A stretch of 64,000 nt of DNA from Loktanella sp. 3ANDIMAR09 (GTDB lineage: Bacteria > Pseudomonadota > Alphaproteobacteria > Rhodobacterales > Rhodobacteraceae). Shown piece by piece: positions 1 through 64,000 of this stretch; position 1 is the stretch's first letter; every line of letters starts with the position of its first letter. The notes beneath the pieces were generated by a model. That model saw nothing but the letters and a program-made list of their open reading frames with translations. It was not told the origin of the DNA and did not search any database. The translations under genes were made by a program, and so were the position numbers. The stretch spans positions 1-64,000 of the forward strand of contig NZ_LJAK01000005.1 of the NCBI RefSeq assembly GCF_001420005.1. Reading direction: 5' to 3'.

Positions 1-3000
1 CCCTCGGGGTCGCTGTCGTTGTCCAGAACGTTGCCGATCACTACCGTCGGATCCTGATCCTCGGACACCGGGAATTCATCCATGACCGCCACGGGGGCGT
101 CATTGGTCCCGGTCACGGTGATCGTCACCGTCGCCGTGTCCTCGGCCCCATCGGGGTCGGTTACGGTGTAGGTAAACGTCGTCGTGGCGGTTTCGCCCTC
201 GCCCAGCTCTTCGAAATCGCCGGAGGGGTCGAATGTGACCGTGCCGTCCGGCGCGATGGTCACGGTGCCGCCGTTCGGCAAATCGACCGGCTGGCCGACA
301 TCACCCGGCACGCCGTTGACGGCGGAAACCGTCAGCGTGTCATTGTCGGGATCGGTATCGTTGCCCAGCACATTGCCGATGATGCCGCTTGCATCGTCCT
401 CGCCAGCGGTCAGCAGGTCCTCGACCGCAACCGGTGCGCCATTCTCAGGCTCACCACCGCGGATTTCCTCGATCTCGGTGTAGTCGATGACGCCGCCGGT
501 CGGGTTGCCGTTTCCGTCGGTAAACACGATCCGACCCGAGAAGCTGTCGCCATCCGCATCCAGCACCGGCAGGCCAGTGCCGCCAGGACCCGTGTTGATG
601 AACGGCTGACCAGCGGGGATTTCCAGAATGTCGAAATCGGTGCCGGTCGTCGTGCCCGTGCCACCGTCGACCACATCGCCGGCCGTGGCGCGGATCGTGT
701 CGGCATCATCGCCGCCAAAGATCACGTCATTGCCGCCGGTGCTGATGATCAGGTCATCGCCCGCATCGCCAAACAGCGTGTCGTCACCCAGGTCACCAAC
801 AAGGATGTCGTTGCCGTCACCGCCATAGGCGGTGTCATCGGCAAAGCCGAGCGATTCATTGGCCAGACCCTGTTCGCCATCGGCCCAGGACCCGACGTGG
901 ATTTCGTCATCGCCCGCACCGCCAAAGATGACATCGGACCCGTCAGCCTCTGGATCGAATGCCTCGCCCGTCTTGTCGGACACGCGGCTGTCGTCGTCAC
1001 CGGTGATGATGTCGTCGCTAGCACCACCCGTGATGGTGTCGTCGCCCGACCCGCCCGCAAAGGCATTGTCGTATTCATCTGCCGGACGCGCGCCGGATGC
1101 GGCCTGACCACCGGTGCCGTCGGGATCACCCGCCCCTGCGGTGATCGTGTCGTTGCCGGCGCTGCCGCTGACGAAATCCTGACCACCGCCTGCGATGATG
1201 CTGTCGTCACCTTCGTCACCGACCAGCACGTCGTCGCCGTTGTCGCCGACCAGAATGTCGTCGCCTGCACCACCGAATGCGGTGTCTGCGGCATTGCCCA
1301 GCGATTCATTCGCCAGACCCTGCTCGCCGTCGGCCCAGGTACCGACGTGGATTTCGTCGTTGCCTTCGCCACCAAAGATCGTGTCGGACCCGTCCGCACC
1401 GGCGTCAAAGCCTTGGCCGGTCTTTTCGGAAACGCGGCTGTCGTCATCGCCGGTGATGATGTCGTCACCGACACCGCCCGTAATCACGTCGTCACCAGCA
1501 CCGCCGGCATAGGCGTTCTGGTAGTCATCCGCCGGGCGCGCACCCGATGCGGGCGCGGTTGACGGATCAGCCTCATCGCCTGCACCGGCATTGATCACGT
1601 CGTTGCCTTCGCCGCCGTCGATAAAGTCCTGACCGCCATTGCCTTCGATGATGTCGTTGCCAGCGCCGCCGTCGATCACGTCGTCGCCATCAACGGCCAC
1701 GATGGGCGTGCCACCCGTGCCGCCACCGATGGGCGTGCCGGTGCCTGCAGGCACGTTGTAGCTGGTCGCGATTTCGTTGAAGGGGATGTGCGGATGGGTG
1801 CTGATGCGGCCGATGACCTCATAGGTCTCGTCCTGGGTCAGCGGCTTGTCAGTCACGAAACCCACGGTCTCGTTGCCATTCAGCTCGACCGCATAGACGT
1901 CGATCACATTGCCTGCGCTGTCACGTACCGAATAGGCGTATTCGGGGGTAAAGCGTGTCCCGGCCTTGCCGAACTCACCGTCGATGGTGACGCTCTGCGC
2001 CAGTACCTGCGACGTGTCGCCATCACCGAACAGCAGGTCATTGTCGTTGACACCGACCGAAACCGGCTGCGTGCCCACGGGAATGGTGAACGTGTTGCCC
2101 ACCACGTTGCTGTTACCCGACGTGCCGTCGGGGAATGTCGGATGCTTTCCAGCCGCCGTGGTCTGGTCGACCGTCGACAGGTCCCAGACAGCCAGTGTGA
2201 ATTTCGCGCCCGCGACAGGTGCGATCTGCACCGTGTCGTCGGTCTGCGGCGGGGTCGGATCGACCGGGTCCGTGACAACGCCGTTGTCGCCACGGATCAC
2301 GTCATCGCCGGAGCCGCCCAGAATGCTGTCATCGCCACCGTTACCGGCGATGATGTCGTCACCTGCCCCACCGTCGATGAAATCATTGCCTGCGTCGGCA
2401 TTGTCGCCACCCACCAGTTCGGGGGCCGCGTTGAAATAGATGTCGGTGACGTTGATGCCGGAATTGTCGTGCCCGTCCTGCGTGTGGGTCAGCACGATTT
2501 TCGACACCGGCCCCTGCACCAGCACATTCAGGTTATAGTTGGGCGACGTGTCGTCCTGATACCCACCATTGCTGTCTGCGGTATCCGCACCCGCCACGGA
2601 ATCCGTGTCCTTGAGTGTCAGATGGCTTCCGCCGGTCAGCGTCACGGGGATCGCGACACCGTTCGCGTCAAAGGCCTCGATCTTGACCACGCCGTCGCCG
2701 TCGATGTCGTTGACGTTGAACGACACGTTTTCGACGGGCTCCGAGAAGGCCCACTGGAACTGGCCCGTGTTGCCGAAACCGCTGGTTTCCGACGCCAGCG
2801 ACGTGTCGTTGTCCACGACTTCGCCACCCGACAGGATGCCTTGGGTGTTCAGCGCATCATGGCTGAGTTCCGAGAAATGCGCGCCGGTGTCGATGGTGCG
2901 CGTGTAGGTCACGTCGATGGCACCGGTGTTCTGCGTCACGGTCGAATCGACCTCTGCATCGGTCACCAGATCCCAGTTGAAGGATTCACGCACCACGGGG

Positions 3001-4607
3001 CCCGGCGTGCCGCCAGTCTGACCCGAGGTGTCACCGTCGATCGTGTCGTTGCCTGCACCACCAAAGATGCTGTCGTCGCCACCGTTGCCTTCGATCAGGT
3101 CGTTGCCGGACCCGCCGAACAGGACGTCGTCGCCTGCCACGCCTTCGTCCACGATTGTGGACGCGCCGTCAAAATACACATCGGTGATGTTGATACCGGA
3201 ATTGTTGTGGCCATCCTGCGAATGGAACACCTCGATGCGGGACACGGGACCGGGAATGGTCACGGTCGTCGAATAGGCGTCAGAGATGTCTTCGAGGTAT
3301 CCGCCGTTGCTGTCGATGGTATCCGCACCGGCAACGCCGTCGGTGTTTTTCAGCGTGACATGCGACCCACCGTCCAGATTGACAGTGATCTGCTGACCAT
3401 TGGCGTCGAACGCCTGGACCCGCACCACGCCGTCACCGTCCACGTCGTTGATGTTGAACGACACGTTGGTCACCGGCGTATCGAACGCCAGGTTGTATTG
3501 CGCATTCTTGTGCGACGCAGGCAGTTGCGACGACAAGGAGCTGGTGCCGTCGATCGCCTCGCCATCGCCATCGATGCCGTTGATGTTCTGGACGTTGCCA
3601 GCCAGCGTGGTGTCGATCTCGTGCGGGTAGTTTTCGCTGAAGGTAAAGCTGACGTTGACCGTGCCGGTATCCTGCGTGAAATGCTGGAGATGGCCGTTCG
3701 TGGCAATGCCGGGGGCCTTGTTCCATTCAAAGGATTCACGCGCGCCGACCGCAATCACGTCACCGCCTGCGTCGCCAAAAATCGTATCGTCGCCGCCCTG
3801 ACCGAACACGGTGTCGTCACCGGCACCGCCGAACAGCGTGTCGTCGCCGTCAGCTGCGGTTTCGCCTCCACCAGCTGTGTCGCCAAACACGGTGTCCTCG
3901 CCCAGACCGGCCAGCACCGTGTCGTCGCCCAAACCTGCAACCACGACATCATCGTCAGGACCAGCGCCCGCGGCAATCGCGTCACCTGCGTCGATCCGGT
4001 CGCCTTCGGGGTCGCCGTTGTAGGCACCGTTGATCACATCGTCGCCGTCCGTGCCCAGCACGGTGCCGTCACCATCGGGTGCGGGGGGCGTGACGACGAC
4101 GGGAGCGAACGTGGTGTTGTCGACGGTCTGGTCGGAGAACCAGCCCTTGGAGTCGGTTGTCTTGATGTCGGTGATTTCGATCTGCGCGATGGAGAGATTG
4201 TCGAGGGTGCCGCCGTTCAGCAGGTCGCTGGCGAACAGGTCGCCGTTGTCCTGCTGGACCAGCAGCGCGTCGATGTCGCGCACGGAACCATCCGACAGCG
4301 TCACGCGCAGCGTACCGGTCAGGGTGCTGTCGGTCTTGTTGTGGTAGGATGTGCCGTTGATCGTATAGGCAACAGTGTCGTGGCTGCTCTCGTTGTCAGA
4401 GATCACGCCGTCATGTTCTGCATCCCGCAGTGTCGCCTGAACCAGCGAGAGCTGATCGGCAGTGCGCGTGATACCTTCGAGGTTGGCTGCATGCTCTGCG
4501 TCGAAATTGACGGTCTTGAACAACAAAAGGGATGTGGTGAACTCGCTGACATCAACATCAGCGTAGTTGCCGAGATAAATAAGATTTACATTCGAAATAG
4601 CAGTCAT
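1..4607 (-). CDS. Giant RTX-type calcium-binding secreted protein, 3' end beyond the window
   Basis: The minus frame is open from ATG 4607 to the left edge (about 1535 codons, no stop seen), so the C-terminus and any type I secretion signal are missing. A GGAGAG ribosome site lies 5 nt before the ATG. An N-terminal region (about residues 1-160) is followed by many Asp/Gly nonapeptide blocks such as GGAGDDTVFG and GGSGNDLIEG, the calcium-binding beta-roll repeats of RTX proteins. Two copies of a roughly 188-residue domain lie at about residues 290-479 and 540-725, and a 150-residue RTX module is repeated from about residue 1020. A VCBS/cadherin-like segment (TVTGTNDAPVAV) lies near residue 1500. 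There is no N-terminal signal peptide, as expected for type I secretion. In Roseobacter relatives such proteins often end in a Hint domain, which cannot be seen here. A surface or biofilm role is inference. Confidence 0.9.
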   Translation of the reverse strand, partial: MTAISNVNLIYLGNYADVDVSEFTTSLLLFKTVNFDAEHAANLEGITRTADQLSLVQATLRDAEHDGVISDNESSHDTVAYTINGTSYHNKTDSTLTGTLRVTLSDGSVRDIDALLVQQDNGDLFASDLLNGGTLDNLSIAQIEITDIKTTDSKGWFSDQTVDNTTFAPVVVTPPAPDGDGTVLGTDGDDVINGAYNGDPEGDRIDAGDAIAAGAGPDDDVVVAGLGDDTVLAGLGEDTVFGDTAGGGETAADGDDTLFGGAGDDTVFGQGGDDTIFGDAGGDVIAVGARESFEWNKAPGIATNGHLQHFTQDTGTVNVSFTFSENYPHEIDTTLAGNVQNINGIDGDGEAIDGTSSLSSQLPASHKNAQYNLAFDTPVTNVSFNINDVDGDGVVRVQAFDANGQQITVNLDGGSHVTLKNTDGVAGADTIDSNGGYLEDISDAYSTTVTIPGPVSRIEVFHSQDGHNNSGINITDVYFDGASTIVDEGVAGDDVLFGGSGNDLIEGNGGDDSIFGGAGNDTIDGDTSGQTGGTPGPVVRESFNWDLVTDAEVDSTVTQNTGAIDVTYTRTIDTGAHFSELSHDALNTQGILSGGEVVDNDTSLASETSGFGNTGQFQWAFSEPVENVSFNVNDIDGDGVVKIEAFDANGVAIPVTLTGGSHLTLKDTDSVAGADTADSNGGYQDDTSPNYNLNVLVQGPVSKIVLTHTQDGHDNSGINVTDIYFNAAPELVGGDNADAGNDFIDGGAGDDIIAGNGGDDSILGGSGDDVIRGDNGVVTDPVDPTPPQTDDTVQIAPVAGAKFTLAVWDLSTVDQTTAAGKHPTFPDGTSGNSNVVGNTFTIPVGTQPVSVGVNDNDLLFGDGDTSQVLAQSVTIDGEFGKAGTRFTPEYAYSVRDSAGNVIDVYAVELNGNETVGFVTDKPLTQDETYEVIGRISTHPHIPFNEIATSYNVPAGTGTPIGGGTGGTPIVAVDGDDVIDGGAGNDIIEGNGGQDFIDGGEGNDVINAGAGDEADPSTAPASGARPADDYQNAYAGGAGDDVITGGVGDDIITGDDDSRVSEKTGQGFDAGADGSDTIFGGEGNDEIHVGTWADGEQGLANESLGNAADTAFGGAGDDILVGDNGDDVLVGDEGDDSIIAGGGQDFVSGSAGNDTITAGAGDPDGTGGQAASGARPADEYDNAFAGGSGDDTITGGASDDIITGDDDSRVSDKTGEAFDPEADGSDVIFGGAGDDEIHVGSWADGEQGLANESLGFADDTAYGGDGNDILVGDLGDDTLFGDAGDDLIISTGGNDVIFGGDDADTIRATAGDVVDGGTGTTTGTDFDILEIPAGQPFINTGPGGTGLPVLDADGDSFSGRIVFTDGNGNPTGGVIDYTEIEEIRGGEPENGAPVAVEDLLTAGEDDASGIIGNVLGNDTDPDNDTLTVSAVNGVPGDVGQPVDLPNGGTVTIAPDGTVTFDPSGDFEELGEGETATTTFTYTVTDPDGAEDTATVTITVTGTNDAPVAVMDEFPVSEDQDPTVVIGNVLDNDSDPE
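736..1100 (-). repeat. 150-aa RTX module, copy 2 (incomplete)
   Basis: The encoded unit begins ASGARPADEYDNAFAGG and carries GDDEIHVGSWADGEQGL, matching the unit at 1101-1550 with a 450-nt period. Similarity fades after about 120 residues. The low-coordinate boundary is approximate. Confidence 0.8.
1101..1550 (-). repeat. 150-aa RTX module, copy 1
   Basis: The encoded unit begins ASGARPADDYQNAYAGG and carries GNDEIHVGTWADGEQGL. An equivalent unit starts exactly 450 nt further on, at 1100. DNA identity is high in places: the stretch beginning gcgattcatt occurs at 1301 and again at 851. Confidence 0.85.
2433..2990 (-). repeat. Second copy of duplicated ~188-aa domain in the RTX protein
   Basis: This stretch encodes a domain starting RESFNWDLVTD and ending SGINVTDIYFN. 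It matches the copy at 3171-3740 along its whole length, with shared motifs NDIDGDGVVKIEAFDANG, GGSHLTLKDTD and HTQDGHDNSGIN. Divergence at both the DNA and protein level suggests an old duplication rather than recent copying. The domain itself is not one I can name. Confidence 0.8.
3171..3740 (-). repeat. First copy of duplicated ~190-aa domain in the RTX protein
   Basis: This encodes RESFEWNKAPG through SGINITDVYFDG, the partner of the copy at 2433-2990. RTX nonapeptide blocks separate the two copies, so the unit looks like a swappable module of domain plus calcium-binding linker. Confidence 0.8.
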
Positions 4608-4758
4608 GGTAGCTCTCCAAAGCCAAACTGTGCGCAGACACAGGCTTCCGCCCCCACGGGCGAAAACGCGAAATCGGCGTCAGCCGACCAATTAAAACTG
4701 CAAAACCAGGGATCGGACCCTGCCAGCAGACACCTCATTTCCCACGACGAAACGCGGG

Positions 4759-4780
4759 CCGGTCGTCCCCAAACGACCGG
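4759..4780. promoter_or_regulatory. Perfect 8-bp inverted repeat in the RTX leader
   Basis: The arms CCGGTCGT and ACGACCGG are separated by 6 nt (CCCCAA). The repeat sits about 150 nt before the RTX start codon. It could be an operator or an RNA hairpin in a long 5' untranslated leader. No T-run follows it. Confidence 0.5.
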
Positions 4781-4841
4781 TTGCCCCCCCAAGGACACAA
4801 TCTGAATACCCATCGCGACGGTCGTGAGAAAGTAAAAAAAG

Positions 4842-4866
4842 AGTATATGCACGCTTTACACGTAAA
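4842..4866 (-). promoter_or_regulatory. Possible RTX promoter with overlapping palindrome
   Basis: On the minus strand a TATACT hexamer (4842-4847) would be a good -10 box. No TTGACA-like -35 lies at the proper distance. A TTTAC-AC-GTAAA palindrome (4855-4866) occupies the spacer instead, consistent with a regulated promoter. This is inference from short motifs only. Confidence 0.3.
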
Positions 4867-5233
4867 AGTTGTGCGCCTTTGCAGACCTTCAACACGTCGC
4901 CTGGCAAAATGCGTAACGCTATTGTTTCCAAATCAGAAACAGCCATTCAGGGCAAAGACACAAGTCGAGGCTTAAAGACCCGTTTTTCGCGTGTTTTTTC
5001 GCTTTTCAGGGCAAGACTCGACGAACAACTCGCCAATCAGTTGCGAAACACGAAACAGTCATACCGCCGCCACATTTCGGCCAAGATATTTTCCAGATCA
5101 ACCAAAACCAAATCTCGATCAGGAAACAAACGGGCCCTGCCCGCGCCATTGTTCACACGCTTGGCCTGAATCAGGTCAGAATACGGCACGAGATCAATCA
5201 AACATGGGGGATCGGGGACAGCGCCAATGCGCT

Positions 5234-5319
5234 TGGTACCGGTGGTCGGACTCGAACCGACAAGCCCTTGCGGGCGGGGGATTTTGAATCCCCTGCGTCT
5301 ACCATTCCGCCACACCGGC
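5234..5319 (-). tRNA. tRNA-Leu (anticodon CAA)
   Basis: The 86-nt gene including an encoded CCA end folds as a class II tRNA. The acceptor strands are GCCGGTG and CACCGGT. The anticodon stem-loop is GGGGA-TTCAAAA-TCCCC with anticodon CAA. A long variable arm (CCCGCAAGGG) and the T-loop GGTTCGAGTCC are present. It reads UUG leucine codons. Confidence 0.95.
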
Positions 5320-5366
5320 CGATGCGCAGGCTGTTACCCCCGCCCGGCGACCGCGTCAATCGCAGG

Positions 5367-6221
5367 TTACAGCTGCGGTGCGGAAAATGTATCGCAATCG
5401 GTCAACAGCCCGCTTTCGAACCCGCGTGCCAGCCAGCGCTGGCGCTGCGCACTGGTGCCGTGGGTGAAACTGTCGGGCCGCACGACGCCGCCTGCATTGC
5501 CCTGCAGGGTGTCGTCACCGATCGCAGCGGCAGCATTCATCGCCTCTTGCAGGTCGCCGCGTTCCAGAACGCCGAATGCCGCCTGCGCCCCGCGCGCCCA
5601 GATCCCGGCATAGCAATCCGCCTGCAATTCCGTGCGCACCGACAGCGCGTTGGAATCGGCCTGGCTGACCTGCGCGCGCAACCGGTTCACCTGCCCCAGG
5701 ATACCCAACTCGTTCTGGACGTGATGGGCGACCTCATGGGCGATCACATAGGCCTGCGCAAAATCGCCGCCCGCCCCCAGCCGCTGCGCCAAGGTGCGAA
5801 AAAACGCGGTGTCCAGAAAAATCCGGTCCTCGGTCGGGCAGTAGAATGGTCCGGTGGCCGCATCCGCGGTTCCACATGCCGATTGCGTGATCCCGTCGAA
5901 CAGCACCAGAACGGGCGGCTGATAGGGCTGGCCCACCTGCTGGTCAAAGGTCTGCGCCCAGACATCCTCTGTCAGACCCAGCACCGCGGCGACGAATTGT
6001 TCCATTTCGGGATCGTCCGCATCGATGGCGCTGGTGTCGATCTGCTGGGTCCCGCCCTGCCCGCCACCGTTCACCAAAGGCGAGACATCGACGCCGAAAT
6101 ACCAACCGATCAGCAGCACGAGGATCGCGCCGATTCCACCGATGCCACCCACGGCACGCCCGCCGCCACTGCGTCCGCGACGCTCGATATTGCGGCTGCT
6201 GCGCCGACCTTTCCACTGCAT
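5367..6221 (-). CDS. Neutral zinc metallopeptidase, membrane-anchored (YpfJ family)
   Basis: The 284-aa protein has a basic, Gly-rich N-terminus, one membrane segment (about residues 28-43), and an extracytoplasmic domain with the zinc motif HEVAHHVQ at residues 162-169 followed by a distant TELQADCYAG, the pattern of the neutral zinc metallopeptidase family. Its substrate is unknown. The frame extends upstream to 6341, but ATG 6221 has a GGGAG ribosome site 7 nt ahead and gives the usual MQWKGRRSS start. It is divergent from the DedA-like gene at 6346. Confidence 0.88.
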   Translation of the reverse strand: MQWKGRRSSRNIERRGRSGGGRAVGGIGGIGAILVLLIGWYFGVDVSPLVNGGGQGGTQQIDTSAIDADDPEMEQFVAAVLGLTEDVWAQTFDQQVGQPYQPPVLVLFDGITQSACGTADAATGPFYCPTEDRIFLDTAFFRTLAQRLGAGGDFAQAYVIAHEVAHHVQNELGILGQVNRLRAQVSQADSNALSVRTELQADCYAGIWARGAQAAFGVLERGDLQEAMNAAAAIGDDTLQGNAGGVVRPDSFTHGTSAQRQRWLARGFESGLLTDCDTFSAPQL

Positions 6222-6345
6222 CGCGGCACTCCCTTGGTTTTGACACCGCCACCATAGCGTCAAAGTGTCGCCCCGCAACGGCCCTGCACCTTGACGCACT
6301 GTCGTCGCTGCGTGCATGTGGGCGCATAACCTGAAAGGCATGATG

Positions 6346-6924
6346 ATGCTTCGCTCTCTCTACGACTGGACCATGGCGCTGTCGCGCTCGCCCTACGCAC
6401 TGTGGGCGCTGTTCCTCGTGGCCTTTGTCGAAAGCAGCTTTTTCCCCATTCCGCCCGATGTGCTGATGATCCCGATGATCATCGCCGCCCCGCGCCGGGC
6501 CTTTGTGATCGCGGGGATCGCCACGATCGGATCGGTTCTGGGTGCCTTGCTGGGCTATTATATTGGCGCCGCCCTGTTCGAAACAGTCGGTCAGCCCGTG
6601 CTGGAATTTTATCACAAGTCCGAGGATTTCGCGGCCTTTGCCCTGAAGTACAACGAATGGGGGGCCTGGGCCGTGCTGGTGGCGGGTATCACCCCGTTCC
6701 CGTTCAAGGTCATCACGATCGCTTCCGGCGTCACCGGCCTGTCGCTGCCCGTATTCATCCTGTCGTCGATCATCGCGCGGGCATTCCGGTTTTTCCTCGT
6801 GGCGCTGCTGTTGTGGAAATTCGGCGAACCGATCCGCGATTTCATCGAACGGCGGCTTGGTCTGGTGTTCGTGTTGTTCTGTGTGCTGCTGATCGGCGGC
6901 TTTGTTCTGCTGGGGGTCGTATGA
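6346..6924 (+). CDS. DedA/YqaA-family membrane protein
   Basis: The protein of about 192 aa has four or five hydrophobic segments and the SNARE-associated (VTT) family pattern: FVESSFFPIPPDVLMIP near the N-terminus, a central glycine-rich helix, and GITPFPFKVITIASG in the second half. Related proteins are linked to lipid scrambling and membrane homeostasis; the exact role here is unknown. Three in-frame ATGs lie at 6340, 6343 and 6346. AAAGG at 6334-6338 is spaced best for 6346. The stop overlaps the dsbB start (ATGA). Confidence 0.82.
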   Translation: MLRSLYDWTMALSRSPYALWALFLVAFVESSFFPIPPDVLMIPMIIAAPRRAFVIAGIATIGSVLGALLGYYIGAALFETVGQPVLEFYHKSEDFAAFALKYNEWGAWAVLVAGITPFPFKVITIASGVTGLSLPVFILSSIIARAFRFFLVALLLWKFGEPIRDFIERRLGLVFVLFCVLLIGGFVLLGVV

Positions 6925-7370
6925 CGCACAGGTTTCTCATTCTGACCGCCGCCAGCGGCTCGGCCCTGCTGCTGGCCGGCGCTTATCTGTTCCAGTTCCT
7001 GGGGTATCTGCCCTGTCAGATGTGCCTGTGGCAGCGTTGGCCGCATATGGCGGCGATTGTCATCGGTGTATTGGCCTTTGCGCTGCCGTTGCGCGTCTGG
7101 GCGTGGCTGGGTGCGCTGGCCACCGCGATCACATCGGGCATCGGTGTCTACCACACCGGCGTCGAACGCGACTGGTGGGAAGGCCCGAGCAGCTGTTCGG
7201 GCGGTGGCGGCAGCCCGCTGACGGGCGATCTGTTGTCAACAGACGGGCCGCGCCTGATCATGTGCGATCAGGTCAGCTGGGAATTGTTCACCCTCTCGAT
7301 GGCCAGCTGGAACGCTCTGTTCTCGGCCCTGCTGTGCATCCTGTGGATCATGGCCGCGCGCCGGGCCTAG
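6921..7370 (+). CDS. dsbB: Disulfide bond formation protein DsbB
   Basis: The 149-aa inner-membrane protein would reoxidise periplasmic DsbA with quinone as electron acceptor. It carries both expected cysteine pairs: C32-x-x-C35 in LPCQMCLWQR, and C92 and C115 in the second periplasmic loop. Four transmembrane helices are apparent. ATG 6921 overlaps the stop of the DedA-like gene by 4 nt, so the two are translationally coupled. The frame is open much further upstream, but that part shadows the DedA gene. It ends tail-to-tail with the AsnC-type regulator. Confidence 0.9.
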   Translation: MTHRFLILTAASGSALLLAGAYLFQFLGYLPCQMCLWQRWPHMAAIVIGVLAFALPLRVWAWLGALATAITSGIGVYHTGVERDWWEGPSSCSGGGGSPLTGDLLSTDGPRLIMCDQVSWELFTLSMASWNALFSALLCILWIMAARRA

Positions 7371-7795
7371 GCCCGCGTCGAAAGCAACAGCGATGTTTCC
7401 GACCGGGTGATCCCGTCGATCTGCCGGATTGCCGTCAGCACCGTATCAAATGCCTCCAGTGACACCGTGCCGATTTCCGCGATCAGGTCCCAGGTGCCAT
7501 TGGTCGCATGCACACGGGCGACAGCAGGCATCGCCCGCAACGCGCGACTGATCTTGTCCGCCCCCCGTCCCTGCACCTCGAGCATCATCAGACCCCGCAC
7601 CGGGTGGGGGGCCACATCGGCGCGGGTCAGCACGCTGTAGCCCACGATTTCACCGCCCGCCTCCAACCGGTTCAGCCGCGCCCGTATGGTCGCCCGTGTC
7701 ACCCCCAGATCCGCGGCCAGCGTCTGCACCGGTGCACGGCCATCGCGTTTCAGGGCCCGGATCAGGCGATTGTCCAATTCGTCCATTTCGGCCAT
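7367..7795 (-). CDS. Lrp/AsnC-family transcriptional regulator
   Basis: The 142-aa protein has an N-terminal winged helix-turn-helix (ELDNRLIRALKRDGRAPVQT, then LGVTRATIRARLNRLE) and a C-terminal RAM/effector domain. Such proteins sense amino acids. It is divergent from arginase with a 78-bp gap holding a palindrome, so local control of arginine and ornithine breakdown is likely by inference. The start could be ATG 7795 (MAEMDEL) or 7786 (MDEL); neither has a strong ribosome site. A much longer upstream open frame shadows the arginase gene. Confidence 0.88.
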   Translation of the reverse strand: MAEMDELDNRLIRALKRDGRAPVQTLAADLGVTRATIRARLNRLEAGGEIVGYSVLTRADVAPHPVRGLMMLEVQGRGADKISRALRAMPAVARVHATNGTWDLIAEIGTVSLEAFDTVLTAIRQIDGITRSETSLLLSTRA

Positions 7796-7873
7796 CCACT
7801 TTGTATATTCTGCACCCAATTTGCGCAAACTGTGCGCTGGTGACAAGGGGCGCGATCCGCAAGACTTGCCCGC
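7796..7873. promoter_or_regulatory. Divergent control region with TTTGCGCAAA palindrome
   Basis: The 78-bp gap between the AsnC-type regulator and arginase contains the perfect 10-bp palindrome TTTGCGCAAA at 7820-7829, with a nearby partial repeat (TGTGCGC). Lrp/AsnC proteins bind imperfect palindromes in such divergent gaps, so this is the best candidate operator. Confidence 0.5.
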
Positions 7874-8803
7874 ATGAAACAGACACATTGCATCCTGATC
7901 GGCGCGCCCGTGGATTGCGGCAAACGCCGCCGGGGCTGCCTGATGGGCCCGGACGCCTACCGCACCGCAGGTCTGGCCGAGGCGATCACCGCCCTTGGCC
8001 ACACCGTCGAGGACCTTGGAAACCTGACGCCCGCCAGCGTCACGGTGCCCGACCATCCCAACTCCGCCGTCCACAAGCTTGCCGAAAACATCGGCTGGAC
8101 CCAGACGCTTGCACAGGCCGCACGGGACGCGGCCCCCCTCGGGCTTCCCATCTTTCTGGGGGGCGATCATGCGCTGGCGCTGGGCACCGTGGCCGGGATG
8201 GCCGCCCATGCGCAGGCGGCAGGCCGCCCGTTCTTTGCCCTCTGGCTTGATGCGCACAGTGATATCCACACGCCCTACACGACCGACAGCGGCAATCTGC
8301 ACGGCACACCCGTGGGCTATGTCATCGGCCGTGACGGGTTCGACGGGTTCCCCCCCGTCACGGCCAGGGTCGATCCCGCCAACATCTGCATGCTCGGGTT
8401 GCGCAGTGTGGACGGCCCTGAACATGCCGCGCTGCTGGACATGGACGTGGATGTGGTCGACATGCGCCGCATCGACGAAGAAGGTATCCGCGCACCGCTT
8501 GCGGCCTTTCTTGACCGGGTGGCAGCCGTGGACGGCATGTTGCACGTCAGCCTTGATGTGGATTTCCTCGATCCTTCCGTCGCACCTGCCGTCGGCACCA
8601 CCGTGCCGGGCGGTGCCACCGTCCGCGAAGGTCACCTTGTGATGGAGATGCTGTGCGACAGCGGCAGCGTGACCTCACTGGATCTGGTCGAACTCAACCC
8701 CTTTCTCGATGACCGGGGCAAGACGGCGTCGCTGATGGTCGATCTGACAGCCTCGCTGCTGGGCCGCCGCGTCTTTGATCGCCCCACAAGGAGCCACGGA
8801 TGA
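7874..8803 (+). CDS. rocF: Arginase
   Basis: The 309-aa cytoplasmic enzyme hydrolyses L-arginine to L-ornithine and urea. The binuclear manganese ligands are visible as GGDHA (residues 96-100), DAHSD (126-130) and DVDFLDP (228-234), the ureohydrolase signatures. Within the ureohydrolases arginase is favoured over agmatinase because the next gene uses ornithine. It overlaps that gene by 4 nt (ATGA), indicating one operon, and is probably controlled by the divergent AsnC-type regulator. Confidence 0.9.
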   Translation: MKQTHCILIGAPVDCGKRRRGCLMGPDAYRTAGLAEAITALGHTVEDLGNLTPASVTVPDHPNSAVHKLAENIGWTQTLAQAARDAAPLGLPIFLGGDHALALGTVAGMAAHAQAAGRPFFALWLDAHSDIHTPYTTDSGNLHGTPVGYVIGRDGFDGFPPVTARVDPANICMLGLRSVDGPEHAALLDMDVDVVDMRRIDEEGIRAPLAAFLDRVAAVDGMLHVSLDVDFLDPSVAPAVGTTVPGGATVREGHLVMEMLCDSGSVTSLDLVELNPFLDDRGKTASLMVDLTASLLGRRVFDRPTRSHG

Positions 8804-9843
8804 CACCTCCATCGAAACTGGCCATGGTGCCTTTCGTCAGCGTGGCCAATATGATGCGCCTCGTTCATCATGTGGGCCTGCCGGTATTTCTGGCTGAACT
8901 GACACAGGCCGTCACGGATGATTTCAAACGCTGGCCCGCCTTTGACAAGACGCCCCGCGTGCCCGCCCATTCGCCCGGCGGCGTGATCGAACTGATGCCG
9001 ACCGCCGACGAAACCCTGTACGGGTTCAAATACGTCAACGGCCATCCGAAAAACATGGCAGAGGGCCTGCAAACCGTCACCGCCTTCGGTCTGTTGGCAG
9101 ATATGGCGTCCGGTTATCCGCTGCTCTTGTCAGAGATGACGCTGCTGACCGCCCTGCGCACGGCGGCCACCTCGGCCATGGCGACCCGCGCCCTGGCGCG
9201 CCCGGACGCCCGGACCATGGCGATGATCGGCAACGGCGCGCAGTCCGAATTCCAGATCATCGCCCTTCAGGCGGTCTGCGGCATCACCGACGTGCGCCTG
9301 TTCGACGTCGATCCCGCCGCCACCGCCAAGGTCATGGCAAACCTGCGCGACACCGGCCTGAACCTGACGGCCTGCACATCAGCGCAGGATGCCGTGCTGG
9401 GGGCTGATGTCATCACCACCGCCACGGCAGACAAACGCAACCAGCAGGTGCTGACCGACAACATGGTGGGCGCAGGCGTGCACATCAACGCCATCGGCGG
9501 CGACTGCCCGGGCAAGACGGAACTGCACCGCGACATCGTGGCCCGCGCGGACATGTTCGTCGAATTTCCCGACCAGACCCGGATCGAGGGCGAGTTGCAG
9601 CAGATGCCGCTGGACCATCCCTATACCGAACTGTGGCAGGTCCTGACCGGACAGGCACCGGGTCGCAGCCGCCATGACCAGATCACGCTGTTTGACGGCG
9701 TGGGCTTTGCGATCGAGGATTTCAGCGCCCTGCGCTATGTCTATGACCGCGCCCGTGGCACCGATTTCGTCGAGAATCTCGATTTCATCGCCGACCCCGA
9801 CGACCCGCGCGACCTGTTCGGAATGCTCGCGCGCGCGGCCTGA
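8800..9843 (+). CDS. Ornithine cyclodeaminase
   Basis: The 347-aa enzyme of the OCD/mu-crystallin family would convert L-ornithine to L-proline and ammonia with NAD. The sequence shows the family core RTAATSAMATRALARPDA and a Rossmann region (MAMIGNGAQSEFQIIALQ), followed by GADVITTATADK and HINAIGGDCPGKTE. Together with arginase this gives a two-step route from arginine to proline. Related family members act on other amino acids, so substrate assignment rests partly on the neighbour. Confidence 0.9.
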   Translation: MTPPSKLAMVPFVSVANMMRLVHHVGLPVFLAELTQAVTDDFKRWPAFDKTPRVPAHSPGGVIELMPTADETLYGFKYVNGHPKNMAEGLQTVTAFGLLADMASGYPLLLSEMTLLTALRTAATSAMATRALARPDARTMAMIGNGAQSEFQIIALQAVCGITDVRLFDVDPAATAKVMANLRDTGLNLTACTSAQDAVLGADVITTATADKRNQQVLTDNMVGAGVHINAIGGDCPGKTELHRDIVARADMFVEFPDQTRIEGELQQMPLDHPYTELWQVLTGQAPGRSRHDQITLFDGVGFAIEDFSALRYVYDRARGTDFVENLDFIADPDDPRDLFGMLARAA

Positions 9844-9846
9844 CCC

Positions 9847-9892
9847 TTCTTCTGGTCGGAAATATCCCGGGGGTGCGGGGGCAGCGCCCCCG
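9847..9892 (+). repeat. Dispersed intergenic element, family 1, copy A
   Basis: The element starts TTCTTCTGGTC, continues GGAAATATCCC and ends in a GC-rich stem (GGGGGC-AGC-GCCCCC, 9877-9891). It begins 3 nt after the ornithine cyclodeaminase stop. Related copies lie at 16678 and 59571. The stem could act as a transcription terminator, although it lacks a T-run. Confidence 0.7.
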
Positions 9893-10004
9893 TTCCGCAT
9901 GAAATGCGGACCAAAGCGGCCCCCGACCGTTGCACACTAGATGCTGTATCGTGTAGGTTGATGCGACCAATCTATGGCGCAGACCAACAAGGTGAGCAGG
10001 CGAT

Positions 10005-12752
<2,748 letters not shown>

Positions 12753-12787
12753 TCATCACACAAACTTGACTTATCTTAGTGAAATCA

Positions 12788-12836
12788 AACCCTTGGGGTC
12801 CTTTTCTCATCTTTGAAACGGGACTACCCAAGGGTT
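12788..12836. promoter_or_regulatory. Long-loop 10-bp inverted repeat before the first barrel gene
   Basis: The arms AACCCTTGGG (12788-12797) and CCCAAGGGTT (12827-12836) match perfectly around a 29-nt loop. The repeat lies between gyrA and the outer-membrane protein gene, about 40 nt before its start codon. It may be a regulatory structure in the leader or an operator pair. Confidence 0.5.
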
Positions 12837-12876
12837 ACGCGGCATCATTCGAGTCGCGCATAAGATGAGGAAGAAC

Positions 12877-13629
12877 ATGAACAAGATTTTCTGCGGCGCG
12901 TTGATCGTGCCGCTGTTTGCAGCCACCGGTGTGATGGCGCAATCGCTGACCGGAAGTGACCTGTCGCTTGGCTATACCACCGCCACCGACAGTGACCTGG
13001 ATTCGTCCGGCCTGACACTTGGCGGTAGCGCTGAATTCGCGGCAAGCCGCGACATCGCGTTTCAGGGCGACCTGAGCTACACCGACGGCGAGGTGTTCGG
13101 CCTTGATGGTGACATCCTGTCGCTGGCTGGTCATGCGATCTATCACGCCAATGAACTGGCCTCATTTGGTGCCTACTACGGTATCGACAGCGATGGATCC
13201 GACGATATCGCATATTACGGTGTCGAGGCGGGCTATGATCTGCCCCGTGGCGACATCGAAGGCTATTTTGGTCTGACCGCAGTTGATGCAGGCCAGCTGG
13301 ACGGCATCGACCTGGGCGATATCGACCTGAACCAATACGGTGCTTCCGTGTCCTTTGACATCAACGAAATCTTTGCCGTGTCGGGTCGCTATGACAACCT
13401 GCGGTTCTCGGATGTGGCAAGCGTGGACCGTTTTGGCCTGGGCCTTGGTGCATCGCTGGGCAACGGCTTTGGCGTGTCGGCTGAACTTGGCCGTCAAAGC
13501 ATCGACATCGTGGCCCTGGGCGACGACAACCAGACCTATGCGAACGTCACCGCCTCTTACACCTTTGGTGCGGAACGCGGTGCCACTTTCGACCGTCGCG
13601 GTCTGGCCCACACCATCCTCGGTTTCTAG
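12877..13629 (+). CDS. Outer-membrane beta-barrel protein, first of a tandem pair
   Basis: The 250-aa protein has a signal peptide (MNKIFCGALIVPLFAATGVMA, cleavage before QSL), then alternating short strands and Asp/Gly-rich turns. It ends in Phe, the terminal residue recognised by the BAM machine. ATG 12877 is preferred over ATG 12865 because AGGA lies 5 nt ahead. It shares the C-terminal pattern FGAERG-TFD-R with the next gene, so the two are paralogues. No porin family can be named; a role in permeability or adhesion is inference. Confidence 0.75.
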   Translation: MNKIFCGALIVPLFAATGVMAQSLTGSDLSLGYTTATDSDLDSSGLTLGGSAEFAASRDIAFQGDLSYTDGEVFGLDGDILSLAGHAIYHANELASFGAYYGIDSDGSDDIAYYGVEAGYDLPRGDIEGYFGLTAVDAGQLDGIDLGDIDLNQYGASVSFDINEIFAVSGRYDNLRFSDVASVDRFGLGLGASLGNGFGVSAELGRQSIDIVALGDDNQTYANVTASYTFGAERGATFDRRGLAHTILGF

Positions 13630-13651
13630 ATCCTGAAGCCCTGAAGCAACA

Positions 13652-13684
13652 GATTGCGGCGTTGTGACCTGATGCGCCGCAATC
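13652..13684 (+). terminator. Stem-loop between the two barrel genes
   Basis: The arms GATTGCGGCG (13652-13661) and CGCCGCAATC (13675-13684) pair perfectly around a 13-nt loop, starting 22 nt after the first barrel stop. There is no T-run, so it may be a processing or stability hairpin rather than a classical terminator. Confidence 0.5.
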
Positions 13685-13767
13685 AAACTTGTCCGACGCG
13701 GCCCTTGCGTCGATACTCGCTCCCAATGTCGCATCAAGCGGCAATGAAAAATCTAGAGGCGAGTAAA

Positions 13768-14469
13768 ATGAAATCATCCGCAGCAATCGCTGCCGCACTC
13801 TTTGCGGTTGCATCAACAACAGCTTCTGCGCAGGGCATCACCGGCGGCCAGCTTGGTATCGAATACAATGCGCCGATTGACGGCAGCGATTTTGGTGGCA
13901 CCACCTATTCGGGCGGCATCGAATACGGGATCAGCCGGTCCTACGCCCTGTCGCTGAACGCGGCCGGATACCGCCCTGACAATTTCGACACCGACGCTAC
14001 CAATGTCACCCTGCACGGCACCTATCATTTCGATGATTTCAGCTCTGCGGGCATCTTTGTCTCGCATGACAACCTCGACGACGAGAGCATCACGCTATTC
14101 GGGATCGAAGGCGGCACCGACATCTATGGCGGCGACCTGACCACCTATCTCGCCCGGTCCAACGACGACGATGTGACCGTCATCGGTTTCGCCGGGGAAT
14201 ACGCCATCCGCGATGCAATCTCGGTCATCGGCGATCTGGACTATGCCGATCTTGACGACGGCTCCATCAGCCAGTTCGGGATTGGTGCAGCCTACGATCT
14301 GAACGGCGGGCCCACCTTCTATGCCAAGATCGGCAATGCCCGCTATGATGACGGCACCATCGACGAAAGCGCGGGTTTCGTGTCGATCGGCGTGGATGTA
14401 GCCTTTGGCGCGGAACGCGGCACGACCTTTGACACGCGCAGCATTTTCGACATCCTGCCGGGCTTCTGA
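13768..14469 (+). CDS. Outer-membrane beta-barrel protein, second of a tandem pair
   Basis: The 233-aa protein has a clear signal peptide ending TTASAQ and a barrel-like alternating pattern. Its terminal segment FGAERGTTFDTRSIFDILPGF closely resembles that of the upstream gene. ATG 13768 follows GAGGCGAG. The two genes probably arose by tandem duplication and have since diverged strongly in the central part. The function is not known from sequence. Confidence 0.75.
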   Translation: MKSSAAIAAALFAVASTTASAQGITGGQLGIEYNAPIDGSDFGGTTYSGGIEYGISRSYALSLNAAGYRPDNFDTDATNVTLHGTYHFDDFSSAGIFVSHDNLDDESITLFGIEGGTDIYGGDLTTYLARSNDDDVTVIGFAGEYAIRDAISVIGDLDYADLDDGSISQFGIGAAYDLNGGPTFYAKIGNARYDDGTIDESAGFVSIGVDVAFGAERGTTFDTRSIFDILPGF

Positions 14470-14483
14470 CCCTTTGCACAATT

Positions 14484-14508
14484 GCCCGCGATGTCCTACA
14501 TCGCGGGC
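14484..14508 (+). terminator. Perfect stem-loop abutting the trmFO start
   Basis: The arms GCCCGCGATG and CATCGCGGGC form a 10-bp stem with a 5-nt loop. It starts 15 nt after the barrel gene stop and ends on the base before trmFO ATG 14509. It may end the barrel transcript, lower trmFO translation by hiding its ribosome site, or both. No T-run follows. Confidence 0.5.
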
Positions 14509-15870
14509 ATGACACATACATTGAACATCGTCGGCGGCGGCATGGCCGGATCAGAGGCCGCCTGGCAGGCCGCGAATGCGGGCCTCAAGGTCGTCATTCA
14601 TGAAATGCGGCCGAAGGTCGAAACCTTTGCCCACCGGACCGGCCATCTGGGCGAAATGGTCTGTTCCAACTCGTTCCGGTCCGATGACCACGAACAGAAC
14701 GCCGTGGGCCTGTTGCACTGGGAAATGCGTGCAGCAAACGGCCTGATCATGCAGACAGCGGCGAAACACCGCCTGCCCGCCGGTGGTGCCTTGGCCGTGG
14801 ACCGTGATCCCTTTGCCGAAAGCGTCACCGCCGCCCTGACAGCCCATCCCAACATCAGCGTCAGCTACGAGGAAATCACCGCACTGCCCGACAGCGGCGA
14901 CTGGATCATCGCGACTGGCCCGCTGACCTCGGGCACCCTGGCCGAGGCGATCCGCGTGGAAACCGGCGCCGATCAGCTGGCCTTTTTCGACGCAATCGCT
15001 CCGATCGTCTATGCCGATACCGTAAACATGGACGTGGCGTGGATGCAGTCGCGTTACGATAAGGGCGAAACCGAGGAGGAGCGGACCGCCTACCTGAACT
15101 GCCCGATGACCCGCGACCAGTACGAGGCCTTCATCGACGCCCTCCTTGCCTCCGACAAGACCGAATTCAAAGAGGGCGAAACCGCGAAATATTTTGACGG
15201 CTGCCTGCCCATCGAGGTGATGGCCGAACGCGGTCGTGAAACCCTGCGGTTTGGCCCGATGAAACCCGTGGGCCTGACCAATGCCCATGATCCCGCGACC
15301 AAACCCTATGCGGTGGTGCAGCTGCGCCGGGACAATGCACTGGGCACGCTGTACAATATCGTCGGTTTTCAGACCAAGATGAAATACGGCGCACAAAAGG
15401 CTGTTTTCAAAACGATTCCCGGTCTGGAAGATGCTGAATTTGCCCGCCTCGGCGGGATCCACCGCAACACCTTCATCAACTCGCCTACGTTGCTGGACAG
15501 CCAGATGCGTCTGAAATCGCGGCCCAACATCCGCTTTGCCGGGCAGATCACGGGGGTCGAGGGCTATGTCGAATCCGCCGCGATGGGCTTACTGGCCGCG
15601 CGTATGGCAGTGGCACAGGCGCATGGGCTGACCCTGCCCGACGTGCCTGCCACCACGGCCATGGGCGCGCTGGTCACCCACATCACGGGCGGCGCCGACG
15701 CCAAGACCTTTCAGCCGATGAACGTGAATTTCGGCCTCTTTCCCCCGCTCGAAGGCACCGGGATCAAGGGCGGACGCCGCAACCGCAAGGACCGCTACAA
15801 GGCCTACACCGACCGGGCCAAGGCCGATTGGACGGACTGGCTGGCACGGACGGTTCCCGTGCCTGCGTGA
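14509..15870 (+). CDS. trmFO: Methylenetetrahydrofolate-tRNA (uracil-5)-methyltransferase TrmFO
   Basis: The 453-aa flavoprotein makes 5-methyluridine at position 54 of tRNA from methylene-THF and FADH2. The N-terminal FAD fold [17 protein letters not shown], then [19 protein letters not shown] and the C-terminal [20 protein letters not shown] are signature stretches of this family (older name Gid). Starts are uncertain: ATG 14509 ([11 protein letters not shown]), ATG 14491 or TTG 14482. The first gives the usual N-terminus. The stop overlaps the gluQ start (GTGA). Confidence 0.93.
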
Positions 15871-16664
15871 TCACGCGCTTTGCCCCGTCGCCCACCGGGC
15901 CGCTGCACCTTGGTCACGCCTTTTCGGCGCTGACTGCATGGGACATGGCGCAGGCCGCGGGCGGCACGTTCCTGCTGCGGATCGAGGACATCGACCGGTC
16001 CCGCGCCCGCCCCGCGTGGGAGGCGCAGATCTACGACGACCTGCGATGGCTGGGCCTGACATGGCCGCCCCCGGTGATGCGCCAATCGGACCGGCTGGAC
16101 GCCTACGCAGCCGCGCTGGACCGTCTTTGGGACCGTGGTCTGCTCTATCCTTGTACCTGCAACCGGCGTGACATCCTTGCAGCGGCCAGCGCCCCGCAAG
16201 AGGGCGCACCAATGGGACCAGACGGGGTCGTCTATCCGGGGACCTGCCGGCATATGCCGCGCACAGGGCCACGCCCGACAGACACAGCAATCCGGCTCGA
16301 CATGCAGCTCGCCCTGAAAGGCTTTGAAATAACGCATTTATCACAGGAAACGGCAGAGGCCATCGGCGATGTCGTCCTTGCGCGGCGCGACATGGGCACT
16401 TCCTATCACCTGTCGGTTGTCGTGGATGACGCGGCACAGGGTGTCACGGATGTGGTGCGTGGTCAGGACCTCGCGGATGCCACACCAATCCACATCCTGC
16501 TGCAACACCTGCTTGGCCTGCCCACACCTGCGTATCACCACCACCGACTGATCCGCGATCATCACGGCAAGCGTCTGGCGAAACGCGACGACGCCCGCGC
16601 CCTGTCACTCTACCGCGCGCAGGGGGCGACCCCCCGCGACATCCGGCACATGGTCGGCATGTGA
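15867..16664 (+). CDS. gluQ: Glutamyl-Q tRNA(Asp) synthetase
   Basis: The 265-aa paralogue of glutamyl-tRNA synthetase lacks the anticodon-binding domain and glutamylates queuosine in tRNA-Asp. The HIGH-type motif is HLGH in [15 protein letters not shown], and the KMSKS-type motif is GKRLAKRD near the C-terminus. Its short length separates it from GltX. The start is GTG 15867, overlapping the trmFO stop by 4 nt; longer frames run into trmFO. Two neighbouring tRNA-modification genes suggest a shared transcript. Confidence 0.9.
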
Positions 16665-16677
16665 CGCCGGTCCGGGT

Positions 16678-16722
16678 TTCTTCTGGTCAAAAATATCCGC
16701 CCCGCCGGCGAGGCGTCCCGCA
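16678..16722 (+). repeat. Dispersed intergenic element, family 1, copy B
   Basis: It starts TTCTTCTGGTC and continues AAAAATATCC, then a GC-rich tail, 14 nt after the gluQ stop. It matches the copies at 9847 and 59571 in the first 20 or so bases; the GC-rich tail differs. Confidence 0.65.
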
Positions 16723-16748
16723 GCCGCAGTCAGACCGCCACCTGACGG

Positions 16749-17102
16749 TTACGCACCGTCCGCGACTACTTCCGCCCCATTCTCGACCGTCGTGTAAAAA
16801 CACGACCTGCGCCCGGTGTGACAGGCCGGCCCGGTCTGGCGCACGGCAACCAACAGGCAATCCCGGTCGCAATCCAGCCGGAATTCCACCAGTTCCTGCA
16901 CATTGCCCGATGTCTTGCCCTTGATCCAAAGCTCGGACCGCGACCGAGACCAATAGGTGACCTCGCGCGTGCGCAAGGTCCGTTCCACCGCGTCACGGTT
17001 CATCCAGGCCATCATCAGCACCTCGCCGGATGTGCTGTCCTGGGCAATCGCGGGGATCAGCCCGGCGTCATTGTAACGCAGGCTTGCGGGGTCGAATGTC
17101 AT
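16749..17102 (-). CDS. hisI: Phosphoribosyl-AMP cyclohydrolase
   Basis: The 117-aa enzyme performs the third step of histidine synthesis, opening the purine ring of PR-AMP. The zinc and magnesium motifs are visible as DCDRDCLL and [11 protein letters not shown], with MMAWMNRDA and [11 protein letters not shown] upstream. It is the stand-alone form, not fused to HisE. ATG 17102 has GGAAAG 8 nt ahead. It is divergent from the NifU-like gene and not in a his operon here. Confidence 0.93.
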
Positions 17103-17166
17103 GGCCGTATCTTTCCAATGGGGATGCAGGGCCCTAACTAAGGGCCAAGCGATGAAAGGGCAAACC

Positions 17167-17613
17167 ATGACCGCAGAAGCCGACATGATGAAACTCTATT
17201 CGACGCGCATTCTGGCGCTTGCGTCACAAGTGCCCCATGTCGGCCGGTTGAATGCGCCAGGCGGCACCGCCCGTCAGCGATCGCCACTGTGCGGCTCGAC
17301 GGTGACCGTGGACGTGGTTGTGCAGGACGGCGTGATTTCGCAGTTCGCACAGGACGTTAAGGCCTGCGCGCTGGGTCAGGCAGCCGCTGCCGTGGTCGGT
17401 GCGGCGATCATCGGGCTGGACCGCGCCACCGTGCAACGTGGACGCGACGCCTTGGCGGCCATGCTCAAGGACGGTGGTCCGGTGCCGACCGCCCCCTTTG
17501 ACGGGCTCGCCGTTCTTGAACCCGCCAAGGATTACAAGAACCGCCACGCCTCGATCCTGCTTTGCTTTGATGCAACGCTTGCGGCCCTGGACGCAGCGCA
17601 AGTCAGCGCCTGA
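17167..17613 (+). CDS. NifU/IscU-like iron-sulfur cluster scaffold protein
   Basis: The 148-aa protein resembles the NifU N-terminal family with three widely spaced cysteines ([38 protein letters not shown]) as possible cluster ligands. ATG 17167 follows AAAGGG; ATG 17152 is possible. The standard role is building and passing Fe-S clusters, but stand-alone alphaproteobacterial members are poorly studied. It is divergent from hisI. Confidence 0.8.
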
Positions 17614-17857
17614 AACCACCGCACGGCCAAACTTGGGGCCGTGAATAAATCCACATAGATCAGCATGACAGGCGCACCTTCAGCCGTTGGTCGCCGGGAC
17701 CTTTGCGCATCGCGATTACCGTCGTTTCGCCATGGGGCGACCGGCCAGACAGTTGCCGTTGTAGGGGAATCTGCACCTTTTCCGCAGGCCCGGACCCAGC
17801 CCCCATGTGATCAGTTGCGGTCACAAGGCGGCAGCAGACAGACCCGACCGCTTTGCC
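17614..17857. other. Noncoding interval
   Basis: This is the gene-free part between the NifU-like gene and the terminator at 17858. Open frames of about 80-110 codons exist on both strands (for example 17660-17905 minus), but they have no ribosome site or recognisable product. No repeat or RNA gene was recognised. Confidence 0.5.
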
Positions 17858-17890
17858 AAAAAAAACCGCCGCGCGCTGTGACAGCGGCGG
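17858..17890 (-). terminator. Intrinsic terminator of the 40-aa peptide transcript
   Basis: Reading the minus strand, CCGCCGC and GCGGCGG form a 7-bp GC stem (17866-17890) followed at once by eight T residues (17858-17865). This is a textbook intrinsic terminator. It lies about 130 nt beyond the stop of the small gene at 18022. Confidence 0.85.
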
Positions 17891-18021
17891 CGGGCAGTGA
17901 TGCATCCTGTGTGGCGCGCGGCGTCGGTGGGATCAGGCAAATCCCGGACGCTGTGGACAGGCAAGTCGTGATTGCTGTGTGGGACAGGCAATGACGCGCG
18001 CCGTTGGATACGAGGCAGGTG

Positions 18022-18144
18022 TCAGAGAAATCCGGGCAAGGACAATCCAACACACAGCATGACGGTCAGGGCCAGAACACCCAGGGCATCCGACAGGATC
18101 GTGTCGCTGTTGCGGACAATCACTGATTTGATTTGCTGGCTCAT
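18022..18144 (-). CDS. 40-aa single-pass membrane peptide, possibly SOS-controlled
   Basis: The peptide has a polar N-terminus (MSQQIKSVIVRNSDTILSD) followed by one hydrophobic segment (about residues 20-40) ending LSLPGFL. ATG 18144 is preceded by AAAGGAG at 7 nt, a near-perfect ribosome site. Upstream at 18207-18221 is GAAC-N7-GAAC, the LexA operator pattern of alphaproteobacteria, and an intrinsic terminator lies downstream. No family can be named. The inferred role is a damage-induced membrane peptide, comparable in plan to Caulobacter SidA, a small SOS-induced inner-membrane division inhibitor, but no sequence match is claimed. Confidence 0.75.
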   Translation of the reverse strand: MSQQIKSVIVRNSDTILSDALGVLALTVMLCVGLSLPGFL

Positions 18145-18206
18145 CGTCTGGCTCCTTTCATCTCGCTGTGTTGCCTCTTTGTTCCATAATGCACGCAGCA
18201 TGTAAA

Positions 18207-18221
18207 GAACTTTATGAGAAC
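18207..18221. promoter_or_regulatory. Candidate LexA (SOS) box
   Basis: GAACTTTATGAGAAC fits GAAC-N7-GAAC exactly (GTTC-N7-GTTC on the minus strand), the operator recognised by alphaproteobacterial LexA. A third GAAC follows at 18228-18231. It lies 63 nt upstream of the 40-aa peptide start and between that gene and holC. Confidence 0.65.
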
Positions 18222-18264
18222 AAACGTGAACAAAAGTGATCGCTACGTGGAACATCCCTGTAAA

Positions 18265-18729
18265 TCAGGGCTTTGGGTGTTCCGCTTTCTTGGACCAGGC
18301 CCCGCCGTCCTGCGCCCAGTATTGTGCGTTACAGCCTGCGGCGGTCAGGGTTTTCCATTGCTGGCGTGCAACCGCCAGTGCCTCACCGTCGTGTCCGTCG
18401 AACAGCACGCAGGCCCGGTCCGACAATCCCACTTCGGTCGCGCTCAGCGGTGCACCGTCGATGCTCATGATGCAGGCGAACCCACCTGCGGGGGTATCCA
18501 CCCCCAGCAGGATCGGTTGGTCCGCATCATGCGGACCGCCCGCCAGCCCATGCGGACGAAAGCCATCCGCGGGCCCCTGCCACAGGACCTCATCCAGCCG
18601 CGCGAGGCGGGCGGGATCGGTCCCCCGCACCATCACGCGCCACCCCTGCCCGCGCGCCCGGTCCAGCAGCATGGGCAGCGCCTGTTCCAGCGGGCTGTCC
18701 GTCAGATGATAGAAATAGACGGCCCCCAT
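18265..18729 (-). CDS. holC: DNA polymerase III chi subunit
   Basis: The 154-aa protein of the clamp-loader complex would link polymerase III to single-strand binding protein. The start MGAVYFYHLTDSPLEQALPM and the interior LLDRARGQGWRVMVRG fit HolC. ATG 18729 overlaps the pepA stop by one base (TGATG), the usual alphaproteobacterial pepA-holC pairing. A longer upstream reading frame lies inside pepA. Confidence 0.88.
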   Translation of the reverse strand: MGAVYFYHLTDSPLEQALPMLLDRARGQGWRVMVRGTDPARLARLDEVLWQGPADGFRPHGLAGGPHDADQPILLGVDTPAGGFACIMSIDGAPLSATEVGLSDRACVLFDGHDGEALAVARQQWKTLTAAGCNAQYWAQDGGAWSKKAEHPKP

Positions 18730-20195
18730 CAGGATTCGTAGCGATCCGCGATCAGACGGTTCAGGGCCATGACACCCCAGCCTGTCGCTCCCTTGGGTGA
18801 CAGGGCCGTTTCGGATTTGACCGATGCCGTGCCCGCAATGTCGAGGTGGCACCAAGGCGTATCATCCTTGACGAACCGGCCCAGGAATTGCGCCGCGGTG
18901 ATGGACCCCGCATAGCGACCGCCGGTGTTTTTCATGTCCGCGATGGGGCTGTCGATCAGCTTGTCATAGGCCTTGCCCATCGGCATCCGCCATGCACCTT
19001 CGCCCTCGGACGCGCAGGCGTCCAGAAACGCGCCTGCCAGTTCATCGGAATTGCTGAACACGCCCGCGTTTTCGTTGCCCAGTGCGACCAGCATCGCCCC
19101 GGTCAGTGTCGCAAGGTTGATCATGCCCGTGGGCGCGAAACGGTCCTGCGCGTACCACAGCACATCGGCCAGCACCATGCGGCCCTCGGCGTCGGTGTTG
19201 ATGACCTCGATCGTGTCGCCTTTCATGGATGTGATGACGTCGCCGGGTTTGTAGGCCTTGCCGTCGGGCATGTTTTCCACCAGCCCGACCAGACCCACGA
19301 CGTTCGCCTTGGCCTTGCGCAGGGCCAGTGTGCGCATCACGCCTGACACGACGCCCGCGCCGCCCATGTCCATGGTCATGTCTTCCATGCCGGCACCCGG
19401 CTTGATCGAGATACCGCCCGTGTCGAACGTGACGCCTTTGCCCACCAACGCGAACGGGGCCTCGTCGCCGCCGCCGTTCCATTGCATCACCACCACCTTG
19501 GACGGGGCCGCGGACCCCTGACCCACGGCCAGCAGCGCCCGCATGCCCAGTTTCTCCAGGTCGGCCTCTTCAAGGATCTCGACCTCCAGCCCCAGTTCCT
19601 GCATGCCTGCCAGACGGGCCGCGAAATCATCGGTGGTCAGCACATTGCCCGGCGCATTGGTCAGATCGCGGGTGAAAAAGATGCCTTCGGCGATCGCCAT
19701 GCCGACCCGTGCTGCCGAAGCCAGCGCCTCGGGATCGTCGGACTGAACAGTGATCGGGCCCTGCGGCTTGCCCTTGTCGGTCTTGTGATCGGTGAACCGG
19801 TAGCCGCGCAGCGCCAGCCCCAGTGCAATGTTTTCGGCGTTGCCAATGTCGCCCGCCAGAACCGTCAGCGCATCGCTGCCCTGCGCCTTGGCGAGGGCCG
19901 CGCCGATCTTGCGCGCGGTCACGGCATCAGGATCGGCGGGGGCCTTGACCACCAGTACCGCATCGGCGGCGGTGCCTGCGGCATAGTTCAGCCGCACGAC
20001 GTGACCCGGTTCCGCCTTGTCAAAGGCCGTGTCCTGGGCCGCACGCGACACGGCCTTGTGGGTCGTGGCGTCCAGTTTCTGCGCGGCGGACGACAGTTGA
20101 CCATCTGTTCCAACGAAAACGGCGATCAGACCAGCGGTTTTTTCCAGACCGTCATGGTCATTGGGCACAAAGCGGATGTCAGCGATATCAGTCAT
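18729..20195 (-). CDS. pepA: Leucyl aminopeptidase (M17)
   Basis: The 488-aa cytosolic dinuclear-zinc exopeptidase removes N-terminal residues from peptides. It shows the family signature NTDAEGRMVLADVLWYAQ and the metal and active-site stretch VGKGVTFDTGGISIKPG. ATG 20195 was preferred over the in-frame GTG at 20201; AAAGG lies ahead. It is co-transcribed with holC and divergent from lptF. Confidence 0.95.
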   Translation of the reverse strand: MTDIADIRFVPNDHDGLEKTAGLIAVFVGTDGQLSSAAQKLDATTHKAVSRAAQDTAFDKAEPGHVVRLNYAAGTAADAVLVVKAPADPDAVTARKIGAALAKAQGSDALTVLAGDIGNAENIALGLALRGYRFTDHKTDKGKPQGPITVQSDDPEALASAARVGMAIAEGIFFTRDLTNAPGNVLTTDDFAARLAGMQELGLEVEILEEADLEKLGMRALLAVGQGSAAPSKVVVMQWNGGGDEAPFALVGKGVTFDTGGISIKPGAGMEDMTMDMGGAGVVSGVMRTLALRKAKANVVGLVGLVENMPDGKAYKPGDVITSMKGDTIEVINTDAEGRMVLADVLWYAQDRFAPTGMINLATLTGAMLVALGNENAGVFSNSDELAGAFLDACASEGEGAWRMPMGKAYDKLIDSPIADMKNTGGRYAGSITAAQFLGRFVKDDTPWCHLDIAGTASVKSETALSPKGATGWGVMALNRLIADRYES

Positions 20196-20327
20196 GGTCA
20201 CGGGGCCTTTCGGGCAAGCGGAACGAATTTCCCTACAGGTAGCGGCGATGTGCCGGAATGGCCAGTTTCCAGTTTCGGATTGCCGGTCCTTGGTCTAGTT
20301 TGCCGCAAGGCACCAAGGACAGAATGT

Positions 20328-21452
20328 TTGGGACGGATCGACCGATATCTGCTGAGACAGCTCGTGCTGGTCTTCAACTTCTTTGGCCTGGTGCTGGTGA
20401 TGGTCTATTGGATCAACGCGGCGGTGCGCCTGTTCGACCAGTTGATCGCGGACGGGCAGTCGGCCTCGGTCATCGGGCAACTGCTTGTGCTGACGCTGCC
20501 CAACGTGATCCGCGCGGTGGTGCCGATCGCCGCATTCGCCGCCGCCATCTATGTCACGAACCGTCTGTCGCAGGATTCCGAGCTGGTCGTGATCCAGGCC
20601 ACCGGGTTTTCGGGCCGCAGACTGGCGCGACCGTTCATCTATTTCGGGCTGATGGTCTTTGTGGGCATGTCGTTGCTGGTGCATGTGCTGACCCCGCTTT
20701 CGGCGGCGGTGCTGAACGACAGGCAGGCGGAGATCGCACGTTCCGTCACCGCCCGCATCCTGACCGAAGGCCAGTTCATCGAACCCGCGACGGGTATCAC
20801 CATCTACATCCGCGACATCGCCCCCAACGGGGAATTGCGCGACGTGATGCTGTCGGACATGCGCGATGCGGATACCAGCGTGACCTATACCGCCAGCCGC
20901 GCCTATCTGGTCAACACCGAAGACACCACGCAACTGGTCATGGTTGACGGCATGGCGCAGACGTTGCGCGCCGACACCCAGCGCCTGTTCGTCACCGAAT
21001 TTGCGGATTTTTCCTATGGGATCGGTGATCTGATCACCACCGGTGATCCCGGCCCCCGCAGCTTGCGCCAGATCACCAGCCGGGAACTGTGGACTGACAC
21101 AGCAGCCGTGGCCGCGGAAACCGACAGCACGCAGGCCCGCGTCATGGCCGAATTTCACGACCGCAACAGTCAGGCGCTGTTCGGGATCGTGGGGGCGCTG
21201 TTGGGCTATGCCACGCTGATGCTGGGCAGTTTCAGCCGGTTCGGGGTCTGGCCCCAGATCATCCTTGCGGTGGTGCTGCTGGTGGTGGTCAAGGCGCTGG
21301 AAACCATCGGGCTGGACGCAGCACAGACATCGGCTGCGCATTGGCCACTGGCCTATCTGGCAGTGGGGGTGGGCCTGCTGATCGTTGCCGTGCTCTTGTT
21401 CATCGCAGGCCGTCCGTACCTGTTTCACCGCAAACCGGGACAGATCGCATGA
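20328..21452 (+). CDS. lptF: LPS export ABC transporter permease LptF
   Basis: The 374-aa inner-membrane permease of the LptB2FG complex extracts lipopolysaccharide from the inner membrane. Six membrane segments flank a periplasmic beta domain. The start region LGRIDRYLLRQLVLVFNFFG matches LptF. No ATG exists at the right place in this frame; TTG 20328 with AAGGA 8 nt ahead is the best start, and the longer frame to 19482 shadows pepA. The stop overlaps lptG (ATGA). Confidence 0.9.
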   Translation: MGRIDRYLLRQLVLVFNFFGLVLVMVYWINAAVRLFDQLIADGQSASVIGQLLVLTLPNVIRAVVPIAAFAAAIYVTNRLSQDSELVVIQATGFSGRRLARPFIYFGLMVFVGMSLLVHVLTPLSAAVLNDRQAEIARSVTARILTEGQFIEPATGITIYIRDIAPNGELRDVMLSDMRDADTSVTYTASRAYLVNTEDTTQLVMVDGMAQTLRADTQRLFVTEFADFSYGIGDLITTGDPGPRSLRQITSRELWTDTAAVAAETDSTQARVMAEFHDRNSQALFGIVGALLGYATLMLGSFSRFGVWPQIILAVVLLVVVKALETIGLDAAQTSAAHWPLAYLAVGVGLLIVAVLLFIAGRPYLFHRKPGQIA

Positions 21453-22543
21453 TACTGGATCGCTATTTCGGCTGGCGGTTCGCCCGTGCCTTTGTCACCG
21501 TATTCGGCATCTTTGCGCTGCTTGTCGTGTTCATCGGCATGGCCGACACGCTGCGTCGGTTCGCCGATGACGCGGCAGGATTCGGCCAGATCCTGCGCCT
21601 GTCGCTGCTCAGCGCACCCGAGAGCCTGTACCAGATCCTGCCGCTGATCGTCATCATCGCCGCGATTTCGATGTTTCTGGGCCTTGCGCGCACATCCGAA
21701 CTGGTGGTCGCCCGTGCTGCCGGACGTGCCGGGCTGCGGCTGCTGGTGGCCCCCTGCATCGTGGCGCTGGCGCTGGGCATCATCGTGGTCACGGTGTTCA
21801 ATCCCATCGTCGCCGCCACCTCGCGCCAGTACGAGGCTGACGTGGCCGCGATCGAAGGCACCGGATCGGTGCTGGCCTTTAGCGATACGGGGCTGTGGTT
21901 GCGACAGGGCAACGCTGCGGGACAGACGGTCATTCACGCCAACGGGGCCGACCTGTCGGGCACCCAATTGTCGGATGTGACGTTTCTGAACTTTGGCGCT
22001 GACGGGCTGCCGCAGGCGCGGATCAAGGCGGCGACGGCGTGGCTGGCGGACGGCATGTGGCAATTGACCGATGCCAAATCCTGGCCCTTGTCCGGCGACG
22101 GCAACCCCGAGGCGCTGGCCACACTGGCCGCAACCGCCGCGATCCCATCGTCGCTGACAGCGGATGAAATCCGCAACAGTTTCGGCACGCCCTCGTCGAT
22201 CCCGATCTGGGAACTGCCCGCATTCATCGACCGCCTGCAAGCCGCCGGGTTTTCGGCGCAGCGCCATCAGGTGTGGTTCCAGATGGAGCTGTCGCAGCCG
22301 GTCTTTTTCGTGACAATGTTGCTGACCGGCGCCGGTTTTACCATGCGGCCGCAACGCGGTGGCAAAACAGGTCTGAACATCATGCTGGCCGTGCTCGTCG
22401 CTTTTGGCGTTTATTTCGTGCGGAATTTCGCGCAGATCCTGGGCGACAACGGTGATATTCCCGCAGCCCTCGCGGCCTGGGCACCGACACTGGCCGCAAC
22501 GGCGCTGGCACTGGGCCTTTTGCTGGAAAGAGAGGAAGCATGA
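21449..22543 (+). CDS. lptG: LPS export ABC transporter permease LptG
   Basis: The 364-aa partner of LptF begins MILDRYFGWRFARAFVTVFG and has the same layout of three membrane helices, a periplasmic domain and three helices. The stretch VWFQMELSQPVFFVTMLLTG near the C-terminus is typical of the family. It overlaps lptF and lptD by 4 nt each, so the envelope genes are translated as a coupled set. Confidence 0.93.
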   Translation: MILDRYFGWRFARAFVTVFGIFALLVVFIGMADTLRRFADDAAGFGQILRLSLLSAPESLYQILPLIVIIAAISMFLGLARTSELVVARAAGRAGLRLLVAPCIVALALGIIVVTVFNPIVAATSRQYEADVAAIEGTGSVLAFSDTGLWLRQGNAAGQTVIHANGADLSGTQLSDVTFLNFGADGLPQARIKAATAWLADGMWQLTDAKSWPLSGDGNPEALATLAATAAIPSSLTADEIRNSFGTPSSIPIWELPAFIDRLQAAGFSAQRHQVWFQMELSQPVFFVTMLLTGAGFTMRPQRGGKTGLNIMLAVLVAFGVYFVRNFAQILGDNGDIPAALAAWAPTLAATALALGLLLEREEA

Positions 22544-24645
22544 TCCGCGCGCTTGCCCTGATCCTGATGCTGTTGCCGGGTGCCGCAGCGCAGGCACAGA
22601 TGGCCGCCACCCTGATTGCGGATGATGTGGTGGTCACGCCCGACAACCGCCTGATCGCCAGCGGCAATGTCGAGGCGCTGGCCGACGGCACCCGCCTGCG
22701 TGCGGAACGCGTGGTTTACGATCAGGCCAGTGACCGTCTGACCATCGACGGCCCGATCCTGATCACCGGACCCGCGGGCGAAATTCTGACCGCCGATCAG
22801 GCGACACTGGACCCGCGTCTGGAAAACGGCCTATTGCTGGGGGCGCGACTGGTGCTGAACCAGCAGCTGCAACTGGCCGCAGCCCAGATCGACCGCAGCG
22901 AGGGGCGGTTCAATCAGCTTTACAAGACGGCGATCACGTCCTGTCAGGTCTGCGGCACCGAGGACCCGCTGTGGTCGATCCGGGCAGAGCGGGTCGTTCT
23001 GGATGAACAAGAGGCGCAGATCTATCTGACGGGGGCATCGTTCAGGGTCAAAGGCGTGCCCATCGCGTATCTGCCGCAACTGCGCCTGCCCGCCCCCGAC
23101 AACGGCCGGTCAACGGGCCTGCTGACACCGCGTTTCGTGACCACCGACCGACTGGGGTTCGGGGTGCGTCTGCCCTATTTCATCACGCTGGGCGATAGCC
23201 GTGACCTGACGCTCAGCCCCTATCTTGCGGCCGGGACCCGCACATTGGGCGCACGCTACCGGCAGGCCTTTGGCCGGGGCGGGTTCGAAATCGAGGGCGC
23301 GTTGTCCGATGACGACCTGACCGACGACGGCCTGCGCGGCTACCTCAATGCGCAAGGGTCGTTTCTGATCGCACCGGATCTGACGCTCAGTTTTGACGTG
23401 CAGGACACCTCGGACCAAAGCTATCTGAGTGACTACAACATTTCCGACGCCGACCGGCTGGCCAGCATCGTGGCGCTGACACGGGTCAAGGACGACAGCC
23501 TGTTTTCCATCTCTGGCAGCTATTATGAAACGCTGCGCGATGACGAAACCGACGCCACGCTGCCACCTGCGGTGCTGACCGCAGGCTATCTGCGGCAGTT
23601 CCAGCTGGCATCGGGTGGGCAGTTGACGCTGACCGCCAGCACCGACAGCCTGCTGCGCTATGCCAAGGAATCGACGGATCTGTCGCGCGATCTGTCGCGC
23701 GTGGGTTTCGCGCTGGGCTGGACGCAGGCCTGGGTCAGCCCCGGCGGGATCGAGACACGCACCACCGCCGCGCTGCGCGCGGACAGGTTCCAGATCGGTG
23801 ACGGACCCGCCGCGCGTGACGCAGGTTTCAGCCGGGCCGTACCGACGGCACAGATCGTGCTGCGCTATCCGCTGGTGCGTGACAGCGGGGGCACCCGGAA
23901 CCTGATCGAACCCGCAATCGCGCTGACCATTTCGGACGCGTTCGGCAAATCCCCACCCAATGAGGACAGCACCAGACAAGAGCTGGACGACGCGAACCTG
24001 CTGTCCGCCACGCATTTCCCCGGTGACGATACCGTCGAAACCGGGGTGCGGCTGGCCGCGGGCGTGACCTGGACACGGCAAGGCGCCGAAGGCATCCAGT
24101 CGCGCCTGACGTTTGGGCGGCTGGTCAAGACCCGCGATGATCCCGCCTTTACCGTCACGTCCGGGCTGTCGTCCAAGGCCTCGGACTGGCTGGTGGCGGG
24201 CCAGCTGACGCTACCGCGCGGGCTGACACTGGACGGTCGGACCCTGTTCGGGGATGACGGCAGCACGAACATGACGACCGCGCGGGCCTATTGGACGACC
24301 GCAGCCGTGCAATTGGCGGCAGGATATATCTATCAGCGCGCCGATGCCGCGATCGGTCGCCCGGATGCAATTTCGGAATACTCCTTTGACGGGCAGTTTC
24401 AGGTTTCGCCACGCTGGAACCTTGGCTTTGACGCGCGCTACGACATTGCGCAGGACAGCCCCGCACGCGCCGGAATTGGAATGGGCTGGTCCAACGAATG
24501 CGTCAATGTCACGCTTTCGGTCTCGCGCCGCTATGCGACTTCCACTACGGTGCAGCCAACGACGGATTACGGGCTGTCGGTCGATCTGCTGGGGTTTGCA
24601 TCCAATGCAGGTGGCGTCAGTTCCGCGAAACGCTGCGATGCGTAA
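22540..24645 (+). CDS. lptD: LPS assembly protein LptD
   Basis: The 701-aa outer-membrane protein inserts lipopolysaccharide into the outer leaflet. A signal peptide ends GAAAQAQ. The periplasmic OstA/LptA-like domain (about residues 20-130, with ASGNVEALADGTRLRAERVVY) precedes a large beta-barrel. Two cysteines lie in SCQVCGTEDP and two more near the C-terminus (WSNECVNV and KRCDA), which could give the interdomain disulfides known for LptD. It starts 4 nt inside the lptG end. Confidence 0.93.
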   Translation: MIRALALILMLLPGAAAQAQMAATLIADDVVVTPDNRLIASGNVEALADGTRLRAERVVYDQASDRLTIDGPILITGPAGEILTADQATLDPRLENGLLLGARLVLNQQLQLAAAQIDRSEGRFNQLYKTAITSCQVCGTEDPLWSIRAERVVLDEQEAQIYLTGASFRVKGVPIAYLPQLRLPAPDNGRSTGLLTPRFVTTDRLGFGVRLPYFITLGDSRDLTLSPYLAAGTRTLGARYRQAFGRGGFEIEGALSDDDLTDDGLRGYLNAQGSFLIAPDLTLSFDVQDTSDQSYLSDYNISDADRLASIVALTRVKDDSLFSISGSYYETLRDDETDATLPPAVLTAGYLRQFQLASGGQLTLTASTDSLLRYAKESTDLSRDLSRVGFALGWTQAWVSPGGIETRTTAALRADRFQIGDGPAARDAGFSRAVPTAQIVLRYPLVRDSGGTRNLIEPAIALTISDAFGKSPPNEDSTRQELDDANLLSATHFPGDDTVETGVRLAAGVTWTRQGAEGIQSRLTFGRLVKTRDDPAFTVTSGLSSKASDWLVAGQLTLPRGLTLDGRTLFGDDGSTNMTTARAYWTTAAVQLAAGYIYQRADAAIGRPDAISEYSFDGQFQVSPRWNLGFDARYDIAQDSPARAGIGMGWSNECVNVTLSVSRRYATSTTVQPTTDYGLSVDLLGFASNAGGVSSAKRCDA

Positions 24646-24672
24646 GATGACACTAGACGGGGGACCGCAACC

Positions 24673-25878
24673 ATGCGCCTGACCACAATCCTGACCAGCC
24701 TTGTTCTGGCATGTGCCACGCCCGCAATTGCACAGGACCGGTTCGCGCCGGTGATCACGGTCAACGATGCGGCGATCACCGCCTATGAGCTGGACCAGCG
24801 TGCCCGGATGCTGCAATTGTTCCGCACGCCCGGCAATCTGACCGAACTCGCACGCGAGCAGCTGATCGAGGAACGGCTCAAGGCCGCCGAGCTGGACCGC
24901 CGCCGCATCCGCCTGTCGGCCGAAAACCTGGCGACCGAGGTCGATGCCTTTGCCGCGCGGGCCAATCTGACCACAGACCAGTTCATCCAGCTACTGAACC
25001 AGAACGGCGTCGACCGTGCGACACTGGAACAATTCGTGGCCATCGGCGTCAGCTGGCGCGACTACATCCGCCTGCGGTTCGGCAGTCAGGCCGAAATCTC
25101 GGACGAAGAAGTCCGTCGCGCGATGCGCCAGCCCGGCAGCAACCCCGATGCCATCGAGGTGCTGCTGTCGGAAATCATCATTCCTGCCCCGCCGCCCGAG
25201 GCAGCCCGCGCGAATGCCATTGCAAACCAGATTTCGCAAACCCGGTCGACGGCCGTGTTCGAAAACGCCGCCCGCCAGTATTCGGCGCTACCCAGCCGGA
25301 ACAATGGCGGCCGCCTGAACTGGCTACCGCTGTCGAACTATCCGCCCGCACTTCAGGGTTTGCTGGGCAGCCTTGCCCCCGGTGAGGTGACGCAGCCGAT
25401 CCTGATTCCCAACGGTGTGGCCCTGTTCCAGTCGCGTGGCATCCGCGAGGTGCCGCAACCGCGCCCTGCGCCGACGGCGATAGACTATGCGATGTTCGGC
25501 CTGCCGGGTGGCACGACCGAGGCCGGACTGGCCGCGGCACAGGCGCTGGATGCGCGCACCGACACCTGTGACGATCTATACGGCGCGGCCCGTGGCCTGC
25601 CGCAGGACATCCTGGCACGCCAGACCGCCAGCCCCGACAGCATCCCGCAGGATGTGGCGCTGGAACTGGCGCGGCTGGACCCGGGCGAGGCATCATGGAA
25701 CCTGACCCGTGACAACGGGCAGACCCGCATTTACCTGATGCTGTGTGATCGCACCCTGGCGGGTGCCGAAAACAACGACCCCGACGCGGTGCGCAACGCG
25801 CTGCGCAGTCAGCGTCTGGGTGGGTTTGCCGATGCCTTGTTGGCGGATCTGCGGGCTGCGGCCACGATCCGTCCGTGA
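24673..25878 (+). CDS. surA: Periplasmic chaperone and peptidyl-prolyl isomerase SurA
   Basis: The 401-aa protein has a signal peptide (MRLTTILTSLVLACATPAIA) and a SurA N-terminal chaperone domain (about residues 22-150). One parvulin-type domain follows (about residues 155-265, NGGRLNWLPLSNYPPALQGL). It escorts outer-membrane proteins, including LptD, to the BAM complex. GGGGGA lies before ATG 24673. It follows lptD by 27 nt and overlaps pdxA. Confidence 0.9.
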   Translation: MRLTTILTSLVLACATPAIAQDRFAPVITVNDAAITAYELDQRARMLQLFRTPGNLTELAREQLIEERLKAAELDRRRIRLSAENLATEVDAFAARANLTTDQFIQLLNQNGVDRATLEQFVAIGVSWRDYIRLRFGSQAEISDEEVRRAMRQPGSNPDAIEVLLSEIIIPAPPPEAARANAIANQISQTRSTAVFENAARQYSALPSRNNGGRLNWLPLSNYPPALQGLLGSLAPGEVTQPILIPNGVALFQSRGIREVPQPRPAPTAIDYAMFGLPGGTTEAGLAAAQALDARTDTCDDLYGAARGLPQDILARQTASPDSIPQDVALELARLDPGEASWNLTRDNGQTRIYLMLCDRTLAGAENNDPDAVRNALRSQRLGGFADALLADLRAAATIRP

Positions 25879-26849
25879 CCGCCAGACCCATCGTCATCAG
25901 CTGCGGCGAACCTGCCGGCATCGGACCAGAGGTCGCGGCCAAGGCCTGGGCCGCCCTGGGGCGCGACATGGCCTTGGCCTGGATCGGCGACCCTGCGCAT
26001 CTGCCAGCGGGCACGCCCGTGAGGGTCATCACAGACCTGTCAGAGGTGGTCGGTCCCTGCGCCGATGCGCTGCCCGTACTGGCGCGAGATTTCGGCAGCC
26101 CGCGCACGCCGGGCCGCGCTGATCCTGCCCATGCCAAGGGTGTGCTGAACGCGATTGCAGACGGCGTGACACTGGCTGCAAGCGGCAAGGCGGATGCCAT
26201 CTGCACAGCCCCGATCCACAAGGCGGCCCTGATCGACGGCGCCGATTTTGCCTACCCCGGTCATACGGAGTTTCTGTCCGCCCTTGCCGGTGACGTGCCC
26301 GTTGTCATGATGCTGGCCTGCGACAGTCTGCGCGTTGTGCCTGCCACCATTCACATTCCGCTGCGGGCGGTGCCTGCCGCGTTGACCCCGGACCTGCTGC
26401 GCGGTGTCATCACCGTCACGCACAGCGGGCTGATCCGCGATTTCGGCATCAAGGATCCGGTCATCGCCGTCGCAGGGTTGAACCCCCACGCGGGCGAGGA
26501 CGGCAAGATCGGTACTGAAGAGCTGGATTTCATCACCGCCGTGCTGGACGAGATGCGGGCTGATGGCATCAAGCTGACGGGCCCACTGCCTGCGGATACC
26601 ATGTTCCACGCGGCAGCGCGCAAGCACTATGACGCGGCGATCTGCATGTACCACGACCAGGCGCTGATCCCGATCAAGACGATCGATTTTGCAGGCGGCG
26701 TGAATGTGACGTTGGGACTGCCCTTTGTGCGGACCTCGCCGGATCACGGCACCGCGTTCGATATCGCAGGCAAGGGTGTGGCTGATCCGACCTCGATGAT
26801 CGCGGCCTTGCGGATGGCGCGCAGCATGGCTGACGCCCGTGCAATTTGA
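25875..26849 (+). CDS. pdxA: 4-hydroxythreonine-4-phosphate dehydrogenase
   Basis: The 324-aa enzyme of pyridoxal phosphate synthesis oxidises 4-phosphohydroxythreonine with NAD. The N-terminus SCGEPAGIGPEVAAKAW, the central FAYPGHTEFLSAL and the C-terminal YHDQALIPIKTIDF are PdxA hallmarks, including zinc-binding histidines. GTG 25875 overlaps the surA stop (GTGA). The order surA-pdxA-ksgA is conserved widely in proteobacteria. Confidence 0.95.
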   Translation: MTARPIVISCGEPAGIGPEVAAKAWAALGRDMALAWIGDPAHLPAGTPVRVITDLSEVVGPCADALPVLARDFGSPRTPGRADPAHAKGVLNAIADGVTLAASGKADAICTAPIHKAALIDGADFAYPGHTEFLSALAGDVPVVMMLACDSLRVVPATIHIPLRAVPAALTPDLLRGVITVTHSGLIRDFGIKDPVIAVAGLNPHAGEDGKIGTEELDFITAVLDEMRADGIKLTGPLPADTMFHAAARKHYDAAICMYHDQALIPIKTIDFAGGVNVTLGLPFVRTSPDHGTAFDIAGKGVADPTSMIAALRMARSMADARAI

Positions 26850-26856
26850 CCCTGCG

Positions 26857-26896
26857 GGACGCCTGCCGCGGGCGAGTATTTAAGGCAAGATGATAC
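26857..26896 (-). repeat. Dispersed intergenic element, family 2, copy D
   Basis: Read on the minus strand it starts GTATCATCTTGCC, then TTAAATACTCGCCCGC and a GC-rich inverted tail. It matches the copy at 43156 closely. It fills the gap between pdxA and ksgA and ends one base before the ksgA ATG, so it overlaps the ksgA ribosome site region. Confidence 0.7.
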
Positions 26897-26897
26897 G

Positions 26898-27737
26898 ATG
26901 AGCCAGATTGATGGACTGCCCCCCCTGCGTGACGTGATTACGCGTCACGGTATCGCGGCGAAAAAATCCCTGGGGCAGAATTTCCTGCTGGACCTGAACC
27001 TGACGGCGAAAATCGCGCGGCTGGCCGGTGATCTGACCGGCGCGGATGTGCTGGAAATCGGGCCGGGACCGGGGGGGCTGACCCGTGGTCTGCTGGCCGA
27101 AGGCGCGCGCCGGGTCGTGGCGATCGAAAAGGATACGCGCTGCATTGCTGCGCTCGAGGAGATCGCCGCGATCTATCCCGGCCAGCTGCAGATCGTGAAC
27201 GGTGACGCGCTGGAGGTGGATACCACGGCCCTGTTGAGGCCACCGGTCAAGATCGCGGCCAACCTGCCCTATAACGTCGGCACGGAACTGCTGGTGCGCT
27301 GGTTGACGCCGCCCAGCTGGCCGCCGTTCTGGGAGAGTCTGACGCTGATGTTCCAGCGCGAGGTGGCGCAACGTATCGTGGCCGCGCCGGGATCAAAGAC
27401 CTATGGCAGGCTGGCGATCCTGTCCCAGTGGCGCACCGATCCCGCGATCGTGCTGGACCTGCCGCCCGAGGCCTTTACGCCCGCGCCCAAGGTCAGTTCC
27501 GCCGTGGTGCACCTGCGCGCCCTGCCCGCACCGCGCTATCCGGCTGATCCCGATGTGCTGAACCGCGTGGTGGCAACGGCGTTCAACCAGCGGCGCAAGA
27601 TGCTGCGGTCGGCGCTCAAACCGCTGGGCCCGGATACAGAGGATCGCCTGAACCACGCAGGCATCAAGCCCACGGCGCGGGCCGAGGAGATCGATCTGGA
27701 AGGGTTCTGCGCGCTGGCCCGGGCCTATACGGCCTAG
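26898..27737 (+). CDS. rsmA: 16S rRNA dimethyladenosine transferase KsgA/RsmA
   Basis: The 279-aa S-adenosylmethionine enzyme dimethylates two adjacent adenosines near the 3' end of 16S rRNA, a late step of small subunit assembly. Motifs are [11 protein letters not shown], the SAM site [15 protein letters not shown] and the catalytic [11 protein letters not shown]. The ribosome site is weak (AAGG about 12 nt ahead) because a repeat element abuts the start codon. Confidence 0.95.
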
Positions 27738-27759
27738 GCGCCGGGATCACATGCCGATG

Positions 27760-28341
27760 TTATTCGGACGGTGCTGCATCGGCGTTGCTGCTGTCTTCTG
27801 ACGCCTCGGGCTTGGGTTTGGGCTTGCGCGGGGCACGCGGCTTGCGCTTGGGCTTGTCCTGCGCAGGCTGATCGTCCGATTTCGCCTCTGGTGTTTCGAC
27901 CAGACCGCTGTCGGCGCTGTCGTCGCTGCCATTTGCCGCGTCTTCCTGCGCGCGCAGGCGTTCGTTGCGTTCACGGTCCCGTTCGGCCTGACGCTGGCGG
28001 TTCAGTTCTTCTTGTTCGGCGCGTTCCTTGTCGCGTTCGGCCTGACGCTGACGATTTTGTTCTTCTTGTTCCTCGCGCTGGCGATCGACCTCTTTCTGGG
28101 CCTCCGACAACATGCGCGTGTAATGTTCTGCGTGCTGGGCAAAGTTTTCGGCGTTCACGCGGTCATTGGACAGCTGCGCATCACGGTGCAGCTGGTTGTA
28201 TTTGTCGATGATCTGTTGCGGGGTGCCGCGCACCTTGCCGTCGGGACCGCTGCTGTCAAAGACACGGTTGATGAGGCTGCCGCCGGACGGACGGGGGTTG
28301 CGGTTCTTATTGTTCCGCGAACGGGACTTCGAAGATCTCAT
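27760..28341 (-). CDS. DUF4167 domain protein
   Basis: The 193-aa protein starts MRSSKSRSRNNKNRNPRPSG and contains the DUF4167 core (RVFDSSGPDGKVRGTPQQI, then YNQLHRDAQLSNDRVNAENF). A long charged helix follows with a duplicated unit (RQRQAERDKERAEQEELN, then RQRQAERDRERNERLR), and a Lys/Pro/Arg-rich tail. The N-terminal part suggests nucleic acid binding by inference. In alphaproteobacteria this gene regularly sits beside prmC-prfA, as here. Confidence 0.88.
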   Translation of the reverse strand: MRSSKSRSRNNKNRNPRPSGGSLINRVFDSSGPDGKVRGTPQQIIDKYNQLHRDAQLSNDRVNAENFAQHAEHYTRMLSEAQKEVDRQREEQEEQNRQRQAERDKERAEQEELNRQRQAERDRERNERLRAQEDAANGSDDSADSGLVETPEAKSDDQPAQDKPKRKPRAPRKPKPKPEASEDSSNADAAPSE

Positions 28342-28535
28342 GTGTGAACTCTCAGCAAGCCGAATAGGCTTCGTTACGCTTATCGATCCAGCCGCGCAAA
28401 AGCGCGATTTCGGGACCGGGCGGTGTCTGACGACGTACCGGGGGGAATGCTGCGCACTCGTCCCCGCGGTGCCTGTCACAAACCATGTTGTGCCGCGTGT
28501 GACAAGCAGATTCGGTGAAAACCGATGAAAAGCCC

Positions 28536-29384
28536 TTAATTCCGCAGTTTTCGGCCAAAAACGACACGGTCGCGGCCATCCAGATCACGGTGCACGGTGA
28601 TTCCCGTCAATCCGGCCGCAGTCATCAGGTCGGACACGTCCTGCGCCTGGGTGGGTCCGATTTCGACCAGCACTGCGCCGCCACCGGACAGATGCGCAGG
28701 TGCCGCGCGGATGATGGCGCGGTAGGCGCCCAACCCGTCACCTTCGTCTGTGAGCGCCATACGCGGCTCGTAGAGGCCCACATCCGGTGCGAGGTCCGCG
28801 ACCTCGTCCAGCGCGATATAGGGTGGGTTCGATACGATCAGATCAAAGGCCGCACAGCTGACCGGCAGGGCATCAAGCCAGTCGCCATCGTGGAACTGGA
28901 CCCGGTCGCCCAGTCGCAGATCACCGGCATTGCGCATCGCCACGGCAAGTGCGGCTCGGGACAGATCGGTGCCGATACCAAAGGTCCCTGCCCGGCGTTC
29001 TGCAAGCAAAGTCAACAAGATACAGCCCGATCCCGTGCCAAGGTCCAGCACGCGGGTCCAGGGCAATGCAAGGGCCTGTTCGATCAGAACCTCGGTTTCG
29101 GGGCGCGGGTCCAGTACATCGGGGGTCACGGCGAAACGCCGCCCGTAGAACTGACGCACACCGGTCAGATGCGACACCGGCACGCGCCTGCTGCGCTGGT
29201 CGATCAGGTCATCGAACAGGCGCGTCAGGCCGGCTGGTGCCGTGTCCGCACCGATCAGCGACAAGCGTGCGGTCTCTACCCCGAGGATATGGGCCAATAG
29301 ACGCCGCGCATCGCGCGCGGGGTCGGGAATACCGCCAAGGGTGAGTTTCTTTGTGGCCTGTCGCAGGACCTGGTCCCAGGTCAT
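28536..29384 (-). CDS. prmC: Peptide chain release factor N5-glutamine methyltransferase
   Basis: The 282-aa methyltransferase modifies the GGQ glutamine of release factors. The SAM site is [15 protein letters not shown] and the catalytic motif is [11 protein letters not shown]. An N-terminal helical domain (about residues 1-80) recognises the release factor. It overlaps the end of prfA, its substrate gene, by 4 nt. Confidence 0.95.
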
Positions 29385-30442
29385 GCCCCGTTGCCCATTT
29401 CAGCAAGCAATGTCGCCTGGGCGTCCGATTGCAGCGCGTCGATCACTGTATCCAGATCGCCCTGCAACACCTGCCCCAGCGCATAAAGCGTGAGGTTGAT
29501 CCGGTGATCCGTCAGGCGACCTTGCGGGAAATTATAGGTACGAATCCGCTCGGAGCGGTCGCCAGTGCCGACCATCGCCTTGCGATCAGCGGACCGCGCG
29601 CCGTCGATACGCTGGCGTTCAAGGTCGAACAATCGGGTCCGCAACACCTGCATCGCGATCTCTCGGTTGCGGTGCTGGGATTTTTCAGCGCTGACGACGA
29701 TGATTCCCGTGGGAATATGGGTGATGCGTACAGCGGAATCGGTGGTGTTCACGTGCTGGCCACCCGCGCCACTGGCGCGCATCGTGTCGATGCGGATGTC
29801 GTTCGGTGCGATCTGCACATCGACCTCTTCGGCCTCTGGCAGCACGGCCACCGTGGCGGCAGAGGTATGGATACGCCCCCCGCTTTCGGTTTCGGGGACG
29901 CGCTGCACGCGGTGCACGCCGGATTCGTATTTCATGCGGGCAAAGACACCCTCGCCCGCGATCCGCGCGGTCACTTCCTTGATCCCGCCCAGCTCTGTCT
30001 GGCTTTCTTCGAGGATCTCGAATTTCCAGCCGCGCGCCTCGGCATAGCGTTGGTACATCCGCAACAGGTCGCCCGCGAACAACGATGCCTCGTCCCCGCC
30101 CGTGCCCGGCCGGATTTCCAGCAGCGCCGGGCGCGCGTCCGCGGCATCCTTGGGCAAGAGTGCCAGCCGCACATCCTTTTCCGATGTGGCCAGCGCCGCG
30201 CGCAGGTCAGGCAGTTCCATTTCCGCCAGTTCCCGCATTTCGGGGTCCGCCAGCATCGCCTCGGCATCGGCGATCTGGTTTTGCAGCGACTGGTATTGCT
30301 GCACCGTATCGACGACCGGTTTGAGGTCGGCGTATTCCTTGGCCAGGGCCGCGATATCGGCACCGGCCATGTCGCCTGACATCCGGGCCTCCAGAAACTG
30401 GAAGCGGTCGATAATCTGGGCCATGCGGTCTGTAGGGATCAT
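29381..30442 (-). CDS. prfA: Peptide chain release factor 1
   Basis: The 353-aa factor ends translation at UAA and UAG. It shows the GGQ loop in [19 protein letters not shown] and the RF1-type recognition stretch ([20 protein letters not shown] upstream). The ATG 30442 start ([14 protein letters not shown]) fits the family. prmC follows directly, so factor and modifying enzyme are made together. Confidence 0.96.
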
Positions 30443-30473
30443 GCCCGTCAGGTGGCGGGTTTCGCGCCAATCG

Positions 30474-30935
30474 TCAAGAGAGCGGAACCACCAGCGCCCC
30501 CATCTGGGTCAGCCATTCGCGCACCCGCGCCTGATTCACGCCCATGTCGCTCTTGCCGAAACGCGATTGCGCATGGATCACCAGCAGCGGTTCGGCCTCA
30601 TCGGTGACGGTCACAGTGGTATAGTCGGGGTATCCCATCAGCCGCGAGCGTGTCTCGAAGGTCAGCAGGTTCTCCGCGACACTGCCTGCAATGAGCGTCG
30701 TGTCGTCGCGCGTTTCCGACAAGGTGACAAACGCCTGAAGCATTCCCTGCGGCGCGGTCGTGATGAAACGCGCCGCGGTAAAGCTGTTTTCCCCGGTCAC
30801 GTCCGTGGGCTCGGTCGCGGCAGGGGCCACGTGAAACCGCGCAACATCGGTCGGGGACAGCCGCACGTAGGCGGCAAACGCCAGAACAGCGACAACGATG
30901 ACGAGCACGATGGTCAGGGCAGCAGTTTTCAGCAT
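30474..30935 (-). CDS. DUF1499 family membrane-anchored protein
   Basis: The 153-aa protein has an N-terminal membrane helix (about residues 5-25) and a DUF1499 domain, with ALVVPL near the end and [15 protein letters not shown] in the middle. Its function is unknown. ATG 30935 follows AAAGG. It precedes prfA on the same strand with a 31-bp gap and may share the transcript. Confidence 0.8.
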
Positions 30936-31013
30936 GGGATGCCTTTCAGAACGACGGGCCACGGATCGGGCGTTGGCCCAGACATAGGGCTGCAAGGCGC
31001 GCACGCCAAGGCA

Positions 31014-32165
31014 TCAGAGCGGCAACGCGCGTTCGATCAACCGTGCAAAGAAAGATGCACCATAGGCTGTTGTGTCATCGTTGTAGTCATATCGGGGGTG
31101 ATGCAGTCCCGCGCTGTCGCCATTGCCGACGAACAGATAGGCACCCGGCCGGGCCTGCAGCATGTGGGAAAAATCCTCGGCCCCCATCTCGCGCGTGGCA
31201 TTGGCGTCGCATTTGCTGACCTCTGCCGCGACGCTGGCGGCAAAGGCAGCACAACGCGGATCGTTGATCGTGGCGGGATCACCGTTGCCATAATCCAGGG
31301 TGGCGGTGACACCGAAACTGGCCGCCTGCCCGGTCACGATGTCCTGCAACCGCGTCATCACCATGGCCTGCACCGCCGGATCAAAGGTGCGCACGGTGCC
31401 GTTGATCATTGCCGTATCGGGAATGACGTTGAACACGGACCCCGCGTGGATCTGCGTCACCGACACCACCAGATCGTCCAGCGCATAATGGTTGCGGCTG
31501 ACGATGGTCTGGATCGCCTGCACCATGCTGACAGCAGCACTGATCGGATCGACGGTATCATGCGGCATCGCCGCGTGACCGCCCTTGCCGCTGATGTGGA
31601 TGCTGAATTCATCCACCGCCGCCATGATCGGTCCCGGTGTCGTATAGAATTCGCCAACCGGAATGCCCGGCGCGTTGTGCAGGGCATAAACCTCTGCGAT
31701 ATCAAAGGTGTCAAAGATTCCCGCATCGCACATGACCTTGGCCCCGGACCCGCCCTCTTCGGCCGGCTGAAAGATGAGCGCGACACGACCCGCGAAATTA
31801 CGCGTCTCGGCCAGATATTTTGCCGCCGCCAGCAGCATCGTCGTATGGCCGTCATGACCACAGGCATGCATGGCACCGGCATGGGTGCTGGCGTGATCCA
31901 GTCCCGTCTCCTCGGTCATGGGCAGGGCATCCATATCGGCACGCAGGCCGATGGTGCGCCCGGCACCCTGCCCGTTGATGATGGCCACGATCCCGGTTTC
32001 CGCAATGCCCGTGTGCACCTCATCCACGCCGATCTCTGCCAGCCTGTCCGCGACAAAGGCTGCGGTCTGGTGCAGGTCGAACCGCACCTCGGGGATGCTG
32101 TGCAGGTGTCGCCGCCAGGTGGTCAGTGTCGGCTGGAAATCGGCGATGGAATTGAGGACGGGCAT
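31014..32165 (-). CDS. M20 family amidohydrolase (hippurate hydrolase-like)
   Basis: The 383-aa metal-dependent hydrolase has the M20D pattern: RRHLHSIPEVRFDLHQTAAF, GLRADMDALPM, MHACGHDGHTTMLL, FQPAEEGGSGAKVM and GAEDFSHML. Family members remove acyl groups from N-acyl amino acids (hippurate, N-acetyl compounds, auxin conjugates). The natural substrate cannot be told. The start MPVLNSI at 32165 is favoured; the longer frame overlaps the divergent mazG. Confidence 0.9.
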   Translation of the reverse strand: MPVLNSIADFQPTLTTWRRHLHSIPEVRFDLHQTAAFVADRLAEIGVDEVHTGIAETGIVAIINGQGAGRTIGLRADMDALPMTEETGLDHASTHAGAMHACGHDGHTTMLLAAAKYLAETRNFAGRVALIFQPAEEGGSGAKVMCDAGIFDTFDIAEVYALHNAPGIPVGEFYTTPGPIMAAVDEFSIHISGKGGHAAMPHDTVDPISAAVSMVQAIQTIVSRNHYALDDLVVSVTQIHAGSVFNVIPDTAMINGTVRTFDPAVQAMVMTRLQDIVTGQAASFGVTATLDYGNGDPATINDPRCAAFAASVAAEVSKCDANATREMGAEDFSHMLQARPGAYLFVGNGDSAGLHHPRYDYNDDTTAYGASFFARLIERALPL

Positions 32166-32225
32166 GGCTGGCACTCTGCGCTGGGGGAACCTACGGTGTT
32201 GTCGACCAGAACAAAGGCCCCTGCA

Positions 32226-33044
32226 ATGCCCGACGACACCTTGATCAACGACCCCGACGGCGGAATGCCGCGCCTGCTGGAAATCATGCGCCGCCTGCGT
32301 GACCCCGAAACGGGCTGTCCTTGGGACATCGCACAGGATTTCGCCAGCATCGCGCCCTACACCATCGAAGAAGCCTACGAGGTGGCGGATGCCATCGAAC
32401 GCGAGGCCTGGTCCGAACTGGAGGGCGAGTTGGGCGATCTGCTGTTCCAATCCGTGTTCCACGCCCAAATGGCGTCAGAGGCGGGGCATTTCGGTTTCGA
32501 CGACGTGGTGCGTAACATCGCGGACAAGATGGTGGCGCGGCATCCGCATATCTTTGGTGACGAATCGCGGGACAAATCCGCCGAACAGCAGACCGTCGAC
32601 TGGGAACGGGTCAAGGCCGCCGAACGCGGCAACGCCCGCACGCTGGACGGTGTGGCTCTGGGCCTGCCTGCCCTGATGCGCGCCGTCAAACTGCAAAAAC
32701 GCGCAGCACGGGTGGGCTTTGACTGGCCCGATACAGCGCAGGTCGTGGACAAGATCGCGGAAGAAGCCGCCGAACTGGTCGAGGCCCGCGACACGCTGAC
32801 ACAGCAAAAGGTAGCCGAGGAATATGGCGACCTGTTGTTTGTCATGGCCAACCTCGGGCGTCATCTGGGCGTAGACCCCGAAGAGGCGCTGCGCGCCGCC
32901 AACGGAAAATTCACAAGACGTTTCAACATGATCGAGGACGCTCTTGCGGCCAGTGGACGCACGCCAGACGACAGTGACCTGGCCGAAATGGACGCGCTAT
33001 GGGATGCGGCAAAAGCGGCGGAGCGATCCCGAGTAAAAGAATAG
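32226..33044 (+). CDS. mazG: Nucleoside triphosphate pyrophosphohydrolase MazG
   Basis: The 272-aa all-alpha enzyme cleaves NTPs to NMP and pyrophosphate and may lower ppGpp or remove damaged nucleotides. Two MazG repeats are present: CPWDIAQDFASIAPYTIEEA with ELEGELGDLLFQSVFHA, and KIAEEAAELVEA with EEYGDLLFVMANLGRHL. ATG 32226 follows AAAGG. A very long in-frame extension upstream is a shadow of the minus-strand prfA, DUF1499 and M20 genes. Confidence 0.92.
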   Translation: MPDDTLINDPDGGMPRLLEIMRRLRDPETGCPWDIAQDFASIAPYTIEEAYEVADAIEREAWSELEGELGDLLFQSVFHAQMASEAGHFGFDDVVRNIADKMVARHPHIFGDESRDKSAEQQTVDWERVKAAERGNARTLDGVALGLPALMRAVKLQKRAARVGFDWPDTAQVVDKIAEEAAELVEARDTLTQQKVAEEYGDLLFVMANLGRHLGVDPEEALRAANGKFTRRFNMIEDALAASGRTPDDSDLAEMDALWDAAKAAERSRVKE

Positions 33045-33048
33045 GGTA

Positions 33049-33077
33049 TTGACCCGATCAAAAGAGTCGGGTTTAGA
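33049..33077 (+). promoter_or_regulatory. Promoter of the iron-type binding protein gene
   Basis: TTGACC and TTTAGA are spaced by 17 nt. An inverted repeat ACCCGA-N9-TCGGGT (33052-33072) lies over the spacer and could be an operator. The gene start at 33105 is 28 nt downstream with AAGGAGAG as ribosome site. Confidence 0.6.
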
Positions 33078-33104
33078 AAGCGGCATCAACGCAAGGAGAG
33101 ACCC

Positions 33105-34109
33105 ATGACGATCCGCACCCTTTTGATGGCCACCGCAGCAACGGCGATTGCAGCGCCCGCACTGGCCGATGTCACCATCTACACCACCCGCCAGCCCGAG
33201 CTGATTCAGCCGGTCATGGACGCCTTTACCGCCGACACCGGCATCGCCGTGAACCTGGAATTCGTCAACGAAGCCCTGATCGAACGGCTCAAGGCCGAGG
33301 GTGCCCGTTCCCCTGCCGATCTGGTCATGGACGTCGATATCGCCAACCTGCAACGCGTCGTGGACGAAGGCGTGACCCAGCCCGTCGACAGCCAGGTGCT
33401 GATGGACGCCATTCCCGCCAGCCTGCGCAGTGACGACAACCAGTGGTTCGGTCTGACGACCCGCGCCCGGATCGTCTATGCCAGCAAGGACCGCGTGGCC
33501 GATGGCGAAATCACCACCTACGAAGACCTGACCGACCCCAAGTGGGCTGGCCGCATCTGCACCCGGTCTGGCCTGAACAACTATAACCTGGCGCTGCTGT
33601 CGGCTGTCATTGCACACCACGGCGAAGAAGCGGCCAAGGAATGGGCCGAAGGCATCAAGGCCAACCTCGCCCGCAAGCCCGAAGGCAATGACCGCGCGCA
33701 GGTCAAGGCGATCTGGGCCGGTGAATGCGACATCAGCCTGGGCAACACCTATTACATGGGCAAGATGCTCGAGGATACAGAGCAGACCGAATGGGCCAAT
33801 TCCGTGCGGATCGTGTTCCCCGAATTCGAGGACGGCGGCACCCATGTGAACGTCTCCGGCATCGCGATGACGCAAAGCGCGCCGAACAAGGAAGAAGCGC
33901 TGCAACTGATGGAATACCTCGTCAGCCCCGCCGCACAGGCGATCTATGCAGAGGAAAACCACGAATATCCCGTGCTGGCCTCGGCCGAGCTGTCCGACCT
34001 GGTGGCATCCTGGGGTGAATACACTGCCGATGACGTCGACCTGAGCGAGCTTGCAGGCCACCGCGCGACGGCACTGCGCATCGTCGAAGAAGTGAACTTT
34101 GACGGCTAA
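33105..34109 (+). CDS. Iron(III) ABC transporter substrate-binding protein (FutA/FbpA type)
   Basis: The 334-aa periplasmic protein has a signal peptide ending APALA, then VTIYTTRQPELIQPVMDAF and the family stretch IWAGECDISLGNTYYMGKML, whose tyrosines are typical ferric iron ligands. It delivers iron to an ABC importer. No permease or ATPase is adjacent; an iron-type ATPase lies at 59618-60694. It has its own promoter and terminator and so is transcribed alone. Confidence 0.88.
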   Translation: MTIRTLLMATAATAIAAPALADVTIYTTRQPELIQPVMDAFTADTGIAVNLEFVNEALIERLKAEGARSPADLVMDVDIANLQRVVDEGVTQPVDSQVLMDAIPASLRSDDNQWFGLTTRARIVYASKDRVADGEITTYEDLTDPKWAGRICTRSGLNNYNLALLSAVIAHHGEEAAKEWAEGIKANLARKPEGNDRAQVKAIWAGECDISLGNTYYMGKMLEDTEQTEWANSVRIVFPEFEDGGTHVNVSGIAMTQSAPNKEEALQLMEYLVSPAAQAIYAEENHEYPVLASAELSDLVASWGEYTADDVDLSELAGHRATALRIVEEVNFDG

Positions 34110-34126
34110 ATAGCGAGTATATCTAT

Positions 34127-34166
34127 AAAAAAAAGGCCGCGCAGGATGATCCTGCGCGGCCTTTTT
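34127..34166. terminator. Bidirectional intrinsic terminator
   Basis: The stem GGCCGCGCAGGA / TCCTGCGCGGCC has 12 perfect pairs and a 3-nt loop (34135-34161). It is flanked by A8 before and T5 after, so it can stop both the iron-binding protein gene and the convergent ABC-F gene. Confidence 0.93.
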
Positions 34167-34207
34167 CGTTTCTTGTCAATTGGCGTCGTGGTCCGGTCGG
34201 ACGGCCG

Positions 34208-36019
<1,812 letters not shown>

Positions 36020-36088
36020 GGCTGCCAGCTACGCACGGTTGCGGCAACGCGCAAGGGGGCCCGTCTGGTTAGCGCGCAGATTCTGGTG

Positions 36089-36814
36089 TCAGACCACAAG
36101 GCGGCGCAGGGCGCTGGCACGTATGGCCGGAATGCGGTCCACCTCGACGCAGGTAAAGACGTGCACGGTATCCATCGCCGCATCTATGACGGCATGATCG
36201 CTGACCCAACCGCCCAGCCCCAGATAGCTGCGCAGCAGTGGCGGCAGGCTGGCGACAGCGCGCCTGCGGTCGGTCACCTGCCCGCCCAACGGCACGGTGG
36301 TCGTCGCCGCACGCAAGGGGCGCATCCTATCCGGTCCGACATGATGGCGACCCAACACCGCCAATGCGGCGGCATGGCGCGCAGGATCGGACCCGGCCAA
36401 GGATGTGCAGCCGATCATCAGACCGATGCCCGCACGGTCAACCAATCCCGCCAGCGCGCCCAGTGCCACCCGCATCACATGGGCGTCCAGCGCACCCGCA
36501 CCGATGCAGAATCGCCCGATTTCCAGAACCGGCGCGGGATAATCACGCAAGGGTGACAGATCATAGCTTTGCGCCGTCAGCGTCCGGTCCAGATCGCGCC
36601 CGTCGTCCACCAGCAAGGTGCGCAAGGTGCCCCGCAGCACACCGTCCTGTTCGATCATCAGGTGATCGCAGATCGCGTCATGCCCATCGCTGTCGCAACC
36701 GTCCGTGCCGAAAAAACAACGGTGCCGCAGCATCTGACAGGCCAGCAGATCGACGGGCCCCGCAGCAGCCCGCACAGTCAGCGGGGGGGATTGCGTGTCA
36801 TATGGGACGTTCAT
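36089..36814 (-). CDS. OlsB-like GNAT acyltransferase (ornithine lipid synthesis)
   Basis: The 241-aa protein fits the OlsB/hemolysin-like acyltransferase group, with LACQMLRHRCFFGTDGCDSD, CDHLMIEQDGVLRGTLRTLL and VLEIGRFCIGAGALD. OlsB moves a 3-hydroxyacyl chain onto ornithine to form lyso-ornithine lipid. No olsA acyltransferase is adjacent. The call rests on the pattern; other GNAT-type acyltransferases are possible. Confidence 0.72.
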   Translation of the reverse strand: MNVPYDTQSPPLTVRAAAGPVDLLACQMLRHRCFFGTDGCDSDGHDAICDHLMIEQDGVLRGTLRTLLVDDGRDLDRTLTAQSYDLSPLRDYPAPVLEIGRFCIGAGALDAHVMRVALGALAGLVDRAGIGLMIGCTSLAGSDPARHAAALAVLGRHHVGPDRMRPLRAATTTVPLGGQVTDRRRAVASLPPLLRSYLGLGGWVSDHAVIDAAMDTVHVFTCVEVDRIPAIRASALRRLVV

Positions 36815-36881
36815 GGCCTCTCCTTGGCACAGCGTTCTGACACCCTACATAACATTCGAATATGACAAACAGGACGACAAG

Positions 36882-37277
36882 ATGGACAAGATCATCAAAT
36901 CAGACGCCGAGTGGAAGCAGGAACTCAGCCCCGAGGCCTTCAAGGTCATGCGCAAGCATGGGACTGAACGCGCTGGCACGCACGACGATTTCCCCAAGGA
37001 TGCGGGGACATTCCGCTGCAAGGCCTGCGGCAATGCGCTGTTCGAGCAGGACACGAAATTCGAATCCGGCACGGGCTGGCCGTCATTCTATGCCCCCATC
37101 GACCCCGAGGCCGTGGGCGAACGCGAGGACCGCAGCCTGTTCATGCGCCGCACAGAGGTGCATTGCGCCCGCTGCGAGGGTCATCTGGGACACGTGTTTC
37201 CCGATGGCCCGGCACCGACAGGGCTGCGCTATTGTATGAATGGCGTCGCAATGACCTTCGAGCCCGACGCCGACTGA
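36882..37277 (+). CDS. msrB: Peptide-methionine (R)-S-oxide reductase MsrB
   Basis: The 131-aa enzyme repairs oxidised methionine. Zinc ligands are the two CxxC pairs in CKACG and CARCEGHLGHVF. Substrate residues lie in SGTGWPSFY. The catalytic cysteine is in LRYCMNGVAM. ATG 36882 follows AGGA by 8 nt. The frame is open further upstream, but without ribosome site. Confidence 0.95.
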   Translation: MDKIIKSDAEWKQELSPEAFKVMRKHGTERAGTHDDFPKDAGTFRCKACGNALFEQDTKFESGTGWPSFYAPIDPEAVGEREDRSLFMRRTEVHCARCEGHLGHVFPDGPAPTGLRYCMNGVAMTFEPDAD

Positions 37278-37318
37278 TACGCCACCCGTCGCGGCACTGG
37301 CCGCGGCGGGCGCGCGGG

Positions 37319-37792
37319 TTACTGTCCGGGCTGGCTGATGAGATCAGCGGCCGTGACACGACCAACGCTGCCCATCAACTGACGCAGGAACGTGCTGTCT
37401 CGCACGTTGTCAGACGTGACCTCACGCGACAGCGTGACCACGCGACCGTCCTCAAGCCCGAAACGTTCGATGTTTTCCAGCGTGCCGTTGGGGGTGAAAC
37501 TGATCGCCAGCACCTGCCGGTCGGTTTCGACCGGGGCCGCCGCCCCGCGGGTGACAAAACGGCTTTGGACATAATAGAGGCCGTCATCGCTGGTGACACC
37601 GCCGGTCACAGGGGGACCCACGGTTTCGATCACTTCGGCGCGCGTGGTCTGCCCGACGCTGAGCAGGGCCAGATCCTCTGGCACGGGAATATAGCCGTGA
37701 TTGCGCACGATGGGGCTACAGGCCGCCGACAGGGCCAGACAGGCCCCTGCAATCAGCATGAAACCCTTGCGTTGCGTGGTCGTCTTGGTCAT
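37319..37792 (-). CDS. bamE: Outer membrane assembly lipoprotein BamE
   Basis: The 157-aa protein has a lipoprotein signal with lipobox LSAAC (Cys about residue 25), then the SmpA/OmlA domain: GYIPVPEDLALLSVGQTTRAEVIETVGPP. BamE supports the BAM complex that inserts beta-barrels such as LptD and the barrels at 12877-14469. It is divergent from the YceD-like gene. Confidence 0.88.
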   Translation of the reverse strand: MTKTTTQRKGFMLIAGACLALSAACSPIVRNHGYIPVPEDLALLSVGQTTRAEVIETVGPPVTGGVTSDDGLYYVQSRFVTRGAAAPVETDRQVLAISFTPNGTLENIERFGLEDGRVVTLSREVTSDNVRDSTFLRQLMGSVGRVTAADLISQPGQ

Positions 37793-37863
37793 GTGCCGCC
37801 CCCTTGCGTTGGCGCAGTGCGCCCTTGTATTCCCCTTAACGAAGCCAGCCGCCCTTGCCAAGA

Positions 37864-38439
37864 ATGGATGCCCTCATGTCGTCAGATCCCGCCCTGCCCG
37901 CCCAGATCATGCGCCTATCGGATCTGCGCAACCGCAGCGCCACCAGCTTTGAGGTGGTGCCGACGCCGACGCAACGGGACGCCATTGCGGCATCGCTCGG
38001 TATCATCGGTGTGAAAAAGCTGACGTTTGCGGGACAGATTGCGCCGCTGGGCCAGACCGATTGGCGATTGACCGCCCGCCTTGGTGCGACGGTCGTGCAG
38101 GCCTGCGTGGCCACGCTTGCCCCCGTCACGACCCGGCTGGACGAGGATGTATCACGCACCTACGCCGCCGATTTCGCCTATCCCGAGGGCGCCGAAACCG
38201 AGATGCCCGAGGATGACACCGTTGAGCCGCTACCGCAGTCGATCGATGTGGCCGCGCTGATGATCGAGGAATTGAGCCTGGCCCTTCCGCCCTTTCCCCG
38301 CGCGCCGGGGGCAGAGGTAGGTCAGGTCTTGGCCGCCGAGGACGGTGTGACGCCATTGACGGACGAGGATACCAAACCCTTTGCGGGGCTGGGCGCGTTG
38401 CGTGACAAACTGGCCAAGGGTCAGGACAACGGCGAATAG
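37864..38439 (+). CDS. YceD/DUF177 family protein
   Basis: The 191-aa protein carries the DUF177 pattern: a beta-rich core with VQACVATLAPVTTRLDEDV, an acidic middle and PFAGLGALRDKL at the end. It is regularly found before rpmF and is linked to 23S rRNA or ribosome maturation. Starts at 37864 and 37876 are both possible; the second has GGA 8 nt ahead. Confidence 0.85.
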   Translation: MDALMSSDPALPAQIMRLSDLRNRSATSFEVVPTPTQRDAIAASLGIIGVKKLTFAGQIAPLGQTDWRLTARLGATVVQACVATLAPVTTRLDEDVSRTYAADFAYPEGAETEMPEDDTVEPLPQSIDVAALMIEELSLALPPFPRAPGAEVGQVLAAEDGVTPLTDEDTKPFAGLGALRDKLAKGQDNGE

Positions 38440-38462
38440 CGCCGAAAAACCACATATATCGG

Positions 38463-38490
38463 TTGCACTGGCGTCATTTAGCAGTATGTA
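38463..38490 (+). promoter_or_regulatory. Possible promoter for rpmF-plsX-fabH
   Basis: TTGCAC and TATGTA are separated by 16 nt within the 162-bp gap before rpmF. The match is moderate and unsupported by other signals. Confidence 0.35.
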
Positions 38491-38601
38491 GGCGGCCTTA
38501 TCCGTGCCCCCTCGACAGGGCAGCGTGAATGTCCTAGGACCGCGCAAATCATTCGAACACCGGGCCACGTCACGGCCCCCCAACGTAAAATAGGGTGCGC
38601 C

Positions 38602-38802
38602 ATGGCCGTCCAGCAGAATAAAGTCTCCAAGTCCCGCCGCAACAATCGTCGTGCGCACGATTCGCTGTCGGCGGCTAATCCCAACGAATGTGATAACTGC
38701 GGCGAGCTGAAGCGCCCGCACCACATCTGCCCGTCCTGCGGTCACTATGCGACCAAAGAAGTGGTCACTGCCGATATCGACCTGGACGAAGACGCCGCTT
38801 AA
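38602..38802 (+). CDS. rpmF: 50S ribosomal protein L32
   Basis: The 66-aa basic protein has the L32 start [20 protein letters not shown] and the zinc ribbon cysteines CDNC and CPSC. It belongs to the large ribosomal subunit. It lies 21 nt before plsX in the common rpmF-plsX-fabH order that links ribosome and lipid synthesis. Confidence 0.97.
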
Positions 38803-38823
38803 GCAGCGTTGTAGGGGGCTCGC

Positions 38824-39906
38824 ATGGTAGCGACGGAAACCGTCACGACCGCAGACGACGCAACCCGCGTGTTATCCATCGACGCCATGGGCGGCGATAA
38901 TGGGCCTGCAACGGTTGTTGCGGGCCTTGCGCTTTTCCTCAAGTCGCACCCCGGAACGCCCGTGTTGCTGCACGGACGCGCGGACGAATTGCGCCCCCTG
39001 CTGGCCACCCACGGGCTGACAGATCAGGTCACCCTGCGCGATGCGCCCGATGTGGTCACGATGCACGACAAACCCAGCCAGGTGGTGCGCCGGGGCAAAC
39101 AGACCTCCATGTGGTCGGCGATCGACGCCGTGCGCAACGATGAGGCGGGCGTCGTCGTCAGCTGTGGCAACACCGGCGGGCTGATGGCCATGTCGATGCT
39201 GCGCCTGCGCAAGATCGACGGCGTGAATCGCCCTGCCATTGCCTGTCTGTGGCCATCGCGGAACCCGCAGGGGTTCAACGTGATGCTGGATGCCGGTGCT
39301 GACATCCGTGCCGATCAGGACGACCTGCTGACCTATGCGCTGATGGGCGCATCCTATGCGCGCAACGCCTTTGACCTGGTACAGCCGCGCGTCGGTCTGC
39401 TGAACGTCGGCACCGAGGAACACAAGGGCCGCGCGGAACTGAAGGTCGCGCACGAGCTTATCGCCGCGACCGCTGCCGCCGGCGAATTCGACTATACCGG
39501 TTTCGTCGAAGGCGGCGATCTGCCCGGCGATGTCTGCGACGTCATCGTGACGGACGGTTTCACCGGCAATGTCGCGCTGAAAACCGGCGAGGGAATCGCC
39601 AACCTGATTGCGGACCTCTTGCGTGAAAACCTGCGCAAGACCCCGTTCTCGATCCTGGGGGCCCTGCTTGCCCGTGGCGCATTGCGCCAGCTGAAACGCA
39701 AGGTCGATCCCCGCCGCGTCAACGGCGGCGTGTTTCTGGGCCTGACGAAAACGGTGATCAAGAGCCATGGGTCCGCCGATGCCACGGGGGTCGCCGCGGC
39801 GATCACTCTGGCGCACAGGCTGGCCGATCAGGGGTTCTCGGAACGTCTGGCCGCACGACTGGCCGCCGCCCTGCCCCATGACGACACGAAAGGATCCGAC
39901 ACATGA
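38824..39906 (+). CDS. plsX: Phosphate acyltransferase PlsX
   Basis: The 360-aa enzyme makes acyl-phosphate from acyl-ACP, the first step of membrane lipid synthesis by the PlsX/PlsY route. The core motif IDAMGGDNGPATVVAG and the downstream VSCGNTGGLMAMSMLRL are typical. The stop overlaps the fabH start (ATGA). Confidence 0.95.
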   Translation: MVATETVTTADDATRVLSIDAMGGDNGPATVVAGLALFLKSHPGTPVLLHGRADELRPLLATHGLTDQVTLRDAPDVVTMHDKPSQVVRRGKQTSMWSAIDAVRNDEAGVVVSCGNTGGLMAMSMLRLRKIDGVNRPAIACLWPSRNPQGFNVMLDAGADIRADQDDLLTYALMGASYARNAFDLVQPRVGLLNVGTEEHKGRAELKVAHELIAATAAAGEFDYTGFVEGGDLPGDVCDVIVTDGFTGNVALKTGEGIANLIADLLRENLRKTPFSILGALLARGALRQLKRKVDPRRVNGGVFLGLTKTVIKSHGSADATGVAAAITLAHRLADQGFSERLAARLAAALPHDDTKGSDT

Positions 39907-40874
39907 CACGACGCGCCGTTGTTCAAGGTGTCGGCCACTACCTGCCTGACCGGGTGGTTGAAAACAGCCATTTCGAGGCAACACTCGATACATCCGACGC
40001 GTGGATCCGGGAACGGTCCGGCATCGAACGGCGGCATTTCGCGGCTGACGATCAGGCGACGTCGGATCTGGCAGCCTTTGCCGCACAGGCGGCGCTGGAT
40101 GACGCCGGCATGACCGCTGACGAAATCGACCTGATCATCGTGGCGACATCGACCGCCGACATGACCTTTCCATCCGCTGCAACGATGGTGCAGAACAAAC
40201 TGGGCATGACGCGCGGTTTCGCATTCGACGTGCAGGCCGTCTGTGCGGGTTTCGTGTTTGCGCTGGCCAATGCCGACGCATTGATCCAGTCGGGTCAGGC
40301 CAATACCGCGCTGGTGATCGGCGCAGAGACATTCAGCCGGATCATGGACTGGACCGACCGCAGCACCTGCGTGCTGTTCGGTGACGGTGCTGGTGCGCTG
40401 GTGCTACGGGCCGAGGACGGACAGGGCACGACCGACGACCGTGGCATTCTGGCGACCGACCTGAATTCGGACGGACGTTTCCGCGATCTTTTGTATGTCG
40501 ATGGCGGTGTCGCCACGCAAAACACCGGCCAGCTCCGCATGGAAGGCAAGGAAGTGTTCCGCCATGCCGTCGAAAAGCTGGCCAAGACCGCCCATACCGC
40601 ACTGGAAAAGGTCGGCCTGGGCGCTGACGATGTCGACTGGGTCGTGCCGCATCAGGCAAATATCCGCATCATCCAGTCCACCGCGAAACGTCTGGGCGTC
40701 GGCATGGACCGCGTCGTGGTGACCGTGCAGGATCATGGCAACACCTCTGCCGCGTCTATTCCGCTGGCGCTGTCGGTCGGCAAACAGCGCGGCCAGATCA
40801 AACCCGGCGATCTGCTTGTGACCGAGGCGATCGGTGGCGGGCTCGCCTGGGGATCGGTCATCCTGCGCTGGTAG
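39903..40874 (+). CDS. fabH: 3-oxoacyl-ACP synthase III
   Basis: The 323-aa condensing enzyme starts fatty acid synthesis from acetyl-CoA and malonyl-ACP. The catalytic cysteine sits in FDVQAVCAGFVFAL. The His and Asn of the triad are in VPHQANIRI and QDHGNTSAASIPLAL. It overlaps plsX by 4 nt, coupling initiation of fatty acids to phospholipid formation. Confidence 0.96.
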   Translation: MTRRAVVQGVGHYLPDRVVENSHFEATLDTSDAWIRERSGIERRHFAADDQATSDLAAFAAQAALDDAGMTADEIDLIIVATSTADMTFPSAATMVQNKLGMTRGFAFDVQAVCAGFVFALANADALIQSGQANTALVIGAETFSRIMDWTDRSTCVLFGDGAGALVLRAEDGQGTTDDRGILATDLNSDGRFRDLLYVDGGVATQNTGQLRMEGKEVFRHAVEKLAKTAHTALEKVGLGADDVDWVVPHQANIRIIQSTAKRLGVGMDRVVVTVQDHGNTSAASIPLALSVGKQRGQIKPGDLLVTEAIGGGLAWGSVILRW

Positions 40875-40958
40875 CGATTCTTTGCGCTTGCGTCTGCACA
40901 AGGTTGACTTGCGCGGAACTCTACTTAAAGTTTTGCCGAATGCTTCGGGGGAAGAAAA

Positions 40959-41261
40959 ATGTCTGACAAGACTCTGACGCGCATGGATTTGTCCGATGCG
41001 GTCCATGAACAGGTCGGCCTGTCGCGCAACGAAAGCGCCGATCTGGTGGAAAGCGTGCTGACGCACATATCCGACGCGCTTGTCGCAGGCGAACAGGTCA
41101 AGATTTCATCCTTTGGCACATTCAGTTGCCGCGACAAGGCGGCCCGCGTGGGCCGCAACCCCAAGACCGGCGAAGAAGTGCCCATTCATCCACGTCGGGT
41201 GCTGACGTTCCGTCCCAGCCACCTGATGAAGGAAAAGGTCGCGGCCGGAAACAAGGCCTGA
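40959..41261 (+). CDS. ihfA: Integration host factor subunit alpha
   Basis: The 100-aa DNA-bending protein has the HU/IHF fold: [20 protein letters not shown] followed by [19 protein letters not shown], which includes the minor-groove proline arm. It pairs with IhfB, not in this window. GGGGGAAG precedes ATG 40959. It is followed after 4 nt by the MerR-type gene. Confidence 0.94.
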
Positions 41262-41265
41262 TCGC

Positions 41266-41877
41266 ATGGCCAAGGCCCCCGACGCGTTTCGCACCATCAG
41301 CGAAGTGGCAGAGGCGTTGGATACGCCGACCCACGTCCTGCGGTTCTGGGAAAGCAAGTTCACACAGGTCAAACCCGTGAAACGCGCGGGCGGGCGTCGG
41401 TATTACCGGCCCGACGACCTGGCCTTGCTGGGCGGGATCAAGATCCTGCTGCATGAACAGGGCATGACGATCAAGGCCGCACAGAAAACCCTGCGCGAAC
41501 AAGGGGTCAAATCCGTCAGCAAACTCTATTCCGACAGCCTGTCTGCACCGGATGACGATGGGGATGTGATCGACCACGATGACGTCCTATCCCGAGATCA
41601 GCCGCGCACAACGCCGCCTGCAGATACGCCTACGCAGGATGACACGCCGCAGGCCAACCGCGCGGCGCCCGCAACCCTCCAGCCCAATGTCGTGACCTTG
41701 CCGCGACAGGCTACGACGCGCCTGCCCGCACCTGCCGCTGCGCGTCCGGATCCCGGCCCGCGCGTGCTGGGACTTGCCGCACAGGCAGCCCAGACCGGTA
41801 TCGCGCATCCCCAGCGGCTGGCCCCCCTGCTGGCCCGACTGGGTGATCTGCACCGCCGGATGACGGTCACGCAATAA
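41266..41877 (+). CDS. MerR-family transcriptional regulator
   Basis: The 203-aa protein has an N-terminal MerR DNA-binding domain ([20 protein letters not shown], then [20 protein letters not shown]). The tail is long and Pro/Ala-rich without metal-binding cysteines, so it is not a classical metal sensor. It sits directly after ihfA, a standing association in alphaproteobacteria. Its target genes are unknown. Confidence 0.88.
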
Positions 41878-41940
41878 ATCCGCAGAACTGCGAAAACGAT
41901 CCTTGCCCTCGACCGTCATTCGGGTAATTAAGCGCTCAGT

Positions 41941-42017
41941 CGGGCTATAGCGCAGCCTGGTAGCGCGTCCGTCTGGGGGACGGAAGGTCGCAGGTTCGAG
42001 TCCTGCTAGCCCGACCA
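41941..42017 (+). tRNA. tRNA-Pro (anticodon GGG)
   Basis: The 77-nt gene including CCA has acceptor strands CGGGCTA and TAGCCCG and an anticodon stem TCCGT/ACGGA with loop CTGGGGG, giving anticodon GGG. The T-arm reads GCAGG-TTCGAGT-CCTGC. It reads CCC and CCU codons. Confidence 0.95.
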
Positions 42018-42023
42018 ACAAAT

Positions 42024-42054
42024 CGCCCGTCCGCTCTTGCGGCGGGCGTTTTGC
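42024..42054 (+). terminator. Terminator after tRNA-Pro
   Basis: CGCC and CCGC pair with GCGG and GGCG around TCTT, and TTTT follows at 42049-42052. It lies 7 nt after the tRNA and immediately before the dCTP deaminase gene. Confidence 0.65.
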
Positions 42055-42067
42055 TATGGGGGTGGGC

Positions 42068-43150
42068 ATGATTGATTTCGACACTGGCGTTCTGGCGGAT
42101 CATCAGATCAGGGCCCTGATCGACGCGGGCCATGTGCAGGCCCCCGCGTTGGACGCTGGACAGATACAACCTGCATCGCTGGATCTGCGCCTCGGTGACG
42201 TGGCCTACCGTGTGCGCGCGTCGTTCCTGCCGGGCAAGACCCGCAGCGTCGCGGACCGCCTTGCGGATTTCACCATGCACGAGGTCCCGCTGACCGGCGG
42301 CGCGGTGCTGGAAAAAGGCTGCGTCTATGTCGTCCCCTTGCGGGAATCGCTGTCATTGCCGGCGGGCATGACAGCCGCGGCCAGTGCCAAATCCTCGATC
42401 GGGCGGCTGGACCTGTTGACCCGCATAATCACCGACCAGGGGACCGAATTCGACCGCGTACCTGCGGGGTATGACGGCCCGCTCTATGTCGAAATCTGCC
42501 CGCGCAGCTTTTCGGTGGTGGCGCAGCCCAGACAGATGCTGAACCAGATCATCTTTCGCAACGGCCAGACGCGGATGTCGGATGCCGATCTGCGCGCGCT
42601 CCATGCCGCATCACCGATCGTGGACTGCGACCCGGTGATTTCGGACGGCCTGGGGTTTTCCGTCGATCTGCGCCCCGACAGCGGCACCCGCGTTGGCTAC
42701 CGGGCCAAACCGCATACCGGCGTCGTCGATCTGTCGCGTCTCGCGCATTATGACCCGCGCGACTACTGGGAAGAGGTCCACACCGACAGCGGCTGGATCA
42801 TCCTCGACCCCGGCGCGTTCTATATCCTCGTCAGCCGCGAATCCATTGCCATCCCACCGATGCAGGCCGCCGAGATGGCCCCCTATATCGCGATGGTCGG
42901 TGAATTCCGGGTCCATTACGCGGGATTTTTCGACCCCGGTTTCGGCTGGGCCGCCGCCGGCGGCACTGGATCGCGCGGCGTGCTCGAGGTGCGCTGCCAC
43001 GAAGCGCCATTTGTGCTTGAACACGGACAGACCGTGGGACGGCTGGTCTATGAACACATGTCCAGTCATCCACAGGCGCTCTACGGGCAGGACATCAAAT
43101 CAAACTATCAGGGCCAGGGTCTGAAACTGTCCAAGCATTTCAGGACCTGA
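42068..43150 (+). CDS. dcd: Two-domain 2'-deoxycytidine 5'-triphosphate deaminase
   Basis: The roughly 360-aa protein is about twice the usual length of dCTP deaminase and looks like two fused DCD/dUTPase-fold domains (about residues 1-180 and 185-360). Motifs include QIQPASLDLRLGDVAYRVRA, AAASAKSSIGRLDLLTRIIT, and in the second half FFDPGFGWAAAGG followed by GSRGVLEVRC. It would deaminate dCTP to dUTP for thymidylate synthesis. GGGGGTGG before ATG 42068 favours that start over ATG 42056. Confidence 0.87.
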   Translation: MIDFDTGVLADHQIRALIDAGHVQAPALDAGQIQPASLDLRLGDVAYRVRASFLPGKTRSVADRLADFTMHEVPLTGGAVLEKGCVYVVPLRESLSLPAGMTAAASAKSSIGRLDLLTRIITDQGTEFDRVPAGYDGPLYVEICPRSFSVVAQPRQMLNQIIFRNGQTRMSDADLRALHAASPIVDCDPVISDGLGFSVDLRPDSGTRVGYRAKPHTGVVDLSRLAHYDPRDYWEEVHTDSGWIILDPGAFYILVSRESIAIPPMQAAEMAPYIAMVGEFRVHYAGFFDPGFGWAAAGGTGSRGVLEVRCHEAPFVLEHGQTVGRLVYEHMSSHPQALYGQDIKSNYQGQGLKLSKHFRT

Positions 43151-43155
43151 CAGCC

Positions 43156-43197
43156 GTATCATCTTGCCAGAAATACTCGCCCGCCGCAGGCGCCCCC
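43156..43197 (+). repeat. Dispersed intergenic element, family 2, copy E
   Basis: It reads GTATCATCTTGCC, then AGAAATACTCGCCCGCCG and CAGGCGCCCCC, starting 6 nt after the dCTP deaminase stop. It matches copy D in front of ksgA in opposite orientation. It sits between convergent genes (dcd and scpB). Confidence 0.7.
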
Positions 43198-43213
43198 ACG
43201 CTGCCGGTTTGCG

Positions 43214-43828
43214 CTAGTCGCCGAACAATTGTTCCTGACCGTCGTCTTCTTCGGGTTCCCCGCCGGGCTGCGGGCGGTTATCCAGCAATCCGGCGGACCG
43301 CAGTTCCTTGAGCCCCGGCAGATCACGCGCGCTTTCCAGTCCAAAATGATCGAGAAAGGTCTGTGTCACGATGAATGTGACCGGCCTGCCTGGCGTCATG
43401 CGACGCCGTCCCAGCCGCACCCAGTCCAGTTCGATCAACTGGTCGATGGTGCCGCGCGACACGCTGACACCCCGAATTTCCTCGATCTCGGCGCGGGTTG
43501 TGGGCTGGTGATAGGCGATGATCGCCAGCGTTTCGATGGCCGCACGGCTCAGTTTGCGGGTCTCTGTCACCTCATGGCTCATGAGGTAGCCCAGATCAGG
43601 GGCCGTGCGCATGGCCCATGCATCACCCACGCGCACCAGTTGGACACCGCGCCCGTCGTAGCGTTTGCGCAGGCCTGCCAGTGCCGTCACCGGATCGCAA
43701 CCATGCGGCATCCGGCCCGCCAGCTGGGCCGGTGTCATCGGATCGGCGGTGGCGAACAACAGCGCCTCGACCATGCGTTCCTGTTCGGCAATCGGTGGAG
43801 CCTTGAACAGGCCGGGTTCGTCGGTCAT
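43214..43828 (-). CDS. scpB: Segregation and condensation protein B
   Basis: The 204-aa kite protein of the Smc-ScpAB condensin has two winged-helix domains. Typical stretches are ERMVEALLFATADPMTPAQL, LSRAAIETLAIIAYHQPTTR and EIEEIRGVSVSRGTIDQLIE. It overlaps the scpA end by 4 nt, giving equal production of the two partners. Confidence 0.94.
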   Translation of the reverse strand: MTDEPGLFKAPPIAEQERMVEALLFATADPMTPAQLAGRMPHGCDPVTALAGLRKRYDGRGVQLVRVGDAWAMRTAPDLGYLMSHEVTETRKLSRAAIETLAIIAYHQPTTRAEIEEIRGVSVSRGTIDQLIELDWVRLGRRRMTPGRPVTFIVTQTFLDHFGLESARDLPGLKELRSAGLLDNRPQPGGEPEEDDGQEQLFGD

Positions 43829-44610
43829 GGCCGCCCCTCGCGCGCGCGCAGCTGGATGGGGGCAAATGTCTCGCTCTGGCGCAGTTCCAGCCGCCCTTCC
43901 TTGACCAGTTCCAGCGACGCGGCAAAGGTGGCGGCGGTTGCCGTGCGGCGGCGCTGCGGATCATCGGTCCAGCCCGCCGGCAGATAGCTGGATATATCGG
44001 TCCAGTCGCCCGCGAATCCGATCAGCTTGCGCAGCGATCCCAGCGCATCCTCCATGGTCATCAGGTTATCGCGGTCCAACACGAATGGCCTGAAATCGTC
44101 CCGTGTCCTGATCCGCGCATAGCCCTGCATCAGGTCCAGCAGCGTGGCCGTATAGGTCACGCGCCGCACGCGTGTTACATCCTGCGTGATCCCGCGCGCA
44201 AAGAAATCCCGTCCCAATTGATCCCGCGCCATCAGCCGGGCGGATGCCTTGCGCATCGCCTCCAGCCGTTCAAGCTGAAAGGCCAGATGTGCCGCCAGTT
44301 CCGCACCTGACGGGCCATCCTCTTCGGGGTCGGGTGGCAGCAGCAGGCGCGATTTCAGGAACGCCAGCCATGCGGCCATGACCAGATAATCAGCGGCCAG
44401 TTCCAGCCGCAGCTGTCGTGCGCGTTCGACAAAGGCCAGATATTGCCGCGCCAGCGCCAGGATCGAGATTTCGCGCAGGTCCACCTTTTGCGTGCGCGAC
44501 AGGGTCAGAAGCAGGTCCAGCGGCCCTTCAAAACCGTCGACATCGACGATCAGCGCCTCGGCGGCGACACGATCGGCAACGCTGGATTCTGGCGTGGTGT
44601 CTTGCGACAT
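43825..44610 (-). CDS. scpA: Segregation and condensation protein A
   Basis: The 261-aa kleisin subunit bridges the SMC heads. The N-terminal signature is VDGFEGPLDLLLTLSRTQKV with DLREISILALARQYLAFVER after it, and a winged-helix end (about residues 200-261). It follows nagZ after 9 nt on the same strand. Confidence 0.94.
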   Translation of the reverse strand: MSQDTTPESSVADRVAAEALIVDVDGFEGPLDLLLTLSRTQKVDLREISILALARQYLAFVERARQLRLELAADYLVMAAWLAFLKSRLLLPPDPEEDGPSGAELAAHLAFQLERLEAMRKASARLMARDQLGRDFFARGITQDVTRVRRVTYTATLLDLMQGYARIRTRDDFRPFVLDRDNLMTMEDALGSLRKLIGFAGDWTDISSYLPAGWTDDPQRRRTATAATFAASLELVKEGRLELRQSETFAPIQLRAREGRP

Positions 44611-44619
44611 GGGCAGCCC

Positions 44620-45609
44620 TCAGGACAAAAGCGTCTCAAGTTCCGCCGCAAGCGCCGCAATGTCAACGCTGACGGGCGGACGACGCTGCCCCAGCGCACT
44701 GGCCGCGCGCGCCTGTGCCATGATGGTCATGGCCCCGGATGCGGCCACGGCCTGTTCCATCTCGGCGCGGTCGCCATTGCAATGCAGCACGATATCACAC
44801 CCCGCCGCAATCGCGGCAGCAGACCGTTCGGCCGTGGTGCCGGACAGCGCCTCCATCGAGATGTCGTCGGTCATGATCAATCCGCCAAAGCCGATCTGGT
44901 CACGGATCAGCTGCATCATGGCGGGCGATGTCGTGGCAGGCAGGTCAGGGTCGATATCGGCAAAGACGATATGGGCCGTCATGCCCATCGCGATATCGTT
45001 CAGCGCGACAAAGGGCGCAAAGTCGCGCGCCATCACATCGGCCCGTGGTGCCGTGACCGTCGGCAGCGACTTGTGGCTGTCAACCGCCGCACGCCCGTAG
45101 CCGGGGATATGTTTCAAGACCGGCAACACGCCCCCGTCCAAAAAGGCCGCGGCGCAGACACGGGCGCATTCGGTCACAAGCGGGACTGTTTCCCCTGACA
45201 GACGGTTGCGCAGGACCGGATGGGTCTGCGCCTCAACAAGATCTGCCAGCGGGGCGCAATTCACGTCAATCCCCACATCATGCAATTCATGCGCGATCAG
45301 GCGGTTGCGGACCCAATGGGCGCGGATCGGATCACTGGCGCGTTCCATCTGGGTCAATGCCGGCAGGTATTCGCGCCAATGGGGCGCGCGCAGGCGCTGA
45401 ACCCGCCCGCCTTCCTGGTCGATCAGGATCGGTGCATCGCGGCCCAGGGCATCGCGCAGATCGGCGGTCAGGGCGCGCAACTGGTCCGGTGTCTCGACGT
45501 TGCGCGCGAACAGAATGAACCCCCAGGGGTTCGCATCGGCGAAAAAGGCGCGTTCCTCCCCTGTCAGGCGCGGGCCCGACAGGCCGAGGATCGTGGCGTT
45601 AGCGGACAA
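44620..45609 (-). CDS. nagZ: Beta-N-acetylhexosaminidase NagZ
   Basis: The 329-aa glycoside hydrolase family 3 enzyme removes GlcNAc from anhydro-muropeptides during cell-wall recycling. The sequence shows LIDQEGGRVQRLRAPHW, the catalytic loop KHIPGYGRAAVDSHKSLP with its Asp-Ser-His, and the nucleophile Asp in IMTDDISMEAL. The more usual His in PGHG is Tyr here. No ATG or GTG is in place; TTG 45609, overlapping the SPOR gene end by 11 nt, is the best start. Confidence 0.88.
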   Translation of the reverse strand: MSANATILGLSGPRLTGEERAFFADANPWGFILFARNVETPDQLRALTADLRDALGRDAPILIDQEGGRVQRLRAPHWREYLPALTQMERASDPIRAHWVRNRLIAHELHDVGIDVNCAPLADLVEAQTHPVLRNRLSGETVPLVTECARVCAAAFLDGGVLPVLKHIPGYGRAAVDSHKSLPTVTAPRADVMARDFAPFVALNDIAMGMTAHIVFADIDPDLPATTSPAMMQLIRDQIGFGGLIMTDDISMEALSGTTAERSAAAIAAGCDIVLHCNGDRAEMEQAVAASGAMTIMAQARAASALGQRRPPVSVDIAALAAELETLLS

Positions 45610-46624
45610 CGACGGGAATGCAGGCCGTGCGGGCTGCGTCCAATGTGGCACAGAACCGGCGCGCATCGGCCAGATCGTCAAAGCCGCTGGCGCGCAACCG
45701 ATAGAACGTGGCCCCACCCGATGACGCCTGCTGGATCACCCGTGATTTGCCAGCCATGAAATCGACGAAACGCGTGGTCAGACGGTCCCATTCCGCACTG
45801 GCGGCATCCGCCGATGGAAAGGCCCCCAGCTGCACCAGCTTGGTCCCGACAGGCAGTTCGTCGGTCAAGAGCGCCTCGCTGGGCAAGGGCATCGTGTCCG
45901 TGGTCAGGGCCACGGGTGTCAGAACTGCCTCTGCGGGGGCAGCGGCCTGCGGTGCGACAGCGGCCTGCTGCGTGCCTGGACGCAGCATCGGACGCAGGAC
46001 TTGCGTCATGGATGCTCCGGCGACAACGGCCGTGTCCAGACCCAGGGCTTCGGCCAAGGCGGCGGCGACGGGATCGACGGCTTCGACAGGGGCGGCTTGC
46101 GCCTGCTCTGCGCCGTCGACGGTCAGGACGGGGTTCACGGTTTCACCCTCGCTCAGGGCGGTCAGAGGTGCGGCCCCTGCGGCAATCTGATCGGCCAGCG
46201 CCAGCACATCGTCAGCCGACATGGCCTGCGCCTGTTGCGTGTCCTCGGGAATGATTTCGACCTCGGTCGCGGCCAGTGACGGCGCGATGGGTTCCGCATC
46301 CAGATCCTCGGCCGCAAGGCCGGTGCCACTGGGGGCAAGCAGCAGCAGATCCTCGGGACCGCCGGCCTCGCCCAGGGCTGCGACTTCGTTCACCGACAAA
46401 CCACGGTGGTCGGCCACGTTGCCGCCCGCATGATCGGGGGCGCGGCGCATTTCGCCTTCGACCGCGCGCACGACCGGAACACCCGAAACATCGCGCATGA
46501 TCGAATGCGTGCCCCAGACACCCACACCGATCATCAGCGTCAGACTCAACGCGGCACCCGCCATCTGCGTGTAGCGCGACGCGTCACGCACCTGTGGTGC
46601 GCCCAAATCTTCGTAAACTGCCAT
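45599..46624 (-). CDS. SPOR domain membrane protein
   Basis: The 341-aa protein has a short cytoplasmic start, one membrane helix (about residues 20-42), a long Ala/Pro/Glu-rich periplasmic linker and a C-terminal SPOR domain (about residues 262-341, TKLVQLGAFPSADAASAEWD). SPOR domains bind denuded peptidoglycan at division sites. Its neighbours nagZ and scpAB fit a wall and division setting. ATG 46624 was chosen over GTG 46627. Confidence 0.88.
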   Translation of the reverse strand: MAVYEDLGAPQVRDASRYTQMAGAALSLTLMIGVGVWGTHSIMRDVSGVPVVRAVEGEMRRAPDHAGGNVADHRGLSVNEVAALGEAGGPEDLLLLAPSGTGLAAEDLDAEPIAPSLAATEVEIIPEDTQQAQAMSADDVLALADQIAAGAAPLTALSEGETVNPVLTVDGAEQAQAAPVEAVDPVAAALAEALGLDTAVVAGASMTQVLRPMLRPGTQQAAVAPQAAAPAEAVLTPVALTTDTMPLPSEALLTDELPVGTKLVQLGAFPSADAASAEWDRLTTRFVDFMAGKSRVIQQASSGGATFYRLRASGFDDLADARRFCATLDAARTACIPVVVR

Positions 46625-46684
46625 CACTGCCTCTTGTCCCGGACCTCTGACGGGTCCGCTGCTCTGCCTCGGGGCCGCGAATGC

Positions 46685-48427
46685 TTAGCGCATTTCTTCG
46701 ACCGGTGTGACGCCAAGGATACCAAGGCCTGCAGCAATCACAACCTGCGCGGCACGAATCAAGGCGATCTTTGCCTGCGATGTGGCATTGTCGCCATCTT
46801 GCAGGAACCGCAAGGACGCATCGCTGTTGCCAGCGTTCCACAATCCATGCACGTCCGACGCCAGATCATAGAGGTAAAAGGCAACGCGGTGCGGCTCGTG
46901 GGTGCGCGCGGCGATTTCCACCAGGCGCGGCCATTCCGCGATTTTCGCAGCCAACGCCGTTTCAGCCGCATGCGACAGGACGGACAGATCGGCCCCGGCC
47001 AAGGCGGCATCATCCACCGCGATTTCTGCGTCACGCGCCTTGCGCAGGACCGAATTCACCCGCGCATGGGCGTATTGGACGTAGAACACCGGGTTGTCCT
47101 TGGACTGTTCGGTGACCTTGGCGAAATCGAAATCCAGCGGCGCGTCGTTCTTGCGCGTCAGCATGTGGAACCGGGTCACGTCGGGGCCAACCTGTTCGAC
47201 CACGTCCGACAGGGTGATGAATGTCCCTGCCCGCTTGGACATCTTGAACGGCTCGCCGTTCTGATACAGCTTTACCAGCTGCGTCAGCTTGATATCCAGC
47301 GGCACACGGCCATTGGACAGGGCGCTGACCGCGGCCTTCATCCGTTTGACGTAGCCACCGTGATCGGCGCCGAACACGTCGATCAGCGCATCATAGCCGC
47401 GCTCGATCTTGTCATAGTGGTAGGCGATATCGGGCGCGAAATAGGTCCAGGCCCCGTCGGATTTTTGCACGGGCCGGTCCACGTCGTCGCCGTGGGCGGT
47501 CGATTTGAACAGCGTCTGTTCGCGGGGTTCCCAATCGTCGGGCATCTTGCCCTTGGGCGGTTCCAGCGTGCCGCGATAGATCAGACCAGCCGCATCCAGC
47601 CGTTCGATGGCCTTTTCGATCTTGCCAGAGCCATACAGCGACTTTTCCGAGAAAAAGACGTCCATCTCGATGCCAAGCAGCGCCAGATCACCCCGGATCA
47701 GGTCCATCATGGCATCGGTGGCAAAGCTGCGCACCTCTTCCAGCCAGACGGACTCTGGCTGGTCCAGATAGGCCTCACCCACCTTCGCCTTGAGCGCCTC
47801 ACCGACCTCGATCAGATAGTCGCCGGGATAGGTGCCTTCGGGCCAGTCAACGCTCAGGTCGTGCGCCTCTTGGTAGCGCAGATAGACCGACCGCGCGAGG
47901 ACATCGACCTGCGCGCCACCGTCGTTGATGTAATACTCGCGCGTCACGTCATAGCCCGCGTAGTCCAGCAGGCTGGCCAGCGCATCACCAAAGACCGCGC
48001 CACGGGTGTGACCCACGTGCAGCGGACCCGTGGGGTTGGCGCTGACATATTCGACCAGCGTGCGCTGGTTGTTGCCCATTTTCGACCGGCCATAGCCGGG
48101 ATCGGTCAGTGCCGCGATCACGACGCCGCGCCAGATGCCAGCGTCCAGCCGCAGGTTCAGGAAACCAGGACCTGCCACATCGGCACTGGCGATCCGGTCG
48201 TCGGCCACCAGTCGCGCGGACAGGGCATCCGCGATGTCACGCGGTTTCAGGCCGGCAGGTTTCGCCAGCACCATGGCCGCATTGGTCGCCATGTCACCGT
48301 GTCCGGGATCGCGGGGCGGTTCGACCGTGACCGCATCGGTCGACAATCCGTCAGGCAGCACCCCGTCTCGCACCAGATCAGCAAGCGCGTCGATGACGAG
48401 TGTGCGGATATCGGCGAAAATGTTCAT
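46685..48427 (-). CDS. argS: Arginyl-tRNA synthetase
   Basis: The 580-aa class I synthetase charges tRNA-Arg. It shows the HIGH motif in [20 protein letters not shown], the KMSK-type stretch [13 protein letters not shown], and the N-terminal Add-1 domain and C-terminal anticodon-binding helices. It lies 60 nt upstream of the SPOR gene in a conserved order. Confidence 0.97.
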
Positions 48428-48491
48428 GGGACCTGTCTTTCGGTTTGTGCGGCTTGCGGTTTACCACCCCGCCGCCCCGCGTCAACGTCCC

Positions 48492-50330
48492 TTAGGCGCT
48501 GGCGGGTGGTTGCACGGTTGATCCTGTGGTTTCAGGCGGGCGCAGTGCGATCAGGCGGGTGTCGGGGATACCGCGGATCTCCTCGTCCTCTTGCAGCAGC
48601 TTGAAATCGCCATTGGGCAGGATGCGCCCCACCAGATGCGACCGCGGGCGTTTGTCGCGCCAGTCCTGCAGGGTGAATTCCTCGGTCAGGCGGGTCACGC
48701 GGAACGTCCAGCCCTGCCGGATCAGGCTGTTCCATTCGTCATGGGTCACCGCATGGCCGAATGGCCTGCCACCCAATGTCGCAGGCAAGGTGTGGCGCGC
48801 GCCGTCGTTTTTCACCCGTGCGACCTGAAACACGTTTTCCCGTCCGAATTCAGGAGCAAGGTCCGTCGCCACAAGGGTGTTGTAGGCATCGTTGTCGGTC
48901 GCGGCCAACAGCTTGTCGTAGCTGACCAGCTCCAGCCGCTGTTCGGCACCTTCGGACAGGATATCGCCGGTATAGGTGGTGATCCCGGCCGAACGCGCCG
49001 CGCGCAGGTGGCCAAAATTCGGGTCGGTCATCAGTACGGGCACTTCCGCCTTGATCAGCGCCTCGGCAAAGGCGGTGGTCCAGTCAGAACCGCCGACGAT
49101 GATGACACCGGGGTTCCCCGCCCCCGCAAGGCCCAGCCAGCGGGCCATCGGTTTCAGCGTGAACCCGTGCAGGACCACCGTGGTCGCCACCAGCACAAAG
49201 GCCAGCGGTGCGATCAGATTGGCGTCCTCGAACCCCAGAGAGATCAGCCGTTCCGCAAACAGCCCCGCCACGGCGACCAGCACCACCCCGCGCGGACCGG
49301 TAAAGGCCACCAGCACCTTTTCCTGCCACGGCAGGCCCGTCCCGATCAGCGATATGAAAACCGTCAGCGGACGCGCCACGAGGATGATCAGCAGCACGAA
49401 CACAACCGCCCTGCCCGAAAGCTGGCCAAGCTGCGCAAAATCCAGACTGGCCGCCAGCAGGATGAACACCCCCGACACAAGCAGAATGGTGGCATGTTCC
49501 TTGAAACGGCGCAGCTCGGCATAGCTGGGCAGGTTTGCATTGGCGATCACGATGCCCATGACGGTCACGGCCAACAGCCCGCTTTCGTGCAGGATCGCGT
49601 CGGAAATGCCGAAAATCCCCAGCAGCAGCGCGAACAGGATGCTGACCTTCATGTATTCGGGCACATGGCCGTTGCGGAACGCCCAAGCGAGGCCGAAACC
49701 ACCCGCCAGACCCAGGATGATGGCAGCACCGATGCCCCAGATCAGCGCCAGAACGGCCGTGCCCACGGTGGTTGCGGTGTTCAGCACCAGCACGACCTCG
49801 AACGCCAGAACAGCGGCCAGCGCACCAAGGGGATCGTTGACGATCGCCTCCCATTGCAGCAGTTGCGCGGGCCTGCGCGACAGGCGCGCGGTGCGCAGCA
49901 ATGGCGCAATCACGGTGGGCCCCGTCACGATCAGGATACCGCCGAAAACCCATGACGAGGACCACGACAGCCCCGCGCCGTAATGCAGCGTCAGCGCAGA
50001 GGCGACCCAGCCCACCGGTGCGCCTACGAAGACCAGACGCCGTACGCCGATGGCCGCATCGCGCAATTGGTGAAAGTTTAGCGTCAGACCGCCTTCGAAC
50101 AGGATGATCGCAACGGCGATGGCGATGATCGGCCCCATCAGCGGCCCGATATCGCGGGCAGGATCGAACACGCCCAGCACCGGGCCGATGATGACCCCCG
50201 CCAGCAGCATCAACACGATGGCCGGCATCCGCATGCGCCACGCCAGCCACTGGCTGCCAACGCCCAGACCACCCACAAGGGCAATCGCGATCACCGGGTT
50301 CATCGCCCCGGCTGCTGTTTCAATTGCCAT
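48492..50330 (-). CDS. Cation/proton antiporter with C-terminal nucleotide-binding domain
   Basis: The 612-aa protein has about 12 membrane segments of the CPA1/NhaP type, with IILFEGGLTLNFHQLRD, WEAIVNDPLGALAAVLAFEV and TGPRGVVLVAVAGLFAERL. A cytoplasmic Rossmann TrkA-N-like domain follows (about residues 415-530, VIIVGGSDWTTAFAEALIKA). The latter suggests control by nucleotides. The ion (sodium or potassium) cannot be told. ATG 50330 lies 11 nt inside the dgt end. Confidence 0.88.
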   Translation of the reverse strand: MAIETAAGAMNPVIAIALVGGLGVGSQWLAWRMRMPAIVLMLLAGVIIGPVLGVFDPARDIGPLMGPIIAIAVAIILFEGGLTLNFHQLRDAAIGVRRLVFVGAPVGWVASALTLHYGAGLSWSSSWVFGGILIVTGPTVIAPLLRTARLSRRPAQLLQWEAIVNDPLGALAAVLAFEVVLVLNTATTVGTAVLALIWGIGAAIILGLAGGFGLAWAFRNGHVPEYMKVSILFALLLGIFGISDAILHESGLLAVTVMGIVIANANLPSYAELRRFKEHATILLVSGVFILLAASLDFAQLGQLSGRAVVFVLLIILVARPLTVFISLIGTGLPWQEKVLVAFTGPRGVVLVAVAGLFAERLISLGFEDANLIAPLAFVLVATTVVLHGFTLKPMARWLGLAGAGNPGVIIVGGSDWTTAFAEALIKAEVPVLMTDPNFGHLRAARSAGITTYTGDILSEGAEQRLELVSYDKLLAATDNDAYNTLVATDLAPEFGRENVFQVARVKNDGARHTLPATLGGRPFGHAVTHDEWNSLIRQGWTFRVTRLTEEFTLQDWRDKRPRSHLVGRILPNGDFKLLQEDEEIRGIPDTRLIALRPPETTGSTVQPPASA

Positions 50331-51492
50331 CAATCACCCCCGGCGGAACAGCCCGGCCACCAATCAGCCGTTCGTGTTCCTGAATTGCAAAACGATCCGT
50401 CATGCCCGCGATATAGTCCGCCACGATCCGCGCCAAGGTCTGACGATCCCCTGCTTCGGCCACCTCCTTGCGCCATTGCTTTGGCAGTTCGGTCGGCGTG
50501 TCGATGTAATAGGCAAAGAGTTCGTCCAGCATGCTGGTCACCACATGGCGCATCTCGACCACCGCGGGCGCGCGATACATGCGGGTGAACAGAAAGGCGC
50601 GGATCACCTTGAGGTCCTCCCACAGGGCGGGCGTGAACTGGATCATCATGTGACCCGCATGGCGCACCTCTGCCACGTTCTGCGCGTCCAGATCGGTCAG
50701 GTTCTTGCGGCTGACGGCAATCACGTCCTCGACCAGCACGCCAAAGAACCGCCGCAGGGCCTCGTGCCGGCGGCGATAGTAGTTCAGACCGGGGTATTTG
50801 GCATCAACCCTTGCAAAACAGTCCTTTAGCACCGGAAGTTCAGCTAACTCATCGGTGCTGAACAATTCCGCCCGCAGACCGTCGTGCAGGTCGTGGTTGT
50901 TATAGGCGATATCGTCGGACAGGGCCGCGACCTGCGCCTCTGGTCCGGCGTGGGTGTGCAGTTCCAGATCGTGCCGCGCGTTGTAGGCGGCCAGCGCATA
51001 GGGCCAGGGCTGGGCCACGGGACCGTTGTGTTTGGCGATCCCCTCCAGCGTTTCCCAGGTCAGGTTCAAGCCATCCCATTCGGCATAGTGGCGTTCCAGA
51101 TCGGTCACGATCCGCAAGGCCTGCGCGTTGTGATCGAACCCGCCATAGGGCCGCATCAGACGATCCAGCGCCTCTTCGCCGGTGTGGCCAAAGGGCGTGT
51201 GCCCCAGATCATGGGCCAGCGCGATCGCCTCGGTCAGCTCCACGTTCAGGTCCAGCGCCGCCGCCACCGTCCGCGCCACCTGTGCCACCTCGATCGAATG
51301 GGTCAGCCGCGTGCGGAAATAATCGCCCTCGTGTTCGATGAACACCTGCGTCTTGTGCTTGAGCCGCCGGAACGCGCTGGAATGGATGATCCGGTCACGG
51401 TCGCGCTGAAAGGGAGAGCGATGCGCGCTCTCCTCTTCGGCATAAAGTCGCCCGCGCGGTGACGCGGGATTGGTCGCGTATCTTGCCGCCAT
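50320..51492 (-). CDS. dgt: Deoxyguanosine triphosphate triphosphohydrolase-like HD protein
   Basis: The 390-aa HD-superfamily enzyme cleaves dNTPs to nucleoside and triphosphate. The metal site residues are in RLTHSIEVAQVARTVA and AIALAHDLGHTPFGHTGEEA. The N-terminal RSPFQRDRDRIIHSSAFRRL is family-typical. It is the head of the minus-strand series ending at scpB and divergent from the Fe-S carrier gene. Confidence 0.93.
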   Translation of the reverse strand: MAARYATNPASPRGRLYAEEESAHRSPFQRDRDRIIHSSAFRRLKHKTQVFIEHEGDYFRTRLTHSIEVAQVARTVAAALDLNVELTEAIALAHDLGHTPFGHTGEEALDRLMRPYGGFDHNAQALRIVTDLERHYAEWDGLNLTWETLEGIAKHNGPVAQPWPYALAAYNARHDLELHTHAGPEAQVAALSDDIAYNNHDLHDGLRAELFSTDELAELPVLKDCFARVDAKYPGLNYYRRRHEALRRFFGVLVEDVIAVSRKNLTDLDAQNVAEVRHAGHMMIQFTPALWEDLKVIRAFLFTRMYRAPAVVEMRHVVTSMLDELFAYYIDTPTELPKQWRKEVAEAGDRQTLARIVADYIAGMTDRFAIQEHERLIGGRAVPPGVIDGN

Positions 51493-51560
51493 GTTGCCCG
51501 TCTTGTGCCTGTTGCCTGCCCTCCCTATATTTCAGACAAGCCAAGACCGATAGGTATGAT

Positions 51561-51887
51561 ATGCTGACCCTGCCCCCCAAAGTGACCAGCCGCGCGTTCG
51601 AACGGCTTGCTGAAATCGGTGCCGCCGAACAGGGCAAGGCCCTGCGCATCGCCGTCGAAGGTGGCGGATGTTCCGGTTTTCAGTATGAAATCGCGCTGGA
51701 TGACCCCCGCGATGACGACCTGAAACTGTCGGACCAGGGCGAAACCGTGGTGATCGATTCCGTGTCCCTGCCGTTTCTGACCGATGCCGTCATCGACTTT
51801 TCCGAAGAGTTGATCGGCGCGCGATTTGTCATCGAAAACCCGAATGCCACGTCGTCCTGCGGCTGTGGTACGTCTTTTTCCATCTGA
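51561..51887 (+). CDS. A-type iron-sulfur carrier (ErpA/IscA family)
   Basis: The 108-aa protein has the three conserved cysteines in VEGGGCSGFQYEIALDD and ATSSCGCGTSFSI, which hold and pass Fe-S clusters to target enzymes. ATG 51561 (MLTLPPKVTSRAFERL) fits. Whether it is ErpA or IscA cannot be told without comparison. Confidence 0.92.
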   Translation: MLTLPPKVTSRAFERLAEIGAAEQGKALRIAVEGGGCSGFQYEIALDDPRDDDLKLSDQGETVVIDSVSLPFLTDAVIDFSEELIGARFVIENPNATSSCGCGTSFSI

Positions 51888-51961
51888 AACCTGCGACGAA
51901 TTGGAACTTTCTTTCGTCCAGTGCCGTTGCTAGTGTAACGCTGAACAAAAAGGAACGTGTG

Positions 51962-52072
51962 ATGATTTACCTGATTGCGATGATCCTTGCGGGGCTTGCT
52001 GCCGCTGCGGCAGCGGGCCAGATGGCCGATCAGCCCGATGCAATCCCGGTCAAGGTCCGCGACGACCGCTGA
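51962..52072 (+). CDS. 36-aa single-pass membrane peptide
   Basis: ATG 51962 has AAGGA 7 nt ahead. The peptide is one hydrophobic helix (MIYLIAMILAGLAAAAAAG) followed by a short polar tail (QMADQPDAIPVKVRDDR). No family is recognised. It stands between the Fe-S carrier and exonuclease III genes and may have its own promoter in the preceding 70 nt. Confidence 0.6.
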   Translation: MIYLIAMILAGLAAAAAAGQMADQPDAIPVKVRDDR

Positions 52073-52125
52073 CCCCTTGTGCCTGCGCGGCCGGACTTTT
52101 AGCCTAGCCGCAAAAGAGGCACATC

Positions 52126-52905
52126 ATGAAAATCGCGACATTCAACATCAATGGCGTCAAGGCGCGGATCGACGGTCTGCTGCATTGGCTGCAGGACAGT
52201 GCGCCTGACGTCGCCATCCTTCAGGAAATCAAATCCGTTGACGAGGGTTTCCCGCGCGATTTGATCGCGGACCTTGGTTACAACGTAGAGACCCACGGGC
52301 AAAAGGGGTTCAACGGCGTCGCAATCCTGTCAAAGCTGCCGCTGGAGGATGTGTCGCGTGGCCTGCCCGGCGACGACACCGACGAACAGGCCCGCTGGAT
52401 CGAAGCCACCGTCGTGGGCGACACAGCCGTTCGGATCTGCGGGTTGTATCTGCCCAACGGCAATCCTGCACCCGGTCCCAAATATGATTACAAGCTGGCC
52501 TGGATGGAACGGCTGCGTGCCCGCGCGCAGGACTTGCTGGCGTCCGAGATGCCGGCGCTGATGGCAGGCGACTACAACATCATTCCACAGGCAGAGGATG
52601 CCGCCCGCCCCAAGGCGTGGCGCGATGACGCGCTTTTCCGTCTGGACAGCCGTGCGGCGTGGCGGCGCGTGCAGAACCTGGGGTTCACCGAGGCGTTTCG
52701 CGCCCGCACCCACGGCAGCGGACATTACTCGTTCTGGGATTATCAGGCCGGTGCATTCGACAAGAACGACGGCATCCGCATTGATCATTTCCTGCTGACA
52801 CCGCAATGCGCGGACCTGCTGTCGGACTGCTGGATCGAAAAGGATCTGCGCGCCCGCGAGAAACCATCAGACCATGTGCCTGTCTGGGTCGATCTGGCCG
52901 CGTGA
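52126..52905 (+). CDS. xthA: Exodeoxyribonuclease III (AP endonuclease)
   Basis: The 259-aa enzyme of the exonuclease/endonuclease/phosphatase fold repairs abasic sites. Motifs are ATFNINGVKARIDGLLHWL, LQEIKSVDEGFP, GDYNIIPQAEDA, and at the end the catalytic SDHVPVWVDL. The stop overlaps the start of the next gene by 4 nt (GTGA). Confidence 0.95.
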   Translation: MKIATFNINGVKARIDGLLHWLQDSAPDVAILQEIKSVDEGFPRDLIADLGYNVETHGQKGFNGVAILSKLPLEDVSRGLPGDDTDEQARWIEATVVGDTAVRICGLYLPNGNPAPGPKYDYKLAWMERLRARAQDLLASEMPALMAGDYNIIPQAEDAARPKAWRDDALFRLDSRAAWRRVQNLGFTEAFRARTHGSGHYSFWDYQAGAFDKNDGIRIDHFLLTPQCADLLSDCWIEKDLRAREKPSDHVPVWVDLAA

Positions 52906-53246
52906 CATTCAACTCATCCCGTAACGCATTGCTAGCAATCGGTTTTATACTGATAGCGGATGCAGCGACAGCACAATGCCGTATGGCGGCAATCGGCGCG
53001 GGCTGTGCCACAGCACCCATCCGCAAGGTGACGCCGCCTGCCCCGGAACCAGCCCCGGTCAACATCGGCGACGTGCTGGAACCGGGGCAATATTCCATGG
53101 TCATGAACGCGGCCTATTATGGCCTGCCGCTGCCGCGCGACGGCTGGGTCTATTTCAGGATCAGCCGCGACGTTTACCGTGTGGATTATCGCACCCTGAC
53201 CGTTCTGGAACGCGCAACCGACGGGGCCGCACGCAACTGGCCCTAA
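52902..53246 (+). CDS. Small secreted protein, RcnB-like C-terminal motif
   Basis: The 114-aa product has a signal-like N-terminus (LLAIGFILIADAATA, cleavage before QCR), two further cysteines, a Pro-rich linker and a C-terminal hairpin (YGLPLPRDGWVYFRISRDVY) reminiscent of the RcnB/YhhQ-type periplasmic fold. GTG 52902 overlaps the xthA stop. The function is unknown and the family link is weak. Confidence 0.65.
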   Translation: MTFNSSRNALLAIGFILIADAATAQCRMAAIGAGCATAPIRKVTPPAPEPAPVNIGDVLEPGQYSMVMNAAYYGLPLPRDGWVYFRISRDVYRVDYRTLTVLERATDGAARNWP

Positions 53247-54340
53247 CCTGCGGGATCGTAGCCATAGAGCCAGTCCAGCCGGTTGATGAATGCCCCCGGT
53301 GCGACCCGCCCCAGCGCGGCAAGCCCCAAATGCGCCACACGCTGTCTGACGCCTGACAGGTGGTAATTGATCGCATTCGCATCCGCCGCGGCAATGGCAC
53401 GCGTGACACGTTCCGCGCGCAAGGCCTGATACCGCGGCAGCCCATCCGCGATCCCATGCCGCGCCACACAGCGGGCCAGCACAACCGCGTCCTCCAGCGC
53501 CAGATTGGCGCCCTGCGCCAGAAACGGCAACGTCGGGTGGGCCGCATCACCGACCAGTACATGGGATGCATCATACCACCGGGCGGCCACGGGATGCCGG
53601 AACAACCCCCACAAAAGCGGCGTTTCGACCGCCCAGAGGATATCGTGCAAGGCAGGACAGGCATCGGCAAAGGCATCGCGCAGCGCCTGCGGCGTATCGG
53701 CGTGGTGCCAGCCTTCGGCGGCCCAGTCGTTACGTTCCTGCACAGCCACGATGTTCAGACGATTGCCGGGCAAGGGATAGGTCACCACATGCCGGCCCGG
53801 CATCATCCAGATCCGCGCCTGAGGTGCGGCCTTGGCCTGTACCACGGCACGCCATGCCACTTGCCCTGAAAACGCAGGCGCGTCAGCGCCGTTCAGCCGC
53901 GCCCGCAGCTGTGATTTGATCCCGTCGGCCCCGACCACCAGATCGGCGCGTGGATCATCCGCCCGCGTCCCAAGACACAGTTCCACGCCACGCGCGCGGC
54001 AGGCCTCGGCCAACATGGCGATCAGGTCGGGGCGTGCGACAAAGCGGTAGCGCGGCACCTGCCCTGTCAGATCGAACCGGGTGACGATCCGTCCCGTGAC
54101 CCCATTGGTGGGCACCACAGCCTCTGACGGAAGGCTGATCCGGTCCAGCGCATCCGTCAGCCCGAGCGCCGCCAGTGCCCGCCCGCCATTGGGGCTGATC
54201 TGCAGCCCCGCGCCGATGTCGCCCAGTGTTTCGGCCTGTTCAAAAACACGAACGCTGGCCCCTTGCATCGCAAAGGCCAGCGCCGTGGTCAGTCCTGCCG
54301 GGCCGCCGCCAATGACGGCGACGTCGCGTTTGGCAATCAT
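53243..54340 (-). CDS. FAD-dependent monooxygenase (salicylate hydroxylase-like)
   Basis: The 365-aa flavoprotein has the N-terminal GGGPAGLTTALAFAMQGASV, the middle DLVVGADGIKSQLRARL and the GDAAHPTLPFLAQGANLALE that mark group A hydroxylases. It would oxidise an aromatic substrate with NAD(P)H; the substrate is unknown. It starts 1 nt after the dksA stop and converges with the small gene at 52902, overlapping it by 4 nt. Confidence 0.88.
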   Translation of the reverse strand: MIAKRDVAVIGGGPAGLTTALAFAMQGASVRVFEQAETLGDIGAGLQISPNGGRALAALGLTDALDRISLPSEAVVPTNGVTGRIVTRFDLTGQVPRYRFVARPDLIAMLAEACRARGVELCLGTRADDPRADLVVGADGIKSQLRARLNGADAPAFSGQVAWRAVVQAKAAPQARIWMMPGRHVVTYPLPGNRLNIVAVQERNDWAAEGWHHADTPQALRDAFADACPALHDILWAVETPLLWGLFRHPVAARWYDASHVLVGDAAHPTLPFLAQGANLALEDAVVLARCVARHGIADGLPRYQALRAERVTRAIAAADANAINYHLSGVRQRVAHLGLAALGRVAPGAFINRLDWLYGYDPAG

Positions 54341-54341
54341 G

Positions 54342-54764
54342 TCAGTCCTTGCGGTGCACCCGTTCGCCACGCTCGTGGCGTTCCTGCGCCTCGAGCGTCA
54401 TGGTCGCGATGGGGCGCGCATCCAGACGTTTGAGGCTGATCGGATCACCCGTGATCGCGCAATACCCGAATTCACCATCGTCGATACGGCGCAGGGCGGC
54501 GTCGATTTTCGCAACCAGCTTGCGCTGACGGTCGCGGGTGCGCAATTCGATGCTGCGGTCGGTTTCCTCGGAGGCACGATCGGCCACGTCGGGGATGTTG
54601 CGGGTCTGGTCCTTCATGCCGGCGACGGTGTCGCGCGTGTCCTCCAGCAAATCGGCCTTCCAGTCGAGCAGCTTGCGGCGGAAATATTCTGTCTGACGTT
54701 CGTTCATGAACGGTTCATCTTCGGCCGGACGATAGTCATCTGGCAGAAATGTTTCGGCTTTCAT
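54342..54764 (-). CDS. dksA: RNA polymerase-binding transcription factor DksA
   Basis: The 140-aa coiled-coil protein binds the RNA polymerase secondary channel and works with ppGpp. The coiled-coil tip motif DxxDxA is present (DVADRA). The zinc finger is reduced to one cysteine (GYCAITGDP) where E. coli DksA has four. Two in-frame starts with good ribosome sites exist: ATG 54764 (GGAGGGG ahead; MKAETFLPDDYRPAEDEPF) and ATG 54812 (GGAGAG ahead), which adds 16 residues. Confidence 0.9.
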   Translation of the reverse strand: MKAETFLPDDYRPAEDEPFMNERQTEYFRRKLLDWKADLLEDTRDTVAGMKDQTRNIPDVADRASEETDRSIELRTRDRQRKLVAKIDAALRRIDDGEFGYCAITGDPISLKRLDARPIATMTLEAQERHERGERVHRKD

Positions 54765-54950
54765 CGGGGTCCCCTCCAAGTTGTCGATTGTCATTGCGTC
54801 GTTTCCTGACATTCGACTCTCCTTCGTGTCGGCTGGGCATCACTTAGCCTCTCGCCCTGGCGGTGTCACTTGTTTTTTAAGGACGCCCATGTGGTTGTGG
54901 CCGGCGCGATGCACACATAACCTTGGCTGAAATGACCATAGGGAACCGCC

Positions 54951-55790
54951 ATGCAATTCACCGGATCTGACAGCTACATCGCCACCGACGACCTGACGAT
55001 GGCCGTCAACGCCGCCGTGACGCTTCAACGTCCGCTACTCGTCAAAGGCGAGCCAGGCACGGGAAAAACCGAACTTGCGCGGCAGGTTGCCGCCGGTCTG
55101 GGACTGCCGATGATCGAATGGCACATCAAATCAACGACGCGTGCGCAGCAAGGTTTGTATGAATACGACGCGGTCAGCCGGTTGCGCGACAGCCAGCTGG
55201 GTGATGCGCGCGTTCACGACATCGGGAACTACATCAAACGCGGCAAATTGTGGCAGGCGTTTGCGGCGGGCGAAAAGGTCGTGCTGCTGATCGACGAGAT
55301 CGACAAGGCCGATATCGAGTTTCCAAACGACCTGTTGCAGGAACTCGACCGGATGGAATTTCACGTCTACGAGACCGGAGAGACGATCAAGGCAGACGTG
55401 CGCCCCATCGTCATCATCACCTCGAACAACGAAAAGGAACTGCCGGATGCATTCCTGCGCCGTTGTTTTTTCCACTATATCCGGTTTCCCGACATGGACA
55501 CGATGCGTCGCATCGTCGAGGTGCATCACCCCGGCATCAAGGACCGTTTGCTGACCACCGCCCTGACCCAGTTCTACGAACTGCGCGACACCCCAGGTCT
55601 CAAGAAAAAACCATCAACGTCAGAGGTGCTGGACTGGCTCAAACTGCTGCTGGCCGAGGATCTGACACCCGAGGACCTGGCCCGTGACGGTGCCGATGCA
55701 CTGCCGAAACTGCATGGCGCACTGCTGAAAAACGAACAGGACGTGCACCTGTTTGAACGCCTCGCCTTTATTGCGCGCGGTCGTAGATGA
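54951..55790 (+). CDS. MoxR-family AAA ATPase
   Basis: The 279-aa ATPase has Walker A VKGEPGTGKTELARQ, Walker B VVLLIDEIDKAD and a sensor stretch ITSNNEKELPDAFLRR. MoxR ATPases pair with VWA proteins to insert metals or open folded targets. The VWA partner is encoded at 57639-58823 on the same strand, with two envelope genes between. Confidence 0.92.
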   Translation: MQFTGSDSYIATDDLTMAVNAAVTLQRPLLVKGEPGTGKTELARQVAAGLGLPMIEWHIKSTTRAQQGLYEYDAVSRLRDSQLGDARVHDIGNYIKRGKLWQAFAAGEKVVLLIDEIDKADIEFPNDLLQELDRMEFHVYETGETIKADVRPIVIITSNNEKELPDAFLRRCFFHYIRFPDMDTMRRIVEVHHPGIKDRLLTTALTQFYELRDTPGLKKKPSTSEVLDWLKLLLAEDLTPEDLARDGADALPKLHGALLKNEQDVHLFERLAFIARGRR

Positions 55791-56105
55791 CCGCATAGGT
55801 TGCGGCACGACAGCAACGCCTGCCGCAACCTTGAACGTCGGACCACTTTTTCCTCGCATTCCCGGCGGTGCTTTGACCTACTGACCAGACCCCCGCCTGA
55901 TTCCGTCAATTTGTCGCAATCCGGTCCAGAAGGGGTCGCAGTCCGCAGGCAGACGGTACTGACGCAAACCGAGGAGAGCAGATGTGATCAGGACCGTTTT
56001 TCCGGTCGGTTGCCCATGGCGCTGCACGCCGTGCGACCAGCCATCAGACCTCGGTGCGCCATGTTTGACCAGTTCCGCCAACCGTCACCGTCACTGGTGC
56101 CTCTC
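55791..56105. other. Gap between moxR and the DUF2927 gene
   Basis: The DUF2927 frame stays open through this region, but it has no good ribosome site or signal peptide. A GAGGAGA motif before an ATG-TGA pair (55982-55987) could be a minimal start-stop element. Otherwise no feature is seen. Confidence 0.4.
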
Positions 56106-57455
56106 ATGAGACAGACCTTTGCCGTCTGGGCGCTTGCCTTTGCTGCATCCTGCGCGCCGGTGCAGCCTGTTGATACGATCACCCGCGCCGCGACCACGTC
56201 TGCCTTGCCGCCGATGCAGGGATTCGCCGATACATCACCTGTGCGCGTCACCCGGTCGAATGCCGAAATGGCGCAGGATTTCCTGGACCTAACCTTTCGG
56301 CTGGAAAGCGGCCGGAGCATCAGCACCATGACACGGTTCGAAGGACCGCTGACGGTGCGCGTGCTGGGCAGTGCCGCGCCCTCATTGACTTCGGATCTGG
56401 ATGCCCTGCTGGCACGCCTGCGCAAGGAGGCGGATCTGGACATCCGGCCCACTCAGTCGCCCGACGCCAGCATCACGATTCAGGCCATCCCGCAACGGAC
56501 CTTGCAACGCGCCGTGCCAAAGGCTGCCTGTTTCGTCGTGCCGCGCGTGCGCGATTGGGACGAATACATGGCCAGCCGCAGCAGCGAACGTGTGGATTGG
56601 TCAACCCTGACGCAGCGCGAACATGCTGCCATCTTTGTGCCTGCCGATGCGGCACCGCAGGAAATCCGCGACTGCCTGCACGAGGAAATGGCGCAGGTTC
56701 TGGGGCCGCTGAATGACCTCTACCGCCTGCCCGATTCCGTGTTCAACGATGACAACATCCATGCTGTCCTGACCGGGTTCGATATGTTGATGCTGCGCGT
56801 GACCTATGCGCCAGAACTGCGTTCCGGCATGACCCGTGCACAGGTCGCATCCGCACTGCCTGCCATTCTCGCCCGCCTCAATCCGCGTGGCGGGTCGGGT
56901 GGCACCGCCAGTTTTCCCGACACGTCCCGCGACTGGATCAGGGCCATGGAAACCGCCCTGACCGAAGGCAGCAGTCCTGCAACCCGCCGCGCCGCTGCCG
57001 CCCGTGCGGTGCGCATCGGTCAGACGCTCGGCTGGACCGGCCCGCGCGAAGGGTTCGCCTATTACGCCATGGGCCGGCTGGAGGTCGGCAATGACAGCCG
57101 TGCCGCACTCACCGCATTCGAGGCGGCGGACAGGATCTACCGCGCATCGCAGGCCACGCAGATCCATTCCGCCCATATCGCCGTGCAAAAGGCCGCATTC
57201 GCCCTGTCTGCCGGTGACGCGATGACGACGATCGAACTGGCCGATCTTGCCATACCGCTGGCCCGAGAACATCAGAACGCGGCTTTGCTCGCGACCCTGA
57301 TGATGTTCAAGGCCGAGGCGCTGGAACTGCAGGGCGGCAGTGTCGCAGCCGAGGCGCTGCGGCTGGACAGTCTGCCGTGGGCGCGTTACGGATTCGGCTC
57401 TGATGACAATGTGCGCGCACGCCTTGCCGAAGTGCGGGGTTTGCGCCCTTTCTAA
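56106..57455 (+). CDS. DUF2927 lipoprotein
   Basis: The protein of about 449 aa begins MRQTFAVWALAFAASC, a lipoprotein signal with lipobox AASC. A DUF2927 region follows, with LHEEMAQVLGPLNDLYRLPD and SVFNDDNIHAVLTGFD, which carries a metallopeptidase-like HEE. A helical TPR-like C-terminal half follows (about residues 310-440). The start is uncertain: ATG 56061 or further upstream is possible. The function is unknown. Confidence 0.78.
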   Translation: MRQTFAVWALAFAASCAPVQPVDTITRAATTSALPPMQGFADTSPVRVTRSNAEMAQDFLDLTFRLESGRSISTMTRFEGPLTVRVLGSAAPSLTSDLDALLARLRKEADLDIRPTQSPDASITIQAIPQRTLQRAVPKAACFVVPRVRDWDEYMASRSSERVDWSTLTQREHAAIFVPADAAPQEIRDCLHEEMAQVLGPLNDLYRLPDSVFNDDNIHAVLTGFDMLMLRVTYAPELRSGMTRAQVASALPAILARLNPRGGSGGTASFPDTSRDWIRAMETALTEGSSPATRRAAAARAVRIGQTLGWTGPREGFAYYAMGRLEVGNDSRAALTAFEAADRIYRASQATQIHSAHIAVQKAAFALSAGDAMTTIELADLAIPLAREHQNAALLATLMMFKAEALELQGGSVAAEALRLDSLPWARYGFGSDDNVRARLAEVRGLRPF

Positions 57456-57468
57456 AGGGGCTGACCCA

Positions 57469-57639
57469 ATGATTATACCTCTCGGCAGCCTGCTGGCCGG
57501 TGCGGCCCTGGGCATGTGGCGCGCGCGGGCCAATGGCGGAAACTGGCGTGACATGGCGCAATGGGCCGCGTCCTTTGGAATCCTGTTCGGGATCGTCGGC
57601 CTGTTCGTGCTGATCTTTTACAGCCGCGCCGTCGCCTGA
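57469..57639 (+). CDS. 56-aa two-helix membrane protein
   Basis: MIIPLGSLLAGAALGMWRAR and then a second hydrophobic stretch (AASFGILFGIVGLFVLIFYS) predict two membrane passes. AAGGGG precedes ATG 57469. It overlaps the VWA gene start by one base (TGATG), so it is likely part of the same functional set. No family name is known to me. Confidence 0.78.
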   Translation: MIIPLGSLLAGAALGMWRARANGGNWRDMAQWAASFGILFGIVGLFVLIFYSRAVA

Positions 57640-58823
57640 TGTTTTTGCCGTTCTTTGACGCGCTGCGCACAGAACGGGTCCCGGTGTCCTTGCGCGAATA
57701 CCTTGCATTTCTCGAAGGGATGAACGCCGGTCTGGCGACCTATGACATCGACGCGTTCTATCATCTGGGCCGCACCATCATGGTCAAGGATGAACGCCAC
57801 ATCGACCGCTATGATCGCGCGTTTTCGCGCGCGTTTTCGGGGCTGGACTCCATCCCCGACAGCGCCGTCATGGAGGCGGTGGACATTCCCGCCGATTGGC
57901 TGGCCAAGATGGCCGAAAAGCACCTGACCGACACCGAGAAAGCCGAAATCGAGGCCACTGGCGGGTTCGAGGCGCTGATGGAGCGTCTGAAAAAACGGCT
58001 GGAGGAACAAAAGGGCCGCCATCAGGGTGGCAGCAAATGGGTCGGCACGGCGGGCACGTCACCGTTCGGGGCCTATGGCTACAACCCCGAGGGCGTGCGC
58101 ATCGGTCAGGACACATCGCGCCACCAGCGCGCGGTCAAGGTCTGGGACAAACGCGAATTCCGCAACCTTGACGACAGCGTCGATCTGGGCACCCGCAACA
58201 TCAAGGTGGCGCTGAAACGCCTGCGCCGCTGGGCGCGTGACGGTGCCGTGGACGAGCTGGACCTGGACGGCACCATCCGCAAGACGGCGCAGAACGGCTA
58301 TCTGGATGTGCAGACGCGGCCCGAACGCCGCAACGCGGTCAAGGTGCTGCTGTTTCTGGACGTGGGCGGCAGCATGGACCCGCATGTGCAGGTGGTCGAG
58401 GAATTGTTCAGCGCCGCCAAGGCCGAGTTCAAGCACCTCGCACATTTCTATTTCCACAATTGTCTCTACGAGGGCGTCTGGCGTGACAACAAACGCCGCT
58501 GGAACGACCAGACCGCGACATGGGACGTGCTGCGCAAATACGGGCCCGACTACAAATGCATCTTTGTCGGTGACGCCTCCATGTCGCCCTACGAGGTCGC
58601 GATGCCCGGCGGTGCCAACGAACATTGGAACAAGGAGGCCGGGTCGGTCTGGCTGGCGCGGGCCCGCGACCAATGGCCCGCCCATCTGTGGATCAATCCG
58701 ATGGACCAACGCTATTGGCCGCACACCCAGTCATTGCACATGATCCAGGAAATCTTCGGCGCGGACCGCATGGTGCCGATGACGCTCGAAGGCATCACCC
58801 GCGGCATGCGGCTGTTGACCTGA
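57639..58823 (+). CDS. VWA domain protein (CoxE-like), MoxR partner
   Basis: The 394-aa protein has an N-terminal helical part and a C-terminal von Willebrand A region. The metal-binding motif reads LFLDVGGSMDPHV, with Gly in place of the usual first Ser of DxSxS. A charged middle (ALMERLKKRLEEQKGRHQGG) lies before it. It probably acts with the MoxR ATPase at 54951. The target complex is unknown. Confidence 0.88.
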   Translation: MFLPFFDALRTERVPVSLREYLAFLEGMNAGLATYDIDAFYHLGRTIMVKDERHIDRYDRAFSRAFSGLDSIPDSAVMEAVDIPADWLAKMAEKHLTDTEKAEIEATGGFEALMERLKKRLEEQKGRHQGGSKWVGTAGTSPFGAYGYNPEGVRIGQDTSRHQRAVKVWDKREFRNLDDSVDLGTRNIKVALKRLRRWARDGAVDELDLDGTIRKTAQNGYLDVQTRPERRNAVKVLLFLDVGGSMDPHVQVVEELFSAAKAEFKHLAHFYFHNCLYEGVWRDNKRRWNDQTATWDVLRKYGPDYKCIFVGDASMSPYEVAMPGGANEHWNKEAGSVWLARARDQWPAHLWINPMDQRYWPHTQSLHMIQEIFGADRMVPMTLEGITRGMRLLT

Positions 58824-58875
58824 TCGTCAACTGCCGCGGATTGCGCAGCCGACCCGCACCCCCCATATTCGGATC

Positions 58876-59568
58876 ATGATCAAGTTTACCCCGATCCTGC
58901 TGGCCGTGATCTATGGTCTGGCGATGTATCACTTCAGCGCGTATCGCACGCGCAAGGAGCTGAACAGCCAGTCCACGGAACTGGCCGATGGCACCCTGCG
59001 CCGGATGTGCGACCAGATGGCCCGCGCACTCGAGATCGACCGCATTCGGGTCCACATCTACGAAGTCAGCCAGGTCAACGGCCTGGCCGCGCCCGACGGG
59101 CGCATTTTCATCACGCGCGGGTTCTATGACCGCTACCGCGCGGGCGAGGTGACGGCTGACGAAATCGCAAGCGTCATCGCCCATGAACTGGGGCACGTGG
59201 CCCTGGGCCATTCGCGCCGCCGGATGACGGATTTTTCGGCGCAGAACGCCATGCGGACGGCCATCGCCATGGTGTTGAACAGGTTTCTGCCGGGCATCGG
59301 TCCGCTGATTGCAAATGCGCTGATGTCGCTGCTGGCTGCACGTCTGTCACGTGCCGACGAATTCGAGGCCGACGCCTATGCCAGTGCGCTGCTGGTCAAG
59401 GCCGGGATCGGGACAGCGCCGCAAAAATCGCTGTTCACAAAACTGGAAGCGCTGACCGGCGGCGCTGGACGCGGTACCCCCGCCTGGATGCTGAGCCATC
59501 CCAAGACGCCCGAACGCATTGCCGCGATCGAGCGCAACGAAGCGAAGTGGCGCGTGGAACAGACCTGA
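58876..59568 (+). CDS. M48 family zinc metallopeptidase
   Basis: The 230-aa protein has one N-terminal membrane helix (about residues 4-20) and the zinc motif HELGHVALGH, with the third ligand in ADEFEADAYASALL. It resembles small HtpX/Ste24-like or BepA-like proteases of the envelope. It follows the VWA gene by 52 nt on the same strand. Confidence 0.87.
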   Translation: MIKFTPILLAVIYGLAMYHFSAYRTRKELNSQSTELADGTLRRMCDQMARALEIDRIRVHIYEVSQVNGLAAPDGRIFITRGFYDRYRAGEVTADEIASVIAHELGHVALGHSRRRMTDFSAQNAMRTAIAMVLNRFLPGIGPLIANALMSLLAARLSRADEFEADAYASALLVKAGIGTAPQKSLFTKLEALTGGAGRGTPAWMLSHPKTPERIAAIERNEAKWRVEQT

Positions 59569-59570
59569 GC

Positions 59571-59616
59571 CCCCGGGGCGCTGCCCCGGACCCCGGGATA
59601 TTTTTGACCAGAAGAA
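59571..59616 (-). repeat. Dispersed intergenic element, family 1, copy C
   Basis: On the minus strand it reads TTCTTCTGGTC, then AAAAATATCCCGGGG and a GC-rich tail with GGGGC stems. It fills the 49 nt between the convergent M48 and ABC genes. It is closest to copy A at 9847. Confidence 0.7.
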
Positions 59617-59617
59617 G

Positions 59618-60694
59618 TCAGGCCCGCGGAAACACGAAACAGCGGTCGCGCCGCAGCATCAGCCACAGCGGCGTCCCGGGTTTCGGCAGAAAGACGGATG
59701 GCACCTTGGCCGTCAGGATCGTGCCGTCATGGTCCATGCGAAATTCGACCAGACTCTCTGATCCCATGAACCGGGCCCGCTGCACGATGCCCCGTGCGGG
59801 CGAGCCTTCCATGGGGGTCGGACTGGGGCCGCGGCCTGCGCGGTCAAAGTCGATTTTCAGATGTTGCGGCCGGATGCAGATATCGACCAGCGTGCCGTCG
59901 GGCAGACCCGGCGTCAGGAACTGGCCGAATGGCGTATCGGTCAGCGCGCCGCGCACCTTGCCTTGGATCACGTTGATATCGCTGAAGAATGCAGCGGCCG
60001 CGAGGTCGACGGGTGTGTTGTAGATGTTGTAGGGCGCACCGCGCTGCACGATCCGGCCGTCGCGCATCAGCGCGATTTCATCGGCCATGCGCATCGCCTC
60101 GCCGGGTTCATGGGTGACCAGCAGGACGGCGGTGCCTTCGGCCTTGAGCACGTCGAGCGTCTGGTCGCGGATTTCGTCGCGCAACCGGTCGTCGAGACCC
60201 GAGAACGGTTCATCCATCAGCATGATCCGCGGACGCGGCGCGATCGCGCGCGCCAGTGCGACCCGTTGCTGTTCGCCCCCTGAAAGTTCGTGCGGATAGC
60301 GATTGCCGTAATCCGGCAGATCGACGCGGGCCAGCATTTCGGCGACGCGTGGTGCCACATCGCGCCCGCGTCCCAGACCAAAGGCCACGTTCTGCGCCAC
60401 GCTGAGATGCGGGAACAAGGCAAAGTCCTGAAACATCAGGCCGATCGACCGATCTTCTGGCGGGACCGAGGTCGTGGAATCGCAGATCAGGGCACCGTCC
60501 ACCGCGATCCGGCCTGCATCGGGCCTGTCGACACCGGCGATGATGCGCAGTGTCGTGGATTTGCCGCAACCCGAGGGGCCAAGCAGACAGGTCACCTGCC
60601 CCGGCATGACCGAGAGGCTGACGTCATCGACCACACGGCGGCGGTCAAAGGATTTGGCGAGGTTCGTCACCTCGAGGCGCGGCGGCTGCGTCAT
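59618..60694 (-). CDS. ABC transporter ATPase, iron(III) type (FbpC-like)
   Basis: The 358-aa importer ATPase has Walker A LLGPSGCGKSTTLRIIAG, signature ELSGGEQQRVALARAI, Walker B IMLMDEPFSGLD and a C-terminal TOBE-like domain (about residues 240-358). LMFQDFALFPHLSVAQNV is typical of the iron/thiamine group. No permease or binding protein is adjacent. ATG 60694 follows TAAGG. Confidence 0.83.
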   Translation of the reverse strand: MTQPPRLEVTNLAKSFDRRRVVDDVSLSVMPGQVTCLLGPSGCGKSTTLRIIAGVDRPDAGRIAVDGALICDSTTSVPPEDRSIGLMFQDFALFPHLSVAQNVAFGLGRGRDVAPRVAEMLARVDLPDYGNRYPHELSGGEQQRVALARAIAPRPRIMLMDEPFSGLDDRLRDEIRDQTLDVLKAEGTAVLLVTHEPGEAMRMADEIALMRDGRIVQRGAPYNIYNTPVDLAAAAFFSDINVIQGKVRGALTDTPFGQFLTPGLPDGTLVDICIRPQHLKIDFDRAGRGPSPTPMEGSPARGIVQRARFMGSESLVEFRMDHDGTILTAKVPSVFLPKPGTPLWLMLRRDRCFVFPRA

Positions 60695-60751
60695 CGAATA
60701 CCTTAGCAAAATACTAGGGCTGAGTAGCAAGCCCGCCGCACCCCTGCAAGG

Positions 60752-61531
60752 TCACAGCGTCGCGTTGATCGCGCCACCGTCCAGCAGAATGTTCTGCCCG
60801 ACGATGAAACCGGCCTTGTTGGAACACAGGAAAGCGCACATCGCGCCAAATTCTTCGGGCGTGCCGTAACGCCGCGCGGGGATCGTGGCCTCGCGCTTGG
60901 CCTTGGCCTCGGCGATGGAGATGCCTTCGGCCTTGGACACGCCGGCATCCAGCATGTCGGCACGGTCGGTGGCGTGAATGCCCGGCAGCAGGTTGTTGAT
61001 GGTCACGCCGTGGGGGGCCACCTGGCGGGACGTGCCCGCGACATAGCCCGTAAGGCCCGCGCGCGCCGCATTCGACAGACCCAGCTGCGGGATCGGTGCC
61101 TTGACCGACCCGGAGGTGATGTTGACGATCCGGCCCCAGCCCCGGTCGATCATGCCGGGCAACAGCGCCTTGATCAGCGCGATGGGGGCCAGCATGTTGG
61201 CATCCAGTGCCTTGATGAAATCGTCGCGGTCCCAGTCGGACCACATCCCCGGCGGCGGGCCGCCTGCATTGTTCACCAGAATGTCGACGCCCGTGGCTGC
61301 GTCCAGCAAGGCTGCGCGACCGTCGGGGTCGGACACGTCGGCTGCCACGCAGGTCACGGTCACGCCGTAGGTTTCGCGGATCTCTTGTGCGGTTTTTTCA
61401 AGATCTTCGGCACCGCGCGCGTTCAGCACCAGATTGACGCCTGCCTCGGCCAGGGCCTGCGCGCAGGCGCGCCCCAAACCACGCGACGACGCGCACACCA
61501 ACGCGGTTTTTCCCGAAATGCCCAGATCCAT
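60752..61531 (-). CDS. SDR-family protein without the canonical YxxxK motif
   Basis: The 259-aa Rossmann protein has the cofactor motif ALVCASSRGLGRACAQAL and ILVNNAGGPPPG. In place of the active-site YxxxK the sequence reads QLGLSNAARAGLTGYVAG, so the catalytic Tyr and Lys are absent, while a Ser region (NITSGSVKAP) remains. A related SDR group with this pattern is common in bacteria. Activity and substrate are unknown. Confidence 0.85.
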   Translation of the reverse strand: MDLGISGKTALVCASSRGLGRACAQALAEAGVNLVLNARGAEDLEKTAQEIRETYGVTVTCVAADVSDPDGRAALLDAATGVDILVNNAGGPPPGMWSDWDRDDFIKALDANMLAPIALIKALLPGMIDRGWGRIVNITSGSVKAPIPQLGLSNAARAGLTGYVAGTSRQVAPHGVTINNLLPGIHATDRADMLDAGVSKAEGISIAEAKAKREATIPARRYGTPEEFGAMCAFLCSNKAGFIVGQNILLDGGAINATL

Positions 61532-61688
61532 TGAAAATCCTCACTTGCCTTTGTTGCGGCAGGCGCATCGCCTGCCCTGATCAGCGCAAGTTAGGACGTT
61601 TGGTTCAAAAAGACACGCCCAAGTGTGTGCGGATGGCGTTGCGCCTGACGCCAATCGCGTTAGGTTCGGTGCGTCAACGAGGTTGGTG

Positions 61689-62690
61689 ATGACAGGTCTT
61701 CGAAAACAGGTGCAAAGCGTATCGGTCTGGCCGGCGGAGCATTTCCGCGTGACGGACGGCGTGGCTGACGGTGATGCGATCAGTTTCGCCGACGAGTTGG
61801 TGCTGGACGACAGCTATGAATTGTCGCCCAAGGCCCATCCGATGTCCCTGGCGCTGGAACTGCCAGAGGCGGGTGAGGCCTTTCGCGTGGCAACCGGGTC
61901 TGACGTGGGGCTGATCGGCAGCGACGTCTATCTGGATTGCTGCATCACGCTGATGGGCCAGGACAGCCGCACCTATGAGGCGCTGGTTCTGGTCGAGGTG
62001 GTATCGGGCGGCGTCGAGGCGGTGTACCTGCTTCCACTGGCGAACCTTGTTCCCGCCACACCTTACCGGCTGGTAGGTGTCGACCGCCAGATCGCCACCA
62101 CCCGTTTTGCCGAGGTCGCCAGCGTCTCGTTCACCCGCGGCACCAAGATCACCCTGGCATCCGGTGCACAAAGGCCGATCGAGGATATTCGCGTGGGCGA
62201 CCGGGTGCTGACCCGCGATGATGGTCCGCAGGCGGTCCGCTGGATCGGCCAGACCACCCTGCGCGCGGTGGGCGAATTCGCGCCCGTCGTGATCAAGGCC
62301 GGTGCGTTGCACAACAACGACGACCTCGTGCTCAGCCCCGATCATCGCCTGTTCGTCTATCAAAGACAGGACCGACTGGGGGCGGGTCGATCAGAGGTGC
62401 TGGTCAAGGTGCGGCACCTGATCAACGGCGATACCGTCTATCAGCAGGACGGCGGGTTCGTGGATTATTTCCAGCTGTTGTTCGATCAGCACCAGATCAT
62501 CTATGCCGAAGGGATCGCCGCTGAATCCCTGCTGATCGATCCGCGCACCCGTGCGGCCCTGCCCGACCATCTGGACAGCCCTGCGCGCGCGGGCCACAGC
62601 CACAGGCACCACATGGATTACGAGGTCCGCGAGAACCTGCTGGCACAGCCCGATGCGGTCGAAATGCTGCGCAAGGCCTCGATGAGCTGA
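61689..62690 (+). CDS. Stand-alone Hint domain protein
   Basis: The 333-aa protein has an N-terminal part (about residues 1-140) and a Hint (hedgehog/intein) domain beginning at about residue 150: SFTRGTKITLASGAQRPIED and IRVGDRVLTRDDGPQAVRWI. The starting residue, usually Cys (CFTPGT), is Ser here. DLVLSPDHRLFV and QIIYAEGIAAESLLID complete the domain. No signal peptide is seen. Many Roseobacter RTX proteins end in such a domain; here it is separate. Confidence 0.85.
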   Translation: MTGLRKQVQSVSVWPAEHFRVTDGVADGDAISFADELVLDDSYELSPKAHPMSLALELPEAGEAFRVATGSDVGLIGSDVYLDCCITLMGQDSRTYEALVLVEVVSGGVEAVYLLPLANLVPATPYRLVGVDRQIATTRFAEVASVSFTRGTKITLASGAQRPIEDIRVGDRVLTRDDGPQAVRWIGQTTLRAVGEFAPVVIKAGALHNNDDLVLSPDHRLFVYQRQDRLGAGRSEVLVKVRHLINGDTVYQQDGGFVDYFQLLFDQHQIIYAEGIAAESLLIDPRTRAALPDHLDSPARAGHSHRHHMDYEVRENLLAQPDAVEMLRKASMS

Positions 62691-62696
62691 GCCGCG

Positions 62697-63284
62697 TTAT
62701 TCCTGTTCCTTGACCGCGGCGAATGATCCATCGAACACGTCCTGACCGTCCGGGCCATTGACGTCACCAAACAGCAGGCCGCTGACGCCCTCGCGGTCGC
62801 GCCCCTTGAATTCGCCCTCGATCTCGGCGTCGATCCGGTAGCTGTCAGCACCCCGTTTCAATGTGCCGTCCACGTCGCCGGTAAAGGTATAGTTCTCATC
62901 CGGGTCGGTGTCGCGAAACAGGTCGCCATCCGAAATGGTCAGCGTGCCGGTCAACCGGCCGCCCGCTCCCGTCTGGAATCCGGTCGCACTGCCTGCCACC
63001 TCGTCGCGGGCCGCGCCGAAATTCACGTTCATGCGCAGATCGCCCAGGTATTCCACACGCGCACCGCCTGCCCCGGTCGGCAACCCTGCCCGCATGAAAC
63101 CGGAATAATTGGCGCGCCCCGTGACAGGCAGCGTTCCGGGGTCGGACACATCCTGTTCGGCAAGGCGGCTTTCCAACCGGTCGGCCACGGCAAAGCGGTC
63201 AGGTGCGGCGTCGTCATCGCCGCCATCCCCACCGCCACAGGCGACAAGGGTGATGATGGGGATCAGGCTGATGAAACGCGGCAT
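62697..63284 (-). CDS. TbpB-like lipoprotein, copy 1
   Basis: The 195-aa protein has a lipoprotein signal (MPRFISLIPIITLVAC, then GGGDGG). A beta-rich domain with GRANYSGFMRAGLPTG, LRMNVNFGAARDEVAGSATG and DGTLKRG resembles the small barrels of transferrin-binding-protein-like solute-binding proteins. It is a paralogue of the gene at 63347. The ligand is unknown. Confidence 0.72.
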   Translation of the reverse strand: MPRFISLIPIITLVACGGGDGGDDDAAPDRFAVADRLESRLAEQDVSDPGTLPVTGRANYSGFMRAGLPTGAGGARVEYLGDLRMNVNFGAARDEVAGSATGFQTGAGGRLTGTLTISDGDLFRDTDPDENYTFTGDVDGTLKRGADSYRIDAEIEGEFKGRDREGVSGLLFGDVNGPDGQDVFDGSFAAVKEQE

Positions 63285-63346
63285 GGGCAGGCCCTGTCAA
63301 AGAACCTGCCCAACATCACGCATCATCGTTAACAGGTGGTTAAGCG

Positions 63347-63985
63347 TTAACGCTCCAGCTGCGCATCAAGGTCGATTGCACCACGGACTCCATCCACGTT
63401 GATGTCGCCCTGAATCTTGCCGCCGACGAATTCCACATCGCGGCCCTTGAACCCGCTTTCGCGCAGGCGGGCGTCCACCGCGATACGTTCACCGCTGGCG
63501 CTGCGCAGATTGCCATCCACATCACCAAAGATCGCAACCTGCTGGCTGTTCGACGTCCGGTTCAGGATACCGTTGTTGACCGTCAGAACGCCGTCGATCT
63601 CGGCCCCGTCACGGGTGACGAAATTGCCCAGCGTGCCACCCACGCGGTTCGCGCCGAAATCGACCCCCAATTGCATCAGGCCCGCCACATCCGTGCTGCG
63701 CCCCGGCACGCTGAGCGCACCGCCAACAGCGCCGCTGTAGGTCGCCCGACCGGCGGTCGGCACCAGCGATTTTGGCGTGATGGACGCGGCGGCATAACCG
63801 TCATTCACATCCTCGGCGACCTGCGCGATTTCAGCAAAATCCAGACGGTCGTTGACCTGCGGATCCAGGGCGCGGGCCGCAGCGGCACCACCCGTGACAG
63901 CCCCGCCACCACCACCGCCCGAACAGGCAGCCAGTGTGGCAAGCGCGATTGCAACAAGAGCAGGACGAGACGATTGGATGTTCAT
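63347..63985 (-). CDS. TbpB-like lipoprotein, copy 2
   Basis: The 212-aa protein has lipobox LAAC followed by a Gly-rich linker. The domain with GRATYSGAVGGALSV, LMQLGVDFGANRVGGTLGNF and GDVDGNLRSASG matches the pattern of the neighbouring lipoprotein. AAAGG precedes ATG 63985. The pair probably arose by tandem duplication. Confidence 0.75.
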   Translation of the reverse strand: MNIQSSRPALVAIALATLAACSGGGGGGAVTGGAAAARALDPQVNDRLDFAEIAQVAEDVNDGYAAASITPKSLVPTAGRATYSGAVGGALSVPGRSTDVAGLMQLGVDFGANRVGGTLGNFVTRDGAEIDGVLTVNNGILNRTSNSQQVAIFGDVDGNLRSASGERIAVDARLRESGFKGRDVEFVGGKIQGDINVDGVRGAIDLDAQLER

Positions 63986-64000
63986 GGCAGTGACCTTTCA

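Follow-up and report, generated by a model that had tools for sequence, protein, structure and literature searches.

In Caulobacter crescentus, the SOS response induces SidA, a small transmembrane inhibitor of cell division that is controlled by LexA and acts on FtsW, FtsI and FtsN; in two-hybrid tests it binds FtsW and FtsN (PMC4211646). The LexA box of this organism is GTTC-N7-GTTC, and in a lexA mutant sidA causes filamentation (PMC12700426). In other bacteria, TM7 of FtsW is the docking site of YneA; AlphaFold 3 models that their authors do not consider high-confidence point to FtsW for SosA, ChiZ and SidA as well (PMC13396833). How bacteria beyond a few models halt division upon DNA damage is largely unknown, and small inhibitors, being tiny and quick to evolve, escape annotation.

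The locus described here lies in a 64-kb stretch of DNA from Loktanella sp. 3ANDIMAR09 (64,000 nucleotides, analyzed whole and referred to as the window) and encodes a 40-residue micropeptide. It resembles SidA in its size class, its one predicted helix and its probable LexA-type control. YneA of Bacillus, SosA of Staphylococcus and ChiZ of Mycobacterium are comparable as small membrane inhibitors of division induced by DNA damage; a LysM domain is present in YneA and ChiZ, and SosA has an extended helix (PMC13396833), whereas the micropeptide has only 14 to 18 residues past its D-x-x-G motif. DidA of Caulobacter, also small and transmembrane, stops division in damaged cells, but it is SOS-independent, depending on DriD, and binds FtsN (PMC4211646). 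DinQ of E. coli, a 27-aa single-transmembrane peptide under two LexA operators (PMC3567139), is alike in size and in promoter plan.

The micropeptide gene and its flanks

The features of the locus, all on the minus strand, are as follows.

17865-17888, minus strand: terminator-like hairpin with a T run, about 130 nt past the peptide stop
18022-18144, minus strand: micropeptide gene, 40 aa plus stop, translation MSQQIKSVIVRNSDTILSDALGVLALTVMLCVGLSLPGFL
18152-18157, minus strand: ribosome-binding site AAGGAG, 7 nt upstream of the ATG, as read from the sequence
18170-18184, minus strand: operator 2, GAAC-N7-CAAC, an imperfect second LexA-type site, GAACAAAGAGGCAAC
18201-18206, minus strand: TTTACA, a possible -35 element, directly following operator 1
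18207-18221, minus strand: operator 1, GTTC-N7-GTTC, of the alphaproteobacterial LexA-box type, GAACTTTATGAGAAC
18228-18231, minus strand: additional GTTC half-site, upstream of operator 1 at a spacing of N6
18265-18732, minus strand: holC (DNA polymerase III chi), upstream neighbor, Pfam PF04364 at 1.6e-29

Much of the analysis below rests on a set of 110 loci chosen by peptide match, genomes without a match being left out. The set comprises the 30 best matches, the 40 next, 20 from near the end of the listed single-sequence search matches and 20 from near the end of the listed profile matches. A preliminary description of this DNA, made from its letters, had pointed to a 41-codon frame with a good ribosome site, and this frame at 18022-18144 is a real gene under coding selection. 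The ribosome site AAGGAG is present at 18157-18152, and one of GGAG, GAGG or AGGA lies no more than 20 nt upstream of the start in 97 of the 110 loci. In 96 close pairs among 108 aligned core sequences, pN/pS was 0.30 in the true frame versus 0.50-2.5 in the other five frames, and 90 of the 110 peptides are exactly 40 aa long. The hairpin is a weak feature, one being found against a mean of 0.5 in shuffled sequence. Searches of Pfam, NCBIfam, PHROGs and PDB with the peptide returned as best matches only single-member or unrelated entries at E 0.0089 or weaker, and by these comparisons the micropeptide fits no known protein family.

The peptide has a cationic N-terminal part, a motif Asp19-x-x-Gly22 where one predicted membrane helix begins, and a C-terminal L-x-L-P. 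The single membrane helix of the preliminary description is borne out by a Kyte-Doolittle 19-residue maximum of at least 1.8 in all 110 peptides and by an AlphaFold2 model that is mostly helical (helices 2-11 and 13-39; mean pLDDT 79.6, pTM 0.40). The N-terminal part is net positive in 91 of the 110 peptides, and in 108 the residues past D-x-x-G are all uncharged; together with the predicted helices, these properties suggest an N-in, C-out topology. The length of 14 to 18 residues after this motif holds for 109 of the 110. Numbered from the core Asp as position 0, Leu15 is invariant in 108 of 108 sequences and Pro18 is present in 104, the core Asp and Gly being 108 of 108 by virtue of the selection pattern, under which two of the 110 peptides were dropped. 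Conservation along the core has a period of 100 degrees per residue, which places it along a single face of the helix (uncorrected p = 0.013 and 0.031 for positions 0-18 and 0-17, respectively). Because conservation follows this helical period a specific helix contact is favored, and the conserved face would be a sign of a specific helix partner. The pattern also provides a direct hypothesis for mutagenesis.

Distribution across Rhodobacteraceae

A single-sequence search at E <= 0.5 found relatives of the peptide in 323 of 394 Rhodobacteraceae genomes, and a search with a 30-row profile at E <= 0.01 found them in 178 of 196, the two samples overlapping in genomes. Seventeen of the 18 profile-negative genomes have GTTC-N7-GTTC behind recG followed by a short D-x-x-G frame with a hydrophobic stretch; these diverged frames were picked out by a loose pattern (D-x-x-G/A, 22-70 aa, no more than 190 nt from the box) and then assessed by eye. 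Having escaped the profile, these genomes are the most stringent test of whether box and peptide go together. Among the 18, G474 matched at 0.00165 in another search, and in G494 neither box nor peptide was seen behind recG. Two genomes that the single-sequence search left unmatched, G045 and G001, also carry the unit of box and peptide. Judging from the sequences compared, the putative two-operator LexA promoter is easier to recognize across Rhodobacteraceae than the peptide itself, and the promoter signature, more than protein similarity, reveals a candidate across a large bacterial family.

As read by eye, the G001 peptide carries Glu in place of the core Asp (HEALG) and its promoter retains both operators. 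This replacement suggests that the acidic group matters.

The presence of the micropeptide in other alphaproteobacterial families was considered and rejected. In a sample of the class, five of 289 genomes matched, four of them Rhodobacteraceae (the window genome included) and one with its match inside a 547-aa frame; unmatched Rhodobacteraceae among the 289 were only partly enumerated. Among the 30 loci listed of 133 recG-bearing genomes of the class, a box lies no more than 400 nt behind recG in one (L349) of the 29 that belong to other families, and the frame after that box is longer and by eye does not resemble the micropeptide. An origin as phage or plasmid cargo was likewise rejected, the window peptide having no match in phage records and a query from its close family none in viral contigs. 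A single plasmid match for the micropeptide was found, in a 1.58-Mb Pseudorhodobacter record.

Promoter structure and joint conservation

The preliminary description had reported an exact fit to GAAC-N7-GAAC and a third GAAC upstream of the frame. Both are present, the first as operator 1 at 18207-18221 and the second as the half-site at 18228-18231, separated from it by N6. Across the 110 loci the extra half-site stands at a spacing of N6 in 95 and N7 in three and is absent in 12. Taken alone, an exact box is a chance-level observation: the window contains three against 1.89 expected, with at least three in 27 of 100 shuffles, and the whole genome contains 124 such sites against 84 for a reversed control pattern. 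Besides operator 1, the window has exact boxes at 5898-5912 and 54702-54716, which correspond to this chance frequency.

Operator 1 is placed above chance because box and peptide are conserved jointly. An exact box lies no more than 200 nt upstream of the peptide in all 30 loci of the first set, with none in the remaining 85,277 bases of these loci. The box was also found in another 80 of 80, including 40 taken from where the two match lists are weakest, and in 50 of 50 named loci whose genomes are partly shared with the 110-locus set. That relatives keeping the peptide also keep the box, a point the preliminary description had offered for comparison among related genomes, thus held as a set test in 110 of 110 peptide-matched loci, and on this conservation upstream of the peptide a chance box is rejected. 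Outside the set, two incomplete genomes depart from the rule. The G157 assembly (80% complete) keeps the peptide and has lost operator 1; in G033 (74% complete) the peptide, recognized by eye, and GAAC-N7-GAAC are kept and operator 1 is degenerate. A lexA match was not found at 1e-30 in either genome.

The alignment gives a promoter consensus of GTTC-N6-GTTC-N7-GTTC, then TTTACA, 17 nt, and GAAC-N7-CAAC. The last of these elements is operator 2, GAACAAAGAGGCAAC in the window, which the preliminary description did not mention. GAAC-N7-[C/G]AAC follows operator 1 by no more than 60 nt in 100 of the 110 loci, with a distance of 22-24 nt in 98 of these, and occurs in none of 1285 control windows. 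Among 99 parsed promoters, TT.AC follows operator 1 in 86, and its distance to GAAC is 17 nt in 91; in the window this distance is 16 nt. A promoter scan of the locus returned no canonical sigma-70 promoter, and a -10 element was not recognizable. We infer that TTTACA is the -35 element and that operator 2 would span the -10 region and the transcription start. Operator 2 stands a median of 41 nt before the start codon, and the leader consensus fades past this operator.

Identity of the repressor

The micropeptide gene is very probably a LexA-controlled SOS gene. The SOS-type context put forward in the preliminary description is strongly supported by the conservation of the box in all 110 peptide-matched loci, and GTTC-N7-GTTC is the motif described for LexA in Alphaproteobacteria (PMC12700426, PMC3323433). 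In 27 genomes of the set, GAAC-N7-GAAC lies no more than 170 nt upstream of lexA in 27 and of recA in 27, and in the window genome boxes stand shortly before matches to recA, to lexA and to a frame with a LexA-like peptidase domain. A scoring matrix was built from 54 lexA and recA sites, preselected as exact GAAC-N7-GAAC. With it, every one of the 110 peptide promoters (8.40 to 28.3) outscored each of 319 control windows, whose maximum was 4.35. The best of 400 shuffled upstream regions, in which single-base content only was preserved, reached 12.87, above the weakest real promoter at 8.40; the window promoter scored 13.83. In 70 of the 110 promoters the best match of the matrix lies on the coding strand, the location of operator 2, rather than at operator 1. 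The core score of operator 1 in the window ranks 20th among the 100 listed of the 124 GTTC-N7-GTTC sites in its own genome.

Control by a repressor other than LexA that likewise recognizes GTTC repeats appears highly unlikely to us. It would account for the one position at which operator 1 departs from the lexA and recA sites, having A before the second GTTC where T is found in 51 of 54 of them. It would also account for G150, a genome of three contigs and about 100% completeness in which lexA was not detected at 1e-30, yet both operators and the peptide are kept behind recG; this genome has either a diverged lexA or another repressor. Against such a repressor stand the published LexA motif and the presence of GTTC-N7-GTTC at lexA and recA in the same genomes that carry the peptide. 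A lexA match at 1e-30 was missing from 20 of 394 genomes, mostly fragmented. Seventeen of the 20 have recG, and of these 10 keep operator 1, including G150 and G301, the frame behind operator 1 in G301 having no D-x-x-G. G157 and G033, described above, are the two that keep a peptide but not operator 1. The 420 nt behind recG contain neither box nor peptide in G008, G167 and G195; in G028 and G325 the available sequence ends at recG or soon after it.

Gene neighborhood

A recG tail lies upstream of the peptide in 29 of the 30 first-set loci, the window being the exception; here holC and pepA precede the micropeptide. Among 27 recG loci, the unit stands directly behind recG in 24, is displaced in two (the window genome and G397) and was not found in G494. 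A convergent downstream frame is common to 26 of the 30 loci and is retained in the window. It has no Pfam match, and we take it to be an iron-sulfur-scaffold-like protein.

This arrangement raises the possibility that the operators serve recG or another neighbor, with the peptide as a passenger. The usual position of recG upstream would fit, and LexA control of recG has been predicted in some Alphaproteobacteria (PMC3323433). The box, however, sits 3' of recG, and on the 5' side none of the 27 recG loci has a box up to 450 nt from the recG match. The recG gene of the window genome is located elsewhere, with no box in the 900 nt behind it, and operators and peptide have stayed together; in-frame selection, moreover, acts on the peptide. 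The recG reading is rejected on the position of the box and the separability of the unit from recG, and we regard it as hardly credible. Since the recG of the window genome has no box behind it and none of the 27 recG loci has one upstream, it is most likely the peptide that the operators serve.

Possible function

By analogy with SidA and YneA, the micropeptide may be a SidA-like brake on septum synthesis, a proposal on which we are evenly balanced. LexA bound at two operators framing the promoter would keep the gene off. Upon DNA damage, RecA-stimulated cleavage of LexA would free the promoter and allow a burst of the 40-residue peptide, which is predicted to span the inner membrane with its one helix, the cationic N-terminus facing the cytoplasm. 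The helix face formed by Asp0, Gly3, Leu7, Leu11, Leu15 and Pro18 could then dock on a membrane partner. The most likely such partner would be the septal wall-synthesis complex FtsW/FtsI/FtsN, and division might pause until repair is complete, as it does with SidA in Caulobacter. Nothing in the data singles out FtsW. Our tentative formulation, to which we give slightly less than an even chance, is that of an SOS checkpoint effector of Rhodobacteraceae, about 30-45 residues long and expressed from a two-operator LexA promoter, whose Asp-x-x-Gly face would keep the septal wall polymerase complex inactive.

The main rival, in our view unlikely, is a membrane toxin under LexA control, comparable to DinQ or TisB, which would lower membrane potential and ATP, slow growth and spare some cells after damage. 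The micropeptide shares with such toxins its size class, single helix and LexA-type control, is small and hydrophobic with no soluble domain, and has two operators as does the E. coli dinQ promoter (PMC3567139). DinQ differs in being restrained by antisense RNA and transcript processing (PMC3567139), whereas the leader of the micropeptide is short and poorly conserved, and a search of 17600-18400 at E 0.1 matched no Rfam family, a result that covers curated RNAs only. The breadth of conservation next to recG and the conserved face of the helix also fit a specific partner better than a toxin. That partner might lie outside division, for example a protease, a transporter, a histidine kinase such as CckA, or the machinery of DNA uptake or gene transfer. 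The conserved face names no partner, and LexA is tied to the CtrA/GTA network in Rhodobacteraceae: for Dinoroseobacter, PMC6473078 reports LexA sites predicted in silico at genes for GTA and recombination, and it cites one at cckA of R. capsulatus. The flanks examined, however, show no linkage to such genes, having recG upstream in 29 of 30 loci and the convergent frame downstream in 26 of 30, and an SOS peptide with a partner of this sort seems rather unlikely to us.

LexA-controlled membrane micropeptides are known as a kind. Among the matches listed in openly licensed PMC papers, none describes a peptide of this sort in its title or the opening of its abstract, and the available portion of PMC6473078 gives LexA sites in Dinoroseobacter and does not name the micropeptide gene; as far as we have seen, the sequence family, its linkage to recG and its two-operator promoter are undescribed. 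With the division brake as the preferred reading, Rhodobacteraceae would gain a testable SOS effector, possibly a second alphaproteobacterial case to set beside SidA.

Other sequences of the window genome

A second short membrane frame was noted in the window genome (contig C19, 1500-1595), MYDLRTILTDILGVIALAIILIGSLFIAGGLS, which is core-like at E 0.196. GTTC-N7-GTTC is absent from the 400 nt upstream of it and the frame overlaps the next start; it is probably a chance frame or a mobile-element gene. Elsewhere in this genome (C3:219145), GTTCTACTTCTGTTC, the box with the best core score among the 100 listed for the genome, stands just before a frame of 154 aa that has a LexA-type peptidase domain and is likely a UmuD-like SOS gene.
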